Below are positions 1-64,000 of a stretch of 64,000 bases of DNA, piece by piece. Below the pieces are notes generated by a model. That model was not told where the DNA came from. It was given only the letters and a program-made list of their open reading frames with translations, and made no database searches. The stretch is from Ruania zhangjianzhongii (lineage in GTDB: Bacteria > Actinomycetota > Actinomycetes > Actinomycetales > Beutenbergiaceae), in the NCBI RefSeq assembly GCF_008000995.1, contig NZ_CP042828.1:2470882-2534881 (forward strand). Reading direction: 5' to 3'. The position numbers and the translations under genes are program-made. How positions within the stretch are numbered: position 1 is the stretch's first letter; each line of letters begins with the position of its first letter.

Positions 1-234
1 CAGGTGCGCCTACCTGCCGACCTTTCCCTGATCGCCCACGACGAACCCTCCTGGTTCCAGTACTGGGACCCGGCGGTGAGCATCGTGGACAGCGGACCGG
101 TGGAGCTGGCCGAACTCGCCGCGACCCGACTGATCGCCGCCATGCGGCCAGGCGGGTTGGCAGAGCGGCCGCGGGAGTTCCGGGTGGGCGCCCGGCTGGT
201 GACGCGTGGGTCGAGTGCGGCGCTAGGGTCTTGA
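1..234 (+). CDS. LacI-family regulator, C-terminal end (5' cut by window)
   Basis: The reading frame is open from the first base to the TGA at 232-234. It encodes about 77 residues that look like the last part of a LacI/GalR effector-binding domain. It has the 'LPADLSLIAHDEP' strand that normally reads 'P.DLS(V/I).GFD', followed by the final helix and a 'ARLVTRGSS' ending that corresponds to the usual 'L.(V/I)R.S' tail. The DNA-binding half lies outside the window. The gene is convergent with the LacI gene at 310-1347, so the two regulators sit tail to tail. Its target cannot be judged from here. Confidence 0.75.
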   Translation, partial: QVRLPADLSLIAHDEPSWFQYWDPAVSIVDSGPVELAELAATRLIAAMRPGGLAERPREFRVGARLVTRGSSAALGS

Positions 235-309
235 GTGGGCCCGGTCAGGGCTGTTCAGATTGAAGCGGCGAAGGTGAGGCCCTTCATCATGGGCTGGCGT
301 CAACTGCCA

Positions 310-1347
310 TCAGGACTGCCGCACGATCAGCTCGGGTGTCAGCAGCACGCTCTGGACTTCGGTGTCGCCGTCAAGCTTGCGGATCAGCGCGTCAGCGCTC
401 AAGCGACCGATCTGCTCGGCGCTGATCGCCACTGTGGTCAGTGGGGGCTCCCAGAGCTGCGCCTCGAGAAGGTCGTCCGATCCGACGATGCAGGTGCGTT
501 CCAGCAGACCAGGAGAGTGGTCCCGCAACGCCCGAGTGGCGCCGAACGCGATGGTGTCGTTGTGGAAGATCAGCGCTTCCGGCACCTGCCGCTCTTGGAG
601 CAGCTGCGCCATACCGGTCCGGGCAGCCTGCGCTGTGAGGCTCGTGGGAACGTCGAACGACAGCTCGATGCCTTCCGCTGCCAGGACCTCCCGGACGCCG
701 GACACGCGATCGGAGCGCAGCGTGAGCTCATGGGGTGCACCGAAATACCCCACAGACGTACAGCCACGTGCGACAACGTGCTTCGCTGCGAGTCGGCCGC
801 TGAGCGGAATATCGGCAGTGACCGTGGTGAGTTGGCTGCCCTGCAGGGTGCGCATGCAGATGACCAGCGGAATGTCCAGCGTGGACAGCGTGGCGCGCAA
901 CGTCTGATCCGAAGCGACCGCCGGCATCACCGCCAGCGCATCCACGCCACGCTCCAGCAGTGCCCGGATCAGCGCATCCTGCCGGTCGGGATCCTCATAG
1001 GAGTGCACCGACAGCGCGGTGAACCCACGGGCGACCAGGGTGAGGTCGAAGGCCTCGATGAACTGCCCCATGAAGACGTTGGCGGAATTCGGAGTAATGA
1101 CTCCGATGGTGCGCGTGCTGCCCTCGCGCATCGCTGCCGCGCCGCGGTTGTAGACGTACCCTAGGCGCCTCATTGCCGATCGGACCCGCTCCCTCGTCGG
1201 CTCTGGGATGTGCCCGCCGCCCCGAAGCACCAGCGACACCGTCGACTTCGAGACCCCTGCCGCCACGGCAACGTCCTTCAAGGTGGGCCGTTTCGGCGCT
1301 GAGCTGTCTCCCTGCCCCACGCTCCGGTTCTGATCGTGTGCTGACAC
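310..1347 (-). CDS. LacI-family transcriptional repressor
   Basis: The 345-residue protein has a LacI helix-turn-helix at residues 22-41 (TLKDVAVAAGVSKSTVSLVL) and a hinge helix ending RRLGYVYN. The periplasmic-binding-protein-like effector domain fills the rest and ends in 'LTPELIVRQS'. The start is a GTG at 1345-1347 with GAGGGA about nine bases upstream. It is transcribed divergently from the importer-sulfatase operon that begins at 1537. A perfect 16-bp palindrome with a central CG lies between them at 1473-1488, the usual form of a LacI operator. I infer that it represses the operon until an inducer, probably a sulfated or sulfonated compound, is present. The ligand is not visible in the sequence. 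Confidence 0.9.
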   Translation of the reverse strand: MSAHDQNRSVGQGDSSAPKRPTLKDVAVAAGVSKSTVSLVLRGGGHIPEPTRERVRSAMRRLGYVYNRGAAAMREGSTRTIGVITPNSANVFMGQFIEAFDLTLVARGFTALSVHSYEDPDRQDALIRALLERGVDALAVMPAVASDQTLRATLSTLDIPLVICMRTLQGSQLTTVTADIPLSGRLAAKHVVARGCTSVGYFGAPHELTLRSDRVSGVREVLAAEGIELSFDVPTSLTAQAARTGMAQLLQERQVPEALIFHNDTIAFGATRALRDHSPGLLERTCIVGSDDLLEAQLWEPPLTTVAISAEQIGRLSADALIRKLDGDTEVQSVLLTPELIVRQS

Positions 1348-1435
1348 TGTCTTGATCCCTCGCTGTTCAGGACGATTCCTCGTCAGGCTAGCCCGCTCGT
1401 GAGAACGGACGACCGGATTCGTCGCACCCTCCGTC

Positions 1436-1488
1436 TTGACAACCCCGACTCGAGGGTTCAGGATTGCATCCTAGTGGAACGTTCCACT
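1436..1488 (+). promoter_or_regulatory. Promoter with LacI-type operator for the importer-sulfatase operon
   Basis: A consensus -35 TTGACA lies at 1436-1441. A 17-base spacer leads to CAGGAT at 1459-1464 as the -10. The perfect palindrome AGTGGAACGTTCCACT at 1473-1488 covers the expected transcription start. A central CpG flanked by inverted arms is typical of LacI/GalR operators. Its position downstream of the -10 predicts simple repression, most likely by the divergent LacI protein. Confidence 0.75.
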
Positions 1489-1536
1489 GAAAGCCATCTC
1501 CGTTAGTACCGCACCACAGGTCAAGGGTGACGATGA

Positions 1537-2361
1537 ATGACTGAACCGCTTTCCCCGCCAAAGATCGCAGTCCGTGCAGTTGGCAAGTCTTTCCCCAGCA
1601 AGAACGAGGCTGTTGCTGTCCTTGATGAAATCAGCTTCGACGTACAAGCCGGTGAGTTCGTCGCCCTCCTGGGCCCCTCTGGGTGCGGAAAGTCGACTCT
1701 GTTGAGCATCATCTCTGGCCTTGCCGACGCCACAGCCGGGGAGGTTCGTCAGGATGGCGCCGCCATCAATGGGCCCGGACCCGAACGAGGTGTGCTTTTC
1801 CAGGACTACGCACTGTTCCCGTGGAAGACAGTTGAGCAGAATGTTGAGTACGGGCTCAAGCACGGCCCCAAGAACCGACGCCCAAGCAAGGAAGAGCGGG
1901 TCGCGACCGTCGAGCGTCTCATCGCGATGGTGGGGCTGGCCGGCTCGGAGCACAAGTATCCTCAGCAGCTCTCCGGCGGCATGCGGCAGCGTACGGCGCT
2001 GGCACGCCTCTGGGCACCGAACCCGGATGTGCTGCTCATGGACGAACCGCTGTCCGCCCTCGATGCGCAGACCCGGATGGTGATGCAGGACGAACTGCTG
2101 CGCATATGGGGCCAGGAGAAAGACTTCGCCGACCGGAAAACAACCATCTATGTCACCCACGCCATCGATGAAGCCGTATTTCTGGCGGATCGTGTGGTGG
2201 TGATGTCCACGAAGCCTGGCCGTGTCCGCGAGATCATTGATATCGATCTCCCGTGGCCCCGAAATAGCGACGTTCGCACTGATCCCCGTTTCGATGAGCT
2301 CCACAACAAGATATGGGATCTCATTCGCGAAGAGGCCTACAACGCGACCCTCGCTTCCTAG
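1537..2361 (+). CDS. NitT/TauT-family ABC transporter, ATP-binding protein
   Basis: This 274-residue ATPase energises import of an anion such as a sulfonate, sulfate ester or nitrate-like substrate. Visible motifs are Walker A GPSGCGKST (46-54), a Q-loop 'VLFQDYALFPW', the signature LSGGMRQ (145-151), Walker B VLLMDEP followed by a D-loop SALDA, and a switch His in 'YVTHAIDEAV'. These closely match the SsuB/TauB group. The SBP starts 19 bases after its stop, and two permeases and a sulfatase follow, so it is the first gene of a five-gene operon. One small oddity is 'ALARLWAPNPD' where the family usually reads 'ARALA'. Substrate class is inferred from the sulfatase. Confidence 0.9.
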   Translation: MTEPLSPPKIAVRAVGKSFPSKNEAVAVLDEISFDVQAGEFVALLGPSGCGKSTLLSIISGLADATAGEVRQDGAAINGPGPERGVLFQDYALFPWKTVEQNVEYGLKHGPKNRRPSKEERVATVERLIAMVGLAGSEHKYPQQLSGGMRQRTALARLWAPNPDVLLMDEPLSALDAQTRMVMQDELLRIWGQEKDFADRKTTIYVTHAIDEAVFLADRVVVMSTKPGRVREIIDIDLPWPRNSDVRTDPRFDELHNKIWDLIREEAYNATLAS

Positions 2362-2380
2362 TGCAAAGAAGAGGTCAATC

Positions 2381-3613
2381 ATGAACAACATTCCACGCCG
2401 CAGTGTTCTTGCTGGTCTTGCTGCTGTCCCTGTCGTCGGCCTTGCCGCGTGTGGGAGTGACGGAGCAGGCTCCTCGGGCGGGACTTCCCTCGGGGTCTCC
2501 GTGGGACGTCAGCCCTACGCTGCCGGAAACTCACCCATCACCCAGTACATGTTCGAGAACCAACTGTTCGAGGAGGCTGCCGCAGAGTACGGCTACGACC
2601 TCACTGTCGAGTACCAGGACTTCCCGTCAGCCGCGCCCCAGGTAGAGGCCATGTTGGCCGACCGCCTCGACTTCGGCATGTGGGGCAACACCCCGGTGGT
2701 TCGCTCGAGCGCTCAGGACCAAGCGGTCAGCGTCATCGGCGTCGGTGAGGGTTCCATGCGGTTCCTGCTGGTGACCCGCAAGGACTCCGGGATCACCGAC
2801 ATCGCACACCTCGAGGGTAAGAGTGTCGGGGTGACCATCGGTGGCGATCCGCACCTGTGCCTGTTGCAGATGCTCGAAGCGGAGCTGGGCACCAACGACG
2901 TCGAGGCCCTGGGCATCTCTCTGGTGGATACCCCGTCGCCCGCCGCCGCTGCGCAGGTGCCACAAGGCGTCGACGCCACCATCACGATCCACCCGGCCTA
3001 CCTGGCGGAGATCGCACAGAACGACAACGTCATTGCCGTGGCGAACAGCTACGGCCAGACCGAGGATGGCTACTCCGGCGAGCTGGGCGAGGGCGCTGGG
3101 CATCACTACCCGAGCGCGGACGAGTCCACGTTCGCACCCGAAGGTTTCTACGCTCACCGGTCCTTCTGGGTGACGCGTGACGCGATGATCGACGAACATC
3201 CCGACGTTGTCTCCGCCTTCCTGCAAGCCCAGCAGACGGCGATCTCCGCGCTGATGGAGATGGAGGGAGCCGACGTCGCCAGTCTGGTCACCGAGTACTG
3301 GGGCGAGGACGTCGAGGCCGGTGCCCGGATCGTCGAGGACGAGTTGCTCTTCCGTCGCGGCTGGCCCTGGGCCACGAACGGCGACGGGCAGGTCCTGTTG
3401 AAGCTGTCGGAGTCGCTGCACACGGCTGAGGTCATCGACGCACCGCTGACCTGGGAGGACACGGTCGCCATCTTCGAGCAGGCGAGCGAGCCCGCCGGGA
3501 CGGCGTATGACAGCGCCGAGTCGGCGCCGGCACCTGAGGAGTTCGAAGTCACCGATACCGATGACGCCCGTGGCGCGCCGCAGTGGGAGCTGGACGGCTG
3601 GGAGGCGCCGTGA
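2381..3613 (+). CDS. NitT/TauT-family ABC transporter substrate-binding lipoprotein
   Basis: The 410-residue protein starts at the ATG at 2381, preceded by AAGAGG. Longer in-frame starts would run into the upstream ATPase gene. The N-terminus combines a twin-arginine-like PRRSVLAG with a lipobox LAAC, giving a lipid-anchored Cys24 on the outer face of the membrane. The body resembles NMT1/TauA-like periplasmic binding proteins: 'LADRLDFGMWGNTPVVRSS' and 'LEGKSVGVTIGGDPH' are typical of the group that binds sulfonates and related anions. It would capture the substrate and deliver it to the two downstream permeases. The C-terminal tail after about residue 375 is acidic and of low complexity. 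The ligand is not known. Confidence 0.88.
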   Translation: MNNIPRRSVLAGLAAVPVVGLAACGSDGAGSSGGTSLGVSVGRQPYAAGNSPITQYMFENQLFEEAAAEYGYDLTVEYQDFPSAAPQVEAMLADRLDFGMWGNTPVVRSSAQDQAVSVIGVGEGSMRFLLVTRKDSGITDIAHLEGKSVGVTIGGDPHLCLLQMLEAELGTNDVEALGISLVDTPSPAAAAQVPQGVDATITIHPAYLAEIAQNDNVIAVANSYGQTEDGYSGELGEGAGHHYPSADESTFAPEGFYAHRSFWVTRDAMIDEHPDVVSAFLQAQQTAISALMEMEGADVASLVTEYWGEDVEAGARIVEDELLFRRGWPWATNGDGQVLLKLSESLHTAEVIDAPLTWEDTVAIFEQASEPAGTAYDSAESAPAPEEFEVTDTDDARGAPQWELDGWEAP

Positions 3614-3687
3614 CCGACGAAACGAGCCGCGATGGATGAGCAGGAGATGCTCCCGCCCATCTGCCAGACGTCAGTGGAGTCCCACCA

Positions 3688-4452
3688 GTGAACCGAACTC
3701 TCACCCGTGTGTGGTGGTACCTGCGTGCTCTTCTCCCAGCAATCGTGCTGTGGCAGATCATCGCCATGGTTACCGCGAACCCGGTGATCCTGCCGACGCC
3801 GGTCGTGGTCGCGGAGTCGTTGGCGGCGATGATCAGTGACGGAACGCTGACCGAGGCCACAGGTATCAGCCTGAGACGACTCGCCATCGCCTACCTCCTG
3901 GCCGTCGTGAGCTGTGTGCCCCTCGGTCTCCTCATGGGCATGTCCAGAACCCTGCGCGACGTCATCGACCCAGTAGTGGAGATGCTGCGACCGATCTCCG
4001 GCATCGCCTGGATCCCGCTCGCTCTGGTGCTCTTCGGCTTCGGCGACACCTTGGTGCTGTTCATCATCTTCTACGGCGCCGCGTTCCCGATCCTGCTCAA
4101 CACCATCGCCGGCGTAAGGGAAGTGGACACGAACCTGGTGAACTCCGCGAGGACCTTCGGCACTCCCCGGCTCGGGGTGGTCACCCAGGTGATCCTGCCG
4201 GGCGCGCTGCCCACGATCTTCGTCGGGCTCCGTCTGGGTCTGGGCACAGCGTGGATGTCTCTGGTTGCGGCCGAGCTCATCGGCGCAGGCTCGGGGCTCG
4301 GCTACCAGCTGTCCTTCGCGCGGCAGATGCTGATGTCGGCGGAGATGATGGCCGGCATCGTCGTGATCGGCATCCTCGGCGCCCTGAGCAGCTTCCTCAT
4401 CACCGGCTTGCAGCACGTCATCGCCCCCTGGTCGGCGAAGGAGGCCGCGTGA
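3688..4452 (+). CDS. NitT/TauT-family ABC transporter permease (first)
   Basis: This is a 254-residue inner-membrane permease of the SsuC/TauC type with about six membrane segments. The EAA loop that contacts the ATPase is visible as 'NSARTFGTPRLGVVTQVILPGALPTIFVGLRLGLG', which is highly typical of the family. The start is a GTG at 3688, and the gene lies 74 bases after the binding protein. Its stop overlaps the GTG of the next permease, so the two are translationally coupled. Having two different permease genes, not one used as a homodimer, suggests a heterodimeric channel. Confidence 0.9.
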   Translation: MNRTLTRVWWYLRALLPAIVLWQIIAMVTANPVILPTPVVVAESLAAMISDGTLTEATGISLRRLAIAYLLAVVSCVPLGLLMGMSRTLRDVIDPVVEMLRPISGIAWIPLALVLFGFGDTLVLFIIFYGAAFPILLNTIAGVREVDTNLVNSARTFGTPRLGVVTQVILPGALPTIFVGLRLGLGTAWMSLVAAELIGAGSGLGYQLSFARQMLMSAEMMAGIVVIGILGALSSFLITGLQHVIAPWSAKEAA

Positions 4453-5270
4453 ATCGCACCGACAACTCGCCCTTCGTGCGGCGCCTCGCTCTCGGCACGG
4501 TCGCGATCGTCGCCCTGGTTCTGCTGTGGTGGTACCTGACCCGCAGCACAGAGGCCAATGTGCCCCGGCCGCTGGACGTCCTGGCAGAGGGCCGAGACAT
4601 GATCATCGACGGCACCCTGCTGGGGTCGCTGCTGACCAGCCTCGTCCGGGTTGCGGCAGGGTTCGTGATCGCCTTGGTCGTCGGATCCGTGGCCGGGATC
4701 GTGATGGCCCGCTCGCGGGTGATCTATCAGGTGCTCGACCCACTGATCGAGACGGTCCGGCCGATCGCGCCGGTCGCCCTGGTGCCGTTGGCGATCCTCT
4801 GGCTCGGCACGGGTTCCGAGACCGCCATCGCGATCATCGCCTACGCAGCGTTCTTCCCCGTCGTGCTCAACGCCTATGCGGCCGTGCGGGACATGGGGGA
4901 GTCGCTGATCAACGCCGCTCGAACGTTCGGTAGCTCCCGTATGGACGTCGTCTTCCAGGTGATCCTGCCCGGCGCCGTGCCCGGTCTGCTGGTCGGGGCG
5001 CGTCTGGCGATCGGACTGGGTTGGGCGGCGGTCATTGCCGCCGAGCTGGCCGTCGGCGTCGGCGTGGGCAGCACCAGCGGCATCGGCCAGCTGATGTTCA
5101 AGTTCTACCAGTTCGAGGCAGACCCGAACCCGATTGTCGTCTGCATGATCGCCGTCGGGCTCGTCGGCATCGCGCTCGACGCGCTCCTGCGCGAGACCGG
5201 CCGACTCCTGATGCCGTGGCGCAGTGACTCTCGCCGGCCACGCCGCCAGCGAACCCGGGTCGCCGCCTGA
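4449..5270 (+). CDS. NitT/TauT-family ABC transporter permease (second)
   Basis: The 273-residue permease begins at the GTG at 4449, which overlaps the upstream TGA (GTGA), so I prefer this to longer in-frame starts inside the preceding gene. It has the same architecture as its neighbour, with the EAA loop 'NAARTFGSSRMDVVFQVILPGAVPGLLVGARLAIGLGW'. The C-terminus is a basic tail rich in Arg, which should be cytoplasmic. It probably pairs with the first permease to form the channel for the sulfatase substrate. The sulfatase starts 37 bases downstream. Confidence 0.9.
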   Translation: MNRTDNSPFVRRLALGTVAIVALVLLWWYLTRSTEANVPRPLDVLAEGRDMIIDGTLLGSLLTSLVRVAAGFVIALVVGSVAGIVMARSRVIYQVLDPLIETVRPIAPVALVPLAILWLGTGSETAIAIIAYAAFFPVVLNAYAAVRDMGESLINAARTFGSSRMDVVFQVILPGAVPGLLVGARLAIGLGWAAVIAAELAVGVGVGSTSGIGQLMFKFYQFEADPNPIVVCMIAVGLVGIALDALLRETGRLLMPWRSDSRRPRRQRTRVAA

Positions 5271-5307
5271 CCACCCTCACGCACAACCGAAGGAACACGA
5301 AACAGCA

Positions 5308-7569
5308 ATGACCAGACGGACCGATTCATCCGCCGACGCCGACTCCCGCACCGTCGGAAAGACGTACGCCGACACCGAACCCTGGTGGGAGGAGCCGACC
5401 CGCCCGCCGGCCGGCAGCCCGGATGTCATCGTGATCGTGCTCGACGACGTGGGCTTTGGCAGCTTCGGATGCTACGGCTCCGAGATCGACACCCCGAACA
5501 TCGATGCGCTGGCTGCCGGGGGCATGCAGTACAGCAACTTCCATGCCACCGCGCTCTGCTCACCGACGCGCGCCTCCCTGCTGACCGGCCGCAACCACCA
5601 CTCCATCGGCATGTCCCTGCTCTCGAACGCGGACAGTGGCTACCCGAGCAAGCGCGGGGCGGTCACCCGCAGGTCTGCGACCATCGCCGAGACGCTGCGG
5701 GAGAACGGCTACTCCACGGCCGCCTTCGGTAAGTGGCACCTCACCCCGATGGATCAGACCTCCAGCGTCGGGCCGTTCGAGCACTGGCCGCTGGGGCGTG
5801 GCTTCGACCGCTTCTACGGCTTCATCGAGGGCCTGAACGACCATTTCTACCCGGAGCTGGTGCGGGACAACTCTCGGGTACCTGCCCCGAAGACGCCCGA
5901 GAAGGGCTACCACCTCAGCGAGGATCTGGTTGACGAGGCGATCGGTTTCCTCGCCGACCAGAAGTCCCTCGCACCGGACAAGCCCTACTTCATGTACCTC
6001 GCGTTCGGCGCCGCACACACCCCGCACCAGGCGCCCCTGGAGTACCTCGAGAAGTACCGCGGCCGTTACGACCACGGTTGGGACGCCGTCCGCGAGGAGC
6101 GCCTGAAGAAGCAGAAGCAGCTGGGCCTGGTTCCGGCGGAGACCGAGCTCGCCCCCCGTAACGACGGCGTCCAGGCGTGGGACGACCTCACCGACGACGA
6201 CCGCCGCGTGATGGCGCGGATGCAGGAGGCCTTTGCGGCCATGGTGGACCACACCGATGCTCAGATCGGCCGCCTGCGGGCGCGACTCGACGAGCTCGGC
6301 ACCGCGGAGAACACCCTGATCGTCCTGATGTCGGACAACGGGGCGAGCCAGGAAGGCGGTCTGGACGGGACCACCAATACGATCGCGTTCGAGAACGGCG
6401 ACGCCGTCAGCACCGCCCAGAACCTCAAGGATCTGGACGACATCGGCGGCTCTCGCAACCACACGAACTACCCGCACGGCTGGGCGCAGGCGGGCAACAC
6501 CCCGCTGAAGCGGTACAAGCAGAACGTGCACGCCGGGGGCATCCGGGTGCCGATGGTGATGAGCTGGCCCGCGGCTGCGCGGGACGACTCTACGCCGATG
6601 CGCCACCAGTTCCACAGCGTGATCGACATCGCCCCGACCATTTTCGAGGCGACCGGCGCCGTGATCCCAGAGACCTACCAGGGGGTCGAGCAGATGCCGA
6701 TCCACGGCGAATCGATGTCGTACACCTTCGCCGAGGCGGAGGCGCCGAGCGTGCGGCACACGCAGTACTTCGAGATGTACGGCCACCGGGCGATCTGGCA
6801 CGACGGCTGGAAGGCGGTGGCCTACCACGAGCGGCACAGCCGCTATGAGGACGACGTCTGGGAGCTGTATCACCTGGAGGCGGACTTCTCCGAGTGCCAC
6901 GACCTGGCGCAGGCAGAGCCGAAGCGGCTGGCGGACCTGATCGAGCGCTGGTGGGCGGAGGCCGAGCGTTACGGCGTGTTCCCGCTGGACGATCGCAACT
7001 TCGCCGAGCGGGCCGCGAAGTACCACTCACCGGTCTCGCCCCGGCGCTTCCGCTCCTACCGGCTCCACCGCGGGATGAGCCTGGTCCCCGGCGGCGTGAC
7101 CCCGCTGATCTACGACCGCTCCTACGATCTGCTCGCCCGCGTCGAAGCCACCTCGCTGGACAGCGGTGTGCTCCTGGCTCAGGGCGACGTGAACGGCGGG
7201 CACATCCTGTACGTGCACGAGGGTGCCCTGCACTACGAGTACAACCACCAGGGCACGCGGTACCGCAGCTCGGGGATCCTGCCCGCCGGCGCGATCGCGG
7301 AATTCGGGGTTCGCGTGATCAAGACCGGCGAGCGGCAGGCCCGCACCGAACTGGTCTGCAACGGCGCGATCATCGGCAACGGCGAGATCGCTTCGACGGC
7401 GCGCTACCTGATCGGCTGGCAGGGGCTTACTGTGGGGCATACGGAAGGATCCCCGGTCACCTGGGATGTCGACCTCGCCGGCGGCTTCCCGTTCACGGGA
7501 ACTCTCAGCGTGGTCGATGTGGAGCTGCACCCCGACGGCCCGCACGACGTGCACGAGGTCATCGACTGA
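5308..7569 (+). CDS. Type I (formylglycine) arylsulfatase, cytoplasmic
   Basis: The 753-residue enzyme hydrolyses sulfate esters. The signature C84-S-P-T-R, followed by ASLLTGR, is the formylglycine motif: Cys84 should be oxidised to formylglycine by a generating enzyme that is not encoded in this window. Metal-binding 'VLDDVGFG' (Asp46, Asp47) and a later 'MSDNGASQEGG' complete the alkaline-phosphatase-superfamily core. A C-terminal region of about 150 residues after 'GMSLVPGG' is common in large bacterial arylsulfatases. There is no signal peptide, so hydrolysis should occur in the cytoplasm after uptake by the upstream importer. The ATG at 5308 lies after AAGGAACACG, and earlier in-frame starts would fall within the permease gene. 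Confidence 0.93.
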   Translation: MTRRTDSSADADSRTVGKTYADTEPWWEEPTRPPAGSPDVIVIVLDDVGFGSFGCYGSEIDTPNIDALAAGGMQYSNFHATALCSPTRASLLTGRNHHSIGMSLLSNADSGYPSKRGAVTRRSATIAETLRENGYSTAAFGKWHLTPMDQTSSVGPFEHWPLGRGFDRFYGFIEGLNDHFYPELVRDNSRVPAPKTPEKGYHLSEDLVDEAIGFLADQKSLAPDKPYFMYLAFGAAHTPHQAPLEYLEKYRGRYDHGWDAVREERLKKQKQLGLVPAETELAPRNDGVQAWDDLTDDDRRVMARMQEAFAAMVDHTDAQIGRLRARLDELGTAENTLIVLMSDNGASQEGGLDGTTNTIAFENGDAVSTAQNLKDLDDIGGSRNHTNYPHGWAQAGNTPLKRYKQNVHAGGIRVPMVMSWPAAARDDSTPMRHQFHSVIDIAPTIFEATGAVIPETYQGVEQMPIHGESMSYTFAEAEAPSVRHTQYFEMYGHRAIWHDGWKAVAYHERHSRYEDDVWELYHLEADFSECHDLAQAEPKRLADLIERWWAEAERYGVFPLDDRNFAERAAKYHSPVSPRRFRSYRLHRGMSLVPGGVTPLIYDRSYDLLARVEATSLDSGVLLAQGDVNGGHILYVHEGALHYEYNHQGTRYRSSGILPAGAIAEFGVRVIKTGERQARTELVCNGAIIGNGEIASTARYLIGWQGLTVGHTEGSPVTWDVDLAGGFPFTGTLSVVDVELHPDGPHDVHEVID

Positions 7570-7578
7570 GCAGCGCTG

Positions 7579-7618
7579 GGTGAGCGCACCGGCACCGACC
7601 GTCACCGGTGCGCTCACC
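7579..7618 (+). terminator. Hairpin terminator after the sulfatase operon
   Basis: A perfect 14-bp stem (7579-7592 with 7605-7618, GGTGAGCGCACCGG and its complement) closes a 12-base loop starting nine bases after the sulfatase stop. There is no T-tract, as is common for actinobacterial terminators. Confidence 0.65.
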
Positions 7619-7722
7619 GTGTACTAGCTGGGGCTTCTCCTGCTCGACGGCGCATCTCGCCGGGAGTGCACCAAGGAGCGTGGCACAGTCGGTACAGTTG
7701 GCATCCTTCGACTATCAGGTAC

Positions 7723-7746
7723 GGGAAGTACTTGACGTACTTACCC
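7723..7746 (+). promoter_or_regulatory. Inverted repeat before the toxin-antitoxin pair
   Basis: AAGTAC (7726-7731) and GTACTT (7737-7742) form an inverted repeat around TTGAC, flanked by GGG on one side and, after one extra A, CCC on the other. It lies 22 bases before the antitoxin ATG, where an autoregulating antitoxin would be expected to bind. Confidence 0.45.
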
Positions 7747-7767
7747 ATCCAAGCGGATCATGGATTC

Positions 7768-8220
7768 ATGGACACGTCCGCACGAGTCACCCGCCACTTC
7801 CCGTCGTACACGCACACGCGCGAGCACCTGCGCGATGTGCTGGATGCTGCCGGTTCGGGTCTCGTCACGTCGGTCACCAGGGGCAGCGACAAATTTGTGG
7901 TCGTGCGTGCCGAGCAACAGCGCAGGATGCTCTCGCTGCTTCGTCCTGCTGACGCTCAAGTCGTGGCGGAAGGCGGTGGGTGGGCCGTCATCTTCCCGGG
8001 ATTGCCGGTACACGGCGACGCTGAAACGTTCGATGGTGCCGTTGACGACGCGCTCGGCGCACTGCGCGAGTATGCGGAAGCGTGGAATGACCACCTCCAC
8101 ACCGCTCCGAATCACGTGGACAACCGCGCGGTGGTCGAGCTCATTGAGTTGTCCTCCGACGGTGAACTGCGAGCGTGGGTGCTCGGCGGGGAGGAACCGC
8201 GCGTCGAGGCAGGCGCGTGA
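7768..8220 (+). CDS. Antitoxin, Phd/prevent-host-death-like
   Basis: The 150-residue protein begins at the ATG at 7768. The first 55 residues (TRHFPSYTHTREHLRDVLDAA, then 'VTSVTRGSDKFVVVRAEQQRRML') resemble a Phd/YefM-type DNA-binding antitoxin. The following 'GGWAVIFPGLPVHGDAETFDGAVDDALGALREYAE' looks like a HicB-like strand-helix segment. The gene overlaps the next by GTGA, as in operonic toxin-antitoxin pairs, and an inverted repeat just upstream could be its operator. It would bind and neutralise the downstream protein and repress the pair. The family assignment rests on motif memory and gene order, not on a search. Confidence 0.6.
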   Translation: MDTSARVTRHFPSYTHTREHLRDVLDAAGSGLVTSVTRGSDKFVVVRAEQQRRMLSLLRPADAQVVAEGGGWAVIFPGLPVHGDAETFDGAVDDALGALREYAEAWNDHLHTAPNHVDNRAVVELIELSSDGELRAWVLGGEEPRVEAGA

Positions 8221-8645
8221 ATCCGGGGAGCCGCCGCGACCACAACAAGTTCTGCATGACGGAAGGCTGGACGCGAGTCGGCAATGCGCGTGGTAAGAAG
8301 GCAAGCCACCACGTCACCTACGAATTTCCCCTGCCAGACGGACGGGTGCTACGGACCCGCATCTCGCATCCGGTCAACGCAGCGACCTACGGCGCCAGCC
8401 TGTGGGCTCACATCCTCCGGGAACAATTGGATGTCACCGAGGCCGAGTTCTGGGCCTGCGTGAAGGACGGTGCGCGACCATCTCGCGGGTCGGCACCCGC
8501 GGCCCGTGAGGATGCCCTCCCGGCAGGCCTTGCCTGGCAACTCATCCACTCGGCCGGAGTTCCGGAGGCGGAGGTCGCCACGATGACCCGGGCTGAGGCG
8601 ATCGAGCGCATGAACGAGTTCTGGGCGAAGCCTGCGGACGGCTGA
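8217..8645 (+). CDS. Putative toxin partner of the Phd-like antitoxin
   Basis: The GTG at 8217 overlaps the antitoxin stop, giving a 142-residue basic protein beginning VNPGSRRDHNKFCMTEGW. The block 'HHVTYEFPLPDGRVLRTRISHPVNAATYGASLWAHILREQLDVTEAEFWACVKD' resembles actinobacterial proteins usually annotated as cytotoxic translational repressors of toxin-antitoxin systems, which sit next to a Phd-like gene in the same order. No catalytic residues can be named from sequence alone. The C-terminal half is predicted mostly helical. Role as toxin is inferred from order and overlap. Confidence 0.5.
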   Translation: MNPGSRRDHNKFCMTEGWTRVGNARGKKASHHVTYEFPLPDGRVLRTRISHPVNAATYGASLWAHILREQLDVTEAEFWACVKDGARPSRGSAPAAREDALPAGLAWQLIHSAGVPEAEVATMTRAEAIERMNEFWAKPADG

Positions 8646-8734
8646 CCGACATCGACGGCGGGTTTGGTCAATCAGCAATCAGGCATTTTGCGATGGGCGA
8701 CTCCGTTCGATCCCCGCCGGTGCCCGTGAGGGCA

Positions 8735-9478
8735 TCAGGCCTTCACCCACGTCGGAGTCCCGAACGCCCACTGGTCGTTGGTCTGCCGCACGCGCACGTG
8801 GTACCAGTCGCGTCCCGCAGGTTCGCGCACGTCCTCAACGTCGACCTCTAGCTCCCGCTCACCATCTGCGACGGCGCGGTGGAACTGGAACGCCGGGCTG
8901 ACGAACCCCGCGGTGTAGCCGGACCGCGGGCCCGAACGGAGTTCACCCACGGTGTACGCCTTGCGCACGCCGTTCACCACGGCGCGCACCACGGTGCGAT
9001 CGGTGCCGGACACCCGGAGCACCAGCTGTTGGGTCGCGTCGGTCATCACGGTCGGGTTGGCCACGGTGCGGGTCCGCAAGCGGACCGTGTTCGTCGCGGT
9101 TCGCTCCCACGAGCTGAAGGCATAGGCCGACGGCGGTGGGCTGAGCGGGTCGACGATGTCGATCCCGCGTAGTCGCGGCTCCACCTCGGTGAGCGTCCCG
9201 TTCTCGATCTCGAGCTGCACGTCCCAGTCGGTGGTCGTTCCGGCCTGCCCCCACCCCACGCTCAAACTGACCAGACCGCTGAAGACCGACCCAGCCTGCG
9301 CCGTCGGGCCGGTTCCGGACCAGACCACCTCCCCGTTGCGGACCACCTCCACCAGATCGATCCGGTCCCGCGCGGTGATGCTCGCGCGCACGCGCCGCTG
9401 GCGGGTCGCTGGTGCGAGTCCGCCCATCGGTACCCCGTTGACGGCGGAGTGAGCGTGGTGGAACGGACCCCGCGATTG
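8735..9478 (-). pseudogene. C-terminal remnant of a DUF3604-type protein
   Basis: The frame is open from 9478 down to 8735 and encodes about 248 residues. It matches only the end of the large (over 600 residue) DUF3604 proteins: 'SAVNGVPMGG', then 'RASITARDRIDLVEVVRNGEVVW', and the closing 'DWYHVRVRQTNDQWAFGTPTWV', where intact members read close to 'YY(L/V)R(V/I).Q.....AWSSPIWV'. The conserved 'VNG.PMG' lies before the first possible ATG at 9427, and a TGA stops the frame at 9479-9481. The metal-binding N-terminal two thirds are therefore missing. It is probably a decay product. Such proteins often occur near sulfatases, so it may once have belonged with the operon to its left. Confidence 0.6.
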
Positions 9479-10885
9479 TCACCGGCGGGATCTAGCGTGA
9501 GGGCCCTTCGACGACCCCATCCAGACCTGTCCAGAATCGAGGCCCGCGAGGTGGCCCACTGCGCCGAACCACCGTTGTCCTACACCGGCCGACTGCCGCT
9601 TAGCACCACCCGTTCTGGAGCGTTTGTCTTTGACCGCAGCGACGCTCTCATTCCTGTGGGCTACGTGCGACCTGGTCGTGGATATCGATCCGCGCTGCGG
9701 ACCCTTTACACAGCGCGCGCGGATAAGGACGGCAAGGTGGTCTCGGTTACCGAATCGCTTTCGTGGAGAGTGGTCGGAACCAGTCCGAACGGAAAGCCGT
9801 ACACGCGTTGGTTCCCCAGCGCGATCACAGTACTGCGCCGTTTGCCGACAGGCCGCCAGGCGATCTTTCGTCGTGTCTGGTCACGTTCGGGTCAACGACG
9901 TTTCGGGTTCGCGTTCTACGCCGGTGACGAGACCATTTCTGACGCGCTCCGGGACCTAGCCGGTGAGCTGCTGGGCCCAGCGCCACACTTCCTCGAGATG
10001 CACCCTCTGCTTGGCGAGCACGATCGCCTGACCATCCAACACCAGACCTTCACTCGCAACTTCTGGAGGGTAGACAACATCCCCGACCTGACTCGGAACC
10101 TTTTCGGTGCTTCCCGCTACCGCAAGGATCTCGTCAAAGCTGTTGCTCGGGCGCGTCCGCTGGGCTTGTTCGCGGCTTGGTCGATGCGCGGACTGGTACC
10201 AACTGACTGGGTCATTACGCTGCTGCAACGTCACACTGCAACTGCTGAAGACCACCGTCTCGACGGGTGGGTCCGCCAGGTACCTCAGAGCGACCTAAGA
10301 CCGCACCTTCGCGGTCTGGATGAGGTGACCCTGCGCCGGTTGACCCGTAACGTCACTGGCTTGACGAGCCAGCAGATAAGAGATCTGACTTGGATGCAGG
10401 TTGCCCCACCCGTGCGGCTACGGACATGGGAGGAACTGCATGACCACACCGCTCGGATCGACAACCTCGCCCGGCGGGCTCGCCAGAGGATGCGCTCGGC
10501 CGGCTCCGAGGTCCACGATCGCGCGCGCATCGATAGCGAGCGGTCAGCGTTGACGGGAATCACCGAGCGTGGGCTGCGAGTCTTCACCGCCACCGAACCT
10601 GAGACCCTCCTGGACTGGGGACGTGCCGCGCGAAACTGTATCTCGTCCTATGAGCAGGGACTGCTCTATGGGACGGTGCACCTGCTCGGGATCTACGACG
10701 GCGGGGCGCTCGTGGCCAACGCCGAGATCGAACCCGGCCCGCCGCCAAACCTCCGTCAGCTGCTCGGTCGCTTCAACAAGCATCTACCACGGGAGCAGCA
10801 CGATGACATCGTCGCTTTCCTGACCGGCCGTGGCGTCGACTGCAGCGGGACCTATGAGGGCCGCATCGGCTGCACCGCAGCGTGA
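9449..10885 (+). CDS. PcfJ-like protein
   Basis: The 478-residue protein has a C-terminal segment (about residues 385-465) of the PcfJ type: 'RAARNCISSYEQGLLYGTVHLLGIYDGGALVANAEIE', then 'LLGRFNKHLPREQHDDIVAFL'. PcfJ is named from a conjugative plasmid, but related proteins are scattered over mobile and defence regions and have no settled function. The rest is rich in Arg and Trp with no recognised domain. The start used is a GTG that overlaps the divergent DUF3604 remnant by 30 bases. A later start is possible because residues 1-45 look less constrained. It stands alone, with no conjugation genes nearby. Confidence 0.55.
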   Translation: MSVVERTPRLSPAGSSVRALRRPHPDLSRIEAREVAHCAEPPLSYTGRLPLSTTRSGAFVFDRSDALIPVGYVRPGRGYRSALRTLYTARADKDGKVVSVTESLSWRVVGTSPNGKPYTRWFPSAITVLRRLPTGRQAIFRRVWSRSGQRRFGFAFYAGDETISDALRDLAGELLGPAPHFLEMHPLLGEHDRLTIQHQTFTRNFWRVDNIPDLTRNLFGASRYRKDLVKAVARARPLGLFAAWSMRGLVPTDWVITLLQRHTATAEDHRLDGWVRQVPQSDLRPHLRGLDEVTLRRLTRNVTGLTSQQIRDLTWMQVAPPVRLRTWEELHDHTARIDNLARRARQRMRSAGSEVHDRARIDSERSALTGITERGLRVFTATEPETLLDWGRAARNCISSYEQGLLYGTVHLLGIYDGGALVANAEIEPGPPPNLRQLLGRFNKHLPREQHDDIVAFLTGRGVDCSGTYEGRIGCTAA

Positions 10886-11073
10886 TGTGTTAAGGGAATT
10901 GTCGGGTCTTCGGGGTAAAATACCGACTTTCGGTTCCATCTAGATCTCGTAGAACACGATTGTCTCGCTGCGTTGCTCACTTTCCCACGGTCGCGCAACA
11001 GATGCGCACCGGCGAGCTGTATTCGCGACGCGAACGGCCCTGCGGTGTCGGTGCCTCGTTGTACGGTGGGCGC

Positions 11074-11859
11074 ATGCCAGCTACCCCGCCTCCCGATGGC
11101 CTACAGCCGCCAGAATGGGTCCTCGACAAACTCAAGGACCAGACACGCGAGTCCTACATCACCGATCATGGCTTCGACACGAACCAGTTGCGGCTGGACT
11201 GGTGGCAGAGGGAACTCGACAGGGTGGAGACGTGGCCGAAGGGCCGGTTCAAGGTCAGTGTCGACCCGAACGACCGCGGCGCCGCTCGGCTCACTCGCGG
11301 CGACCTATTCGAACTGGCGCGAGACGCGAAGTCCGACGACGACGTCCTCAACCTGCTCTGGCATGTGGTGATCTGGGGCAGTGGGAAGTTCGTCCGAAAC
11401 AACCGCAGACGCATCAATTCCTTCGTCCAGGCGGAGGACGAACACAGGAACGTCAACCTACTGCGCGATGCTGCCGCGGCCGCCCGAGAGGGCGATGCCC
11501 GCACCGCCTACTCCACCCTGATCCGGCGAGGCGGCGGCGAGGTCAGTGGCCTGGGCCCAGCTTTCTACACGAAGTTCCTCTACTTCAACAGCGACCAGGA
11601 CAGTGAGCGCATTTGCCCGATTTTGGATGCCCGCGTCGCCAAGGCCCTCTACGACCCCACGATCGGCTGGGACATCCACCCCTCATCGCGCAAGAAGGCC
11701 AGCCGAACCGCGTTTAGTGCCAACTGGTATACGGACACGTACGTGGACTACTGCTACCTGCTGCGCTCTTGGGCCAAGACGGCATCTGCTGATATTGGCC
11801 GGTTAGTAGTGGCGGATGAGATCGAGTTCGGGCTCTTCGATGGACCCCCGAAGCGCTGA
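11074..11859 (+). CDS. OGG-fold (8-oxoguanine DNA glycosylase-like) protein
   Basis: The 261-residue protein starts at the ATG at 11074. 'SGLGPAFYTKFLYFNSDQDSERICPILDARVAKALYD' matches a group of bacterial proteins annotated as 8-oxoguanine DNA glycosylase OGG fold proteins. It carries the helix-hairpin-like segment and a conserved Asp-bearing 'ILD..VA'. The usual catalytic Lys/Asp arrangement of OGG1 is not obvious, so base-excision activity should not be assumed. N-terminal residues 1-95 are charged and unassigned. It is a single gene between the PcfJ-like gene and an unknown two-gene module, a setting that suggests a defence or mobile-element role. Confidence 0.5.
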   Translation: MPATPPPDGLQPPEWVLDKLKDQTRESYITDHGFDTNQLRLDWWQRELDRVETWPKGRFKVSVDPNDRGAARLTRGDLFELARDAKSDDDVLNLLWHVVIWGSGKFVRNNRRRINSFVQAEDEHRNVNLLRDAAAAAREGDARTAYSTLIRRGGGEVSGLGPAFYTKFLYFNSDQDSERICPILDARVAKALYDPTIGWDIHPSSRKKASRTAFSANWYTDTYVDYCYLLRSWAKTASADIGRLVVADEIEFGLFDGPPKR

Positions 11860-12279
11860 CCGCTCGCTCTGCCCAGATGGCTCAACATCGGGAGCGCGCG
11901 CTGTGTAGGTGTCGCCGGAGACGCACCCGAGCGGGTATCTGCCCCGGTCTCGCGACCTGTGGAGACCATGCTTTTGGCTCACAACGTAGTTGCTGTCAAG
12001 GGACATCCCATTGTCCATTGACAATCGTCGGCGACCCGAATTTGCGGGGGCTGTGGTTTCGCCCGAGTTCGACGGAGTCTGGTCGATCCGCAATCACTCC
12101 ACGTCGAGCCCCATGCATCTGATCAAGACGTCCTGGCGGGCCCGACCCACCGAAGCGGTAGACGCTGCCACGACCCGACGGGTGCCAGCTCCCGGTCTGG
12201 CCGCGAGCCACAGTTCCGATCGGTGGCCCCCACAGTCTCAAATGGCCACGAGACTCCCACCACTTCGTGTGGCTGCGTG
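11860..12279. other. Intergenic stretch with no convincing gene
   Basis: Convergent flanking genes leave 420 bases here. Short frames on both strands have no conserved motif, start signal or codon pattern typical of the neighbours. I see no repeat, RNA gene or clear terminator. Confidence 0.6.
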
Positions 12280-12681
12280 TCAGACCTCCCACGCTTCATC
12301 GCTTCGAAACTGCTCGATGACGATCCGATGATCTTTGAGCTCCGAGAATGGATTCTTGGTTGCCAGCGTGGTGATCGCGGATAGCACATCGGTCACCGCC
12401 TGCTGGTTTTGTGACGCCAGAGCAACGTCGAGCCGGGCGAAGAGGTCCTCGAACGCGCTTCGTCGCTCGTCGAACACTAGGTCCAGGGAGCGGAGCAGAA
12501 AGTCCCGCTGTGCTTCGATTCCAGCGATGGCCGTGTCGCGCTGTGCGTTGACGGTCGTGACGGCGACCTTTGTCTTGCGCTCTTCCTCCAGCCACTTCGA
12601 GACCGATTCGACGACAGTGGTGAACGCCCTGAACATGTCAGAGGCTGGAATCTGGTTGTTTCCTGCAAACTTACTTGTCAC
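12280..12681 (-). CDS. Conserved coiled-coil protein, partner of the membrane protein gene 12678-13628
   Basis: The 133-residue protein has a central heptad-like helix ('VSKWLEEERKTKVAVTTVNAQRDTAIAGIEAQRDFLLRSLDLVFDERRSAFEDLFARLDVAL'). A short C-terminal segment 'LSAITTLATKNPFSEL' follows, reminiscent of widespread small proteins of unknown function with 'I..IAK.SPF.DL'. Its ATG overlaps the stop of the upstream membrane protein by ATGA, so the two are made together and probably interact. It has no signal peptide and should be cytoplasmic. I do not recognise a function. Position in a defence island and strict coupling suggest an effector/sensor or toxin/antitoxin relationship. Confidence 0.6.
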   Translation of the reverse strand: MTSKFAGNNQIPASDMFRAFTTVVESVSKWLEEERKTKVAVTTVNAQRDTAIAGIEAQRDFLLRSLDLVFDERRSAFEDLFARLDVALASQNQQAVTDVLSAITTLATKNPFSELKDHRIVIEQFRSDEAWEV

Positions 12682-13628
12682 CGGTACCTCGCAACGATCT
12701 GGATTGACGCTTCTGTCAATTGACCGTCTTCGTCGATGACAGCCACCTTGAGGATCTCACGCAGTGCTCGGATCAACGTTACAACCCGGAGTAGTTGTGG
12801 GCCGTGAGCATCAGGGTCGAAGTCCAATCCTTCGAGTTCGCTGAGCGCGTCTTCGGTTCGGGTCGCGGTTGCGCTGAGCACGTCGCGGAGTTCGTTCACG
12901 CGGTCGCCGATGCGAAGGGTCAGATCGCCGGCTGCCTGCATGGACTCGATTTGCACCCGCGCCTCAGCGGCGTTCTCTGCGACCTTTCGACGTCGGCGTG
13001 TCCCAGACCAAGCGAGGGTTGTGCCGGCCACGACTGCAGCCGGGGCCGCGATGATGAAACCGAGGACGATCGTCCCACCCGCCACACCGGCCCCGCCGGC
13101 GGCGATCGGTCCGCCGCCGAGCCAAGCAAGGGTAGCGTTCTGTGCGGCGACACCGCTGAGGCTCGAGATTGCAGTGCCGGTGCTCGCTGAAGCCAGTGAG
13201 CCGACTCCCCATAGGGCTGCTGCCTGCGCTGAGAAGCCAGCTGCGCCCGCGGAAGCAACGCTGGTGATCCCTCCGGCTGCCTGCTGTAGGTCGAACTTCA
13301 GGACCTTCAGTGTCGGGACTGTCAACTCGATGCCGTCTACTACCTGCCCGTCCAGACGCCGGACCAGCTTCTGGTGGCTCTCGAGCCACCGTACGAATCG
13401 GCCGATCGTCTGCCCCTGTACCTGGAGCTGACGGTTCCCATAGTCGGTCACTGTCTGGTTGGTAGCGGTCTGAATGCGCTCAAGCTCACCCAGAGCTTCT
13501 GCGTGCATTTCGACCACGGCCCCTTGTTCGCGGTGCGCTACGACGTGTTGTTGGACACCGCGCGCAGCCGCACCGGCGCCGGCGACAACTACGGCGCCGA
13601 GGCCAACAACTACGAGGGGGATAGGCAT
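12678..13628 (-). CDS. Glycine-zipper membrane protein of unknown function
   Basis: I start this 316-residue protein at the ATG at 13628 because GAAAGGTG precedes it. A longer frame exists up to 13658. Segment 1 is hydrophobic (PIPLVVVGLGAVVVAGAGAA), followed by a long amphipathic helix. The middle holds a glycine/alanine-rich hydrophobic block, about residues 125-210: 'GVGSLASASTGTAISSLSG', then 'LAWLGGGPIAAGGAGVAGGTIVLGFIIAAPA'. An Arg-rich stop-transfer (TRRRRK) and another coiled coil follow. Small-residue zippers of this kind occur in pore-forming and membrane-remodelling proteins. It is coupled to the coiled-coil gene downstream. Function is not known. Confidence 0.6.
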   Translation of the reverse strand: MPIPLVVVGLGAVVVAGAGAAARGVQQHVVAHREQGAVVEMHAEALGELERIQTATNQTVTDYGNRQLQVQGQTIGRFVRWLESHQKLVRRLDGQVVDGIELTVPTLKVLKFDLQQAAGGITSVASAGAAGFSAQAAALWGVGSLASASTGTAISSLSGVAAQNATLAWLGGGPIAAGGAGVAGGTIVLGFIIAAPAAVVAGTTLAWSGTRRRRKVAENAAEARVQIESMQAAGDLTLRIGDRVNELRDVLSATATRTEDALSELEGLDFDPDAHGPQLLRVVTLIRALREILKVAVIDEDGQLTEASIQIVARYR

Positions 13629-13682
13629 AGGGGCACCTTTCGGGAATGAGGCGAGCATACTGACCGAACTCGGAGCCTGTGT

Positions 13683-14602
13683 TCAGTCCCGATAGTTCAG
13701 ATGTTCCCATGCACCAGTGACAAGCGAGGGCGCTTCTGACACTTTTCCGGCCTTCTGCGAGTTAGCTTCCGACGACCGGGGGCCCAGATCAATCCGCAAC
13801 CGCTCCACGTCCGGCCCCAGGTACCGGACGAGGTCCTCCTGCCGCGGCTGGCCCATCACGAACCGGTAGGCGCCCAGCGTGGTCTGCAGCTGCTCGTACT
13901 GCTTCGCCTCACGGCTAAGCGGCATCGCGGGCACGTAGCGGTCGATCGTGGCGCCACCCGGCAGCGGGAACACCCAGTACGGGTTGATCAGCGAGTCGCC
14001 TTCGGGGCGATCCGCCTCGGCGGCATCGAAGACCGCCTGCCACGGGTCGGTCCCGGATGGCGTCACCGCCTTAGCACCGTGGACCGCCGCCACGTTCTTG
14101 CGCACCGCATGTCCCTTGTACCGATGCACCCGCCCCTCGCGCTGCTCCAGGTCCACCGGGTTGCTCGGCAGGTTCCAGTGCACCACCGCATGGGAGTACG
14201 TATGGAAGTCCAGACCCTCCTGACCCACCGACGTGCTCGCGAGCACGAACGGCCAGAACGGCGACGTGTACCCGTCGTGCACCGTCGCCTCCCGTGCCTC
14301 CGCCTTCTCGTCCGAGGCCGCTCGCCCGAACCGCGCCGCCACGTGCGACCTGACATTCCGCTCCGTCACCGAGATCCGCCCGCCACGCACGCGCACATCG
14401 TGCACCACGTTGCGCACCGCCCGCACCGACGCCGCCATTCCGATCCGCTCGGCCAGCATCCGCGCCCGCTCGGCCGGCGAGGCTCCGGCCAGCGCTTAGG
14501 ACTCGGCTCGAAGGCGGCCGTCAGCTCCCCGTCCGAACGCCAGCTGCTTCTGCCTTTGGACCGCCACGGAGTCACCTCGATGACCGTTCTCTCTTCCCCC
14601 AC
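13683..14602 (-). pseudogene. Decayed SNF2/DEAD-type helicase, C-terminal part
   Basis: The frame 14495-13683 encodes helicase motifs V and VI: 'ASTSVGQEGLDFHTYSHAVVHWNLPSNPVDLEQREGRVHRYKGH'. The family is the large helicases found beside DISARM and BREX loci. There is no helicase N-terminal domain (Walker A and DEAx). A stop lies at 14496-14498. If one G is restored after AAG near 14497, the next frame joins smoothly ('ELTAAFEPSPK' to 'ALAGASPAERARMLAERI'), and similarity then seems to continue to about 14602. So there is at least one frameshift plus loss of the 5' part. It runs opposite to the BREX operon and looks like the scar of a formerly adjacent defence gene. Confidence 0.65.
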
Positions 14603-15013
14603 GGGCGCAGTAGGCACCCCGACCACGACGCGCCGCCCACTTGTAGAGGCGCGGTGCGAATCCCGCAAGAGCACGCATCATCCTCGACTAGGCTCGGATG
14701 CGTCCAACAAGATCGCGAATTGCTGAACGGGAGGCTGCACAGGCGTGTCCGAACCTTGACTGTCAGCCGACTACTTCGGCGTAACGAAGGACATGGCCCA
14801 CTCGTGGATCTCCGACAGGGCGACGCCGGCCCAGAAGGTCGACCGCCTCGCGGTGGCCCACGCCAGCGAAGTCGCTGCACGGCTTGGCTCGGGCCGTGCC
14901 GATGCCCCCGCAGGGGAGGGTCCGCTGGGCTGATCCACCTCCGTCTGTCACACGTGTCGGACGGCTCCGATATCCTGATCTACTTTGCTATTCGCCCGGA
15001 GGAGGTGCCCATC
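14603..15013. other. Leader region upstream of the BREX operon
   Basis: The 411 bases between the helicase remnant and brxA hold no gene I can support. TTGACT occurs at 14756-14761, but the best -10 is badly spaced. TATCCT near 14973 could serve as a -10 close to brxA with a weak -35. An ACACGTGT palindrome lies near 14951. I cannot place the BREX promoter with confidence. Confidence 0.4.
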
Positions 15014-15601
15014 ATGGGGGAGTCGCCGCGCTACGCGCTCTCATTCACCAGCGGTGCCCTCCTGGTGCGCGAAGCGCTCGTGGCCGCGCCTCTCTACCTG
15101 CGCGAGCATGACTGGGCCACGGTCCGACGGTTGATCGAGGAGGACAACCTCCTCCAGACCCGCACCCGCTCATCTGGCTCCCGTCTCGCCCGCGAAATTG
15201 TCCAGCGCCTCTCGGTTCTCAGCGACACCGAGCTGGAGTTGCTCATCGACGCGACACCCACCGAACGCGGCTGCCTCATGTGGGCCGCGACCTGCCGCCG
15301 CTATGACCTGATAGGTGAGTTCGCCGAAGAGGTCCTGCACGAGCGGTTCCTCGTGCTCGGCACGACCCTCGACTACGACGACTTCGACAGCTTCATCCGG
15401 GGCAAGGCCCTCTGGCATGAAGAAGTGGCCAACCTCAAGGAATCAACGTTGCGAAAGCTCCGCTCCAACGTGTTCAGGATGCTCGTCGAGTCAGGCCTGT
15501 TGTCCGAAGACGGGCGTATCGTCCAAGCAGTCTTGTCGGCTCACCTCGCACACACCCTCGCTAGCGACATCCGCTTCTTCCCGTCGAGAGGTGTTGTATG
15601 A
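15014..15601 (+). CDS. brxA: BREX protein BrxA (DUF1819)
   Basis: The 195-residue protein begins at the ATG at 15014 after a strong GGAGGAGGTG, which I use instead of a long upstream frame that has no constraint. 'YALSFTSGALLVREALVAAPLYLR' and 'RLAREIVQRLSVLSDTELELLIDATPTERGCLMWAATCRRY' are characteristic of BrxA, a small helical protein usually of about 200 residues. It is part of the BREX phage-exclusion system, in which host DNA is marked by methylation and unmarked phage is stopped from replicating. The ATGA overlap with brxB starts a tightly packed operon. BrxA-like proteins are reported to bind DNA; that is family knowledge, not visible here. Confidence 0.88.
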   Translation: MGESPRYALSFTSGALLVREALVAAPLYLREHDWATVRRLIEEDNLLQTRTRSSGSRLAREIVQRLSVLSDTELELLIDATPTERGCLMWAATCRRYDLIGEFAEEVLHERFLVLGTTLDYDDFDSFIRGKALWHEEVANLKESTLRKLRSNVFRMLVESGLLSEDGRIVQAVLSAHLAHTLASDIRFFPSRGVV

Positions 15602-16200
15602 GCAAAGCACTCGACCTGCACCAGCAGGAGGAGCACCTATTCGCCGTCCTTAGCGGTAGGCGATTCCTCCAGATGGAGGGCCTCAGCAACGAGGTCCCGT
15701 TCTTCATCTACCCCTATCCGCCTGAGTCCGCACTCGCCGTCGCACAGGCGAAGAAGCGTGTGAAGAACAAGCTCAGCCAGAAGGGCATCACAGTGCGCGA
15801 GGTCAATCTCTACGACTTGGCGGTGGAGATCCTCAAGGACCGCGGCGTGTGGGAGCGTGTACTCGCGGTCGAGGCTGACACAGACAAGGAAGACTTCCGC
15901 GAGATGCTCCAAGCGATGCTGGACCCGCAACTCCACATCGCTCCGGCCATCCGGTCCAAGATCGAGGACGTCGACTTCGACATCTTGTTCCTCACCGGGA
16001 TCGGCGAAGTCTTCCCCTTCATCCGGTCCCACAACGTGCTCAACAACCTCCAGAGCGTCGTGACCGGCAAGCCCATGCTCATGTTCTTCCCCGGCCGCTA
16101 CGAGCAGTCCGACACCCTCGGTTCCTCGCTCGTGCTCTTTGGACGGTTGAAGGACGACCAGTACTACCGAGCCAAGGACATCCTGGAACAGGAAGCGTGA
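15598..16200 (+). CDS. brxB: BREX protein BrxB (DUF1788)
   Basis: The 200-residue protein matches BrxB in length and in signature segments. These include 'PFFIYPYPPESALAVAQAKKRVKNKLSQKGITVREVNLYDLAVEIL' and the later 'ILFLTGIGEVFPFIRSHNVLNNL', then 'GKPMLMFFPGRYEQ', a Rossmann-like strand series. It overlaps brxA by ATGA and ends five bases before brxC. It is an essential small component of type 1 BREX, with no assigned enzyme activity. Confidence 0.88.
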   Translation: MSKALDLHQQEEHLFAVLSGRRFLQMEGLSNEVPFFIYPYPPESALAVAQAKKRVKNKLSQKGITVREVNLYDLAVEILKDRGVWERVLAVEADTDKEDFREMLQAMLDPQLHIAPAIRSKIEDVDFDILFLTGIGEVFPFIRSHNVLNNLQSVVTGKPMLMFFPGRYEQSDTLGSSLVLFGRLKDDQYYRAKDILEQEA

Positions 16201-16204
16201 CCCG

Positions 16205-19200
16205 ATGCAGCTGAACGAGATCTTCGCCAAGGACGTCCAGCGCCCGATCGAGGGCGTCATCAAGGCAGACGACGTCGCGCACCTGGGCACTGAGGTTGAG
16301 GAGTACGTCCTCACCAACGAGGCCGCCAAGGGCGTCGAACTGTTGCTTGAGGAGTACACCAACTACACCAACGCCAACGGGGTCTGGATCTCCGGCTTCT
16401 TCGGCTCTGGAAAGTCGCACCTGTTGAAAATGTTGGCTCACCTGCTCGGCGATGTAGAGGGCCAGGAGTTCGACCGCACCCAAGTCGTCGAGACCTTCCG
16501 ATCCAAAGCGTCCGATGCTTTCCTCCCGCCGTTGCTCGACAAGGCGGCGCGAATCCCGGCGAAGAGCCTGCTGTTCAACATTGACCAGAAGGCCACCCTG
16601 ATCACCAAGGACCAAGCCGACGCCCTGCTCAAGGTCTTCGTCAAGGTTTTCGACGAGAGCCGCGGCTACTACGGCAACCAAGGCCACGTGGCCCGCTTCG
16701 AGCGCGACCTCGACAGCCGCGGTCAGTACGGCGCCTTCAAGGAGGCATTCGAGCACATCGCCGACATCCCGTGGACGCAAGGGCGTGAGCAGAGCGCTCT
16801 GGAGGGCGCAAACATCGACGCCGCATTCGCCGAGGTCGACGGCAAACCCACGAGCGGGATCATCAAGCAGTACCAGACCTCCTATGCGGTCTCGATCGAG
16901 GACTTCGCCGACGAGGTCAAGGGATGGCTCGACAAGCAGCCCGAGGGGTACCGCCTCAACTTCTATGTCGACGAGGTCGGCCAGTTCATCGGCTCCAACA
17001 CCCACCTGATGCTCAATCTCCAGACCATCGCCGAGAGCCTCAACACCAAGTGCGGTGGGCGTGCATGGGTCATCGTGACCTCGCAGGAAGACATGGACAA
17101 GGTCGTCGGCGACCAAACCAAGCAGCAGGGCAATGACTTCTCCAAGATCCAGGCACGGTTTAAGACGCGCGTGAAGCTCACCAGCGCCGACGTCGAAGAG
17201 GTCATCCGCAAGCGCCTGCTGGACAAGAACGACCGCGGGGAGTCCTCGCTCAAGGCGATCTACGCCGAGGAGTCGGCCAACTTCAAGACACTGTTCAACT
17301 TCGTCGACGGGGCGAAGACCTATCGCAACTACACCGACGAGGACCACTTCGTCGGGACCTACCCGTTCGTCAGCTACCAGTTCCCGCTCTTCCAGCAGGC
17401 GATCGAGGGCATCTCGGACCACAACGCGTTCGAGGGCCGCAACAGCTCAGTCGGCGAGCGGTCGATGCTCGGTGTCGTTCAGCAAGTCGCCAAGGACATC
17501 GGCAACGTCGAGATCGGCACTCTCGCGACGTTCGACCACATGTTCGCCGGCATCCGCGCGTCCCTGAAGACCGCAGCGCAGAAGCAGATCCTCACTGCCG
17601 AGCGGAACCTCGACAACGACCTCGCCATCCGGCTGCTCAAGGCCCTCTTCCTCGTCAAGTACGTCGAGAGCTTCCACGCAACCCCCCGCAACCTCACCGT
17701 CCTGGTCTACGACCGCTTCGGCCTCGACCTGCCTGCACTCACTGAAGACGTCAAGGAAGCACTCGCCGAGCTGGAGCGACAGACCTACATTCAGCGCACC
17801 GGCAACGCGTACGAGTACCTGACCAACGAGGAACAGGTCATCGAGGAGGAGATCAAGAACGTCGACGTCGACTCCTCCGAGGTCAGCGCCCAGCTGTTCA
17901 AGATCCTCTCCCAGGACGTCATCAAGACAAACAAGATCCGCTACGCCAAGAACGGCCAAGACTTCCCATTCGGCTTCAAGCTCGACGACCAGGTCCATGG
18001 GCGACAGCAGGAACTCTCCGTCCACTTCATCACGCCCGAGTACCCCTACACGGCCGACGAGACCCGGATGCACAGCGCCGGGAAGGACGAGGTGCGCGTC
18101 GTCCTCGACCCCGACGAGCGGATGCTCTCCGACCTGCGGCTCGGGTTGAAGACAGACAAATACATCAAGCGGAAGCAGACCACCTCACTGTCCGCGATCG
18201 AGCAACAGATCCTCCAGTCGAAGGCGGTGCTGAACCGCGAGCGCGAGAAGGAACTCATCCAGCGCATCCAAACCGCTGTCGGCAAGGCGGAGCTCATCAT
18301 CAACGCCGCCGACCTGCAGGCAACCTCGCAGGATGCCGTGGGTCGCGTTACCGAAGGGTTCCAGGAGCTTGTCAGCCGCACCTACACCCAACTCAAGCTG
18401 CTGGGCGGCGCAACCTACAGCGAACAACAGGTGGCCCAGGCCGTCGAGCCCGACAGCCCGTTCGCCGATCCCGCGCACAAGATCAACCAGCCCGCCGACG
18501 AGGTGCTCTCCACCATCACCCGCAAGGTGGCACAGGGCGAGCAGGTGACGATGAAGTCCATCGTCGACACCTTCCAGGCCAAGCCCTATGGGTGGGACCT
18601 GGCCGCCATCGAGGTCATCGTCGCGTCGCTGATCGGCAAGTCCAAGGTGACCCTGACCGTAGATGGCAACCTCCTCAAACGCACCGAGGTCGCAGGGGCA
18701 CTGCGCAACACCCAGAAGCACTCCCACGAGGTTCTCGCCCCGCAGAAGTCCTTCGACGAGCGCAAGGTCGCCAGCTTCCGGAAGTTCTGCAGCGATTTCT
18801 TCGACGAGGGCAACCCGCCCAAGGACCCCATGGAGCTGGCTCGCCATGGTGCCGACATGCTCAAGGGCAAGTTGGACGAGATCAAGGCCATCGTCAACGG
18901 TTCGAAGTATCCCTTCGTCGAGCAGCTCAGCGGACCGATTGGCTTGTTGGAGCAGACAGTCGGCAAGTCTGACGAGTGGTACTTGGGCGATTTCAACCTC
19001 GGCGACGACCTACTGGAGGCAAAGGAAGACCTGATCGACCCGATCCAGTCCTTCCTCAACGGCGCACAGCGGGCGATCTACGACGAGGCGGAAGCCTTCC
19101 TCTCGGCCCACGGCGGCAACCTCAGCTACCTACCCCCTGGCAGCGACGAAGCTGTAAAGGGTGCGCTCGGGGACCGCAACGCGTTTCGCGGCAACAAGAT

Positions 19201-19663
19201 GGCGCAACTCAAACAGGCCGTCGACGGCCTTCTCGCACAGATCGACGACATCGTCGCCGCAAAGCGCTCGGGCGCCGTTGACGCGATCGAGGGGCGCAAG
19301 GCGGAACTGCTCGCCAGCGCGGCCTACGACGGAGCGACCGCTGAGGCACAACAGCAAGTCCTCAGTCGTGTTGAATCCACGCTCGCGCGGGTTGGCAACG
19401 AGAATCAGGCCGCGCTCATCCTTCAGATCGCAACCGACTTCGAGTCGACAACCTATCCAGCGCTGCTGGATCTGTTGGCGGCCTCACCCAAGGACGGGGG
19501 CAAGGGGGCTCCGCCTCCGAAGCAAACTGTCTCGGTCAAGACGATTCACGTGTCCGGGGTGTCCGGCGTCCTTGAATCGGACGCGGACGTCGACAAGTAC
19601 CTCGAAGCTCTGCGCACCGCGCTCGTCCAGACTCTGAACGACGGAAAGCGAATCTCTCTCTGA
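16205..19663 (+). CDS. brxC: BREX P-loop ATPase BrxC
   Basis: The 1152-residue protein is the size of type 1 BrxC. The P-loop GFFGSGKS lies at residues 64-71, preceded by the typical 'FAKDVQRPIEGVIKADD' and 'EYVLTN'. A Walker-B-like 'LNFYVDEVGQFI' (about 254-265) and 'WVIVTSQEDMD' follow, as in DUF499/PglY-type ATPases. The second half contains long coiled-coil helices. It probably forms a large nucleotide-dependent assembly with the other Brx proteins on DNA. Its stop shares one base with the ATG of pglX (TGATG), so expression is coupled. Codon use is like the chromosomal neighbours, except that Lys and Asn are somewhat more frequent. Confidence 0.92.
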   Translation: MQLNEIFAKDVQRPIEGVIKADDVAHLGTEVEEYVLTNEAAKGVELLLEEYTNYTNANGVWISGFFGSGKSHLLKMLAHLLGDVEGQEFDRTQVVETFRSKASDAFLPPLLDKAARIPAKSLLFNIDQKATLITKDQADALLKVFVKVFDESRGYYGNQGHVARFERDLDSRGQYGAFKEAFEHIADIPWTQGREQSALEGANIDAAFAEVDGKPTSGIIKQYQTSYAVSIEDFADEVKGWLDKQPEGYRLNFYVDEVGQFIGSNTHLMLNLQTIAESLNTKCGGRAWVIVTSQEDMDKVVGDQTKQQGNDFSKIQARFKTRVKLTSADVEEVIRKRLLDKNDRGESSLKAIYAEESANFKTLFNFVDGAKTYRNYTDEDHFVGTYPFVSYQFPLFQQAIEGISDHNAFEGRNSSVGERSMLGVVQQVAKDIGNVEIGTLATFDHMFAGIRASLKTAAQKQILTAERNLDNDLAIRLLKALFLVKYVESFHATPRNLTVLVYDRFGLDLPALTEDVKEALAELERQTYIQRTGNAYEYLTNEEQVIEEEIKNVDVDSSEVSAQLFKILSQDVIKTNKIRYAKNGQDFPFGFKLDDQVHGRQQELSVHFITPEYPYTADETRMHSAGKDEVRVVLDPDERMLSDLRLGLKTDKYIKRKQTTSLSAIEQQILQSKAVLNREREKELIQRIQTAVGKAELIINAADLQATSQDAVGRVTEGFQELVSRTYTQLKLLGGATYSEQQVAQAVEPDSPFADPAHKINQPADEVLSTITRKVAQGEQVTMKSIVDTFQAKPYGWDLAAIEVIVASLIGKSKVTLTVDGNLLKRTEVAGALRNTQKHSHEVLAPQKSFDERKVASFRKFCSDFFDEGNPPKDPMELARHGADMLKGKLDEIKAIVNGSKYPFVEQLSGPIGLLEQTVGKSDEWYLGDFNLGDDLLEAKEDLIDPIQSFLNGAQRAIYDEAEAFLSAHGGNLSYLPPGSDEAVKGALGDRNAFRGNKMAQLKQAVDGLLAQIDDIVAAKRSGAVDAIEGRKAELLASAAYDGATAEAQQQVLSRVESTLARVGNENQAALILQIATDFESTTYPALLDLLAASPKDGGKGAPPPKQTVSVKTIHVSGVSGVLESDADVDKYLEALRTALVQTLNDGKRISL

Positions 19664-22600
19664 TGGAAACCGCACCGCTGAAGAACTTCGCCACGTGGGC
19701 TCGCACGGCGCTCATCCGTGAGGTCAGCGCGCGCATCGCTGCGGTGCTCGCGCCCGGCTCGTCCGAGCGGATAGAGCAGGCGAAGGCAGTCACCGCTCTG
19801 GAGAAGGCTGTGGCCGCCGCGGGGGGTGGCGAGAAGGGGCGCGCCGCAGTCGCAGACAAGGTTGCCTACACGTGGTTCAACCGGATCATCGCGCTCCGGT
19901 TCATGGACGCCAACGGATACACCGGCATCGGTGTCGTCTCTCCGCAGGCGGGGATTGAGGTCGGGCAGCCGGAGGTCCTCGCCGAGGCCAAGCGTGGGGT
20001 TGTCGACCCCGAGATCGTCAGCGACGCGACCCGCAAGACCGTGGTTGCGCTGCTTGACGGCAGCCGGGGGAGCGGCGATCCCCAGGGTGAGGCGTATGCA
20101 CTGTTGCTGGAGGCGTACTGCAACCACTGGCACAAGGCCATGCCGTTCATGTTCGAACGCGAGGGCGACTTCACCGAACTGCTCATCCCGGCCAACCTCC
20201 TCGCCGACGACTCGGTGCCAAACCGCGCCGTCAAGGTGCTCACGGCGGACGTATGCCAGGACGTCGAGGTCATCGGATGGCTCTACCAGTTCTACATCTC
20301 GGAGCGAAAGGACGAAGTCTTCGCCGGGTTCAAGAAGAACAAGAAGGCCGGCGCCAATGAGATTCCCGCCGCCACCCAGCTCTTCACCCCGCACTGGATC
20401 GTCCGATACCTCGTCGAGAACTCCCTCGGCCGTCTCTGGATGCTCAACCGCCCGAGCTCGGACCTGCAGAGCCAGATGGACTATTACATCGCCCCGGTCG
20501 ACGAGGAGACCGACTTCCTCAGGATCAGCAAGCCTGAAGAGCTGAAGGTCATCGACCCTGCCTGCGGTTCCGGCCACATGCTGACCTACGCCTTCGACCT
20601 CCTCTACTCGATCTACGAGGAGGAGGGCTACGCGCCGTCGGAGATCCCGGGCCTGATCCTCACCCACAACCTCTACGGCACCGAGATCGACCCCCGCGCG
20701 GGAGCACTGGCTGCGTTCGCGCTCACGATGAAGTCCACCGCTAGGCGCAAGCTCTTCCTCAAGAATCCGGTCGAGCCGAACGTCTGTGTTCTCGACCCGA
20801 TTGCGTTCACGCCGGACGAGCTGAACTTCCTCGTCACCGAGGACGGTGACAAGCACGCCGAGGAGGCGTTCTGGAATCAGTTCGAGCATGCTGACACCTT
20901 TGGCTCGTTGATTCGGCCCGAAAACGAACTCACGCTCCGCCTCAAGGCGCACATCGGACGCCTTGATGACGGCGGCGACCTCCTGTTGGCTGACGCACTT
21001 GAGTGGGCGCAACGGGTCGTAGAGCAAGCCGAGTACCTCAGCCGCGCGTACTGCGTCGTGGTCACGAATCCTCCGTACATGGGTAACGGGAACATGGACG
21101 ACCGGCTCAGCGACTTCGCCAAGGAGCGCTACCCAGACTCCAAGGCCGACCTGTTTGCCATGTTCATTCAGCGATCGTTTGAGATGTTGGAGGCCAAGGG
21201 CTACTCCGCGCTCGTGACGATGGAGTCCTGGATGTTCCTTCGCGCATACAAAGACTTGCGGGAACTGATCGTCACGAGCAAGGCCATCGCCGCGATGGTG
21301 CACATGCCCTACCTCGGTAAGGGGGGAACGCCGATGGGCATCAATTTCGGGACGGCAGCGACCGTGATCGCCAACCGCAAGGCAGGCGAGTCTGCGGGGT
21401 CGTTCCAATGCGTCCGGTACTACGAGACAGACCCGTTTGGCGTTCCGCTGACCTTCCCCGTGCGGAACGAGCGACTCTCCGAGGTTGACCCTCGAAAGTT
21501 CTTGGAGATTCCGGGCATGCCCATCGCCTATTGGGTGAGCGACACGTTCCGGTGCGCATTTTCGGCCGAGTCTCTTTCCGCGCACTTCGTTACCCGGCTT
21601 GGGATGTCTACGGCGAACAACGATCGATTCTTGCGCCTTTGGCCGGAAGTCAGTTTGAGCGATCTCAAGCTTGATGCTGCGTCGAGGCAGGATGCACTTG
21701 AGTCTGGACGGCGGTGGTATCCGTATCAGAAGGGGGGTGACTTCAGGAAGTGGTACGGAAATCTTGAGTTCGCAGTAAACTGGGCCTCGGATGGCAAGGA
21801 GATCCGCGGGTTTGCGGATGAGAAGGCTGGACGCATCCGATCCCACAACTACAACTTGGATCACATCTTCCGTCAAGGAATCACTTGGTCTGACTTCACG
21901 TCCGCGGTGAATGCCTTCAGGTTCATGCCGGCGGGGCAGCTCTTCGACGGCCGGGGGTCGGCTGGGTTTGCAGATAGTGAAGAGGATCTCCACCTGATCC
22001 TCGGCATCTTGAACTCGCGTGTGTCCAATGAGGCCATCAGTGCAATCAACCCGACGATCGCCATCAATGTGGGTGAAGTCGCACGTCTGCCCTTCCCAAA
22101 GCTCGACCATGACGATCGCAAGACTGTAATCGCCAACGTCGCTCAGCTCGTGGAACTCCACAGATCGGACTGGGACAGCAGCGAGCGGTCCGTGGGCTTC
22201 GCGCGGTCTCCGCTAGCGGGTGTCGACGGCACGCTTGCATCCAGGGTTGCATCACTTGTCGCGGATGGCGTAGTGGCGACCGCACAGGCGAAACAGCTTG
22301 AGGAGATGAACAATCGGCTCTTGGCGTCGGCGTATGGGCTTGACGGGGAAATCGAGCCTGATGTCGCATCGGTACACATCACGCTCTCAGCTAACCCCTC
22401 CTTCCGGTTCCCTAAGACCGCGGCGAGCGAGGCGGAAGGACTGCTTGCGCGTGAGCTCGTGCGGGATCTTGTCTCGTACGCCGTGGGTTGCATGTTCGGC
22501 CGTTACAGCCTCGATGAGCCAGGGCTGATCCTTGCCGATCAGGGTGCGACGATGCAGGACTACCTCGCGAAGGTGCCATCCCCGACGTTCATGCCTGATG

Positions 22601-23145
22601 CCGACAACGTCATCCCGATCGTGGATGGTGACTGGTTCGAGGATGACATCGCCGAACGGTTCCGCCAGTTCCTGCGTGCGGCGTTCGGGGAGCAGCATTT
22701 CGAGGAGAACCTGCGGTTCGTTACTGAGTCGCTCGGGGTGAAGAGCTTGCGGGCCTACTTCGTGAAGTCGTTCTACAAGGACCACGTCCAGCGGTACAAG
22801 AAGCGCCCGATCTACTGGCTCTTCTCCAGCCCCAAGGGCTCGTTCAACGCACTCATCTACATGCACCGCTACACGCCGGCGACCGTCTCAACCGTGCTCA
22901 ATGAGTATCTGCGGGAGTTCCAGGCCAAGCTCAGGGCGAGCATGGAGCACGCCGAGCGCGCCAACAACGCCAAGGAAGCCGAGCGACTCCGCAAGGTGCT
23001 GCTGGAGTTGGAGGAGTACGAACACGACGTCCTTTACCCCCTGGCGTCGCAGAATATCGAGATCGACCTCGACGACGGGGTGAAGGCCAACTACCCGAAG
23101 TTCGGCGCAGCTTTGAACGACGCTCCGAAGCTGGGGGGGCGTTGA
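19663..23145 (+). CDS. pglX: BREX adenine-specific DNA methyltransferase PglX
   Basis: The 1160-residue enzyme has an SAM-binding motif DPACGSG (residues 298-304) and the catalytic NPPY (469-472). Together they are the order and sequence of N6-adenine methyltransferases of the PglX/BrxX type. It marks host DNA at an asymmetric recognition site, which is set by the region after the catalytic domain. That region (about residues 630-850, nt 21550-22210) uses visibly more A/T-ending codons than the flanking conserved parts, consistent with an exchanged target-recognition domain. C-terminal helices end in 'DDGVKANYPKFG', usual for the family. Its stop overlaps the pglZ start. The frame appears complete, with no stop or frameshift. 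Confidence 0.93.
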   Translation: METAPLKNFATWARTALIREVSARIAAVLAPGSSERIEQAKAVTALEKAVAAAGGGEKGRAAVADKVAYTWFNRIIALRFMDANGYTGIGVVSPQAGIEVGQPEVLAEAKRGVVDPEIVSDATRKTVVALLDGSRGSGDPQGEAYALLLEAYCNHWHKAMPFMFEREGDFTELLIPANLLADDSVPNRAVKVLTADVCQDVEVIGWLYQFYISERKDEVFAGFKKNKKAGANEIPAATQLFTPHWIVRYLVENSLGRLWMLNRPSSDLQSQMDYYIAPVDEETDFLRISKPEELKVIDPACGSGHMLTYAFDLLYSIYEEEGYAPSEIPGLILTHNLYGTEIDPRAGALAAFALTMKSTARRKLFLKNPVEPNVCVLDPIAFTPDELNFLVTEDGDKHAEEAFWNQFEHADTFGSLIRPENELTLRLKAHIGRLDDGGDLLLADALEWAQRVVEQAEYLSRAYCVVVTNPPYMGNGNMDDRLSDFAKERYPDSKADLFAMFIQRSFEMLEAKGYSALVTMESWMFLRAYKDLRELIVTSKAIAAMVHMPYLGKGGTPMGINFGTAATVIANRKAGESAGSFQCVRYYETDPFGVPLTFPVRNERLSEVDPRKFLEIPGMPIAYWVSDTFRCAFSAESLSAHFVTRLGMSTANNDRFLRLWPEVSLSDLKLDAASRQDALESGRRWYPYQKGGDFRKWYGNLEFAVNWASDGKEIRGFADEKAGRIRSHNYNLDHIFRQGITWSDFTSAVNAFRFMPAGQLFDGRGSAGFADSEEDLHLILGILNSRVSNEAISAINPTIAINVGEVARLPFPKLDHDDRKTVIANVAQLVELHRSDWDSSERSVGFARSPLAGVDGTLASRVASLVADGVVATAQAKQLEEMNNRLLASAYGLDGEIEPDVASVHITLSANPSFRFPKTAASEAEGLLARELVRDLVSYAVGCMFGRYSLDEPGLILADQGATMQDYLAKVPSPTFMPDADNVIPIVDGDWFEDDIAERFRQFLRAAFGEQHFEENLRFVTESLGVKSLRAYFVKSFYKDHVQRYKKRPIYWLFSSPKGSFNALIYMHRYTPATVSTVLNEYLREFQAKLRASMEHAERANNAKEAERLRKVLLELEEYEHDVLYPLASQNIEIDLDDGVKANYPKFGAALNDAPKLGGR

Positions 23146-25643
23146 TGGGTCAGGTCGCAGCACTGCGCCCACATCTGGAGCGCCGCTTCGCTGAGCACCG
23201 AGTCGTGTTCTGGCACGACACGGACGGTCAGTACGCATCCGATCTCGACAGCCTTGGTCTTCCGGACGTCACAGTGGTCCGTGTTTCTAACGATGAGTGC
23301 GCGGTGAAGAACCGACTGCTGCACGACCACCCGAAGGACAAGTTCCTCGTCTACCGTCAAGGCCAGGTCCCCGCCGGTGTCGGCAACTGGCTCCTCGACC
23401 TGGAGCTCGCCTACGGCGTCTTCACAGCGGACCGCGGCTCGCTCGTCACCCAAGACCTTGGCCTGACCGCCGACGGCATCGACGAGGTCATCCGGGACCA
23501 CGACAAGTTCTTCAACGCGAGCAAGCGAGTCGACAGCCTCAAGGTGCTGCTCAGCCCGGAGGACGACGCCGACCGGCTGCGAGCCAAGATGTCGGCGGTG
23601 ATGCTCGGCCAAAAGCAACACAGCCTGGAGGAGATCACCCGCACGCTGCTGATCGCCAACGCCAAGGGACAGAGTGGGAGGTACGACGGCCTCGTCGACT
23701 TGGGCCTCGCCGACTTCTTCTGGCAGGGAGTGGGGTCCATCTACGGCTACAAGGAGCCGTCGCCGAGCGTCGACGATTTCGTGCTGTGGGTCTTCCGTGC
23801 CGCGGAACGGGACTTCGCCGGCGACGCGTCCGGCCCGCTGCACAACCTGCGCAGAGACTTCGGCAGTTGGCGCTTCCACCCAGACAGCTCCAAGGCCCTG
23901 CTCCAGCTGGCAAAGCGTGCTGAGTCTGACCTCGATTACGCGGGTCGGGTGCAGGGTAAGTCGTTCCGTGACCTGGTGGGCGATGACATCTTCGAGGAAA
24001 CCGACAAACAGATCATCCGCGATCTCGTCAAGGCTGTGACGGACCAAACCGTGACAGCACGTGAGGTGAGCGAGGTGATCAGCGTTCGCCAGCGAAGCCT
24101 GTGGATCGATCAGTACGGCCAGCTCTACGCAGCGATCGGTGCGGCGGCAGATCTTCTCGCCAAGGTTGCGTCCCTTGACGTCTCACTGTCGTCGTTCGAT
24201 GAGGCGCTGGAGCGCTACCGCGGCGAGTGGTTCCGCATCGACCAGCTCTACCGCCAGTTCACCCACGCCCATCGGACTTACGAAGGACCCCACCCGCTTG
24301 ACTCGCTGCGCGAGCAGGTCGAGAAGCGATACATCAACACGTTCGTCTACGAGCTCGGGAACGCCTGGCAGCAGCAGGTCGACGCGGCCGACAAGTGGAC
24401 CTCGGCGACGCTTCGATCGCAGCGGAAGTTCTACGGCGACTACATCGAGAAGTTGGTCCGCGAGGACAAGAAGTCTGTCGTGATCATCTCTGACGCCCTC
24501 CGCTACGAGGTGGCTGACGAACTTCGAGGCCGAATCAGGCAGGAGGACCGCTTCGACGCCGACCTTGACGCCGTACTCGGCGTGCTGCCGAGTTACACCC
24601 AACTCGGCATGGCAGCGCTGCTGCCCCACCGCACGCTGAAGCACTCCGAGGACGGCAAGACCGTGCTCGCCGACGGGGCGCCTACGAACGGCACGGGCCC
24701 ACGCGCGAAGATTCTTGAGTCGGTTGGCGGCACAGCAGTGCGCGCTGAGCAGTTCCGCGGCATGTCCGCCGACGCTCGTCGCGGGCTGTTCAAAGCCAAC
24801 CGAGTTCTGTACGTCTACCACGACACCATCGACAAGACCGGCGACGACCACCTTTCGGAGCAGAGCGTCTTCGAGGCCACCGAAACTGCTCTGCGGGAGA
24901 TCGTCGACCTGGCGAAGAAGGCCGCCAACGCCAACTACACCAACATCTTCGTCACCGCCGACCACGGCTTCTTGTTCCAGGACGAGGCCCTACCCGACCA
25001 GTTCTTCCTCTCCGAGAAGCCTCAGGGCGACAAGATTCTCGTGCCCAACCGGCGCTACGTCCTCGGGCACGGGCTGAAGGCCGACGACGCCTTCACCACC
25101 TTCAGTGCCGAACAACTGGGACTCGACAGCGACATCGAGGTTCAGATCCCCAAGTCGATCCACCGGCTCAAGGTCGCGGGCGGCGGCTCGCGGTTCGTCC
25201 ACGGCGGCGCGACGCTGCAGGAGGTCGTCGTACCTGTCCTCGTCATCAATAAGAAGCGCAAGAGCGACACCCGCCAGGTCAACGTCAAGATGATGCCGGA
25301 CAAGGACAAGATCACCACCGGGCAATTTGTCGTGAATCTCGCCCAAGCTGAGCCAGTGAGCGACAAGGTGCGGCCGCGTGTACTCCGTGCCGGCCTCTAC
25401 GTGGGGGACACGCTGATCTCCAACGACCCGCCGCCTGAACTGACATTCGACTCCACCTCAGAGGACCAGCGAGACCGATACCAGCGCCTTCAGTTGCTGC
25501 TCAGCAAGGACTCCGACGACTACAACAACCGTTCCGTGGAGTTCCGCCTCGAAGAACGCATCTCTCACACGAACCAGTGGCGGGTCTACGAGAAGGCGAC
25601 GTACACCCTCAAGCGATCCTTCACATCGGACTTCGACTTCTAA
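23145..25643 (+). CDS. pglZ: BREX alkaline-phosphatase-superfamily protein PglZ
   Basis: I use the ATG at 23145, which overlaps the pglX TGA (TGATG). The TTG three bases earlier is less likely. The 832-residue protein carries the PglZ domain: 'VVIISDALRYEVADELRGRI' near residue 446 supplies the metal-binding SDALRYE. 'NIFVTADHGFLFQDE' near residue 605 supplies the ADHGF. Both are hallmarks of the alkaline phosphatase fold. The N-terminal 400 residues are helical, with 'RVVFWHDTDGQY' at the start as in other PglZ proteins. It is a core BREX component. Its physiological substrate is unsettled. Confidence 0.92.
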   Translation: MGQVAALRPHLERRFAEHRVVFWHDTDGQYASDLDSLGLPDVTVVRVSNDECAVKNRLLHDHPKDKFLVYRQGQVPAGVGNWLLDLELAYGVFTADRGSLVTQDLGLTADGIDEVIRDHDKFFNASKRVDSLKVLLSPEDDADRLRAKMSAVMLGQKQHSLEEITRTLLIANAKGQSGRYDGLVDLGLADFFWQGVGSIYGYKEPSPSVDDFVLWVFRAAERDFAGDASGPLHNLRRDFGSWRFHPDSSKALLQLAKRAESDLDYAGRVQGKSFRDLVGDDIFEETDKQIIRDLVKAVTDQTVTAREVSEVISVRQRSLWIDQYGQLYAAIGAAADLLAKVASLDVSLSSFDEALERYRGEWFRIDQLYRQFTHAHRTYEGPHPLDSLREQVEKRYINTFVYELGNAWQQQVDAADKWTSATLRSQRKFYGDYIEKLVREDKKSVVIISDALRYEVADELRGRIRQEDRFDADLDAVLGVLPSYTQLGMAALLPHRTLKHSEDGKTVLADGAPTNGTGPRAKILESVGGTAVRAEQFRGMSADARRGLFKANRVLYVYHDTIDKTGDDHLSEQSVFEATETALREIVDLAKKAANANYTNIFVTADHGFLFQDEALPDQFFLSEKPQGDKILVPNRRYVLGHGLKADDAFTTFSAEQLGLDSDIEVQIPKSIHRLKVAGGGSRFVHGGATLQEVVVPVLVINKKRKSDTRQVNVKMMPDKDKITTGQFVVNLAQAEPVSDKVRPRVLRAGLYVGDTLISNDPPPELTFDSTSEDQRDRYQRLQLLLSKDSDDYNNRSVEFRLEERISHTNQWRVYEKATYTLKRSFTSDFDF

Positions 25644-25652
25644 GGCGGTGAG

Positions 25653-27806
25653 ATGACTGACGACACTGAACTTCACGAGATCGGCAGTGACGTACTCCCC
25701 GAGCCGGGAGGCCCGGACGAGATCGACCAGACCCCAGAGCAGACCCTGCTGGACAAGAAGATCAACCAGCACTTCGCCGGCGTGGTCGTCCGCAAGGATC
25801 TGGTCAAGGCCGTCAAGGGCAACGCGATCGTGCCGTCGTACGTGCTGGAGTACCTCCTCGGCCAGTACGCGGCTTCCGACGACGAGGCAACGATCCAGGC
25901 TGGCATCGCCTCGGTCCGGAAGATCCTCGCCGACCACTACGTGCACCGGAACCAGTCCGAGCTGGTGAAGTCGACCATCCGCGAGCGTGGGCGCTACAAG
26001 ATCATCGACCGAGTCACCGTCGCGTTGAACGACAAGGAAGACCGCTACGAGGCAGAGTTCTCCAACCTCGGCATCAAGGGTGTGATCGTTGAGGCCGCCA
26101 CGGTCAACGCCCATCCCAAGCTGCTGGTCGGCGGCGTGTGGTGCATCTGCGACATTGACTACTTCCACTTCGACGACAGTCGAGTCGTCCCTTGGCAGCT
26201 CGGCTCGCTGAAGCCGATCCAACTCTCCAACTTCGACTTCGACGCCTACATCACAGCCCGGCGCGAGTTCACCACGGACGACTGGATCGACCTGCTGATC
26301 CAGTCCATCGGATTCAACCCGGAGCTGTTCGGCCGGCGAGACAAGCTGATCCAGCTCGTACGGCTGATTCCGTTCGTCGAACGCAACTACAACCTCGTCG
26401 AGCTCGGCCCGAAGGGGACTGGCAAGTCGCACATCTTCTCGGAGTTCTCGCCCCACGGCATGCTCATCTCCGGTGGCGAGGTCACTGTCCCCAAGCTCTT
26501 CGTCAACAACGCCAACGGCCGCCTCGGGCTCGTCGGCTACTGGGACGTCGTCGCATTCGATGAGTTCGCCGGCAAGAAGAAGCGTACCGACAAGGCGCTC
26601 GTCGACATCATGAAGAACTACATGGCGAACAAGTCGTTCTCCCGCGGTGTTGAGACGTTGGGCGCTGATGCGTCAATGGTCTTTGTCGGCAACACGTCAC
26701 ACAACGTGCCCCACATGCTCAAGCACTCCGATCTGTTCGCAGAACTACCCGAGAGCTATCACGACTCCGCCTACCTCGACCGCCTGCACTTCTACATCCC
26801 CGGGTGGGAGGTCGACACGATCCGCGGTGAGATGTTCTCCGAAGGCTACGGGTTCGTCGTCGATTACATCGCCGAGATCCTCAAGTCCATGCGGGACCAG
26901 GACTTCTCTGATCGCTACCAAGAACACTTCACGCTCGGATCCGACATCTCCACCCGTGATCGGGACGGCATCCACAAGACCTTCTCGGGGCTGATGAAGA
27001 TCCTGTACCCCCAGGGAGAAGCGACGAAGGAGGAGATCGAGGAGATCCTCCGGTTCGCTATCGAGGGACGCAAACGCGTCAAGGACCAGATCCTCCGCAT
27101 CGACACCACGATGGCCGAGGTGAAGTTCGGTTACCTCGACAGGGCAGGGGAGTGGCGGGCAGTAACGACACTGGAGGAGGATGAGTACCCGGCGTATTAC
27201 CACCCCCGGAGCAACGATGGCGAGGCCGCGGACTCGGACAGTGGAGGTTCCGAGGCCGAGGCTGGCGACGCCGCTCCGGCGGAGACCGCGCCGAAGATCG
27301 AACCGCTGTTTGAGGGGTACCGCGAATTCCAAGAGAACCAACGCGGCGTCTCCTACGAGACCTTGCTGCTCCCGTATCTGCGTGGCGCCACCGAGATCAC
27401 GATCGTCGATCCGTACATCCGCCAGTTCCACCAGGCGCGAAACCTGATGGAACTGATCGAAGCCCTCGCTGTGGTCTGGGACCCCGCGGACGAGTTGAAG
27501 GTGTTCCTCCGGACAAGCGAGCACACCGACGGCGCCGGAAAGCTCCAGAAGCAGATGGAGTTCCTCTTCCGTGTGAAGCAGGCAGCGGAGGTTGCTGGCA
27601 TCACGCTCGATGTGAAGTTCGACGACACGATTCACGACCGCTGGATCGTCGCCGACACAGGTTGGCGGATCAATCTCGGTCGCGGTCTCGACATCTTCCA
27701 GTACGTCGCGAACGACGCATTCGACCTTGCGGTGAAGCTCCAGAAGTACCGGCAGGTCAAGGCCTTCGGGGTGACATACATCCGAGAAGGCGAGGCGTCT
27801 CGATGA
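25653..27806 (+). CDS. brxL: BREX AAA+ protein BrxL with C-terminal MIT_C-like domain
   Basis: The 717-residue protein starts ten bases after pglZ, with GGCGGTGAG as ribosome site. Walker A GPKGTGKS is at 252-259 and Walker B 'VVAFDEF' at about 300-306 (Asp303, Glu304), embedded in sequence typical of BrxL ('NYNLVELGPKGTGKSH', 'ISGGEVTVPKLFVNN'). An acidic linker (about 515-550) follows. Then comes a domain from about 560 to the end with 'VSYETLLLPYLRGATEITIVDPYIR', 'NLMELIEAL' and 'IHDRWIVADTGWRINLGRGLDIFQ'. That is the pattern of the phospholipase-D-like MIT_C domain of MITD1-type proteins. I see no Lon-type Ser/Lys protease signature. BrxL is thought to act on DNA in the final exclusion step. 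Confidence 0.88.
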   Translation: MTDDTELHEIGSDVLPEPGGPDEIDQTPEQTLLDKKINQHFAGVVVRKDLVKAVKGNAIVPSYVLEYLLGQYAASDDEATIQAGIASVRKILADHYVHRNQSELVKSTIRERGRYKIIDRVTVALNDKEDRYEAEFSNLGIKGVIVEAATVNAHPKLLVGGVWCICDIDYFHFDDSRVVPWQLGSLKPIQLSNFDFDAYITARREFTTDDWIDLLIQSIGFNPELFGRRDKLIQLVRLIPFVERNYNLVELGPKGTGKSHIFSEFSPHGMLISGGEVTVPKLFVNNANGRLGLVGYWDVVAFDEFAGKKKRTDKALVDIMKNYMANKSFSRGVETLGADASMVFVGNTSHNVPHMLKHSDLFAELPESYHDSAYLDRLHFYIPGWEVDTIRGEMFSEGYGFVVDYIAEILKSMRDQDFSDRYQEHFTLGSDISTRDRDGIHKTFSGLMKILYPQGEATKEEIEEILRFAIEGRKRVKDQILRIDTTMAEVKFGYLDRAGEWRAVTTLEEDEYPAYYHPRSNDGEAADSDSGGSEAEAGDAAPAETAPKIEPLFEGYREFQENQRGVSYETLLLPYLRGATEITIVDPYIRQFHQARNLMELIEALAVVWDPADELKVFLRTSEHTDGAGKLQKQMEFLFRVKQAAEVAGITLDVKFDDTIHDRWIVADTGWRINLGRGLDIFQYVANDAFDLAVKLQKYRQVKAFGVTYIREGEASR

Positions 27807-27893
27807 ACACAAACAACCGTGGGGAGGACTCCTCACAGCATGTATTCTGGCCGTGAAGCGTTCGTGCCGGAGAACCCACGGCACAATGACCCC

Positions 27894-28478
27894 ATGACGA
27901 CTCTCAGCGATGACGAGCTCGCGGTGCAGGCCGTGGGGCGGGCCGTGCGGGCCGGGCGCAAGCGCCTGGGGCTGTCGGTGCAGCAGTTCGCGGACCGGGC
28001 GGAGGTCAGTCTCGGGCTGGTGTCCACGCTGGAGCGCGGTCAAGGGAATCCCTCGCTGCACACGCTCAGGCGCCTCGCAGGCGTTCTCGGCCTACCGGTC
28101 GGCGAGCTCCTCGAACCGGCGCTCGAGGACGTCACGGTCATCCGCAACGACCAGCGCCACCAGCTCCCGGTCCCGGACGGTCCCGCCGAGCAGCGCGTCA
28201 TCCGCGAGCTGCTCACCCCCCGCGGGGACACCCGCCTCCAAGTGATCCGCTCCACCCTGCCGGCCGGGTTCACCAACGAGGCGCACCCGTTCCGGCACCT
28301 GGCCACCGAGTCCGTCACCGTCGTCACCGGCCGCCTGCTCATCGTTCACGGTGAGAGTCGCAACGAGCTCGGCCCGGGGGACACCGCCACCTACGGCTGC
28401 GAGACCCCGCACTGGTGGGCCAACCTCGCCGACGAGCCCACCGTCGTCCTCGGCGCGGTCACTGCCGCTGACCGATAA
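27894..28478 (+). CDS. XRE-family regulator with cupin domain
   Basis: The 194-residue protein starts at the ATG at 27894. Residues 12-65 form an XRE helix-turn-helix ('GRAVRAGRKRLGLSVQQFADRAEVSLGLVSTLERGQGNPSLHTLRRLA'). Residues 115-190 form a small cupin ('HPFRHLATESVTVVTGRLLIVHGESRNELGPGDTATYGCETPHWW'). This layout senses a small ligand and regulates neighbouring metabolism genes. It follows brxL by 88 bases, but the cupin class fits the DUF1028/peptide-transport genes to its right better than BREX. Its 3' end overlaps the convergent DUF1028 gene by 20 bases. Confidence 0.85.
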   Translation: MTTLSDDELAVQAVGRAVRAGRKRLGLSVQQFADRAEVSLGLVSTLERGQGNPSLHTLRRLAGVLGLPVGELLEPALEDVTVIRNDQRHQLPVPDGPAEQRVIRELLTPRGDTRLQVIRSTLPAGFTNEAHPFRHLATESVTVVTGRLLIVHGESRNELGPGDTATYGCETPHWWANLADEPTVVLGAVTAADR

Positions 28479-29100
28479 CCCCAGCCCGCACGTCCACCAA
28501 CCGAGCCAGCTCACCCACCGGGTCCACGGCGTCGTCGACCCGCAGGTCATACTCCAGCACCTCCGCACCCACGGCCCCCACCAGCAGAGCCACGCTCTGC
28601 CGGCCACGGGAGTCCCCGCCGGCAGCCTCGCCGGCCGCCAAGGCGCCGACCAATGCCGACGCGAGCTCATCCACCCCCACGGGCGCAGCAGAATTGTTGA
28701 GCCGCAGACCCGCCCGCATCGCCCCGAGCACCTCAGGCCCGGTGAGGATATTTCCCAACACGACTACGCCGTCGTCGATCTCGTGCCCCCGCCACGCCGT
28801 GGTGGCCCTACCCGTGAAAGCCGAACCGCGCCCATCCACACCGAGCACACCCACTTGTCGCAGTTCCACCTCGCTATCCCAGGACCCGAGCCGATCCAAC
28901 GCCGCGGCGGGGGAGTCGCCATCGTGAACCGCTCCCAGCACCAGCCCCCGCAGGCGCTCGTTCGTCCACGCCTGGCTGGCCACAGCCCCCACCCGCGGAT
29001 CCAACGCCGGCACCACCGCACCCACCGCCAGCGCACAGCTCGCCGTCGCCACCCCGATCGCCGAGCGATCACGGTCCAGAGCCAGCACGGTGTAGGTCAT
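28459..29100 (-). CDS. DUF1028 family protein (Ntn-hydrolase-like)
   Basis: I start at the ATG at 29100 (MTYTVLALDRDRSAIGVATAS), the conserved DUF1028 beginning, not the longer frame to 29157. The 213-residue protein continues with 'VGAVVPALDPRVGAVASQAWTN' and ends near 'VDDAVDPVGELARLVDV', both characteristic. DUF1028 proteins have an Ntn-hydrolase-like fold and are commonly linked to peptide importers, so a role in processing an imported peptide or amide is likely but unproven. It is divergent from the oligopeptide-type importer at 29200 and convergent with the XRE-cupin gene. Confidence 0.85.
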   Translation of the reverse strand: MTYTVLALDRDRSAIGVATASCALAVGAVVPALDPRVGAVASQAWTNERLRGLVLGAVHDGDSPAAALDRLGSWDSEVELRQVGVLGVDGRGSAFTGRATTAWRGHEIDDGVVVLGNILTGPEVLGAMRAGLRLNNSAAPVGVDELASALVGALAAGEAAGGDSRGRQSVALLVGAVGAEVLEYDLRVDDAVDPVGELARLVDVRAGVIGQRQ

Positions 29101-29199
29101 GAGTCTCGATTCGGTGACGGTCGGCCGGGGGAGTTGCTTCCACTTGCATCCTGCCACATACTGATCGAATCATCACTGAACTGATCACAGGAGATCCTC

Positions 29200-30741
29200 A
29201 TGCGACGCGCCGCACCCCTGACCGCCGCTGTGGCCGGCCTCGCTCTGCTCGCGGCGTGCTCGACCGGTGAGCCGGTGGACGTCGGCGACGGTACCGACAC
29301 CGGCGGCGGCGAGACAACCGCCCAAACCCTGAACGTGGCCATCGGCGGTGAACCGGACCAGCTGGACCCGAACAAGACCTCCTCCTACTTCTCCTTCCAG
29401 GTGCTGGAGAACGTGTACGACACTCTGGTGGAGACTGACGCCAATCTGGAGATGCAACCCGCGCTGGCCGAGTCCTGGGACATCAGCGAGGACCAGCTCA
29501 CCTGGACCTTCCACCTGCGCGAGGGCGTCACCTTCCACGACGGCTCGGACTTCACGGCGGAGGACGTGGTCTACTCCTACAACCGGATCATCGACGAGGA
29601 GCTCTCCAACGCCTGGAAGTTCACCTCGATCGAGAACATCGAAGCCCCGGACGATCTCACCGTGGAGATCACCCTGTCCCAGCCCACTCCGAACCTGCTC
29701 TCCAACCTCGGCGGCTTCAAGGGGATGGCGATCGTGGACCAGGCGAACGTGGAGTCCGACGAGATCACCACCGCCCCGGTGGGCACCGGCCCGTTCTCCT
29801 TCGAGGAGTGGACCTCCGGGGACCACATCACCCTGACCGCGAACCCGGACTACTGGGGCGGGGCCCCGGAGATCGCCGGGGTGGAGTTCCAGTTCATCTC
29901 CGAACCCTCCACCGCCCTGGCCGCCCTGCAGTCCGGGGAGGTGCAGTGGACCGACGTGATCCCGCCGCAGCAAGTAGAACAGCTCCAAGGTGAGGACCAG
30001 ATCGAACTGGGCGTCACGCCGTCGAGCGACTACTGGTACCTGGCGCTGAACGAGGCCAACGAACCCTGGGACGACGTGCGCGCCCGGCAGGCGATCGCCT
30101 ACGCGATCGACCGGGAGGCAATCATCCAGGCCGTCTCCTACGGCAACGCCGCCGCGAACCAGCTCGCCATCCCAGAGCAGAGCATCTGGTACACCGAGTA
30201 CAGCACCTACAGCCGGGACATGGACAAGGCCCAGGAGCTCCTCGACCAGGCCGGGGTCACCGGCGGCACCATCGACTTCATGGCCACCACCGAGTACCCG
30301 GAGACGGTCACCGCCGCGCAGATCATCGCCGCCAACCTCGAACCGCTCGGCATCACCGTGGAGATCCGGCAACCGGACTTCTCCACCTGGCTCGACGAGC
30401 AGAACTCCGGCAACTTCGACCTGCTGATGATGGGCTGGCTGGGCAACATCGACCCGGACGACTTCTACTACAACCAGCACCACAGCGAGGGCACCTCCAA
30501 CGCCCAGGGCTACGCCAACCCCGAGGTGGACCAGCTGCTGGAGGCCGCCCGCACCGAGACCGACCAGGACGCCCGCTACGACCTCTACGCCGAGGCCGCC
30601 ACGATCATCGCCGACGAAGCCAGCTACATCTACCTGTACAACCCGTCGGTGATCCAGGCGTGGAGCCCCGAGCTGACCGGGTACGAGGTGCTGCCGGACC
30701 GGGCGATCCGGTTCCGGGACGTGCAGCTCACGGAGGGCTGA
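29200..30741 (+). CDS. Peptide-type ABC transporter substrate-binding lipoprotein (family 5)
   Basis: The 513-residue protein has a signal peptide with lipobox LLAAC, so Cys20 is lipidated. The SBP_bac_5 hallmarks follow: 'IGGEPDQLDPNKTSSYFSFQVLENVYDTLVE', 'ALAESWDISEDQLTWTFHLREGVTFHDGSDFTAEDVVYSYNRI' and 'PTPNLLSNLGGFKGMAIVD'. It captures peptides or similar amide/glycoside ligands for the two permeases and the fused ATPase downstream. The permease starts two bases after its stop. The linked DUF1028 gene hints at the substrate class. Nothing is broken. Confidence 0.92.
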   Translation: MRRAAPLTAAVAGLALLAACSTGEPVDVGDGTDTGGGETTAQTLNVAIGGEPDQLDPNKTSSYFSFQVLENVYDTLVETDANLEMQPALAESWDISEDQLTWTFHLREGVTFHDGSDFTAEDVVYSYNRIIDEELSNAWKFTSIENIEAPDDLTVEITLSQPTPNLLSNLGGFKGMAIVDQANVESDEITTAPVGTGPFSFEEWTSGDHITLTANPDYWGGAPEIAGVEFQFISEPSTALAALQSGEVQWTDVIPPQQVEQLQGEDQIELGVTPSSDYWYLALNEANEPWDDVRARQAIAYAIDREAIIQAVSYGNAAANQLAIPEQSIWYTEYSTYSRDMDKAQELLDQAGVTGGTIDFMATTEYPETVTAAQIIAANLEPLGITVEIRQPDFSTWLDEQNSGNFDLLMMGWLGNIDPDDFYYNQHHSEGTSNAQGYANPEVDQLLEAARTETDQDARYDLYAEAATIIADEASYIYLYNPSVIQAWSPELTGYEVLPDRAIRFRDVQLTEG

Positions 30742-30742
30742 G

Positions 30743-31708
30743 GTGCGGGGATCCCCACGCGCGCTGCTGGTCTTCCTCGGCCGGCGCCTGGTCTACTCCG
30801 CCGTGGTACTGCTCGGGGTGATGGTGGTGACGTTCGCCATCGTGCAGCTGGTGCCCGGGGACCCGATCCGCCTGGCGCTGGGCACCCGGTACAACCCGGA
30901 GGCCTACCAGGCGCTGCTGGAAGCCAGCGGGCTGGACCGGCCGCTGCCCGAGCAGTTCTTCTCCTACATCGCCGGCGCGCTCACCGGGGACCTGGGGGTG
31001 AGCTTCCGCTCCGGGCAGCCGGTGACCGTGCTGCTGCTCGAGCGGCTGCCGGCCACAGTGTCTCTGGCGGTGGTGGGCATCGGGCTCGCGCTGCTGATCG
31101 CCCTGCCCGCCGGGATCTGGGCCGGGCTGCGCGAGGGCCGCGTGGCCGATGCGATCGTGCGGGTGACCAGCCAGTTCGGGGTGTCTGTGCCGGACTTCTG
31201 GATGGGGCTGCTGCTGATCACCCTGTTCTCCGGGATGCTCGGCTGGTTGCCGTCCTCCGGGTACACGCCGCTCGCCGAGGACCCCGGCGGGTGGGCCCGG
31301 CAGGTGGTGCTGCCGGCGCTGACCGTGGGCCTGGTGGCCGCCGCGATCCTCACCCGGTACGTGCGCGCCGCCGTGCTGGAGGTCGCGCACAGCGGGTTTG
31401 TGCGTACCGCTCGGTCGAAGGGGCTGAGCCCGAAGGTGGTGACGCTGCGGCACGTGGTGCGCAACGCCCTGGTGCCGGTACTGACCATCGTGGGTATCCA
31501 GCTGGCCACGATCGCCTCCGGGGTGATCGTGGTGGAGGTGGTGTTCGCCTGGCCCGGGCTGGGCCGGCTGGTGTATGAGTCGGTGGCCGCCCGCGACTAC
31601 GCGATGATCCAGGGGGCGGTGCTGCTGATCGCGGCGATGTTCCTGTTGATCAACCTGATCGTGGACGTCTGTTACGCACTCGTCGATCCGAGGATCCGGC
31701 TGTCATGA
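30743..31708 (+). CDS. Peptide-type ABC transporter permease (DppB-like)
   Basis: The 321-residue permease starts at a GTG one base after the SBP stop. The N-terminal 'RRLVYSAVVLLGVMVVTFAIVQLVPGDPIRLALG' is the DppB/OppB signature, and six membrane segments are visible. The coupling loop 'RTARSKGLSPKVVTLRHVVRNALVPVLTIVGIQLA' contacts the ATPase. It ends 'YALVDPRIRL', typical of the family, and overlaps the next gene by ATGA. Confidence 0.93.
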   Translation: MRGSPRALLVFLGRRLVYSAVVLLGVMVVTFAIVQLVPGDPIRLALGTRYNPEAYQALLEASGLDRPLPEQFFSYIAGALTGDLGVSFRSGQPVTVLLLERLPATVSLAVVGIGLALLIALPAGIWAGLREGRVADAIVRVTSQFGVSVPDFWMGLLLITLFSGMLGWLPSSGYTPLAEDPGGWARQVVLPALTVGLVAAAILTRYVRAAVLEVAHSGFVRTARSKGLSPKVVTLRHVVRNALVPVLTIVGIQLATIASGVIVVEVVFAWPGLGRLVYESVAARDYAMIQGAVLLIAAMFLLINLIVDVCYALVDPRIRLS

Positions 31709-32607
31709 GCACTACTGAGGATCGCCCGACGGCGGAGGGCCGGGTTGGCGAGGCCAGGCTGGGTTCGCTGCGGCTACTCGCCGCCAGCCCGGTCACCGTG
31801 GCTGCCGCCGTGGTGCTCGTGGTGGTGGTGATCGTGGCGCTGACCGCGCAGTGGATCGCCCCGTACGGCATCAATGACGTGGACGTGGCCCGGGCACTGC
31901 AGGGCCCGAGCGGGGCGCACCCACTGGGCACTGACGATCTGGGCCGGGACATCCTCTCTCGGGTGATGATCGCTGCGGGCACCTCGCTGCAGGTGGCGCT
32001 GGTCTCGGTGGTGTTCGCATTCTGCGTGGGGGTGCCGATCGGGATCGTCTCCGGGTACGTGGGCGGCTGGCTGGACACCGTGCTGATGCGGATCGTGGAC
32101 GTGATGTTCGCCTTCCCGGTGCTGCTGCTGGCGCTGGCGATCGTGGCCATCCTGCAACCGGGACTGGCGACGACGATGCTCGCCATCGGGATCGTGTTCA
32201 CCCCGATCTTCGCGCGGGTGGCGCGAGCCTCCACCCTCTCGGTCCGGGTGGAGCCGTACGTGCAGGTCGCCCAGACGATGGGCACCCCTGGCATGCGGAT
32301 CTTGGGCCGGCACGTGCTGCCGAACATCACTGGGCCGCTGATCGTGCAGACCTCGCTGTCGCTGGCGTTCGCGATCCTGTCCGAAGCGGCACTCTCGTTC
32401 CTGGGGTTGGGGATTCAGCCACCGGACCCGAGTTGGGGCGGGATGCTGTTCGCCGCGCAGGGATTCGTCTCCCAGGCGTGGTGGATGAGCGTGTTCCCCG
32501 GGCTGGCGATCTTCGTGACCGTGCTCGCCTGCAACCTGCTCGGGGACGGGCTGCGGGACGTGCTCGACCCCAAGCACCGGACCCGGATGGAGGCGAGGCA
32601 ACGATGA
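31705..32607 (+). CDS. Peptide-type ABC transporter permease (DppC-like)
   Basis: The 300-residue permease has the DppC hallmarks: 'HPLGTDDLGRDILSRVMIAAGTSLQVALVSVVFAF' near residue 75, and the coupling loop 'VQVAQTMGTPGMRILGRHVLPNITGPLIVQTSL'. The family ending is 'LLGDGLRDVLDPKHR'. It overlaps the upstream permease (ATGA) and the downstream ATPase (ATGA), so four transport genes form one transcript. Confidence 0.93.
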   Translation: MSTTEDRPTAEGRVGEARLGSLRLLAASPVTVAAAVVLVVVVIVALTAQWIAPYGINDVDVARALQGPSGAHPLGTDDLGRDILSRVMIAAGTSLQVALVSVVFAFCVGVPIGIVSGYVGGWLDTVLMRIVDVMFAFPVLLLALAIVAILQPGLATTMLAIGIVFTPIFARVARASTLSVRVEPYVQVAQTMGTPGMRILGRHVLPNITGPLIVQTSLSLAFAILSEAALSFLGLGIQPPDPSWGGMLFAAQGFVSQAWWMSVFPGLAIFVTVLACNLLGDGLRDVLDPKHRTRMEARQR

Positions 32608-34238
32608 GCAGCTCTCTGGGCGGGCACAGCGCTTCCGCGGAAGCGGTGTTCGAGGTCCGCGACCTGCACGTGGCGATCGGGAAGAACGAGATCGTGCGCG
32701 GGGTGGACCTCTCCCTGCAGCGCGGCGGAACCCTAGGCATCGTGGGTGAGTCCGGGTCGGGCAAGTCGATGACCGTGCTCGCCGCGACCGGGTTGCTCGA
32801 TGCGCCCGGGGCGCGTGTGAGCGGCTCGGCGCTGGTGCGCGATGACCGGCTCGGCGAGCAGCAGCTGGTGGGTGCCAGTGCGAAGGCGCTGCGCAAGGTG
32901 CACGGGGACGCCATCGGGTTCGTGTTCCAGGACCCGTCCACCTCGCTGAACCCGCTGCTGACGTTGGAGCGGCAGATCACCGAGTCCCTGGAAGCGCACC
33001 GGGGAATGACGAGGCGCAGTGCACGTACACGTGCGCTGGAACTGCTCACCGCCGTCGGCCTTCCCGACCCGGAGCTGCGGTTGGACGCCTACCCGCACCA
33101 GCTCTCCGGCGGGCAACGCCAGCGGGTGATGATCGCGATCGCGCTGGCCTGCGACCCGGCACTGCTGATCGCCGACGAGCCGACCACCGCACTGGATGTG
33201 ACCACGCAGGCGCAGATCATTTCCCTGGTGCGCGACTTGCAGGAGCAGCGCGGCACGGCGGTGGTCTGGATCAGCCACGATCTCGGCGTGATCGGGCAGG
33301 TGGCAGACGAGGTGGTGGTGCTGCGCGAGGGGGTGACGGTGGAGCAGCGGCCGATCGTGGACCTGGTGGACGATCCGCAGCACCCCTACACCCGCGAACT
33401 ACTGGCGGCCCGGCCGCGGCTGGGCGGGTCGCCGCCACCACCGGTGGACGCTGACGGTGCGGTGCTGCTGGACGTGCAGGATCTGGATGTGCAGTTCGGG
33501 GTGTCCACGCCGACCGGGCGTTCGGTGGTGCACGCGGTGCAGGAGGTGTCCTTCCAGGTGCGGCGCGGGCGGACGCTGGGCGTGGTGGGGGAGTCCGGGT
33601 CGGGGAAGTCGACGATTGCCAATGCGCTGACCGGGCTGGTGTCGGCCGGGGGCGCGGCGACGCTCGACGGCGTGCCGCTGCTCGGGCGGGTGCCGCGGGC
33701 GCTGCGGCGCCGGCTGGCGATGGTGTTCCAGGACCCGTTCTCGTCGCTGGATCCGCGGATCCGGGCCGGGGATGCGATTGCGGAGCCGTTGAAGGTGCAT
33801 CGGCTGCATCCGGGCCGCGGCAGGCAGCGGGTGGGGGAGCTGTTGGACCTGGTGCACCTGCCGGCGGCGTTCGCCTCCCGGTTCCCGCACGAGCTCTCCG
33901 GCGGGCAACGCCAACGGGTCTCGATCGCGCGGGCGCTGGCGTTGGAACCGGACCTGCTGATCCTCGATGAGGCGACCGCGTCCTTGGATGCCTCGATCCA
34001 GGCGCAGGTGCTGGAGTTGCTCCGGGATCTGCAGCAGGAGCTGGAGCTGACCTACCTGTTCATCGCCCACGACCTGGCGATCGTGCAGCAGATGAGCCAC
34101 GACGTGCTGGTGATGCAGCAGGGCGTCGCCGTGGAGTACCGGCCCGCAGCCGAGCTGTTCGCCGCGCCCGCGGAGGAGTACACACGGACCTTGATGGCGG
34201 CGATCCCGCCGGAGCGGCCGCGGGCCGCGATTGGGTGA
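32604..34238 (+). CDS. Fused DppD-DppF ABC transporter ATPase
   Basis: The start is the ATG at 32604, overlapping the DppC-like stop. The 544-residue protein carries two full nucleotide-binding domains. The first has Walker A GESGSGKS near residue 48 and '[32 protein letters not shown]'. The second has '[12 protein letters not shown]' near 330 and '[32 protein letters not shown]'. A short linker with the oligopeptide-type zinc-less '[17 protein letters not shown]' separates them. Such fusions replace the two separate DppD and DppF subunits and are common in actinobacteria. It energises the peptide-type importer. Confidence 0.93.
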
Positions 34239-34252
34239 TGGGAAGGCGTTGC

Positions 34253-35117
34253 TCAGACAGTGGGCGATGGGCCCTCTGCTACTAGGCCTTCCTCGGCGTC
34301 ACTCGTGAATTCCGCCATCTCTTTCGGCTCGGCGGCGTCAGAGCCCATGGCACTGGTGTCTTCGAATCGAAGGCCAGGCTTCGTGAGCTCCAGGCTGGCG
34401 AGGTGATTCTGCAGCTTCTTGGACATCGGGAGAAACGTGCCGAGGGTCAGGCCGCCGGAGAGCACACGCCCACAACCGGGATTGCCTTCGCGACTCCGCT
34501 CGCGAAGAGCTTCTTGGTCATGGACACGCCGAGGAGTCCCGCGACCTTCTTGACGATCGAATAGAGCGCACCCTTGGTGAGCGCCCTTTGGGGCAACTTC
34601 TTCACTACCTGTGAGGCAATCATGGTGGACACCTTGCTCACGCCGCCCTGAGCAAACTGGACACCAACCATGACGCCGACGAAGAGGGTGAGGATCCCCT
34701 CAGTGGCTTCATCGAGTTCTTCACCGGCATCAGCGAAGAGGTCAGGCCAGCTGTAGATGTAGGCGAGCTTCTGGGCAATGCGGAGCAGGTGGCCGATGTA
34801 CTGCGCCAAATCAGCAGAAACTGTGCCGAGCATCGCGAAGCCGCCCGGGATTCCCGCGATCGTTGAGATCGCGGTTACCTTGCTTGTTTCGTAGTGATGG
34901 AGCCATTGGCTACTGCCGTGATGGTCGTGAGCGGGACGCCAGCTGCCGCGGGGGTGTCCGCGACGGCTCGCTCAATCTGTTCCGCATCGCAGTGACGCCT
35001 GAGCGCTGCCCGGAGGTAGGTCGCGCGGTCGATCCGGACGCCAGGTAGTTTCGCAGCAGCATCCAGCACCTGAGGGAAGCTGGTTGCACGGCGCTGGATC
35101 TCCTGGGTGTCGACCAT
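34253..35117 (-). pseudogene. EcsC-like membrane-associated protein, broken by two frameshifts
   Basis: Three consecutive minus-strand frames read as one protein when two small indels are repaired. Frame A (35117-34875) starts MVDTQEIQRRATSFPQ and ends 'NGSITTKQAR' at a TAA. Frame B then continues 'KVTAISTIAGIPGGFAMLGTVSADLAQYIGHLLR' to 'AKAIPVVGVCSPAA'. Frame C resumes with 'VLSGGLTLGTFLPMSKKLQNHLASLEL'. The first break sits in a CAAG repeat, the second at a missing G in GGCG(G)TG. The rebuilt 'AKAIPVVGGVLSGGLTLGTF' is a common ending in EcsC-like proteins. Either the gene is dead or the assembly has two errors. The family name is tentative. Confidence 0.6.
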
Positions 35118-35229
35118 GAGCGGACTCTATCGGTCGGTTCAGGCTGACATGCACGTTTGCGATGGGCCGATGAAGATCAACGGTTTACGCTCCGGCTCCG
35201 GTGAGCTGCGCCGTCGAAATCGCCGCTCC

Positions 35230-35811
35230 TTAGGCTTGATCTGCCTCGCGGCGGATGATCTCTGTCGCGGCGCCCATGTCGTACCGCGCTTCCATCAGGA
35301 GGAGCAGTTCGTGGACGCTGCGCTGCGGCCGCTGGTATCGGAGCGCGAGTTCTTGCACGGCGCAGAATCCACGGTATGAATCGATCTTGACGGTCTGGAG
35401 CACGAACTCGTTCGGTGGTTGCACGCGGATCCGGGCGGGCACTCGACCGGCGGGGAAGTCCGGGAGGTTCGCCGTGACGATCGCTTCCGCGCCGCCGACC
35501 ACCGCCGCGGCGACCACGTGTTCGTCGTCAGGGTCGGGCAGGCTGAAGTTGCCCTCCAGTGGCTCCCACCCCTGGACGCACGAGTCATCGAACGCCCTCT
35601 CCATCTGGGTGATGAGATGCTTCGCCGCGGTCTCGGCGTCGGCACCACTGGCACCGCGGCGGACGAGCTTCCGCGCTTCATGCTCCTCCAGCTCGGCAAG
35701 GATCGAAGACGACCACAACGGTCGATACAACCCTTGGATTGCCAAGCTTAAAAGGACGTCGCGCTGCAGACTTGGCCACAGCACGCACGTGTCGAGAACG
35801 GCAGCGATCAT
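35230..35811 (-). CDS. PIN-domain ribonuclease toxin
   Basis: The 193-residue protein begins 'MIAAVLDTCVLWPSLQRDVLLSLA', with the first PIN aspartate at Asp7. A conserved 'SSSILAELEEHEA' supplies the acidic residue of the second motif. 'LPDPDDEHVVAAAVVGGAEAIVTANLPDFP' supplies the third and fourth acidic positions. PIN proteins of this type are metal-dependent RNases in toxin-antitoxin pairs. The partner is the HTH protein encoded 24 bases upstream on the same strand. The C-terminal 60 residues extend beyond a minimal VapC domain, as is usual for this subgroup. Confidence 0.82.
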   Translation of the reverse strand: MIAAVLDTCVLWPSLQRDVLLSLAIQGLYRPLWSSSILAELEEHEARKLVRRGASGADAETAAKHLITQMERAFDDSCVQGWEPLEGNFSLPDPDDEHVVAAAVVGGAEAIVTANLPDFPAGRVPARIRVQPPNEFVLQTVKIDSYRGFCAVQELALRYQRPQRSVHELLLLMEARYDMGAATEIIRREADQA

Positions 35812-35834
35812 GGGGAGCCCCCGAGCGGGCCGTC

Positions 35835-36356
35835 TCAGGCTCGGCGGCGGTCGGCTACGACATTGCGAACCTCTCGCAACTGGGCCGCAACAGCGACGGG
35901 ATCGTCCTCGTCGTCGATGTCGATCGCGGTGGCGGCAAGCATCTCGTACTGCTGTGCACGACGCCGTTCGCGGTAGTCCAGCACGTCACGGAGCAACACC
36001 TTCCGGCGATTTCCCGGCCGCTCTGCAGGCAATTCTCCGGCATCGATCAGACGCACCACCGTCGGTCGTGAGACGCCAAGGAGGTCGGCTGCTTGCTGCG
36101 TCGTCAGGGTGGTGGCGTGGGGTGCGACCGTGACGGCGCGTCCTGCTCGCAGGGATTCGACCACCTGGAGGAGGAGTTGGTACATCGGAGCAGGCAGTTC
36201 GACCTGGTCGTTCTCACCGACGAGGAGGCATCTGGGCCGCACGCGTGTGCCGTGGATGCCTTCATGCGCATCGAGAAAGCTGTACACCTCCGCGAGGCCG
36301 GGCTCTTCTGTCGGCAGGTAGGTGCGTTCGGCCATCGGCTTCGGTTCAGGTCTCAT
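35835..36356 (-). CDS. Excisionase-type HTH antitoxin, partner of the PIN toxin
   Basis: I choose the ATG at 36356 (MRPEPKPMAERTYLP) because GGTGGTGA precedes it and the family typically begins near 'RTYLPTE'. ATGs at 36392 and 36335 are possible alternatives. The roughly 173-residue protein has an AlpA/excisionase helix-turn-helix in 'TLTTQQAADLLGVSRPTVVRLIDAGELPAERPGNRRKVLLRDVLDYRERRR'. The last 40 residues, helical and acidic, would wrap the toxin. The PIN gene follows by 24 bases. An inverted repeat at 36383-36411 lies just upstream and is a natural autoregulatory operator. Confidence 0.78.
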   Translation of the reverse strand: MRPEPKPMAERTYLPTEEPGLAEVYSFLDAHEGIHGTRVRPRCLLVGENDQVELPAPMYQLLLQVVESLRAGRAVTVAPHATTLTTQQAADLLGVSRPTVVRLIDAGELPAERPGNRRKVLLRDVLDYRERRRAQQYEMLAATAIDIDDEDDPVAVAAQLREVRNVVADRRRA

Positions 36357-36382
36357 GGTTGCATCACCACCAGGCTCGTGTA

Positions 36383-36411
36383 TTACGAACATAGCGTACT
36401 CCCTTTCGTAA
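36383..36411 (-). promoter_or_regulatory. Inverted repeat, likely operator of the HTH-PIN module
   Basis: TTACGAA at 36383-36389 and TTCGTAA at 36405-36411 are perfect inverted arms separated by 15 bases, so their centres are 22 bp apart, about two helical turns. The site sits just upstream of the preferred antitoxin start and spans a TACGCT -10-like element. Both features suit binding by the dimeric HTH antitoxin. Confidence 0.5.
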
Positions 36412-36550
36412 CATTCGAATCGTGGGCGGGGTTCCATCGATCCTGCCCGATCGGACGTGTGCGTGGGCGACGAAGCTTGTCGCTGTGGATAACGGACGCC
36501 CGGCTACGCCACTGCGGTGACCGATCCTGGCCGACGTCGGCGTGCCGCAG

Positions 36551-36556
36551 TAGTCT
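36551..36556 (+). promoter_or_regulatory. -10 element giving a leaderless antitoxin transcript
   Basis: TAGTCT at 36551-36556 lies six bases before the ATG at 36563. This places the expected transcription start on the start codon itself, and no ribosome site is visible. A clear -35 is lacking. Confidence 0.4.
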
Positions 36557-36562
36557 CGGTGT

Positions 36563-36802
36563 ATGGCCTCGAAGCCGGAGAACTACATCGCGGAGGGCAA
36601 GGCTCTCGACTCCAAGGAACTCGAGATCGCCGCTCTTGCGCTTCAGCAGATCGATGAGTCGGAGCAGGTCGAAGTCGATAGCCCCTGGGAGGATGTGGTC
36701 ACCCGCAGGCTCGAGGAGTTGAAGAGCGGGAAGGTCGAGGCGGTGAACGGCCGCGAGACTCGTGAGATGGGTCGCAGCCTGCTTGCACAGCGGCGCAGGT
36801 GA
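36563..36802 (+). CDS. Small antitoxin-like protein (addiction module component)
   Basis: The 79-residue acidic protein (MASKPENYIAEGKALDSKELEIAALALQQIDESEQVEV) ends in 'VTRRLEELKSGKVEAVNGRETREMGRSLLAQRRR'. This is the layout of small antitoxins of the addiction-module type that precede ParE/RelE toxins: DNA-contacting residues at one end, a helix for toxin binding at the other. The overlap with the next gene is GTGA. It seems to be read from a leaderless transcript. I cannot name the subfamily. Confidence 0.65.
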   Translation: MASKPENYIAEGKALDSKELEIAALALQQIDESEQVEVDSPWEDVVTRRLEELKSGKVEAVNGRETREMGRSLLAQRRR

Positions 36803-37053
36803 CTCTCGACTGGAACGAGCACCCCGAGGCGCGTCAGAAGTATCTCGATGCCCTCGCCAAGTACGAGGGCATCGGTGCTCTCGGCGAGGAGTTCGCCGAC
36901 ACGGCCGCTGCAGCCTCGGATCTCATCCTGCAGTCGGCAACACTCCCCTGGCCCGGCGATCCCAGAGTGAACATTCAGAACAGGCATGGCAAGGCGAAGG
37001 CCTACCAGGTGGGTCAAGTACTGGCTGCAATCGAGAAGAAGGAGGCATCGTGA
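36799..37053 (+). CDS. RelE/ParE-like toxin, apparently truncated and re-tailed
   Basis: The 84-residue product starts at a GTG overlapping the antitoxin stop. Residues 1-55 (TLDWNEHPEARQKYLDALAKYEGIGALGEEFADTAAAASDLILQSATLPWPGDPRV) match the first half of RelE/ParE toxins. The second half should contain the basic strand pair with the catalytic or target-binding 'R.FPY.(I/L)(I/V)Y' motif. It is replaced by 'NIQNRHGKAKAYQVGQVLAAIEKKEAS'. It is likely inactive as a toxin, or a hybrid with the 3' end of a gene that used to precede hicB. It overlaps hicB by GTGA. Confidence 0.55.
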   Translation: MTLDWNEHPEARQKYLDALAKYEGIGALGEEFADTAAAASDLILQSATLPWPGDPRVNIQNRHGKAKAYQVGQVLAAIEKKEAS

Positions 37054-37403
37054 CAGGCACGCTCGGACAACCGCAGGTCAATGCCGCGCACTACGGCTAC
37101 CGCGTGGTGTGGTCGGCAGAGGACGGGGAGTACTTCGCCACGTGCCTAGAGTTCCCATCGTTGTCGTGGGTGGCAGGGACGAGGAACGCCGCGATTGACG
37201 GCCTTGAAGCGCTTCTGAACGACGTACTGGAGGACATGCGCGCCCAGGGAGAAGAAGTGCCCGTCCCCATGTCGGAGCGGCGTTACTCCGGAACCTTCAA
37301 TGTGCGCCTCGGGGAGCACCTCCATCGCTCGCTGGCGATGCATGCCGCGGAGGAGCGGGTGAGCCTCAACCAGTATGTGAGCAAGAAGCTCGCCGCCGGC
37401 TGA
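37050..37403 (+). CDS. hicB: HicB-family antitoxin
   Basis: The 117-residue protein begins at the GTG at 37050 after GGAGG. The HicB partial RNase-H fold is clear in 'YGYRVVWSAEDGEYFATCLEFPSLSWVAGTRNAAIDGLEALLNDVLEDMRAQGEEVP'. A ribbon-helix-helix-like C-terminus follows: 'YSGTFNVRLGEHLHRSLAMHAAEERVSLNQYVSKKLA'. No intact HicA precedes it. The gene before it is a RelE-like hybrid, so this antitoxin may be orphaned or may now pair with that product. Confidence 0.8.
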   Translation: MTGTLGQPQVNAAHYGYRVVWSAEDGEYFATCLEFPSLSWVAGTRNAAIDGLEALLNDVLEDMRAQGEEVPVPMSERRYSGTFNVRLGEHLHRSLAMHAAEERVSLNQYVSKKLAAG

Positions 37404-37469
37404 CTCTCGCGGGCGTCGCAAATGCGGAGCATGGAGTGGTCTGCGGCCCCTGGGCGGACTGCGCTTGCC

Positions 37470-37841
37470 TTAAACGCCCAGGTCCTCCCGGGACGCCAGG
37501 GCGAGACGTCGGACGAAATCGTCCGGGATGGGCTTGGTGGGAGAGAAAGTGACGCCGGTCTTGCTCACCTTGAGACCGGCGGCAGCGAGGTCGTCGGCGA
37601 GTGCCGTGATGGCACCGGGTGAGAGGTAAAGGCCGCACTGTCGGCTGAAGGCGGCGTAACCGGCGATGGTGGCCTCACCCACCGCAAACCCGGGCATGTT
37701 GAACTTCATGATCTCCACTGCATCCGGAAGAGAAGCAGAGAGTTGCGCGCGCACCTGCTCCAGCAGCGGTTGTAAGGCCTCATTGGCGTAGTAGAGCCTG
37801 CTGGCCTCCATGAAGGCATTGGCGTCGAGGAGATACATCAC
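37470..37841 (-). CDS. Chimera: DUF4411/PIN start fused to a DUF1801 domain
   Basis: Residues 1-20 (MMYLLDANAFMEASRLYYAN) are the N-terminus of a DUF4411 PIN-type toxin, with the first acidic residue Asp6. Residues 21-123 do not continue that fold. 'LPDAVEIMKFNMPGFAVGEATIAGYAAFSRQCGLYLSPGAITALADDL' and 'TFSPTKPIPDDFVRRLALASREDLG' are instead a DUF1801 (YdhG/iron-chaperone-like) domain. The start overlaps the stop of the ImmA/IrrE gene, exactly where the PIN toxin of that pair normally begins. I infer a deletion that joined two genes in frame and removed the PIN active site. Confidence 0.7.
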   Translation of the reverse strand: MMYLLDANAFMEASRLYYANEALQPLLEQVRAQLSASLPDAVEIMKFNMPGFAVGEATIAGYAAFSRQCGLYLSPGAITALADDLAAAGLKVSKTGVTFSPTKPIPDDFVRRLALASREDLGV

Positions 37842-38989
37842 GCCGCTCCGAGGCGGCGGCTGTACTCGTCGAAGCTGCTCAAGGACCGCATGGACATGAG
37901 CGCCATTGCCTCGTCTATGGTGGTGTGCCCTTCGAGGGCATCGGCGATCAGGGCACGGGAGAGGCGCTCGCCCACTCGATAGGGCTGGTTGTGGTAATGA
38001 TCTCCGCCTGGCCGGTCCCGCTTCTGGCTGATGTCTCTCAGTTCGCGCAGTCGCGTGACTTCCGCGTCGTAGGCGGCTGCGAAGTCATCGATAGCGCGCA
38101 CCCCCGTACGGTGCAGTGCGTGCAGCACGACCAGCGTGCCGCACCGGAACTGGGCGGCAAGCTGGTCCAGAGCGTCAGTGAGTCCGACATCGACGAGGCG
38201 GCGGTGGCGTGCCTCGAGTTCATCACGCGGCACCAGGACCTCGGACGCGACAGCGTTGCACCAGCGTTCGGTCGTGGAACGAGGGCTGGACCCGGCATCC
38301 TCGTTGCCGAGGCCCGCGGACCCGTGCCAGACGTGGGCGCACTCATGAATCAGGGTGAACAACTGGCCGTTCAACGTCTGCCCGGTGTTCACGAACACCA
38401 GCGGAGCGATGTCATCGATCAAGGTGAAGCCACGGAACTCGTCGGCATTCAGGAGCCGATGCGTGTTGTTCTCGACCATGGAAGTTGCGACCGTGAGGCC
38501 CCCGAGAGACTCGAAACCCTGCAGCAGTGCCTTGCGGGTGTCAGCCCACGTTCCGCGCCGGTGCTGCACTTCGAAGCGCAGCGCGGCGCGGATAGTGGCA
38601 GCGGTCTCGAGCGGATCACGGCCGCGTGCAGACCCGACGAACGGCAAGGGCACAGCGCCCATGCCGAGTGCGTACTCGCGGTACCAGGCCTGCCGACGCT
38701 GAGACTGGTTGATCACCGCGATCAGGTCGGCGCTCGGCGTGTCCCGTCCGGTGAAGCCCTCGCGGAAATCCGGAATCGGGAGCGTCCATTGTGGCGGCTC
38801 CGGTAGCAGGAGGTAGCCGAACGGGATCCCGGCCGCTCGAGCGAAGCCCTGGAGTTGTTTGAGCGTGGGTTCCTTCTGGCGGGACAACCATTGATCGATA
38901 GCGAATCGCTGCCGGAGGGAGGAGGGGTCGGCTGCCGCATCGAGCGCCCAGGACACGACCGCTGGTACGACGTTGACGCGAACGGACAT
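37838..38989 (-). CDS. XRE-like / ImmA-IrrE zinc metalloprotease regulator
   Basis: I start at the ATG at 38989 after GGAGGCAGGTG. The 383-residue protein begins MSVRVNVVPAVVSWALDAAADPSSLRQRFAIDQWLS, an HTH-like region found in this family. The metallopeptidase motif is H215-E-C-A-H219 in 'LIHECAHVWHG', with a downstream 'NAVASEVLVPRDEL' as in ImmA/IrrE. Proteins of this type usually pair with a DUF4411 PIN toxin and cleave or bind regulators on stress. Here the partner position holds a PIN-DUF1801 hybrid, so the enzyme may be left without its original partner. Confidence 0.82.
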   Translation of the reverse strand: MSVRVNVVPAVVSWALDAAADPSSLRQRFAIDQWLSRQKEPTLKQLQGFARAAGIPFGYLLLPEPPQWTLPIPDFREGFTGRDTPSADLIAVINQSQRRQAWYREYALGMGAVPLPFVGSARGRDPLETAATIRAALRFEVQHRRGTWADTRKALLQGFESLGGLTVATSMVENNTHRLLNADEFRGFTLIDDIAPLVFVNTGQTLNGQLFTLIHECAHVWHGSAGLGNEDAGSSPRSTTERWCNAVASEVLVPRDELEARHRRLVDVGLTDALDQLAAQFRCGTLVVLHALHRTGVRAIDDFAAAYDAEVTRLRELRDISQKRDRPGGDHYHNQPYRVGERLSRALIADALEGHTTIDEAMALMSMRSLSSFDEYSRRLGAA

Positions 38990-39265
38990 CACCTGCCTCC
39001 TCTTCCGATCTGGTCCTGACTGCAATCCTGCCGCAGAAGTTAGGTCCGCGGGCCGTCCTGCCGCGGCATGTGGATGGCCGGCGCTGCCTTCGGATCTCAC
39101 AATCCCAGCGAGGGCAAGCGTACGGCGACATGCGCTACGCCCCTCCAGTTCCGCCGTCGGGGGAGCGGGAGGGCACGGCAGGGGCCGCTGGAGGTGGTGT
39201 TGCTATCGTGGCTGCGCTGGTGCTCAAGGGGACACCGGCACGGAGCCAATGGAGGTAGGAGCTCA

Positions 39266-40537
39266 ATGGGGAACGAACAGTCGCGACCGCCGGCCAGGGC
39301 ACGGACCGGCCGGTCACGAGTCCTAGTCGCTGCGCTGGCTGCAGCCGGCCTGCTGCTGGGTGGAGCGCCGTCTTCTGGGGCAGAGGCGGCGCCCGGCGGT
39401 TCTGCCGCCGAAGCCGCCGCCAACGAGGTGGTGACCTGGGGCGCGAGCCAGGTCCAGCTGGACGAACCGGAGAACTTCGGCGATATGACGGTGCGCAACC
39501 TCGTACACACGAGCGTCGGCGGACGCGGGCTGCAGGTGACCCTCTCGAACGCCGAAGGCGAACGGCCGATCACCTTCTCCCCGGTGACGGTGGGTGTCCA
39601 GGCCGAGGGCGCGGCGGTCGTCCCGGGCAGACAGCACCAGCTCACCTTCGACGGGGAGGCCTCGGTCACCATCGCGTCCGGCGAGACGGCGCAGAGTGAC
39701 CCGCTGAACTGGAACGTGCCGGCGGATACGACCCTGGCGGTGAGTGTGCACACCATGGGTGACACCGGTCCGGTGACCGGGCACGCCTTCGCCAACCAGG
39801 TCTCCTACACCGCGCCGGGCGATGCGACCGACGACGTGTCCGGCGATGCCTTCGACGGCACGATCAACAGCTGGTACTGGGTGGAGGCGTTGACGGTCCA
39901 GCCGCCCCGGCAGGCGTCCACCCTGGCGTTCTTCGGCGACTCCATCACCGACGGAGTCGGCGCGACAACCGGCGCCAACCTGCGCTGGCCCGACCAACTG
40001 GCCGATCGCATCAGCAACAGTCGCTATGTGCACCGCTTTGGCGTGATGAACCAAGGAATCTCTGCCAACCGGCTCCTGGAGGACGGCATCGGAGACGCCG
40101 GCATCGATCGATTCGCCGGGGACGTGCTCGACGAGCCGTCGGTGTCCACGGTGTTCGTGCTCGAGGGCGTCAACGACCTGCGCTGGGACGTGGCCACCAC
40201 ACCGGAAGACCTCACCGATGCCTATCAGCAGCTGATCAGCGAGGCGCACGCCGAGGGGGTCTGCGTGGTGGGTGCCACGATCCTCCCGTTCGGTGGCAGT
40301 AGCCGGTGGAACGCCGAGCGGGAAGAGATCCGCCTCGAGGTGAACGACTGGATCCGCACCAGCGGGGCCTTCGACAGCGTCGTGGACTTCGACGCGGTCG
40401 TGCGCGACCCGGACAACCCGGTGGAGATGGACCCGCGCTACGGCGACGACGACCACCTCCACCCGAGCGACGAGGGCTACACGCAGATGGCCGAAGCCGT
40501 CGACCTGACCACGCTGGACTGCGACCGCGAGCGGTGA
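39266..40537 (+). CDS. Secreted SGNH/GDSL-type hydrolase
   Basis: The ATG at 39266 follows GGAGGTAGGAG, so I prefer it to the longer frame from 39068. The 423-residue protein has a signal peptide (RSRVLVAALAAAGLLLGG...AEAA). An N-terminal beta-rich domain follows, then the SGNH core: 'LAFFGDSITDG' with the nucleophile Ser, 'GNQGI.ANRLL'-like block II ('VMNQGISANRLL'), 'VFVLEGVNDLRWD' (block III) and 'DDDHLHPSDEGY' with the catalytic Asp-His. These enzymes are esterases acting on polysaccharide acetyl or other ester groups. It lies alone, convergent with a LacI gene. Confidence 0.88.
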   Translation: MGNEQSRPPARARTGRSRVLVAALAAAGLLLGGAPSSGAEAAPGGSAAEAAANEVVTWGASQVQLDEPENFGDMTVRNLVHTSVGGRGLQVTLSNAEGERPITFSPVTVGVQAEGAAVVPGRQHQLTFDGEASVTIASGETAQSDPLNWNVPADTTLAVSVHTMGDTGPVTGHAFANQVSYTAPGDATDDVSGDAFDGTINSWYWVEALTVQPPRQASTLAFFGDSITDGVGATTGANLRWPDQLADRISNSRYVHRFGVMNQGISANRLLEDGIGDAGIDRFAGDVLDEPSVSTVFVLEGVNDLRWDVATTPEDLTDAYQQLISEAHAEGVCVVGATILPFGGSSRWNAEREEIRLEVNDWIRTSGAFDSVVDFDAVVRDPDNPVEMDPRYGDDDHLHPSDEGYTQMAEAVDLTTLDCDRER

Positions 40538-40550
40538 CCGGGTATCCCGG
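40538..40550. terminator. Small hairpin between convergent genes
   Basis: CCGGG TAT CCCGG directly follows the SGNH stop and lies 21 bases before the LacI stop on the other strand. It is short, and may help end transcription in both directions. Confidence 0.3.
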
Positions 40551-40571
40551 CCGACGATCACGGGCGGGGGA

Positions 40572-41573
40572 CTACGGCTCGTCTGAGTCCAGAACTGCCG
40601 TGCGCGACCCCGCACACCCGCAGGACTCCCGCTTCGCCAGCGCATAGTTGGCCAGGTTGATCGTCTGCACCAGTTCGTCGCCGGCCTGGCCCACTGCCTT
40701 GATGGCCGCCCCGGCGATGTCCAGGGTTGGCGCGACCAAGGAGGTCAGCGAGGGCACGGTGAACTGGGCCAGGTCGGTGGCGTTCGCCACGGCGAAGGCG
40801 AAATCGTCGGGCACCGTGACGCCCCGCTCGTACAGGCGGCGCACCACACCGAACGCTTGCACGTCGTGCGACACCAGAGCTGCAGTAGGCCGCGGGTTCA
40901 TCGCCAGCACCTGATCGACTGCGTGGTAGCCACCGGACTCGGTCAGCGGTGCCGCACAGACGTAGTCGTCGCCGGCATGAAGCCCGGCCCCGGCCAGCAC
41001 CTGTCGCCAGCCCTGGTGGCGGCGCCTGGTGGAGGAGATCCCCTCTGGACCGCCCAGCATCGCGATCCGTTCGTGCCCGTGGCTGAGCAGATGTTCGGTG
41101 ACCAGGGCGGTCCCGCGTACGGCGAACTCCGGACGGTCCACCACCACGATCGGAGTGCCCAGGGTGGTGTACGGCCCGAAGTCTTGGTGCCGGTCCACGC
41201 TGACCACGATGATTCCGTCCACCCGGCGCTCCACCAGCGCCCGGAGGTTGGCCCGCTCCTTCGCCAGATCCCAGTCGGTGGTGGCCACCAGGAGCTCCAG
41301 CCCTTGCTCGAAGGCCAGAGACGAGATCGCCTGGCTCAGCCGTCCGAAGTAGGGCATCACAATGTCGGGGACAACGAGTCCGAGGGTGGAGGAGCGCCCC
41401 AAGGCCAGCATTCGGGCGACGCCGTCGCGCTGATAACCGAGTTCCTCGATCGCCGCGAGCACCCGGGCGCGGGCGGCCTGCGAGACCGGCCGGGGGCCAT
41501 CGTTGAGTACGTAGGACACCACGGCCGTCGAGACCCCTGCGCGAAGCGCTACGTCCTTTCTTGTCACGGCCAC
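40572..41573 (-). CDS. LacI-family transcriptional regulator
   Basis: The 333-residue protein starts at a GTG and has a LacI helix-turn-helix at residues 4-24 ('TRKDVALRAGVSTAVVSYVLNDG') and hinge 'VLAAIEELGYQRDGVAR'. The effector domain runs from 'STLGLVVPDI' to 'TLDIAGAAIKAVGQ'. The ending 'RESCGCAG' with two Cys is common in some actinobacterial LacI members. It sits tail to tail with the SGNH hydrolase and 64 bases downstream of the IclR gene on the same strand. I see no clear operator nearby, so its target could be elsewhere. Confidence 0.88.
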   Translation of the reverse strand: MAVTRKDVALRAGVSTAVVSYVLNDGPRPVSQAARARVLAAIEELGYQRDGVARMLALGRSSTLGLVVPDIVMPYFGRLSQAISSLAFEQGLELLVATTDWDLAKERANLRALVERRVDGIIVVSVDRHQDFGPYTTLGTPIVVVDRPEFAVRGTALVTEHLLSHGHERIAMLGGPEGISSTRRRHQGWRQVLAGAGLHAGDDYVCAAPLTESGGYHAVDQVLAMNPRPTAALVSHDVQAFGVVRRLYERGVTVPDDFAFAVANATDLAQFTVPSLTSLVAPTLDIAGAAIKAVGQAGDELVQTINLANYALAKRESCGCAGSRTAVLDSDEP

Positions 41574-41637
41574 AGTTGATCGTATCCATCGGCACGATTG
41601 AGGGAGTCGGTTCGCGCGGGCGAGTGCGTTGCGGCCC

Positions 41638-42453
41638 TCACCCGTGCTGTCCCTTTCCGACGGCGGTCGTTCGGGTGCCCGGTTCGGCTCCCGTGGCGAG
41701 CATCTCGGCCAGGCGCGTGGCTGCCCGCTCGAGCACTTCGGCGTATCCCGTGGTTGCGGCGATCGGGACGCGCGTGGACGGTCCGGAGATCGAGACCGCC
41801 ATCGGGGCCGGCCACCCAGGTACTACGGCGGCGAGGCAACGCACGCCCACCTCCTGCTCGCCGTCATCGATGGCGTACCCGCGCGGACGGATCCGGCTGA
41901 GCTCGTCGAGGAAGTCGTGCTCGGTCACGAGCGTGGCCGGCGTCAAGCGCGGCATCCCACTGCGCCGCAGCAGAGCACGGACCTGCTCATCGGGCATCGT
42001 CGCGAGGATCGCCTTGCCCACTCCGCTGCAGTGCGCGTGCACCCGGTGGCCCACCTCGGTGAACATGCGCATCCCGTAGGCGCTGGGGACCTGGGCCACG
42101 TACACCACCATGTCGCCATCGAGAACTGCCACGTTGGCTGTCTCGTGGAGCTCGTCCACCACCTCTGCCAAGACTGGCCGTGCCCAGATCCCCAGCCAAT
42201 GCTCGCGGCGATCGCCGAGACGGACGAGACCCGGACCCAGTCCGTATCGGCGCGAGGCCACCTGCTGGGCATATCCCTCGGCGACGAGGGTGCGCATGAT
42301 GCGAAACGTCGTCGGCACCGCCAAACCCAGCTCGTCCGCGATCGAGGTAAGAGTGGCTGCCTCGTCCCGGTTGGCCAACGCCTCGAGGACGGCGAAAGCG
42401 CGCTGCACAGAGCGGACCGGTGGGTCCGACGTGCCCGGTGGAGACATCGGCAT
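41638..42453 (-). CDS. IclR-family transcriptional regulator
   Basis: The 271-residue protein has a winged helix ('SVQRAFAVLEALANRDEAATLTSIADELGLAVPTTFRIMRTLVAEGYAQQ') at residues 14-64. An IclR effector domain follows: 'YGLGPGLVRLGDR', 'VPSAYGMRMFTEVGHRVHAHCSGVGKAILATMPDEQV' and 'RGYAIDDGEQEVGVRCLAAVV'. It is divergent from the sugar importer at 42635. Repeats between the two genes at 42506-42542 flank a -35 box. This makes it the likely controller of the importer and the GHL6 enzyme. Confidence 0.9.
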   Translation of the reverse strand: MPMSPPGTSDPPVRSVQRAFAVLEALANRDEAATLTSIADELGLAVPTTFRIMRTLVAEGYAQQVASRRYGLGPGLVRLGDRREHWLGIWARPVLAEVVDELHETANVAVLDGDMVVYVAQVPSAYGMRMFTEVGHRVHAHCSGVGKAILATMPDEQVRALLRRSGMPRLTPATLVTEHDFLDELSRIRPRGYAIDDGEQEVGVRCLAAVVPGWPAPMAVSISGPSTRVPIAATTGYAEVLERAATRLAEMLATGAEPGTRTTAVGKGQHG

Positions 42454-42505
42454 CCTTTCGTAGTGCGCATGCCCTCACTCGCCGTGCGGTGACGGCTCGA
42501 TTCAA

Positions 42506-42544
42506 TCTACGCGGGTTGACCGTCATTGTCTACGCGGGTAGAGT
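42506..42544 (+). promoter_or_regulatory. Promoter with IclR-type operator repeats before the sugar importer
   Basis: The -35 TTGACC (42516-42521) is followed by a 17-base spacer and a -10 TAGAGT (42539-42544). TCTACGCGGGT occurs twice, at 42506-42516 and 42529-42539. The second copy extends into the palindrome TCTAC-GCGG-GTAGA (42529-42542), covering the spacer and -10. The start-to-start distance is 23 bp, about two helical turns. The layout predicts repression by the divergent IclR protein. Confidence 0.7.
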
Positions 42545-42634
42545 CACGTTCAATTCACCCCAGCGGAATCCAGATTTCAGTTCGAACCGACGCGCACCGC
42601 GGCGTGACCCCTACTACGGCAGTAAGGACGAACG

Positions 42635-43918
42635 ATGAACACCCACCACATCCTCAGTCGGCGGAACTTTCTCATTGCAGGCGGAGGCGCCGCAGGCGCA
42701 GTGCTCCTAGCGAGCTGCTCGGGAGGCACCGCCGAAGGCAACCCGGACGAGATCACCGGCGCAGGCTGGGCCGACGGGCTCAACGACCTCGTCTTCGGCC
42801 AGATCAAGGACGATTTCGAAGCCGCCACCGGACTCACCGTCACGCCACAAGCTTCGGTGCCCTTCGATGACTACCAGACCAGGTTCCGCACCCTGATCGC
42901 CGGCGGATCGCCGCCGGACCTGATGCGTCTGAATGACGACTTCCTCCGGGAGATGTCGGACAAGGAGACGATCATGGACATCGGGTCCTATCTGTCCGAA
43001 TCGGACGTGGACACCTCGGACTACTTCGAAGGCGTACTTGACTTCACCGACCTCCCGAACGGTCGCGCGGGCTTGGCCATCGGCGCTCTGCCCCGGGTCA
43101 TCTACTTCAACAAGACCCTGTTCGAGGAGAAGGGGGTGCCGCTGCCACCAACCACCTGGACCTCGGAGGGCTGGACGTGGGAGGACTTCCTGGAGACCGC
43201 CCGCGCCCTGACCGACGACGAGACATGGGGCGCGTGTGTGGTGACCGATACCGCCTACGAGAACACCTTTGCCGTGAACAACGGCGGTGAGGGGATCTTC
43301 TCGGAGGACGGACGCTCCTTCGCCCTCGCCGGACCGGAGGGCCTGGAAGCGCTGCAGTGGGTGGCGGACCTTGCCCTCGTTCATGAGGTTGCTCCCACGT
43401 GGGCCGAGGTATCCGGGGATGACGCCGAGCAGCAACTCTTCGTCGGTGGTCGCCTCGCGATGCTGTTCTCCTCGATGTCGATCTCCGGGTACCTGAGCGA
43501 GAACGTCACCGAGTTCGAGTGGGACATCGCTCCCGTCCCAGGGAACGTGAACCAGTACAGCGAGTCTTCGATGGCGCTGATGGTGATCCCGACGGCGGCG
43601 GCCAACCCCGATGGCGCCTGGGAGTTCCTCAAGTACATCACCGGCCCCGACGGCGGTCAGGCGATCGCAGAGCACCGTGTGGGTGTCCCGCTGAGTCGAA
43701 CAGCCGCCGAGGCGCTGGAGGCCGGCGACACCGGACCGGCGAACATCCATCTGTTCATCGAAGCGGCCAACAACAACCGCAGTGTGCACTCCACCACGGC
43801 CACGGCAGCGGCGGTGGCGATCTACCGGCCGGAATTGGAACGCGCCTTGATCGGTGAGATCACCGTGGAGGAGGCACTGACCGGCGCTCGCGACCAGGTC
43901 GAAGCGACGCTGGCGTGA
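42635..43918 (+). CDS. Sugar ABC transporter substrate-binding lipoprotein (family 1)
   Basis: The 427-residue protein has a Tat motif SRRNFL and a lipobox LASC, giving lipidated Cys28. 'GLTVTPQASVPFDDYQTRFRTLIAGGSPPDLMRLNDDFL' and 'TWTSEGWTWEDFLETARALT' are typical of family 1 carbohydrate-binding proteins. It binds a mono- or oligosaccharide for the two permeases that follow, the first overlapping by GTGA. No ATPase gene is present in the cluster, so the importer probably borrows a shared MsmK/UgpC-type ATPase encoded elsewhere, as many actinobacterial sugar importers do. Confidence 0.9.
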   Translation: MNTHHILSRRNFLIAGGGAAGAVLLASCSGGTAEGNPDEITGAGWADGLNDLVFGQIKDDFEAATGLTVTPQASVPFDDYQTRFRTLIAGGSPPDLMRLNDDFLREMSDKETIMDIGSYLSESDVDTSDYFEGVLDFTDLPNGRAGLAIGALPRVIYFNKTLFEEKGVPLPPTTWTSEGWTWEDFLETARALTDDETWGACVVTDTAYENTFAVNNGGEGIFSEDGRSFALAGPEGLEALQWVADLALVHEVAPTWAEVSGDDAEQQLFVGGRLAMLFSSMSISGYLSENVTEFEWDIAPVPGNVNQYSESSMALMVIPTAAANPDGAWEFLKYITGPDGGQAIAEHRVGVPLSRTAAEALEAGDTGPANIHLFIEAANNNRSVHSTTATAAAVAIYRPELERALIGEITVEEALTGARDQVEATLA

Positions 43919-44844
43919 GCGTCATCGAACCCGACCTGGCACCGGCGCCGCCGGCCGGACGCGCACGCCGGCGGCGCCTGCGCCGTGCCGACCTCGCCGG
44001 CTGGGCGTTCATCGCCCCGCTGATCTTCGGCATCCTGGCGTTCCAGCTGGTGCCGATCGTCGTCTCGATCGTGGCGTCCTTCACGGACTGGGACGGCATC
44101 ACCCCGCCGGCGTTCATCGGTGCGGACAACTACACCGGCCTCGCCCAGGACGACCTGTTCTGGACCACCCTGCGGAACACCGTGCTGTTCACGCTCGGGG
44201 TGATCCCGCTGACCACGGCGGGGGCACTGCTGCTCGCCGTGCTCTGCCAAGGCAAGTCCCGGGTGGCCAACGTGGTGTTCCGTACGGCCTACTTCACCCC
44301 GTACGTGACCAGCATCGTGGCGATCGGCCTGGTCTGGGGCAAGCTGCTGGCCCCCAGTGGCTTCTTCAACAGCGTGCTCGGCGTGGTGGGTATCGAGGGA
44401 CCCAACTGGCTCACCGATGCCAACTGGGCCCTGCCCGCCGTCATCGTGATCTCCGCCTGGCAGGGCATCGGCTACCCGATGATCATTCTGCTCGGTGGCT
44501 TGCAGGGTATCGACGGCTCGATCGAGGAAGCCGCTCGGATCGACGGAGCGGGATCGGGCCGGCGCTTCTTCAGCATCACGCTGCCGCTGCTCACCCCGCA
44601 GCTCTTCTTCGTGCTGGTGACGCAGTTCATCACCTCGTTCCAGGTGTTCGCACTGATCTTTGTGCTCACCAGCGGTGGGCCCGGGAACGCGACGAATGTC
44701 TACATCTACTACCTGTATCAGAACGCCTTCACGTTCGGCAGGCTCGGCTACGCCTCGGCGATGGCCTGGATCCTGTTCATCATCATCGGTGCCGTCACGT
44801 TCCTTCAGCTTCGGCTGCAGAAGCGTTGGGTCTTCTACAACTGA
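43915..44844 (+). CDS. Sugar ABC transporter permease (MalF/UgpA type)
   Basis: The 309-residue permease starts at a GTG overlapping the SBP stop. It has six membrane segments, beginning 'LAGWAFIAPLIFGILAFQLVPIVVSIVASFTDWDG', which is the MalF-type opening. The EAA loop is 'EEAARIDGAGSGRRFFSITLPLLTPQLFFV'. The N-terminal 25 residues are Pro- and Arg-rich and cytoplasmic. It pairs with the MalG-type permease downstream. Confidence 0.92.
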   Translation: MSVIEPDLAPAPPAGRARRRRLRRADLAGWAFIAPLIFGILAFQLVPIVVSIVASFTDWDGITPPAFIGADNYTGLAQDDLFWTTLRNTVLFTLGVIPLTTAGALLLAVLCQGKSRVANVVFRTAYFTPYVTSIVAIGLVWGKLLAPSGFFNSVLGVVGIEGPNWLTDANWALPAVIVISAWQGIGYPMIILLGGLQGIDGSIEEAARIDGAGSGRRFFSITLPLLTPQLFFVLVTQFITSFQVFALIFVLTSGGPGNATNVYIYYLYQNAFTFGRLGYASAMAWILFIIIGAVTFLQLRLQKRWVFYN

Positions 44845-44857
44845 TCGGAGGTAAATC

Positions 44858-45766
44858 GTGACGCACACCATGACACCCGAGGCGGCCGCAGCACAGGAGC
44901 GCTCTGCCCGGTCCGCGGGGGCGCACCCGCAAGGTGCCCGCAGCGGACGGCCGCTGGCCCTGGCGGGCCGTGGCGGCAAGCTCATCCTGATGACGATGCT
45001 GGCAATCAGCTTCCTCACGCCGCTGACCTGGATGCTCTCCGCCTCGCTGAAGACCGAGCAGGACATCGCCGAGAACCCGATGGGGTTCATCCCGCAGACG
45101 TGGGAGTGGCAGAACTATGCCGCAGCGTTCGAATCGATCCGCCCGTTCTTCATCAACAGCGCCATGCTGGCCGCGATCAACGTGGTGGGCGTGCTGGCGA
45201 TCGCCTCGATCGCCGGCTACGCCTTCGGACGGCTCACCTTCCGAGGCCGCGACCTGGCGTTCTCGCTCGTTCTGGCGACGGCGATCATCCCCGGGATCGT
45301 GCTGATCATCCCGCAGTACATCATCTTCCAACAGATCGGCTGGGTGGATACGTTCTTCCCGCTCTGGGTGCCACGGGTCCTCACCCCGGTGTTCGGCACC
45401 TTCTTGCTCCGCCAGGCGTTCATGACGCTGCCCAAGGAGCTCGAGGAGGCGGCCAAGCTCGACGGCCTGAACACGTTCAGCATCTACGCACGGATCATGC
45501 TGCCGCAGGTGAAGCCCGCCCTCGCGGCCGTCGGAGTGTTCACGTTCGTGGAGTCCTGGAACGACCTGTTCGGTCCGCTTATCTTCATCAACTCCACCGA
45601 GCGGCAGACCCTGCCGATCGCACTGGCTCAGTTCCAGGGAGAGTTCTTCTCCACCACCAACCTGCTGATGGCGGCCTCCACGATCACCGTGGTGCCGGTG
45701 ATCGTGATCTACCTGATCGCACAGAAGTACTTCGTTCAAGGCATCGCCAGCAGCGGCCTCAAGTAA
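44858..45766 (+). CDS. Sugar ABC transporter permease (MalG/UgpE type)
   Basis: The 302-residue permease starts at a GTG preceded by GGAGG; an in-frame ATG twelve bases later is an alternative. Typical MalG features are 'MLAISFLTPLTWMLSASLKTEQDI' and the EAA loop 'ELEEAAKLDGLNTFSIYARIMLPQVKPALAAVGVFTFVESWNDLFGPLIFI'. It ends 'KYFVQGIASSGLK', also typical ('YF..GI..GA.KG'). The glycosidase follows 75 bases later with its own ribosome site. Confidence 0.92.
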   Translation: MTHTMTPEAAAAQERSARSAGAHPQGARSGRPLALAGRGGKLILMTMLAISFLTPLTWMLSASLKTEQDIAENPMGFIPQTWEWQNYAAAFESIRPFFINSAMLAAINVVGVLAIASIAGYAFGRLTFRGRDLAFSLVLATAIIPGIVLIIPQYIIFQQIGWVDTFFPLWVPRVLTPVFGTFLLRQAFMTLPKELEEAAKLDGLNTFSIYARIMLPQVKPALAAVGVFTFVESWNDLFGPLIFINSTERQTLPIALAQFQGEFFSTTNLLMAASTITVVPVIVIYLIAQKYFVQGIASSGLK

Positions 45767-45841
45767 GCCCGACCACGTTCCGTTCCGACCCCGTGTGGGC
45801 CAGCACGTGCTGCCCGCATGCCCAACTAAGTAAGGACACTC

Positions 45842-48028
45842 ATGACCGCCGACCAACCGTGGTATCGCACGAGCCGACGATGGGGACAGACCAACCTCGT
45901 GGAGATCGACCCGGACCGTTACGACGATGCGTGGTGGCGCACGTACTGGCGGCAGACGAGGATCGACGGCGTCATCGTCAACGCTGGCGGGATCGTTGCC
46001 TACTACCCTTCGAAGTTCGATCTGCACCACCGCGCGGTGAACATCTCCGAGGAGAACGACCTCTACGGGCGCATCGTCGCCTCAGCGCGGGACGAGGGAC
46101 TGGCAGTGATCGCCAGGATGGACTCCAACCGGGTGGCCGAGGACTTCTTCCTCGCCCACCCGGAGTGGATGGCTCGGGACGCCAGTGGCGAGCCGTACCG
46201 CGCTGCGGACAAGTGGATCACCTGTGTGAACAGCGACTACTACAACGACTACCTGCTCGAGGTACTCGCCGAGATCACCCGCCGCTCTGCCCCGGACGGC
46301 TTCGCCGACAACAGCTGGGCCGGGCTGCCGCGGCGCAACATCTGCTACTGCGAGAACTGCGCCCGGATCTTCCGGGACACCAAGGGGAGCGCGCTGCCGG
46401 CGCACACCGACTGGGACGACCCGGTCTATCGCGACTGGGTGCGGTGGAACTACGACCGCCGGGTGGAGATCTGGCGGCTGAACAACGAGGCGACCCAGGC
46501 GGCAGGCGGTGAGCACTGCATCTGGATGGGGATGCTCAGTGGCGATCTGAAGAACGCCGCAGAACGGTTCAACGACCAGCGGCGGATCCTGCGCGGGGCA
46601 CCCTTCGCCATGCTCGACCACCAGTTCCGCTGGCTGGGGGAGAGCTTCCACCAGAACGCGGAGGCGGGCAAGCGCATCCACGAGCTGGTCGGCTGGAACG
46701 CCGTGATGCCGGAGAGCACCCCGATGTACAGCCTCGGCCGGCCAGCGTTCCGGATCGCAGCGATGCCGAAGGCAGAAGCGCAGCTGTGGTCGGCGAACGG
46801 CTTCGCCGGTGGGATCCAGCCGTGGTGGCACCACATCGGTTCCCACCATGAGGACCGCCGCCAGTATGAGACCGCGCCGGCGATCTTCCAGTGGCACGAA
46901 AAGAACGAGGACGTCCTCTTCGACCGCACGCCGGTAGCCGACGTCGCGGTGGTCTGGTCCACCGAGAACACCGACTTCTTCGGCCGTGACCAGGCCGAGG
47001 AGCGCACGGCGAGCCCGTACCGGGGGGCGATCACCTCGCTGGTGCAGGCAGGGCTTACCTACGTGCCGGTGCACGCCGACGACGTCCGCGGGGCCATCGG
47101 CCGGTTCAGCCTGCTGCTCCTGCCGAACGTGGGTGCCCTGAGCGCCGACCAGGTGGCGGCAGTGCGCGAGTTCCACGCCGCCGGCGGGTCCGTGGTGGCG
47201 ACCGGGGATACCTCGCTGTACGACGAGGACGGTGAGCGGCGCAGCGACTACGGGCTGGCCGACCTCCTAGGCGTCTCCGCAGGTGAGGAGGTGCACGGTC
47301 GCTGGGAGGCCACCGACCCGAACATCGAGACGGCGGGCAACCACACCTACCTGCGGTTGTTACCGGCCCGCAACACCGGCGGCGGCGGCATGGACGTGAG
47401 CGGGTCTCGGCCGGCCCGGCACCAGGCCCTGGCGGGCTTCGAGGAGACCGACATCGTGCCGTTCGGGGGATTCCTGCGCGAGGCGCGGGTGCACGAGGGT
47501 TTCGAGACGGTGGGCACGTTCATCCCGCGATTCCCGATCTATCCGCCGGAGACTTCATGGATGCACACGCCGGAAACAGACATCCCGGCTCTGGTGGTCA
47601 GCGACCGGGGCGACGCACGGACGGCGATGGTGCTCGCAGACCTGGACCGCTGCGCCGACCGTGACCAGCAGCCCGACGCCCGCGAGTTGCTCGCCCAGGT
47701 GGTGCGGTGGGCGATCGGGAGTGGCTCCAAGGTCTCCGCGCAGACGCCTGGGGGAGTCGCGGTGAATGCCTACGCTCAGCCTGGCCGCACGATCGTGCAC
47801 CTGACGAACTCGCTCGCGACCACCACGTTGGCGGCGCGGCAGGACCAGGTGTACCCGGTGGGCCCGATCGAGGTGCGGGTCGCGAAGCCGGAGGGCGCCA
47901 GCGCCGTGCGGGCGGTGACGCTGCGCGTCGCGGAGGCGCAGGCTGACGCGGTCGACGACGGTGCAGCCATCCGGATCAGCCTCGATACAGTCGGCGCTCA
48001 CGAGGTCCTGGTGATCGACTGGGCCTGA
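45842..48028 (+). CDS. GHL6-type glycosyl hydrolase with trimerisation-like domain
   Basis: The 728-residue protein lacks a signal peptide and should act in the cytoplasm on the imported sugar. The N-terminal TIM-barrel-like part has 'DGVIVNAGGIVAYYPSKFDLHHRAVNISEENDLYGRIVASARDEGLAVIARMDSNR' and 'WITCVNSDYYNDYLLEVLAEI'. These resemble the uncharacterised hypothetical glycosyl hydrolase family 6 (GHL6). Residues near 400-480 ('GAITSLVQAGLTYVPVHADD' to 'FHAAGGSVVATGDTSLYDE') look like the GATase-like middle domain of GH42 beta-galactosidases. A beta-sandwich tail follows. Candidate acid residues are present, but I cannot name the catalytic pair. The IclR-controlled sugar importer just upstream supplies its probable substrate. 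Confidence 0.75.
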   Translation: MTADQPWYRTSRRWGQTNLVEIDPDRYDDAWWRTYWRQTRIDGVIVNAGGIVAYYPSKFDLHHRAVNISEENDLYGRIVASARDEGLAVIARMDSNRVAEDFFLAHPEWMARDASGEPYRAADKWITCVNSDYYNDYLLEVLAEITRRSAPDGFADNSWAGLPRRNICYCENCARIFRDTKGSALPAHTDWDDPVYRDWVRWNYDRRVEIWRLNNEATQAAGGEHCIWMGMLSGDLKNAAERFNDQRRILRGAPFAMLDHQFRWLGESFHQNAEAGKRIHELVGWNAVMPESTPMYSLGRPAFRIAAMPKAEAQLWSANGFAGGIQPWWHHIGSHHEDRRQYETAPAIFQWHEKNEDVLFDRTPVADVAVVWSTENTDFFGRDQAEERTASPYRGAITSLVQAGLTYVPVHADDVRGAIGRFSLLLLPNVGALSADQVAAVREFHAAGGSVVATGDTSLYDEDGERRSDYGLADLLGVSAGEEVHGRWEATDPNIETAGNHTYLRLLPARNTGGGGMDVSGSRPARHQALAGFEETDIVPFGGFLREARVHEGFETVGTFIPRFPIYPPETSWMHTPETDIPALVVSDRGDARTAMVLADLDRCADRDQQPDARELLAQVVRWAIGSGSKVSAQTPGGVAVNAYAQPGRTIVHLTNSLATTTLAARQDQVYPVGPIEVRVAKPEGASAVRAVTLRVAEAQADAVDDGAAIRISLDTVGAHEVLVIDWA

Positions 48029-48069
48029 GCCCACACCAGGCCGACACGGCACTCCGCCGCTGAGGCATT

Positions 48070-48110
48070 TTCAGACTCCGAGGTCACGAGCGGTGACCTC
48101 GGAGTCTGAA
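48070..48110 (+). terminator. Strong hairpin after the GHL6 gene
   Basis: A perfect 18-bp stem (48070-48087 paired with 48093-48110, TTCAGACTCCGAGGTCAC and its complement) encloses a five-base loop, GAGCG. It begins 41 bases after the stop and is likely the terminator of the sugar operon and perhaps of the convergent VOC gene. Part of one arm recurs nearby at 49002-49020. Confidence 0.7.
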
Positions 48111-48155
48111 TCCGACTTCCGCGCCAGTGGGGGACGCGCGACGCGCTCGCCCACG

Positions 48156-48740
48156 TCATCCGACAAGTCGTTGGTCCAGCTCGTCGAGGAACGCCCGGGC
48201 TTCCGGCATTGCCGGGTCGGCCTGGCTGGCACGGCGTACTGCGCCTCGTAGAATCTTCGCAGCCTGAGCCGCGTCGCCCTTGCTGTCGGCCAGCACGATG
48301 GCGTTGAGGAGACTCTCCCGAAGCGGCGATGCCTCGGCACGTGGCTCCGGGGTTCCGTTGCGCATGATCCGGATCCAGTTGCCGGCCGGGTCGATCAGGC
48401 TGAACCCGGACCTGCCGCCGGCATTCTTGCGGGGTCGAGGACGGGTGATCCGTGGAAAGCCCGAGACCGGCAGCTTCCCGTAGCTGGCCCGAAGACCCGC
48501 GGCGAAGGTCTCGAAGAGCGGCTCTGGGTCAGGGACCACCACGCCGCACGTACTGTGCGAATCCTCAGCGCGATGCGCCTCGAGCCCGTAGTAGTGCAGC
48601 GGGAATCCGTGACCTTCCAGAGCCAGGTACGGATTCGGCCTGACCTGTCGATAGGTGACCTTGAAGCCGAGCGGGGAGTAGAACTCTGCGATCTGGTCAA
48701 TGTCTGCGCACGGAAGCATCGGAATGACCTGCGGGTGCAT
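48156..48740 (-). CDS. VOC-family (glyoxalase/bleomycin-resistance-like) protein
   Basis: The 194-residue protein opens 'MHPQVIPMLPCADIDQIAEFYSPLGFKVTYRQVRPNPYLALEGHGFPLHYYGLEAH', a VOC beta-alpha-beta unit. The second unit is 'TCGVVVPDPEPLFETFAAGLRA...GFSLIDPAGNWIRIMRNG'. His and Glu metal-ligand positions are partly present. VOC proteins range from glyoxalases to antibiotic binders, so no reaction can be assigned. The last 60 residues are a helical extension resembling a TPR-like tail ('LRESLLNAIVLADSKGDAAQAAKILRGAVRRA'). Confidence 0.82.
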   Translation of the reverse strand: MHPQVIPMLPCADIDQIAEFYSPLGFKVTYRQVRPNPYLALEGHGFPLHYYGLEAHRAEDSHSTCGVVVPDPEPLFETFAAGLRASYGKLPVSGFPRITRPRPRKNAGGRSGFSLIDPAGNWIRIMRNGTPEPRAEASPLRESLLNAIVLADSKGDAAQAAKILRGAVRRASQADPAMPEARAFLDELDQRLVG

Positions 48741-48803
48741 GACTTCAGTCTGCCACCCGCCTGGTTCGAGGCGTCATTGCCGCGATCCACAGGTATCGAC
48801 TGT

Positions 48804-48881
48804 TCCTCGCTCGCCCCGTCAGTCGGCGATCCTCGCTCGCCCGTTCAGTCGGCGATCCTCGCTCGCCCGTTCAGTCGGCGA
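48804..48881. repeat. 26-bp tandem repeat, three copies
   Basis: Three head-to-tail copies of a 26-bp unit (TCCTCGCTCGCCCGTTCAGT then CGGCGA) lie at 48804-48829, 48830-48855 and 48856-48881. Copies 2 and 3 are identical, while copy 1 reads CCCCGTCAGT in place of CCCGTTCAGT. The third copy contains the stop codon of a VOC gene remnant, so the unit arose by duplication of that gene's 3' end. Confidence 0.9.
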
Positions 48882-48933
48882 CCAGCTCGTAGACGTTGCC
48901 GTCCGGGCTTCGCGGGCAGTGTGTCCAACCCAT
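48871..48933 (-). pseudogene. C-terminal tail of a second VOC gene
   Basis: The minus strand encodes 'GWTHCPRSPDGNVYELVAD' then TGA. This is the last strand of a VOC domain, where '(D)PDGN..ELV' is the conserved end. No upstream frame continues the fold, so only the tail remains, fused to the tandem repeat that duplicates its last codons. Confidence 0.5.
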
Positions 48934-49001
48934 GGCGACACGGCCTGGTCCCGGGTGAGCTCCGCCGTCGGAGGTAGTTTCCTGCGTTCGAGGCCAGGGA
49001 C

Positions 49002-49020
49002 GGTGACCTCAGAGTCGGAG
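49002..49020 (+). repeat. Partial copy of the 48070-48110 hairpin arm
   Basis: GGTGACCTCAGAGTCGGAG matches the 3' arm of the hairpin at 48092-48110 with two differences in the first 16 bases. The complementary arm is absent here. A shorter ten-base match (CCGAGGTCAC) lies at 52154-52163. Confidence 0.45.
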
Positions 49021-49098
49021 GGCGGCCTCGGCCGCTCGAGGGCCCGGTTCCGCGGTCGGACGGAGGAGAGCACCGGGGCGGTCTGGGAGAGTTGACGC

Positions 49099-49725
49099 AT
49101 GGCAGCAGAGGTGCAGCTTGGCTCGACGCCGGCTCCCGAGGGGTTCGGTTCGGCGGCTCGGGGCATCGCGTTCTTCCCGGTCCTGATGAGTGGCTATGCC
49201 GTCTTCTACGCCGCCTGGTGGCCGTTCGCCTGGGGCATTCCTGGTTTTGCTGGGTCCCTGGTCGTGATCGCCCTCGCCGTGCTATTCGTCATCCGCGGAG
49301 CCACGCAAATCCGTCATGCCGCACTGTTCCCGAACCACCCGACGCCCGAAGACCGACGAATCGGCAAAGCGATGGGGGTACTCAACAGCGTCACGCATCC
49401 GGTCTGGATGCTCGGCTCGATCGTGCTCCTCGTCCTTGGGCAGGGCAGGTGGGTGCTCCCGCTGATGGTGTTTGTCATCGGCGCCCACTTCGTGCCCATG
49501 GCTCGCATCCTCGGACGAAGGGTCGACTATCTGCTCGGCCCGGTCGCGATGGCCGCTGCCGTTGTCGCCGGGGTGTTCGCCCTCGATGAGCAGGTGTCGT
49601 GGCTGGTGGTGTTCGCGGTGGCGGGTACCGGTGGCACGCTGGCGACTCTCTGCTACGCGCTCTACATGTCTCGGGCGTATCGGCGGCTCTGTGAGCGCGC
49701 TGGCGTTCCGTTCCACCTTATTTAA
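49099..49725 (+). CDS. Multi-pass membrane protein of unknown function
   Basis: The 208-residue protein has about six hydrophobic segments ('GIAFFPVLMSGYAVFYAAWWPFAWGI', 'SLVVIALAVLFVI', 'PVWMLGSIVLLVLG', 'VLPLMVFVIGAHFVPMARIL', 'PVAMAAAVVAGVFAL' and 'WLVVFAVAGTGGTLATLCYALYM'). A conserved-looking 'GAHFVPMARILGRRVDYLLG' occurs in several actinobacterial membrane proteins that lack a known role. Its TAA stop is part of the inverted repeat in front of the ArsR gene, so the two are adjacent, although the ArsR gene has its own promoter. Confidence 0.7.
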   Translation: MAAEVQLGSTPAPEGFGSAARGIAFFPVLMSGYAVFYAAWWPFAWGIPGFAGSLVVIALAVLFVIRGATQIRHAALFPNHPTPEDRRIGKAMGVLNSVTHPVWMLGSIVLLVLGQGRWVLPLMVFVIGAHFVPMARILGRRVDYLLGPVAMAAAVVAGVFALDEQVSWLVVFAVAGTGGTLATLCYALYMSRAYRRLCERAGVPFHLI

Positions 49726-49741
49726 CAGAAACTGTTATATT
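49723..49741 (+). promoter_or_regulatory. Operator and -10 of the leaderless ArsR gene
   Basis: TAACAG (49723-49728) and CTGTTA (49732-49737) form a perfect inverted repeat around AAA. It runs into a TATATT -10 at 49736-49741. The GTG start follows six bases later, so transcription should begin at the start codon. The ArsR product is the natural ligand of the repeat, giving autorepression. Confidence 0.6.
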
Positions 49742-49747
49742 CGTTGC

Positions 49748-50086
49748 GTGGAAGCTCTCGCCGTCTTAGCCGATCCGGCTCGTCGCCGCATCGTGGAGTA
49801 CCTCGGGGACAGCGAGGTGCCCGCCGGTGAGCTTGCCGAGGTGATGGACGCGGAGTTCGGACTCGTTCAGCCAGCCACCTCGCGACATCTGCGGCGACTG
49901 CGTGAGGTGGGCCTCGTGCACTCCCGCCCCGACGGCTCGCGACGCCTTTACTCCCTCGATCCCAGTGCTCTGCGCGAGATCGACCGCTGGCTCGATCAGT
50001 TCCGAGGGCTGTGGAGCGATGCCCTGTCCGCTCTCGACGCCGAGGTGCGCCGAGGAAAGTCGTCAACGAGAGACCAGGCCAGTTGA
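49748..50086 (+). CDS. ArsR-family HTH regulator
   Basis: The 112-residue winged-helix protein starts at the GTG at 49748. 'EALAVLADPARRRIVEYLGDSEVPAGELAEVM' and 'QPATSRHLRRLREVGLVHSRPDGSRRLYSLDPSALREIDRWLDQFRGLW' are the standard ArsR form seen next to SRPBCC (AHSA1) genes. There are no Cys residues for metal sensing. It overlaps the SRPBCC gene through TTGA and seems to be translated from a leaderless mRNA. It probably represses itself and the SRPBCC-DUF1801 cluster. Confidence 0.88.
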   Translation: MEALAVLADPARRRIVEYLGDSEVPAGELAEVMDAEFGLVQPATSRHLRRLREVGLVHSRPDGSRRLYSLDPSALREIDRWLDQFRGLWSDALSALDAEVRRGKSSTRDQAS

Positions 50087-50700
50087 ATATCGTCGACGAG
50101 ATCAACAGCGTGATCCGCAAGATCACGACCAGCGGCGACTCGCATCGGGTCGTTCTGGAGCGCGGCTTCGACACCGACGCCGCTGACCTGTGGGACGCGT
50201 GCACGAGTTCCCAGCGACTCTCGCGCTGGTTCGAGCCGGTGCGCGGCGATCTCGCACTTGGTGGCAGGTACTCGCTCACGAGCAGCGGCACGGAGGGCGA
50301 CATCCTGCGATGCGAGCCCACTCGGCACCTGACGATCACGTGGGAGTACCAGGGGAATGTCAGCCACGTCGATGTCGACCTCATCCCGGCTGGGATAGAG
50401 CGGACGGTGCTCCGCCTGACCCACCATGTTCCGCCCGGTGACCACTGGGAGACCTATGGTCCAGCGGCAACGGGTGTCGGGTGGGAAGAGGCGCTGCGGA
50501 CCCTGTCGCTGCATCTCGCCGGCGACGCCCGAGGTGCCACTGAGGAGATGGAGGAGTTCGCGGGCACACCCGAGGGTCAGCAGCTGATCCGTCGGGTGGC
50601 CGATGCTTGGGGTGGGGCAGACCATGAGGCGGGAACACCTGCTGGCGATGCGCACGCGCGAGCAGCCAGGACGGCGGCGTTCTACCTGGGGCGCGCATGA
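50083..50700 (+). CDS. SRPBCC (AHSA1-like) ligand-binding protein
   Basis: I place the start at the TTG at 50083, which overlaps the ArsR stop (TTGA). The encoded LNIVDEINSVIRKI matches the usual beginning 'MNIVDQINAV.R.I' of ArsR-linked SRPBCC proteins. The 205-residue protein continues 'RGFDTDAADLWDACTSSQRLSRWFEPVRGDLALGGRYSL', the START-like helix-grip core, and 'EGDILRCEPTRHLTITWEY'. These proteins bind hydrophobic ligands; the ligand here is not known. Translational coupling explains the weak start codon. Confidence 0.82.
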   Translation: MNIVDEINSVIRKITTSGDSHRVVLERGFDTDAADLWDACTSSQRLSRWFEPVRGDLALGGRYSLTSSGTEGDILRCEPTRHLTITWEYQGNVSHVDVDLIPAGIERTVLRLTHHVPPGDHWETYGPAATGVGWEEALRTLSLHLAGDARGATEEMEEFAGTPEGQQLIRRVADAWGGADHEAGTPAGDAHARAARTAAFYLGRA

Positions 50701-50749
50701 AGCCACCAGCTTCTCCTCGTAAAGCGCTCGACTACTAGAGAGGACCAGA

Positions 50750-51115
50750 ATGATGGCTGAGAAGGCGACGAGCATTGATGAGTACCTTGACGGGATCGAT
50801 CCGGCGTTCCGACCGGAGCTCGAGCGGATCCGTGCGCTGGTGACCGAGGTCGTGCCGAGCGTCGAAGAATCGATCAGTTACCGCATGCCGACACTGAAGT
50901 ACAAGAACCGCGCACTGGTGTACTTCACGGCATCGAAGAACCACATGACCCTCTTCCCTTCATCCTGGGCGATCGAAGAGTTCCAGGACCGGCTGGCGGA
51001 CTACAAGCGGACTGAACACGGGATTCAGTTCACGCTGGAGAAGCCACTGCCCACTGAGCTGATCGAGGACCTCGTCCGGTACCACGCACGCCAGATCGAC
51101 GCCGACCGGCACTGA
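50750..51115 (+). CDS. DUF1801 (YdhG-like) protein
   Basis: The 121-residue protein starts with two adjacent ATG codons. 'IDEYLDGIDPAFRPELERIRALVTEVVPSVEESISYRMPTLKYKNRALVYFTASKNHMTLFPSS' and 'FTLEKPLPTELIEDLVRYHARQI' are a complete DUF1801 domain, also called iron chaperone-like (Fra/YdhG). It follows the SRPBCC gene by 49 bases. It serves as an intact reference for the DUF1801 part of the chimera at 37470-37841. Confidence 0.85.
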   Translation: MMAEKATSIDEYLDGIDPAFRPELERIRALVTEVVPSVEESISYRMPTLKYKNRALVYFTASKNHMTLFPSSWAIEEFQDRLADYKRTEHGIQFTLEKPLPTELIEDLVRYHARQIDADRH

Positions 51116-51161
51116 GCACTCCCCGGACAGGGGTCCACGGAGGAACCTGGAGAACGCCACG

Positions 51162-51650
51162 ATGAAGTACACGATCCCGATCGAGATCGCGCTGCCACGG
51201 GAGAAGGTCGTTCAGCTACTCGAGGACCCCGCACACCGACCGAAGTGGCTACGAGGCTTGGTGTCGCACGAGCCGTTACGTGGTGTGGACGGGCAGGTCG
51301 GCACCGAGTCACGGGTCGTGTTCCAGTCGGGGCAGCAGTCCATGGAGTGCACCGAGACCATCACGCGCCGGGAACCGGCGAGCCTGCACGGTATCTCGGC
51401 GGACCGTGTGGTCTATTTCGCGCGTGAGATCGTTGCGGATGGCATGTGGAGTGCCGCTCGTGAACAGCTGACTGCGACCGGCCCGGAGAGCACGCTCTGG
51501 GTGAGCGAGAACGAATACCGGTTCAGCGGCCTGATGCGAGTGGTGGCTCCGTTCATGCGCGGTGCCTTCATCAAGCAGTCACGACAGCATATGCAGGACT
51601 TCAAGGCGTTCAGCGAGCACGGAACAGACATCCGCGAAGCGGAAGGCTGA
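51162..51650 (+). CDS. SRPBCC-family protein
   Basis: The 162-residue protein begins 'MKYTIPIEIALPREKVVQLLEDPAHRPKWLRGLVSHEPLRGVDGQVGTESRVVFQSG', a START-like helix-grip fold of the polyketide-cyclase-like group. It ends with the long helix 'AFIKQSRQHMQDFKAFSEHG'. GGAGGAACCTGGAG precedes the start. It is the fourth gene of the ArsR cluster by position. Ligand unknown. Confidence 0.82.
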   Translation: MKYTIPIEIALPREKVVQLLEDPAHRPKWLRGLVSHEPLRGVDGQVGTESRVVFQSGQQSMECTETITRREPASLHGISADRVVYFAREIVADGMWSAAREQLTATGPESTLWVSENEYRFSGLMRVVAPFMRGAFIKQSRQHMQDFKAFSEHGTDIREAEG

Positions 51651-51707
51651 CCGCCTAACCCCGTTCGGACGGTCAACGCCGTCCGCGGCCGACGCCTGTC
51701 GCCGGCA

Positions 51708-52136
51708 TCACCCGGCCGGACGGCTCGCCGTCGTCGTGGTGCGCGCTCCGAGCAGCTGGTCGAAGACCTGCTCTCCGGTCGGTTCGAATCCGCAGCGCAG
51801 GTAGAAGCCCTCTGGCCCACCCTCGCCCGGTGCCCACAGGACCGTGATCCGGTCCCGCCCCCGGCTCTGGGCCTCGCGGGCGACCCCCTCGACCGCGAAC
51901 CGCCCGACGCCCCGCCCTTGCTGGTCGGCGGCGACATTCAGCCGCCAGATCCCGCAACGAAAGGCCGCGAGCTCGTTCTCGGGGTCGAAGTTGGCCATGA
52001 CGAACCCGACGACGACGTCCCCGTCGAGGATCGCCCTCGGCCACGCCGTGGGTGTCACATAGGCCTCGGCGACCGAGTGCGCGATCGGGGCGACGAAGCG
52101 ATCCTGACCGCTACTGTCCGTGCGGGAAGGGAACCA
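51708..52136 (-). pseudogene. GNAT acetyltransferase lacking its N-terminal start
   Basis: The frame is open from 52136 to 51708. The acetyl-CoA-binding core is intact: 'LNVAADQQGRGVGRFAVEGVAREAQSRG' with the Q/R-x-x-G-x-G/A loop, and 'FYLRCGFEPTGEQV'. Conserved residues 'SGQDRFVAPIAHSVAEAY' lie before the first possible start (GTG at 52058), and a TGA at 52137-52139 closes the frame above them. Intact relatives begin about 20 residues earlier. Either the 5' end was lost, or translation starts at the GTG and yields a 116-residue protein of doubtful fold. Confidence 0.55.
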
Positions 52137-52321
52137 TCAGGGTCGACGGGACACCGAGGTCACCAGAGTGGGTAGCCAGACGGATCCGTCGCGACATGCG
52201 TCATTGCCCCGATCAGCATGATCTGGATATGTGAGAACGCGGGCGGATCTGGACCAACTGTTTCATACTGACAACAGCGGATTGAATGCTGGCGCAGCCG
52301 ATGTCGACGGAGCGAGCGAAG

Positions 52322-52825
52322 ATGAGTACCTCCAACTTTGAGTTCACCTTCGAGGTGGCTGAACTGAACGACACTGCCGTGGATGCGATTGAGCTCCACT
52401 ATGACTGTGTCGAGTCGACGCACGGACGCACGACAGAGTTGACTCTGTTGGTTCCCGGGATGAACGCGACCGATGCAGCCAGTGAAGCGATCAACCGGAT
52501 TTTGGCTGCTGGGGTCACCGTCCGTCGGCTAGTCGATGATCTGGTCACCAGGACTGAGATTGCCGAGCGTGCGGACGTTACGTCTCAAGCGGTGGGCCTA
52601 TGGGCCCGTGGCGAGCGGAAGCGCGGCGTGTCCTTTCCTGAGCCTTACGTGTATGCAGGGAGCGTCAGGCTGTGGCTCTGGGGCGAGGTGGCGACCTATC
52701 TGCGAGCGGCCCACGTTCCGATCGACGAGGGCGTGCAGTATCCAGGTCGGGCGGAGACTCTCCGGATCGCCGGGCTGATTGCCGACCTTCTGGCGGGTCA
52801 TCGCCCGGTCACCGCTGCTGGTTAG
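52322..52825 (+). CDS. Hypothetical protein with HTH-like segment
   Basis: The ATG at 52322 follows GGAGCGAGCGAAG; ATGs at 52286 and 52301 are alternatives. The 167-residue protein starts with a beta-strand-rich region (NFEFTFEVAELNDTAVDAIELHYDCVE) of about 75 residues. A MerR/AlpA-like helix-turn-helix follows: 'LVTRTEIAERADVTSQAVGLWARGERK', with a wing 'FPEPYVYAGSVRLWLWGEVATYL'. This two-part layout recurs in actinobacterial proteins of unknown role, perhaps small DNA-binding sensors. It has no obvious partner gene. Confidence 0.6.
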   Translation: MSTSNFEFTFEVAELNDTAVDAIELHYDCVESTHGRTTELTLLVPGMNATDAASEAINRILAAGVTVRRLVDDLVTRTEIAERADVTSQAVGLWARGERKRGVSFPEPYVYAGSVRLWLWGEVATYLRAAHVPIDEGVQYPGRAETLRIAGLIADLLAGHRPVTAAG

Positions 52826-53260
52826 GCGGTTCCAGGCTGGAGGGCCTGGGCGACGGCCACCGGACTCATGCCTAGGCACGTCGGGCGTGGCTTCGTCACA
52901 CACGTATCGAATACCCCGGGTCTACCAGCTGAGGTCGCGGCTGGATGAGCGATCCTCTACGGCTGAGTTCCGCCGTCGGAGGCACTCGTATGCGTGAGGG
53001 AGGTCGACGGTGACCGTGATCAGCGCCTGACGCGAGGAGATGCCTTCCGGCTCGAGCGGCCACGACTCGTTGTCTCCAGAACCCGACCGGCTACTCACCG
53101 CGGTGCCGCCAACAGGGTCCGCAGAACGGCCTCGGCTTTGTCCGGCTCACACCTCGCCCACCGCGGCTCCGCCCTTGTCACAGTCGGCCGCATCATCCGG
53201 TCTCGGGTGTTGACGACCGGTTCGCAGGGACGAACCGGTCCCGAACGCGAGGAGATGTGC
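52826..53260. other. Intergenic stretch before the SDR gene
   Basis: The 435 bases hold an ECF41-type promoter (53176-53202) near the right end. On the left is a TCCGCCGTCGGAGG motif (52969-52982) that also occurs at 48961-48974. A short minus-strand frame ending 'EPDKAEAVLRTLLAAPR' before a stop near 53095 might be a regulator tail, but is too short to call. Confidence 0.5.
53176..53202 (+). promoter_or_regulatory. ECF41-type promoter upstream of the SDR gene
   Basis: TGTCACA at 53176-53182, a 16-base spacer and GGTC at 53199-53202 match the form of promoters read by ECF41 sigma factors (TGTCACA with a CGTC-like -10). The downstream site at 54083-54109 has the same boxes and spacing. The SDR start lies 58 bases beyond the -10. 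Confidence 0.65.
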
Positions 53261-54028
53261 ATGAGCGAGCAGGCAACACACCAGACAGTCGCTCTGGTGA
53301 CCGGAGCCAATAAGGGCATCGGCCGGGCCGCGGCCGAACAACTCGCAGCGCGAGGTATGACCGTGCTGATCGGCGCCCGAGACGCCGAGCGCGGCAGTGC
53401 AGCAGCAGCATCGCTGGCCGCAACCGGCGCCCGAGTGCACGCGCTCACCCTGGACGTGACCGACCCCGGTACGGCAGAACGCGCGGCGCGGCAGATCGAG
53501 GAGCGCTTTGGCCGGCTCGATGTCCTGATCAACAACGCCGGGATCACCGGTTCCGGGCAGGTGTCGCCCGATGATGCCTATGACCAGGTGCCGAGCTCGG
53601 TCGATCTGGACATGGTCCGGACCGTGTTCGAGACCAATGTGTTCGGGGTGATCACCGTGACGAACGCCATGCTGCCGCTGTTGCGGCGATCGCCTCGGGC
53701 GCGCATCGTCAACGTCGCCAGTCACGCTGCCTCGCTGGCAATGAACAGCGATCCGACGGGACCGCTGGCCGGCCTGCTGCCATCGGCGGCCTACTCACCC
53801 TCCAAGAGCGCGCTGACCGCGCTCACGGTGCAGTACGCCAACGAGCTGCGATCCGATGGCATCCTGGTCAACGCTGTCGCCCCCGGCTTCGTCGCCACCG
53901 ACAGCAACGACCACACCGGATACCTGTCGGTCGCAGAGGGCGCCGCAGCCCTGGTGCGGATGGCCACGCTCGGCGCGGACGGGCCGACCGCGGGTTTCGT
54001 CAGCGAGCAGGGCCCGGTGCCGTGGTGA
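53261..54028 (+). CDS. Short-chain dehydrogenase/reductase
   Basis: I start at the ATG at 53261 after GAGGAG; a second ATG at 53255 sits too close to the ribosome site. The 255-residue enzyme has the NAD(P) motif TGANKGIG (14-21), 'DVTDPGTAERAARQIEERFGRLDVLINNAGI' with NNAG, the catalytic Ser in 'IVNVASHAAS' and Tyr/Lys in 'AAYSPSKSAL'. The Asn in 'FETNVFGV' is also present. It is probably a carbonyl reductase of broad use. It lies upstream of the epimerase-ECF41 pair and shares the same promoter type, so it is likely part of that regulon. Confidence 0.9.
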   Translation: MSEQATHQTVALVTGANKGIGRAAAEQLAARGMTVLIGARDAERGSAAAASLAATGARVHALTLDVTDPGTAERAARQIEERFGRLDVLINNAGITGSGQVSPDDAYDQVPSSVDLDMVRTVFETNVFGVITVTNAMLPLLRRSPRARIVNVASHAASLAMNSDPTGPLAGLLPSAAYSPSKSALTALTVQYANELRSDGILVNAVAPGFVATDSNDHTGYLSVAEGAAALVRMATLGADGPTAGFVSEQGPVPW

Positions 54029-54082
54029 ACACCGCCGATGGCGGCGCTGCTACTGACGCCGACGGCAGCACGCGGGGCTCCA

Positions 54083-54109
54083 TGTCACAGCCGAGCGCCC
54101 CATCTGGTC
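54083..54109 (+). promoter_or_regulatory. ECF41-type promoter upstream of the epimerase-sigma operon
   Basis: TGTCACA at 54083-54089, 16 bases, then GGTC at 54106-54109. The boxes and spacing equal those before the SDR gene, and several spacer bases agree. The epimerase ATG is 43 bases downstream of the -10. As the operon encodes the sigma factor, this would be autoregulation. Confidence 0.7.
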
Positions 54110-54151
54110 CTGCTGATGACAGCGGAAACCAGAGTTGAGAAGGAAGACCTT

Positions 54152-55084
54152 ATGCACGTGTTCGTAGCAGGCGGGACCGGTGTGCTGGGACAGCGGCTGG
54201 TGGCGCAGCTGGTTGCCCGTGGCCATCAGGTGACCGCAACGACGACGAGCAGGACCAAGCTCGTTCTCGTGAAGCGGCTGGGCGCCGAGGGCGTGGTGAT
54301 GAACGGGTTGGACGCCTCCTCGGTCGGACAGGCCGTGGCGGCTGCGCGGCCGGACGCGATTGCCCACCAGATGACGGCAATCTCCGTGACGCACGCCGGC
54401 AAGCCGGACCTGAAGCACCCGGACCGCTGGATGGCCACCACCATCCGGCTGCGCATCGAAGGCACCGACCATCTGCTGGCCGCAGCCGAGGCAGCCGCCG
54501 TGCCCCACGTGGTCGCGCAGAGCTACGCCAGCTGGAACGGCATCCGCCAGGGTGGCTGGGTCAAGACCGAAGAGGACCCACTGGACCCCGAAGAGGGCAC
54601 GATCGCCCACGCGGGGGCCGAGGCGATCCGGCACGTCGAGGACGCCGTCGGAAAGGCTGACGGTGCGGTGCTCCGCTACGGTGGTCTGTACGGCCCGGGC
54701 GCCACCGACGACCAGGTCGAACTCATCCGCAAGCGCCAGTTCCCACTCGTCGGCGCCGGCACCGGCTACTTCTCCTGGGTGCATCTCGACGACGCCGCAA
54801 GCGCGACCGTGCTGGCCCTGGAGCAGGAGGCGCGAGGCGTGTTCAACATCGTTGACGACGAGCCCGCCCCGGTCAGCCAGTGGCTGCCCTACCTGGCCGA
54901 GAGTGCGGGCGCGAAGCCGCCGATGCGCATTCCTCGATGGCTGGCCCGGCCGCTGGCCGGTGATGCGGCAGTGACGATGATGACCCAGGGCCGTGGCTTC
55001 TCCAACGCCAAGGCCAAGCGGGAGCTCGGCTGGCAGTTGCGTTACCCCTCCTGGCGCCAGGGCTTCAAGGCTGAGCTGGCATGA
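54152..55084 (+). CDS. NAD(P)-dependent epimerase/dehydratase, ECF41-linked
   Basis: The start at 54152 follows AAGGAAGACC. The 310-residue protein has a Rossmann GGTGVLG motif (residues 7-13) in 'MHVFVAGGTGVLGQRLVAQLVARGHQVTATTTSRTK'. Later come 'VVAQSYASWN', 'RYGGLYGPGA' and 'FSWVHLDDAASATVLALEQEARGVFNIVDDEPAPVSQWLPYLAE', typical of extended SDR epimerases. In ECF41 loci the companion gene is a carboxymuconolactone decarboxylase, oxidoreductase or epimerase (COE), and this is the epimerase type. The stop overlaps the sigma gene by ATGA. Substrate unknown. Confidence 0.88.
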   Translation: MHVFVAGGTGVLGQRLVAQLVARGHQVTATTTSRTKLVLVKRLGAEGVVMNGLDASSVGQAVAAARPDAIAHQMTAISVTHAGKPDLKHPDRWMATTIRLRIEGTDHLLAAAEAAAVPHVVAQSYASWNGIRQGGWVKTEEDPLDPEEGTIAHAGAEAIRHVEDAVGKADGAVLRYGGLYGPGATDDQVELIRKRQFPLVGAGTGYFSWVHLDDAASATVLALEQEARGVFNIVDDEPAPVSQWLPYLAESAGAKPPMRIPRWLARPLAGDAAVTMMTQGRGFSNAKAKRELGWQLRYPSWRQGFKAELA

Positions 55085-56013
55085 GGCCGGCGGAGCGCGC
55101 GGAGCAGTTCGAGCAGCTGCGTCCGTTGCTGTTCTCGATCGCCTACCGGATGCTGGGCAGCGTGACCGAGGCCGAGGACGCGGTGCAGGACAGCTGGCTG
55201 CGGTGGGATGCCTCCGACACGACGCCCGACTCGCCGAAAGCATTCCTCTCGGCCGTGGTGACCAGGGTCTCGATCAACGTGCTCAACTCGGCACGGGTGC
55301 GCCGCGAGCAATACGTCGGGCCGTGGTTTCCGGAGCCCTTGCTCGACGACCCGTATGGCGACCCGGAGCGTTCCGCCGAGCTCGCCGACTCACTGTCCAC
55401 GGCGGCGCTGGTGCTGTTGGAAAGACTCAGCCCGTTGGAGCGTGCGGTGTTCGTGCTGCGGGAAGTGTTCCATGTCGACTACGGCGAGATCGCCGCTGCA
55501 GTAGACCGGTCCGAGGCGGCCTGCCGCCAGCTCGCGGTGCGGGCCCGGCGGCACATGGACGCGGGTAAGCCCCGGTTCGAGGCCGACCGGCAGAAGCGGA
55601 CGAAGCTCGCCGAGCGATTCTTCGATGCCTTCACCCACGGCCACCTGGACACCCTGCAGGAGCTCCTCGCCGCGGACGTCCAGATCGTCGCCGACAGCGG
55701 TGGCAAGGCCCCACGATGGGGCAGCGGCGTGTTCGGCGCCAAGAACGTGGCGCGGCTGCTCGCCGGGCTGGCCCCACCCTTCGCCGCGACCGGTGGCATC
55801 ATCGAGCCGCACCAGGTCAACGGCCAGCCGGGCGCCATCCTGCGCGACCGGGACGGCAACGTCATCAACACCCTCGCCCTCGACATCGCCGAGGACCAGG
55901 TCCAGACCATCCGCGCGGTCATCAACCCCGACAAGCTCGGACACCTCGGGCCGGTGGCGGACGTCTGGTCAGTCCTTCGTGAGACGCGGCAGGCCCGCAA
56001 GGAGCTGCGCTGA
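55081..56013 (+). CDS. ECF41-family RNA polymerase sigma factor with SnoaL-like C-terminus
   Basis: The 310-residue protein has sigma region 2 ('LFSIAYRMLGSVTEAEDAVQDSWLRW'), region 4 ('LSPLERAVFVLREVFHVDYGEIAAAVDRSEAACRQLAVRARRHM') and a C-terminal SnoaL-like domain. ECF41 hallmarks are all visible: WFPEPL (82-87) in the linker, a DGDGK-like DRDGNV (256-261) and NPDKL (282-286). No anti-sigma gene is present. The fused SnoaL-like domain is reported to control activity in this family. Two matching TGTCACA promoters upstream are its likely targets. Confidence 0.92.
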   Translation: MRPAERAEQFEQLRPLLFSIAYRMLGSVTEAEDAVQDSWLRWDASDTTPDSPKAFLSAVVTRVSINVLNSARVRREQYVGPWFPEPLLDDPYGDPERSAELADSLSTAALVLLERLSPLERAVFVLREVFHVDYGEIAAAVDRSEAACRQLAVRARRHMDAGKPRFEADRQKRTKLAERFFDAFTHGHLDTLQELLAADVQIVADSGGKAPRWGSGVFGAKNVARLLAGLAPPFAATGGIIEPHQVNGQPGAILRDRDGNVINTLALDIAEDQVQTIRAVINPDKLGHLGPVADVWSVLRETRQARKELR

Positions 56014-56047
56014 GCACACCGCGCCGTGGCCAGAACAGGTGAAGTCC

Positions 56048-56512
56048 TCAGCCGGGGCCAGTACCGGGTCGATCCTTCGGGTGCGGTGGTTGGTGCGGAC
56101 TGGTCTGCGGGAAGCGCCGGCGATCCTCCCGCACCTCGCGAGCCCAGTGGGGGTAGAAGGCATCCGGGATCGGGATGAAGACCAGCACCCAGTACAGCAG
56201 TGGGACAACCAGCAGGCCGAGCAGGATGGCTCCAGTGAGAGTGGTGACCGCGATCACGTCCGTGCCGACGAGCTCCAGCCCGAAGGCATTCCGCGGCAGC
56301 GCGATCGCACCGAAGGCAACGAGGCCGAACCCACAGGTGGGCCCGCCGAAGATGACCATCCGCTCGCTGTGGATGCTGTGGGTAGGAGGGCCCGGTGTGT
56401 ACATCCAACGTCGAGCGCGGTACGAACCACCGCGCCGGGCCCAGATGGTGACGGCAAGGATGATCAGCCCTGCCGCGAGGAAGACCAGCGTCCCCACTTC
56501 TCGCTGCGACAT
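56048..56512 (-). CDS. Small membrane protein of unknown function
   Basis: The 154-residue protein has three to four hydrophobic segments: 'GTLVFLAAGLIILAVTIWARRGG', 'MVIFGGPTCGFGLVAFGAIAL' and 'TTLTGAILLGLLVVPLLYWVLVFIPIPDAFYPHW'. The charged C-terminal tail is rich in Pro and Arg. I recognise no family. It is convergent with the ECF41 gene, 34 bases away. Confidence 0.6.
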   Translation of the reverse strand: MSQREVGTLVFLAAGLIILAVTIWARRGGSYRARRWMYTPGPPTHSIHSERMVIFGGPTCGFGLVAFGAIALPRNAFGLELVGTDVIAVTTLTGAILLGLLVVPLLYWVLVFIPIPDAFYPHWAREVREDRRRFPQTSPHQPPHPKDRPGTGPG

Positions 56513-56586
56513 GGGGCGAGTCTGTCAGACCAGGGCGGCTCCGCCCCGCCGTCGGAAGGGGAGGGGTGGGCCTCCTGGGATGCCGC

Positions 56587-57045
56587 TCAGCGCCCGTAGC
56601 GGTCCAGGCGCTGCCATGGCCAGTCGGCCGCGATCCACTCCACCAGCGCATCGGCGAGCGGGACGTCCAGCTCGGCATGGCTGGCCCGCACCCAGGACTG
56701 CACCGAGACGTCGTCATCCTCCGACGGCGAGGGGTACAGGTACACGCACCCGATCACGTCCGCACCGGCCGGGTCGAGCACCGTGAACGTGAAGCCCTTG
56801 CGCTCGGTGAAGTGCCGGGCGTGCCGCTCCAGATCGGCGAGATTCCGCTCGAGCGAGTACCCCTCCGGCGGCGGCCAGGATCCGTCCGGGTACCCGGGGG
56901 TGGACCGGATGTGCTCCACGCTGGACATCCACGCGGCCAGATCGCCCTCGTTGTGCTGCGGGCCCAAGGGTTCGAGCCGGAACCGGTCGGTGACCAGCTC
57001 GGTGGGCGGGACGAAGCCTTCCGGGATGAACCCCTCTGTTGCCAT
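56587..57045 (-). CDS. GNAT-like N-acetyltransferase
   Basis: Starting at the ATG at 57045, the 152-residue protein reads 'LVTDRFRLEPLGPQHNEGDLAAWMSSVEHIRSTPGYPDGSWPPPEGYSLERNLADLERHARHFTERKGFTFTVLDPAGADVIGCVYLYPSP'. That is the beginning and centre of a GNAT fold in a small actinobacterial group. The CoA loop (Q/R-x-x-G-x-G/A) is not visible, and 'VRASHAELDVPLADALVEWI' stands in its place. Transfer activity is therefore uncertain. It is divergent from a small membrane protein gene. Confidence 0.7.
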   Translation of the reverse strand: MATEGFIPEGFVPPTELVTDRFRLEPLGPQHNEGDLAAWMSSVEHIRSTPGYPDGSWPPPEGYSLERNLADLERHARHFTERKGFTFTVLDPAGADVIGCVYLYPSPSEDDDVSVQSWVRASHAELDVPLADALVEWIAADWPWQRLDRYGR

Positions 57046-57117
57046 GCTCGGACGGTATCCGCGTGCCACCGCAACGCAACGGAAATTTGCCAGCCCCGCG
57101 GTTGCTACGGTCACCCC

Positions 57118-57336
57118 ATGCAGAAGAGACGACCGATGCTGGCCCTGTTCGGCGCCCTGCTGTTCTGGGTGGGCCTCGCCGCGACGGTGATCTTCGCCGC
57201 CGCCGTGATCTACCTCGTGGCGACCGGTTCGAGTGCCGACGGGATCATCTTCGCCTTGACCCTGCCGCCGCTGGTGATCGGCTGGCTGATGGTGCGCCGC
57301 AGCAATGTGCCGTTCGGGGACGCGATCAACCTCTGA
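57118..57336 (+). CDS. Small two-helix membrane protein
   Basis: The 72-residue product has two hydrophobic helices ('LALFGALLFWVGLAATVIFAAAVIYLVATG' and 'GIIFALTLPPLVIGWLMV') and a basic N-terminus (MQKRRP). The start is an ATG, 72 bases from the divergent GNAT start. The function is unknown. Confidence 0.5.
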   Translation: MQKRRPMLALFGALLFWVGLAATVIFAAAVIYLVATGSSADGIIFALTLPPLVIGWLMVRRSNVPFGDAINL

Positions 57337-57364
57337 CGATCTCGGGCCCTCACCTGGAGAGGCA

Positions 57365-58150
57365 TCAGATCAGGCAGAACTCGCGGATCGCGCTGACCAA
57401 GGTCCCGGTGCTGAGGCCGTGCCAGTCGCCGGGGAGCGAACGATGCTCCGCCCGCGGCGCATGGGTTCCCACCCGCGCGGCGAAGTCGGTGAGCAGGGGA
57501 GGGCTCGCCTGGCTGGACAGGGCGAGCGTCGGCGCGGCGACCAAGGCGAGCAGGTCGTCGGTGACCGTGTTCGAGAGGGTGGTGTCGTAGCGGATGGTGC
57601 CGGCCGCCGGCGCGAGCGCCGCCCGCATCGGTGCCAGCTGCTCGATCACCTCGTCCGGCATGCCCTGGAACTCGTGGAAGATCCGGATCGCCTCTGCACC
57701 GTCGCCAGCCTCGACCAGCGTAGTGAGCTGCGCCTCCAGCTCGTTCACCCCGGGCAGCGGGCCCAGCGGTGGCTCGAGGACGACGAGCCGGTCGATCGGG
57801 GCGCCGTTCGCGGCAGCGTAGAGAGCGAGGGTGCCGCCGGAGGACAGGCCGTAGACATTCACCGGGGAGATCGCTGCCGCTTCGATGACGGCGACCAGAT
57901 CCCCGGCCTCGCGGGCCGGACTCCACGGCGGGGTGTCGCCGGAGTCGCCCTTGCCGCGGCGGTCATAGGTGATCACCGTGAACATCTCGGCCAGCGGGTC
58001 GATCAGCTCCGCAGACGGGCTGGTCGCGCGGCCGAAGAGCACAGCGTCCACCAGGACGAGACCCGGTCCGGTGCCTTGGTGCTGCCAATGGATCGGCGTG
58101 CCGTCGGCCGAGATTGTCACGCTCTCGACGGCGGAGCTGGGGTTGGTCAT
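57365..58150 (-). CDS. Alpha/beta hydrolase
   Basis: The 261-residue protein has an alpha/beta-hydrolase core: 'TPIHWQHQGTGPGLVLVDAV', 'TVITYDRRGKGDSGDTPP', and the nucleophile elbow 'VYGLSSGGTLALYAAA' (G-L-S-S-G). A catalytic His is likely in 'LPGDWHGLSTGTL'. The ATG overlaps the HxlR stop (ATGA), so it is the second gene of a two-gene unit under that regulator. The substrate is unknown. Epoxide hydrolase-like and ester hydrolase roles are both possible. Confidence 0.88.
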   Translation of the reverse strand: MTNPSSAVESVTISADGTPIHWQHQGTGPGLVLVDAVLFGRATSPSAELIDPLAEMFTVITYDRRGKGDSGDTPPWSPAREAGDLVAVIEAAAISPVNVYGLSSGGTLALYAAANGAPIDRLVVLEPPLGPLPGVNELEAQLTTLVEAGDGAEAIRIFHEFQGMPDEVIEQLAPMRAALAPAAGTIRYDTTLSNTVTDDLLALVAAPTLALSSQASPPLLTDFAARVGTHAPRAEHRSLPGDWHGLSTGTLVSAIREFCLI

Positions 58151-58818
58151 GACGCTTTCCCTTCGTAGGCCGCATCTGGGTCGAGGGGGACGTGGAAGAT
58201 GCGCACAAAGTCTTCGAAGAGGGAGTGCGGGCCGTCGAGGCTGATGCGACCATCGGCGAGGACCTCCTCGGTGGTGACGAGCCGGCCGAGGAGCTCACGC
58301 AGGCCCCCGTTCGCGTGAATCGTCAGATCGGACGGGTCGGCGACGCCCTCGCCGACCTTGATCTGCGCCGCATCCACCCGGGTGTGCGCTGCAGCCGTAC
58401 CTGCGCGGACCGAGAAGGTGCGGGTGGCCGGCGCCTGGCCGGGAACGAACGCCGACTGCAGCGCCGCAGCCAATGAGGAGGAGGTCAGGACATCACCGTC
58501 GGCCGGGACGAGCATGCGCCGAGCTCCCCAGCGCCCGAGCGCGTCCAAGATCGGCCGCAGGCCTTCGCCGTAGTCCGACAGCGCATAGGTGACCCCGCGC
58601 TCCGGCGCCGCATCGAGCCGGCGCTCGACCACTCCGGCGGCCTCCAGCTCGCGCAGCCGCGTGGTGAGCACGTTGCTCGGAATGCCCGGGTTGGCCTGCC
58701 GAAGCTCGGTGAACCGCTGCGGCGAGACCATCACGGTGCGGAGGATGAGCAGCGCCCACCGCTCGCCGAGGATGGAGGCGGCCTTGGCCAGGCCGCAGAA
58801 CTGTCCGTAGTCCTTCAC
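58147..58818 (-). CDS. HxlR-family regulator with C-terminal sterol-carrier-like domain
   Basis: The GTG at 58818 begins VKDYGQFCGLAKAASILGERWALLILRTVMVSPQRFTELRQANPGIPSNVLTTRLRELEAAGVVERR. This is a full HxlR winged helix with the sensor Cys8 near the start. Residues 110-220 ('FSVRAGTAAAHTRVDAAQIKVGEGVADPSDLTIHANGGLRELLGR') look like the SCP2-type domain often fused to HxlR proteins in actinobacteria. A -35/-10 pair places the transcription start at the GTG, so the mRNA is probably leaderless. It likely controls the hydrolase downstream and itself. Confidence 0.82.
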   Translation of the reverse strand: MKDYGQFCGLAKAASILGERWALLILRTVMVSPQRFTELRQANPGIPSNVLTTRLRELEAAGVVERRLDAAPERGVTYALSDYGEGLRPILDALGRWGARRMLVPADGDVLTSSSLAAALQSAFVPGQAPATRTFSVRAGTAAAHTRVDAAQIKVGEGVADPSDLTIHANGGLRELLGRLVTTEEVLADGRISLDGPHSLFEDFVRIFHVPLDPDAAYEGKAS

Positions 58819-58826
58819 AGCACTGA

Positions 58827-58855
58827 ACCGTAGACATTCTGGTGCAGATTGACAA
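58827..58855 (-). promoter_or_regulatory. Promoter of the leaderless HxlR gene
   Basis: On the minus strand TTGTCA (58855-58850), 17 bases, then TACGGT (58832-58827), with the GTG start eight bases beyond. Good boxes and exact spacing support it. No ribosome site is seen. Confidence 0.6.
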
Positions 58856-58865
58856 CCATGCTTGT

Positions 58866-59217
58866 ATGAACGAACTGACCGCAAGGCCGCCGGAAGTTCC
58901 TCGGACCGACTGGCAGGACGCCGTCTGGAGCCTTCGCAAAGCCGAGCAGGACCATATGCGCCGCGGGCTGCCCAGCGCCGCAAACTCCCGATGGGCAGGA
59001 CGTGTTCCAGACGTATGCCACCACCGGCCGCGGCACGGAGACGCACTCCTACCACTGGAGCCTGCTGGACCTGACCGCCTACGGGCGCCAAGAGACGTGG
59101 GAGTCCTCTCCGCTGGGCTGGCCGCAGACAGCGCCGTACGAGTGGCGGACCGTCGACGGCGTCCCGCTCGCTGCTCATCACCGCGGCGGTGGGTCGTGCT
59201 GCGGGTCGGGCGAGTAA
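58866..59217 (+). pseudogene. DUF899 family gene with internal deletion and frameshifts
   Basis: The first 33 codons (MNELTARPPEVPRTDWQDAV, then WSLRKAEQDHMRR) match the DUF899 start '..RPPVV....W..A...LR..EK..TR'. In the next frame 'AAQRRKLPM' supplies the following conserved 'AAARRRLPM'. The third frame then jumps to the C-terminal end 'DGQDVFQTYATTGRGTETHSYHWSLLDLTAYGRQETWESSPLGWPQTAPYEW'. About 140 central residues, including the thioredoxin-like core, are missing. It is dead. It starts head to head with the HxlR promoter, so HxlR may once have controlled it. Confidence 0.65.
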
Positions 59218-59314
59218 CGTACGGCGGCGGAGGTCTTCTTCGGCGATCGAGGTGGCGGACGGTGGCCTTGGCGTAGGAAGAGTGCCTCAGTCCGCACAGC
59301 GAGGAGGAACCTGC

Positions 59315-59671
59315 ATGGCCACCATCCGCCGTCTGCTCGCTGTGGTCACCGTCTGTGTGCTCGCGTTGTTCGCCGCCGGCTGCGGCGCCGTGTCGAGCTC
59401 GCCCGAAGGCACCTGGACCGGGGACGAGGGCACCGAGCTGGAGCTGACGGTCGAAGGCCTGGTCACCGGCACTGACGGGTGCAACCACCTGAGCGGCACC
59501 TGGGAGCAGGACGGAGAGACTGTCACCTTCTCCGGGATGGTCGGCACCCTGATGGCCTGTATGGACGTCGACGTCTGGCTGACCGGCCCCGCCACGGCCA
59601 CGATCGACGGCGACACGATGGTGGTGTTCAACTCCGAGGGCGCCGAGCTCGGCGAGCTGCAGCGGTCCTGA
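59315..59671 (+). CDS. META/HslJ-like lipoprotein
   Basis: The ATG at 59315 follows GAGGAGG. The 118-residue protein has a signal peptide with lipobox FAAGC (Cys23). 'SPEGTWTGDEGTELELTVEGLVTGTDGCNHLSGTWEQDGETVTFSGMVGTLMACMD' follows, the beta-barrel META (HslJ) domain, with the typical 'GCN...G.Y' and 'T.MAC' positions. Such lipoproteins sit on the outer face of the membrane. Their role is uncertain. Confidence 0.85.
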   Translation: MATIRRLLAVVTVCVLALFAAGCGAVSSSPEGTWTGDEGTELELTVEGLVTGTDGCNHLSGTWEQDGETVTFSGMVGTLMACMDVDVWLTGPATATIDGDTMVVFNSEGAELGELQRS

Positions 59672-59690
59672 GCTGCGCCAGCGATCAAGG

Positions 59691-60077
59691 TCACTGGTCC
59701 AGATAGTCGGTGGACCACGGGCCGACGGCAGTACCGACCAGCACGGTCTCTTCCTCAGCGCCGTCGAAGTGGACGGCACCACCCGGCACGTAGAGGAAGC
59801 TCCCCGCCGGGTAGCGCCGGACCGCGTCCCGGTCGAGCCGGTCACCGTAGCCGAGCCGCAACTCACCGCGGGCAACCACCAGGTGCGCATCGGCCGAGTG
59901 GGAGTGCGGCGCATCCCAGAAGCCCGCCGGGATGAAGAACGCGTAGGTGAACGTCACCCCGGGCCGCCGGGCACCCACCAGCGTCGCTGACCGAGTGCCG
60001 TCCGGGTGGGTCTGCTCCCAGCTGATGTCGTCGACAGTGGTGGCCAAGGCCGGCGGGATGTCCGGGGAGTTCGTCAT
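59691..60077 (-). CDS. Cupin-domain protein
   Basis: Starting at the ATG at 60077, the 128-residue protein holds one small cupin: 'TYAFFIPAGFWDAPHSHSADAHLVVARGELRLG' (first motif with two His) and 'YPAGSFLYVPGGAVHFDGAEEETVLVGTAVGPW' (second motif with His). It probably binds a divalent metal. Which reaction or ligand is not clear. Its 3' end converges on the META-lipoprotein gene. Confidence 0.8.
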   Translation of the reverse strand: MTNSPDIPPALATTVDDISWEQTHPDGTRSATLVGARRPGVTFTYAFFIPAGFWDAPHSHSADAHLVVARGELRLGYGDRLDRDAVRRYPAGSFLYVPGGAVHFDGAEEETVLVGTAVGPWSTDYLDQ

Positions 60078-60160
60078 TCTCGGCAGTCCTTCGATCGTGC
60101 TCCATCGCATGCCGTCGCTGAGCGTGCGGCCCCGCCATTATGGCCAGCACAGTTAGGCTC

Positions 60161-60541
60161 ATGCACATGCTTTCCGTGGTGCTCGGCGCAGCCGGGCTGC
60201 TGCTCGGCGGGCTCACGGTGTGGTTCCGCAGCGGCACCTCACGGGCTGCGCGGTGGTGGGTGCGCACCGACCGGAGCCCCTCGCGCAAGGCTGCCGAATC
60301 GGTCGCCCTGCTCCTGGTGCCGTACTTCGCCCAGTTCACGCTGGTGCTCGCGATCGCTGCCCTGCCGGTGTTCCACGAGGTCTTCGCGGCCGCAGTGCTG
60401 CTGGTCGAGTTCATCCTCGGCGCGATCTTCGTCTCCCCGCTGCGCTACCGGCGCCTGCTGCCGTTGTGGATGTACCCGGCGTGGCTACGCCCCGAACGTG
60501 AACGCGAGCAGGACGAGCTCCGCCGTCTGCGGGAGTTCTGA
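60161..60541 (+). CDS. Membrane protein of unknown function
   Basis: The product of about 126 residues has two or three hydrophobic helices ('MLSVVLGAAGLLLGGLTVWFRSG' and 'VALLLVPYFAQFTLVLAIAALPVFHEVFAAAVLLVEFILGAIFVS'). The charged C-terminus is 'LRPEREREQDELRRLREF'. I use the ATG at 60161, close to a TTAGGCT -10-like element that would give a leaderless transcript. ATGs at 60140 and 60167 are alternatives. No family recognised. Confidence 0.55.
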   Translation: MHMLSVVLGAAGLLLGGLTVWFRSGTSRAARWWVRTDRSPSRKAAESVALLLVPYFAQFTLVLAIAALPVFHEVFAAAVLLVEFILGAIFVSPLRYRRLLPLWMYPAWLRPEREREQDELRRLREF

Positions 60542-60586
60542 CCGGGATCACTAGGCGAGCCCTACGCGCCACCTCCCGGCAAAAGG

Positions 60587-60656
60587 TGGCAACTCACACC
60601 CGCTGAATGGCAAGTCCCGGCAACTTTGCCATTCCCACTGGCAAGTGTTGGCAACC
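60587..60656 (+). promoter_or_regulatory. Phased TGGCAA repeat array upstream of the transporter-glucuronidase operon
   Basis: TGGCAA or CGGCAA starts at 60587, 60608, 60618, 60639 and 60649, with intervals of 21, 10, 21 and 10 bp. One reversed copy, TTGCCA, lies at 60626-60631. Two composite units share the form TGGCAAGTNNYGGCAAC (60608-60624 and 60639-60655), 31 bp apart. AATGGCAA/TTGCCATT (60606-60613, 60626-60633) is also an inverted repeat. The helical phasing points to cooperative binding of a regulator. Confidence 0.6.
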
Positions 60657-60776
60657 GCTGACTTCCGCTATTTGCTCGGGTTCACTCTCGATGCACACCA
60701 ACGAGGGCATGTGTTCAGACATCCCGCCAGTAAAGAGGCTCGGCGCAGCAGCGAAATGGGCCGCGGAAGGAACACG

Positions 60777-62132
60777 ATGAGCACCATCAACCACAGGTCA
60801 GGCGATTCCGGTTACGCGGTCGGCACACCTGCACCCGCGCCGGAGGAACCGCCGGTGAACAAGCGAGGACGCGGCCGGGCGGTTACCGCACTGGGCTTCT
60901 CCCAGGCCGTGGACAACTCCGAGAGCGGCCTGATCAACACATTCTTCCCGCTGATCCGGGACGCCTTCAGCCTCAATTACTCGGCACTCGGAGTCCTTTC
61001 TTCGCTGTCCATGTTCGCGCGTATGCTTTTCGGCCCGATCTGGGCGATGGCTGCGGACAGATACGGGCGCAAGAAGGTGCTCATTATCGTCACCGGCGGC
61101 TGGGGACTGTGGACCATTGCCGCCGGATTCGCACCCAACTATCCGCTCTTGGTCACGCTCTATGCGATCTCAGTGATCGGCACCGTCGCCTCCGAACCGA
61201 TCCTCAACGGCCTCCTGCCGGACCTGTTCCGCAAGAGTGAGCGCGGCAAGGCCTATGGCCTGGTCCGTGGGATCGGCGGCGGCGTGGGCATCGTCGTCGG
61301 CCCGGTGATCGGGCAGTTCGGCGCAGACCCGGACGGTTGGCGCTACGCCATGTGGGCGATGGGCGCGATCTCGGTACTGTCCGGGCTACTGATCTGGATG
61401 TGGGTACACGAGGTGCAAAAGAGCGCCTCGGCCACGGAGGAGATGCTCACCGAAGCCGGCAAGTTCCGCATCTCCGAGGCCGTGAAGCTGTTCAAGATCC
61501 CCACTGTCGCGATGATCGCGGTGATGCTGCCACTGGTCACCTCACTGATCCTGCTGCGGTTCTACTCCACGTTCGTGGTGGATGAGCGCGGCTTCAACGT
61601 GGTCACCGCCTCCTACGTGATGGCCGTGTTCTCCGTGGGCGCGATGATCTCGGCGGTGGTGGGTGGCCGGCTCGGCGACTTCTTCTCCCGCCGCTTCGGC
61701 AGCAAGGGCCGGGTGATGCTGATGCAGATCTACCTGATCAGCTGGTCTGTGATCGTGTTCGTCACCACTCAGATCAACTTCGGCTCGGACGCGATGGTCT
61801 ACGTGATGACGTTCCTTATGGGCCTGGTGTTCTCCATCGGCTTCTCCGGCTGCGTGCTGCCGATGGTCTCCACCGTGGTGCCGGCCCAGCTCGGCGCGAC
61901 CGCGTTCGCGTTCCTGTTCTCCCTGGTGCAGGGCTTCCTCACCGCCGTGATCACGCTGGTGATCGGCCGGGTGGCGGACGCGCTCGGCCTCGAGACCACG
62001 ATGCTGTACCTGGTGGTGCTCCCCTACGCGCTGAACGCCGTGCTCTGGTTCGCCTTCTACCGCATCTACCCGCGGGACGTGGAACGCCAGGACGCGCGCA
62101 CCGATCAGTTCGCCCGCACCGGCACCCTCTGA
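60777..62132 (+). CDS. Major-facilitator-superfamily transporter
   Basis: The start at 60777 follows GGAAGGAACACG; an upstream frame to 60645 crosses the repeat array and is not used. The 451-residue protein has about twelve hydrophobic segments. The loop 'MAADRYGRKKVLIIVTGGWG' holds the MFS motif (D-R-x-G-R-K/R), and 'GGRLGDFFSRRFGSKGRV' its counterpart in the second half. Residues 1-45 are a soluble tail. Linkage to the beta-glucuronidase 52 bases downstream suggests uptake of a glucuronide or related sugar acid conjugate. Confidence 0.88.
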   Translation: MSTINHRSGDSGYAVGTPAPAPEEPPVNKRGRGRAVTALGFSQAVDNSESGLINTFFPLIRDAFSLNYSALGVLSSLSMFARMLFGPIWAMAADRYGRKKVLIIVTGGWGLWTIAAGFAPNYPLLVTLYAISVIGTVASEPILNGLLPDLFRKSERGKAYGLVRGIGGGVGIVVGPVIGQFGADPDGWRYAMWAMGAISVLSGLLIWMWVHEVQKSASATEEMLTEAGKFRISEAVKLFKIPTVAMIAVMLPLVTSLILLRFYSTFVVDERGFNVVTASYVMAVFSVGAMISAVVGGRLGDFFSRRFGSKGRVMLMQIYLISWSVIVFVTTQINFGSDAMVYVMTFLMGLVFSIGFSGCVLPMVSTVVPAQLGATAFAFLFSLVQGFLTAVITLVIGRVADALGLETTMLYLVVLPYALNAVLWFAFYRIYPRDVERQDARTDQFARTGTL

Positions 62133-62184
62133 TCCCCTGAACTCAGCCCGACCACCTCAACCTCCGCCGTCGAAAGGACCCCCG

Positions 62185-63972
62185 ATGCGACCCCAGGACA
62201 GCCCCACCCGTGAGACCAAGCGGCTGGACGGCCGCTGGCACTTCCTCGCCGACCCCGCCGGCGCCGGCCGCGCCGAGCGCTGGTTCGCCACGCCGCTCCA
62301 GGCGCGCGATGGCGTCGAGGAGATGCCCGTCCCCGCCTCCTACAACGACCTGACCACCCGACCCGACCTGCGCGATCACATCGGCGAGGTCTGGTACCAG
62401 CGCGAGGTGCGCATCCCGCGCGGCTGGGCCGGGGAACGGATCCTGCTCCGGCTGGAGTCGGCCACCCACCGGGCCACAGTCTGGGTGGGGGAGACCGAGC
62501 TCGGTTCGCACGAGGGCGGCTACCTGCCCTTCGATGTGGACCTCACCGATCATGCCCGCGCCGGCGAGCTGGTACGGGTGAGCGTGGCCGTGGACAACCG
62601 GCTCACCTGGCAGTCCATCCCGCCGGGCGTGGTGGAGGACACCGACGCCGGCCCGCGGCAGCGCTACTGGCACGACTTCTTCAACTACGCCGGCCTGCAC
62701 CGCTCGGTCTGGCTGCACTCGCTGCCGCAGACCCGGATCGAGGACATCACGGTGCTGCCGGACCTGGACGGAGACACCGGGCTGGTGGACTACGCGGTGG
62801 AGCACAGTGGCCAGGGCAGCGTGAGCGTGCAGGTGCTGGATGCCTCGGGAGCGGTGGTCGCTTCCGACGACGGCGCAGCCGGGGTGATCAGGATCGCCGG
62901 CGTGCACCCGTGGGAAGTGGGGGAGGGCTACCAGTACACGTTGCGGGTCACGCTCAGCTCCGATGGTGAGGTGGCCGATGTCTACGACCAGCGGTTCGGG
63001 GTGCGCACTGTGGCGATCGAGGGCGCGCAGATCCTTCTCAACGGTGAGCCGGTGTATCTGACCGGGTTCGGCATGCACGAGGACCATGTGGCCCGCGGCA
63101 AGGGGTATGACGACGCGTCCTGGAAGCTGGACTTCGAGCTGCTGGACTGGATCGGCGCGAACTCGCTGCGCACCTCGCACTACCCGTACGCCGAGGACGT
63201 GATGGACTACGCCGACGCGCACGGCATCCTGGTGATCGACGAGGCTCCCGCGGTGGGCCTGAACATGGCCATCGGCGGCGGCATCTTCGGCGGCCAGGGC
63301 TACACCACCTTCTCCCCGGACACCGCTAACGAGGCCACCCGGGCGAACCACGCCCAGGTGCTCACCGAGCTGTACCAGCGGGACAAGAACCGCCCGAGCG
63401 TGATCGTCTGGTCGATCGCGAACGAGCCGGAGTCGGACACCGACGCCTCCTATGACTACTTTGCGCCGTTGTTCGCGCACATGCGTTCCCTGGACTCCCG
63501 CCGGCCGGTCGGATACGTGAACGTGATGCTCTCCCCGTACGGCAAGGACAAGCTGGCCGGCCTGTGCGACCTGTACATGCTGAACCGGTACTACGGCTGG
63601 TACGTGGACTCCGGCGACCTCGACAACGCGATGCTGCACCTGCGCGACGAGCTCGGCCAGTGGGCGCAGGACGGGAAGCCGATCCTGATGACCGAGTACG
63701 GTGCGGACACTCTCGCCGGGCTGCACAGTCTCGATGGCGCGACCTGGAGCGAGGAGTACCAGCAGGACCTGCTCGAGGCCACGCACGCGGTGTTCGACGA
63801 GGTCGAGGAGTTCGTCGGCGAGCACATCTGGAACTTCGCCGACTTCCAGACCACCAAGGGCATCATGCGCGTGGACGGCAACAAGAAGGGCGTGTTCACC
63901 CGCGACCGGCGCCCGAAGGCGGCAGCGCACCGGGTGCGGGAGCGGTGGACGCGGATTCGCGGGCGGGCCTGA
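62185..63972 (+). CDS. uidA: Beta-glucuronidase (GH2)
   Basis: The 595-residue enzyme shows the GH2 sugar-binding, immunoglobulin-like and TIM-barrel domains in order. The acid/base is Glu414 in 'SIANEPESDT' and the nucleophile Glu504 in 'LMTEYGADT'. The uronate-recognising N-x-K motif is present as N566-K567-K568 in 'DGNKKGVFTRDRRPK', which separates glucuronidases from beta-galactosidases. 'NFADFQTTKGIMRV' also matches the glucuronidase group. There is no signal peptide, so it works in the cytoplasm after uptake by the MFS protein. The gene name is by homology to the E. coli enzyme. Confidence 0.92.
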   Translation: MRPQDSPTRETKRLDGRWHFLADPAGAGRAERWFATPLQARDGVEEMPVPASYNDLTTRPDLRDHIGEVWYQREVRIPRGWAGERILLRLESATHRATVWVGETELGSHEGGYLPFDVDLTDHARAGELVRVSVAVDNRLTWQSIPPGVVEDTDAGPRQRYWHDFFNYAGLHRSVWLHSLPQTRIEDITVLPDLDGDTGLVDYAVEHSGQGSVSVQVLDASGAVVASDDGAAGVIRIAGVHPWEVGEGYQYTLRVTLSSDGEVADVYDQRFGVRTVAIEGAQILLNGEPVYLTGFGMHEDHVARGKGYDDASWKLDFELLDWIGANSLRTSHYPYAEDVMDYADAHGILVIDEAPAVGLNMAIGGGIFGGQGYTTFSPDTANEATRANHAQVLTELYQRDKNRPSVIVWSIANEPESDTDASYDYFAPLFAHMRSLDSRRPVGYVNVMLSPYGKDKLAGLCDLYMLNRYYGWYVDSGDLDNAMLHLRDELGQWAQDGKPILMTEYGADTLAGLHSLDGATWSEEYQQDLLEATHAVFDEVEEFVGEHIWNFADFQTTKGIMRVDGNKKGVFTRDRRPKAAAHRVRERWTRIRGRA

Positions 63973-64000
63973 TGCCGAGCGCTTCCGCGGAAGTGGTCCT
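63972..64000 (+). CDS. Start of the next gene in the glucuronidase operon (partial)
   Basis: An ATG at 63972 overlaps the glucuronidase stop (TGATG) and encodes MPSASAEVV before the window ends. The overlap is the only support. Confidence 0.35.

What the first reader, a model, noticed from the sequence alone, without database searches (positions are those of the whole stretch)
53176..54109. Two ECF41 promoters of identical design control an SDR and an epimerase-sigma operon
Seen: TGTCACA-N16-GGTC occurs at 53176-53202 and again at 54083-54109, each just upstream of a gene. The downstream gene set ends in a sigma factor with all ECF41 marks (WFPEPL, DRDGNV, NPDKL). Known: ECF41 factors use TGTCACA with a CGTC-like -10, have no anti-sigma partner and are linked to an epimerase, oxidoreductase or decarboxylase. 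Inference: the sigma autoregulates and also drives the neighbouring SDR, giving a two-enzyme regulon with a GGTC variant of the -10.
Basis: partly seen in the sequence, partly recalled or inferred. Interest (0 to 1): 0.7.

Follow-up and report, generated by a model that had tools for sequence, protein, structure and literature searches.

The report
Two-enzyme ECF41 sigma-factor regulon
A bacterial sigma factor of a known type appears to switch on two different NAD(P)-dependent enzyme genes through two matching promoters, and relatives keep the second enzyme under the same kind of promoter even where it lies away from the sigma gene.

Summary
TGTCACA-N16-GGTC lies at 53176-53202 and 54083-54109, upstream of a classical SDR gene and of an epimerase-family gene that overlaps an ECF41 (SigJ-like) sigma gene. 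At spacer 16 with SGTC these are the only two sites in the 5.1 Mb genome, although the loose pattern is not enriched.

Conservation makes both sites convincing. Close SDR orthologues carry an ECF41-like site (at most 2 of 11 mismatches) in 19 of 21 loci, against 5 of 72 distant SDRs, and in 11 of 11 further loci. The SDR lies beside an ECF41 gene in 18 of 32 loci; in 12 more it has a site but no ECF41 gene was found nearby. The first -10 base agrees between SDR and partner promoters in 14 of 14 pairs that I chose, including the two non-C ones; other positions often differ. The window sigma has Asn66 where relatives reading CGTC have Asp; too few independent changes exist to test that link.

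Best reading: an ECF41 regulon of two enzymes with a drifted -10, a new variant of a known kind. The ECF41 cases I read report one target operon. Transcription, signal and substrates are untested.

The parts
53176..53202 (+). Predicted ECF41 promoter P1: -35 TGTCACA (53176-53182), N16, -10 GGTC (53199-53202), upstream of the SDR
   Evidence: Exact match; similar position upstream of SDR orthologues in other genomes
53261..54028 (+). Classical SDR (adh_short), 255 aa
   Evidence: PF00106 E 3.4e-46; best solved chains: an alcohol dehydrogenase, plant menthone and isopiperitenone reductases, salutaridine reductase, carbonyl reductase 1; translation
54083..54109 (+). Predicted ECF41 promoter P2: -35 TGTCACA (54083-54089), N16, -10 GGTC (54106-54109), upstream of the epimerase
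   Evidence: Exact match; TGTCACA-N16-CGTC at a similar place in relatives
54152..55084 (+). NAD-dependent epimerase family protein (atypical SDR), 310 aa; the enzyme partner typical of ECF41 loci
   Evidence: PF01370 E 1.8e-17; best NCBIfam NF058621 E 1.9e-65, 221.5 bits, below its cut-off of 400
55081..56013 (+). ECF41 sigma factor (SigJ/SigX4 type), 310 aa; its ATG overlaps the epimerase stop (ATGA)
   Evidence: TIGR02957 360.5 bits vs cut-off 323.25, NF007214 328.2 vs 271; SigJ structure 5xe7 E 4.3e-49
55276..55278 (+). Codon of Asn66, a region 2 position that is Asp in relatives reading CGTC
   Evidence: Alignments and promoter reading; equivalent to Mtb sigma-H N92 by way of SigJ
55525..55527 (+). 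Codon of Arg149, a region 4 position that is His in three relatives with -35 TGTCAGR

Best explanation
The locus is an ECF41 regulon of two enzymes. The sigma factor (55081-56013) carries its own regulatory C-terminal domain. When that domain releases it, the sigma directs RNA polymerase to P2 (epimerase and its own gene: positive autoregulation) and to P1 (the SDR, possibly reading through into the epimerase and sigma genes). Both promoters have drifted from CGTC to GGTC, perhaps together with a change at residue 66 of the sigma. The enzymes are probably NAD(P)-dependent reductases for a small carbonyl or related reactive compound; the inducing signal would be sensed by the SnoaL-like C-terminal domain. 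Shown by sequence: motifs, gene families, conservation of both promoters, agreement of the first -10 base within a genome. Inferred: transcription from the sites, direct recognition by this sigma, read-through, chemistry and signal.
For: Exact motifs. SDR upstream regions (150 bases): at most 2 mismatches of 11 to TGTCACA-N15..17-CGTC in 19 of 21 close orthologues (window included) against 5 of 72 distant SDRs, Fisher p 2.7e-13; first-order Markov null 11% for the close set. Family of the Nonomuraea dietziae genome G419: 12 loci, 1 a duplicate of L064; 11 of 11 new ones carry a site. Pooled 30 of 32. An ECF41 gene near the SDR in 10 of 17 close genome-contig loci against 3 of 63 distant ones, and in 18 of the pooled 32, among them Nonomuraea cavernae with two promoters in a convergent layout (L077). 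Epimerase promoters in relatives. SDR and partner promoters agree in the first -10 base in 14 of 14 chosen pairs, including the two non-C pairs (random matching of partners would do so in 1 of 182, my arithmetic). In G557 both promoters share the -35 variant TCTCACA. SDR (E 1e-95) and close sigma (E 1e-100) co-occur in one family: 10 of 12 SDR genomes against 38 of 138 others, p 2e-4. The genome's own SDR paralogue (L052, 50% identity) has no site within 2 mismatches.
Against: No transcript or binding data. The loose pattern is not enriched in the genome. GGTC is known as a cognate -10 only from this genome. The genome holds further ECF41 paralogues that might read these sites. L067 and L068 lack a site within 2 mismatches. 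The agreement is for the first -10 base only: the second base differs in 5 of 14 pairs and the -35 in 7 of 14. The pairs were picked by me; one genome that I left out, G429, has CGTC at its SDR (L074) but only a poor TGTCATG-N16-TGTC near its ECF41 gene (L171), which would disagree. Loci are related by descent, so the Fisher values overstate independence. The residue-66 association rests on about three changes; its independent-pairs test gives p 0.5.
Confidence: 0.82

Rival explanations
1. The SDR promoter is real but is read mainly by another ECF41 paralogue of the genome; the two units are neighbours without a shared regulator.
For: The genome has several ECF41 paralogues (42, 42, 39, 34, 34% identity and weaker ones), two of them with TGTCACA-N16-TGTC sites upstream.
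Against: P1 shares GGTC with P2 and not TGTC with those paralogues; the first -10 base agrees in 14 of 14 chosen pairs; SDR and sigma recur in one operon.
Confidence: 0.12
2. The SDR site is a chance or relic match; only the epimerase-sigma operon is an ECF41 target, as in the single-target model.
For: The bare pattern is common by chance; the ECF41 cases read have one target operon (PMC3426412, PMC6180224).
Against: 19 of 21 versus 5 of 72 and 11 of 11; similar bases around the -10 in SDR and epimerase promoters.
Confidence: 0.04
3. P1 is the main promoter of a three-gene SDR-epimerase-sigma operon and P2 is only an internal booster. This is a variant of the best explanation, not its opposite.
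For: No terminator-like signal between SDR and epimerase; Nonomuraea dietziae has the same gene order with the SDR promoter only.
Against: P2 matches as well as P1, and in many relatives an epimerase-sigma unit stands with its own promoter.
Confidence: 0.3

Closest known systems
ECF41 loci of Bacillus licheniformis and Rhodobacter sphaeroides (Wecke et al. 2012, PMC3426412; abstract, sections 20 and 25 and passages seen)
   Same: ECF41 sigma with C-terminal extension and a W[LF]PEP linker; TGTCACA-N16+-1-CGTC upstream of an enzyme gene; no anti-sigma; epimerases among the partners; enzyme-then-sigma order with the promoter on the enzyme gene
   Different: [quoted passage not shown] Its oxidoreductase domain list lacks adh_short; an SDR could have been counted there as 'epimerase' (this one hits PF01370 weakly), and its Table S1 was not seen. 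Here a second enzyme gene has its own promoter, recurs as a target and is often away from any ECF41 gene in relatives; -10 is GGTC
Sinorhizobium meliloti RpoE9 (PMC6180224, passages seen)
   Same: ECF41 factor with matching -35/-10 upstream of its linked enzyme gene
   Different: Single target, a carboxymuconolactone decarboxylase
Mycobacterium tuberculosis SigJ (structure 5xe7; its paper is not held)
   Same: Same domain layout over residues 7-285
   Different: Asp at the window's Asn66 position; SigJ targets were not examined here
Mtb sigma-H open complex (PMC6411747, section 11 and passages seen)
   Same: N92 contacts the -11 base pair of the -10 element; window residue 66 corresponds to it, because the N88 position is Arg in SigJ, and in the SigJ alignment Arg62 and Asn66 of the window stand four apart in the same way
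   Different: Not an ECF41 factor; the base that varies here is the one just upstream of that pair

Membership tests
ECF41 sigma factors | sigma2 and sigma4 domains only, ECF type | tested here: met
   PF04542 and PF08281
ECF41 sigma factors | SigJ/SigX4 family score above curated cut-off | tested here: met
   TIGR02957 360.5 bits vs 323.25; NF007214 328.2 vs 271
ECF41 sigma factors | C-terminal extension, SnoaL-like | tested here: met
   Aligns with SigJ 5xe7 to residue 285; but no SnoaL Pfam hit at E 1e-3
ECF41 sigma factors | W[LF]PEP linker motif | tested here: met
   WFPEPL in the translation; the paper's consensus is WLPEP
ECF41 sigma factors | Linked carboxymuconolactone decarboxylase, oxidoreductase or epimerase | tested here: met
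   PF01370 protein directly upstream, overlapping by 4 bases
ECF41 sigma factors | Promoter TGTCACA-N16+-1-CGTC upstream of the enzyme gene | tested here: met
   Met with one mismatch, GGTC, at both sites
ECF41 sigma factors | No anti-sigma gene nearby | tested here: inconclusive
   Four flanking ORFs (51162-51647, 51708-52058, 52286-52822, 56048-56512) searched in Pfam; none matched an anti-sigma family, two had no match
ECF41 single-target regulon model | One target gene or operon per sigma | tested here: inconclusive
   Sequence evidence speaks against it: two promoters on two enzyme genes here, trans SDR targets predicted in relatives; no expression test

The most novel reading that the evidence does not exclude
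ECF41 factors of this clade run small trans-acting regulons whose promoters co-evolve with the sigma: residue 66 sets the first base of the -10 (Asp with C; Asn with G or T) and residues 149/151 the -35, so that SDR and epimerase promoters drift together even when unlinked, insulating paralogous ECF41 circuits in one genome.
Probability: 0.4. Interest if true: 0.65.

Novelty: new variant of a known kind. Interest (0 to 1): 0.5.

Why it matters
ECF41 factors are widespread, their signals are unknown, and the cases read here are reported to control only their own linked operon. A conserved SDR target, with or without an ECF41 gene beside it, narrows the chemistry to a pair of NAD(P)-dependent enzymes and gives a regulon that can be tested directly. 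The matched promoter and sigma variants give specific residues and bases to compare in a harmless reporter host.

Tried and rejected
Genome-wide pattern enrichment as proof: rejected, fewer matches than the reversed control. Window-count significance: not significant alone. Housekeeping promoter: 0 sigma-70-like sites in 52900-56200. Phylogenetic proof of the residue-66/-10 link: 46 of 46 Asp66 sigmas with a readable promoter have C (2 more Asp66 rows, L064 and L231, had none in the stretch read), and 7 of 7 Asn66 sigmas have G or T on the same-strand site (one, L160, also has an overlapping divergent site with C); but only three changes on the tree and a sign test of p 0.5, and the trait columns left out of that tree were numbered on another alignment, so they may be slightly off. 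Kept as a suggestion.

Rows dropped or left out: L144 (same promoter sequences as L075), L215 (same gene as L064), L046/L076 (one gene, counted once), L259, L263, L265, L266 (same genes as L234, L236, L235, L227). L054 and L145-L153 were not put in the distant-SDR control. The 14 pairs are loci or genomes that I chose for having an SDR promoter and a separate partner promoter. Left out: G008, G423, G424, G427 and G556 (one side without a clear site, or a sigma of another type), G507 (C on both sides, would agree) and G429 (would disagree, see the Against line); G422, G441 and G563 were not looked at for a partner. The 16 epimerase loci were chosen after searches had shown a site in them.

Structure prediction, viral contigs, phage, plasmid and E. 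coli searches were not run.

Full report
What is there. The window lies in a 5.1 Mb genome (G000:C2:2470882-2534881). A same-genus genome, G018, has an SDR contig of the same length and SDR position as DXBY01000278.1 of Candidatus Ruania gallistercoris, so the window's genus is probably Ruania as the collection defines it. On the + strand stand an SDR gene (53261-54028), an epimerase-family gene (54152-55084) and an ECF41 sigma gene (55081-56013) whose ATG overlaps the epimerase stop. TGTCACA-N16-GGTC starts 85 bases before the SDR ATG and 69 before the epimerase ATG.

Chance. The loose pattern is expected often: 0.64 in the window, and in the genome 11 matches against 17 for the reversed control. 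Only the two window sites have spacer 16 with SGTC. The count alone proves nothing; conservation does the work.

SDR promoter. Of 21 close loci (window included), 19 have a site within 2 mismatches of 11 in the 150 bases upstream; of 72 distant SDR loci, 5 do (Fisher p 2.7e-13; kinship makes this too strong). One of those 5, L105 of Cohnella, lies beside an ECF41-like gene. A second family (150 genomes) gave 12 loci, one a duplicate; all 11 new ones have a site. Pooled, 30 of 32; the two without are L067 and L068. L079 (Glycomyces) has only a weak site (GGTCACG..CGTC), and its genome is the one of the 20 searched without an ECF41 at E 1e-60. In a phylum sample 51 of 296 genomes have one, but that sample holds many small genomes.

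Layouts. ECF41 beside the SDR in 18 of 32: same strand with no epimerase found (L065, L066, L071, L216, L220, L222); SDR-epimerase-sigma with one promoter (L064); divergent from the sigma (L070, L073, L075, L078, L087, L219, L225) or from an epimerase-sigma unit (L223, L226); convergent with an epimerase-sigma unit that has its own promoter (L077); and the window. In the genome contigs set, 10 of 17 close loci have an ECF41 gene nearby against 3 of 63 distant ones. In 12 of 32 a site is present but no ECF41 gene was found in the stretch read: G008, G009, G010, G018 (14 kb each), L069, L072, L074, L079 (8 to 13 kb) and L217, L218, L221, L224 (10.8 to 12 kb). There the SDR is predicted to be a trans target. 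In G018 the close sigma is on another contig, and the SDR is at least 24 kb from either end of its own.

Epimerase promoter. TGTCACA-like sites with N16/17 and CGTC lie 59-72 bases before the epimerase in the 15 relatives listed, which I chose because they had one. Others have none close by: L021/L038 (own-genome paralogue), L037, L064, L068, L161, L162, L231. Around the -10 both kinds share bases close to GCTGTCT-CGTC-TCGGG.

Matched variants. Reading the -10 without demanding its first base, 46 of 46 Asp66 sigmas with a readable promoter have C, and 7 of 7 Asn66 sigmas have G (window) or T. SDR and partner promoters agree in that base in 14 of 14 chosen pairs, two of them non-C; the second base differs in 5 and the -35 in 7 of the 14. 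Three sigmas with His149 have -35 TGTCAGR while the 58 other rows have Arg149; the three form one clade, so one event. In G557 both promoters read TCTCACA, and its sigma alone among those printed has His at 151. In Mtb sigma-H, N92 contacts the -11 base pair, and the N88 position is Arg in SigJ (PMC6411747 section 11); the SigJ alignment has Arg against window Arg62 and Asp against Asn66, four further on, so residue 66 corresponds to N92. Only three changes of this residue occur on the tree, too few for a test.

How it most likely works. ECF41 factors are thought to be held inactive by their C-terminal domain (PMC8999054, passages; PMC3426412, abstract and passages). On release, the sigma here would transcribe from P1 and P2, raising both enzymes and itself. 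The SDR's best solved matches include plant menthone and isopiperitenone reductases and carbonyl reductase 1; the best NCBIfam match of the epimerase is a diazo-compound reductase model, below its cut-off. A detoxifying or tailoring reduction of a small molecule is a reasonable guess, no more.

Literature. The listings showed no paper that I recognised as describing an SDR (adh_short) as an ECF41 target; the library holds open-licence papers only, and supplements could not be read. PMC3426412 and PMC6180224 report single targets. A paper on an Azospirillum ECF41 factor that controls motility and lateral flagella appears in a reference list, so ECF41 factors with wider roles are not unheard of. 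Rewiring of ECF specificity is known in general (Todor et al. 2020, seen only as a reference).

Verdict. Real, best read as a two-enzyme ECF41 regulon; new variant of a known kind; interest 0.5. On checking I lowered the main confidence from 0.84 to 0.82 and the novel case from 0.45 to 0.40, because the pairs differ at other positions and one left-out genome (G429) would disagree.

Noticed in passing
L070, L073, L075, L078, L087 (divergent SDR/ECF41 loci): The 5' ends of the two back-to-back -35 elements are exactly 35 bases apart in 5 of 5 loci, from Micromonospora, Actinomadura and Nocardia; the SDR side has -10 CATC, the sigma side CGTC.
   Followed up: no
L065, L066, L071 (same loci as L158, L157, L156): -35 TGTCAGR together with Arg to His at sigma region 4 position 149, 3 of 3, against Arg in the 58 other rows.
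   Followed up: partly
L219/L234/L259 (G557): Both divergent promoters of the SDR/ECF41 pair have the -35 variant TCTCACA.
   Followed up: partly
L039 (G000:C2:1139000-1157000), about 7300-11950, minus strand: Two tandem units in the same genome, each an ORF that looks like an FAD/NAD oxidoreductase (by eye, not family-searched) followed by an ECF41 paralogue, each preceded by the identical 27-mer TGTCACAGATCCGGGTGCACCGGTGTC.
   Followed up: partly
L105 (Cohnella sp. REN36): A distant SDR (52%) with TGTCACA-N16-CATC upstream and an ECF41-like sigma (34%) downstream, so the SDR-ECF41 link may reach beyond actinobacteria.
   Followed up: no
window 52286-52825 +: 179-aa ORF without Pfam or NCBIfam match, with a stretch that looks like a helix-turn-helix by eye.
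   Followed up: no
window 52053-52059: A further TGTCACA at the start of a GNAT ORF on the opposite strand, without an SGTC at spacing 14-18.
   Followed up: no
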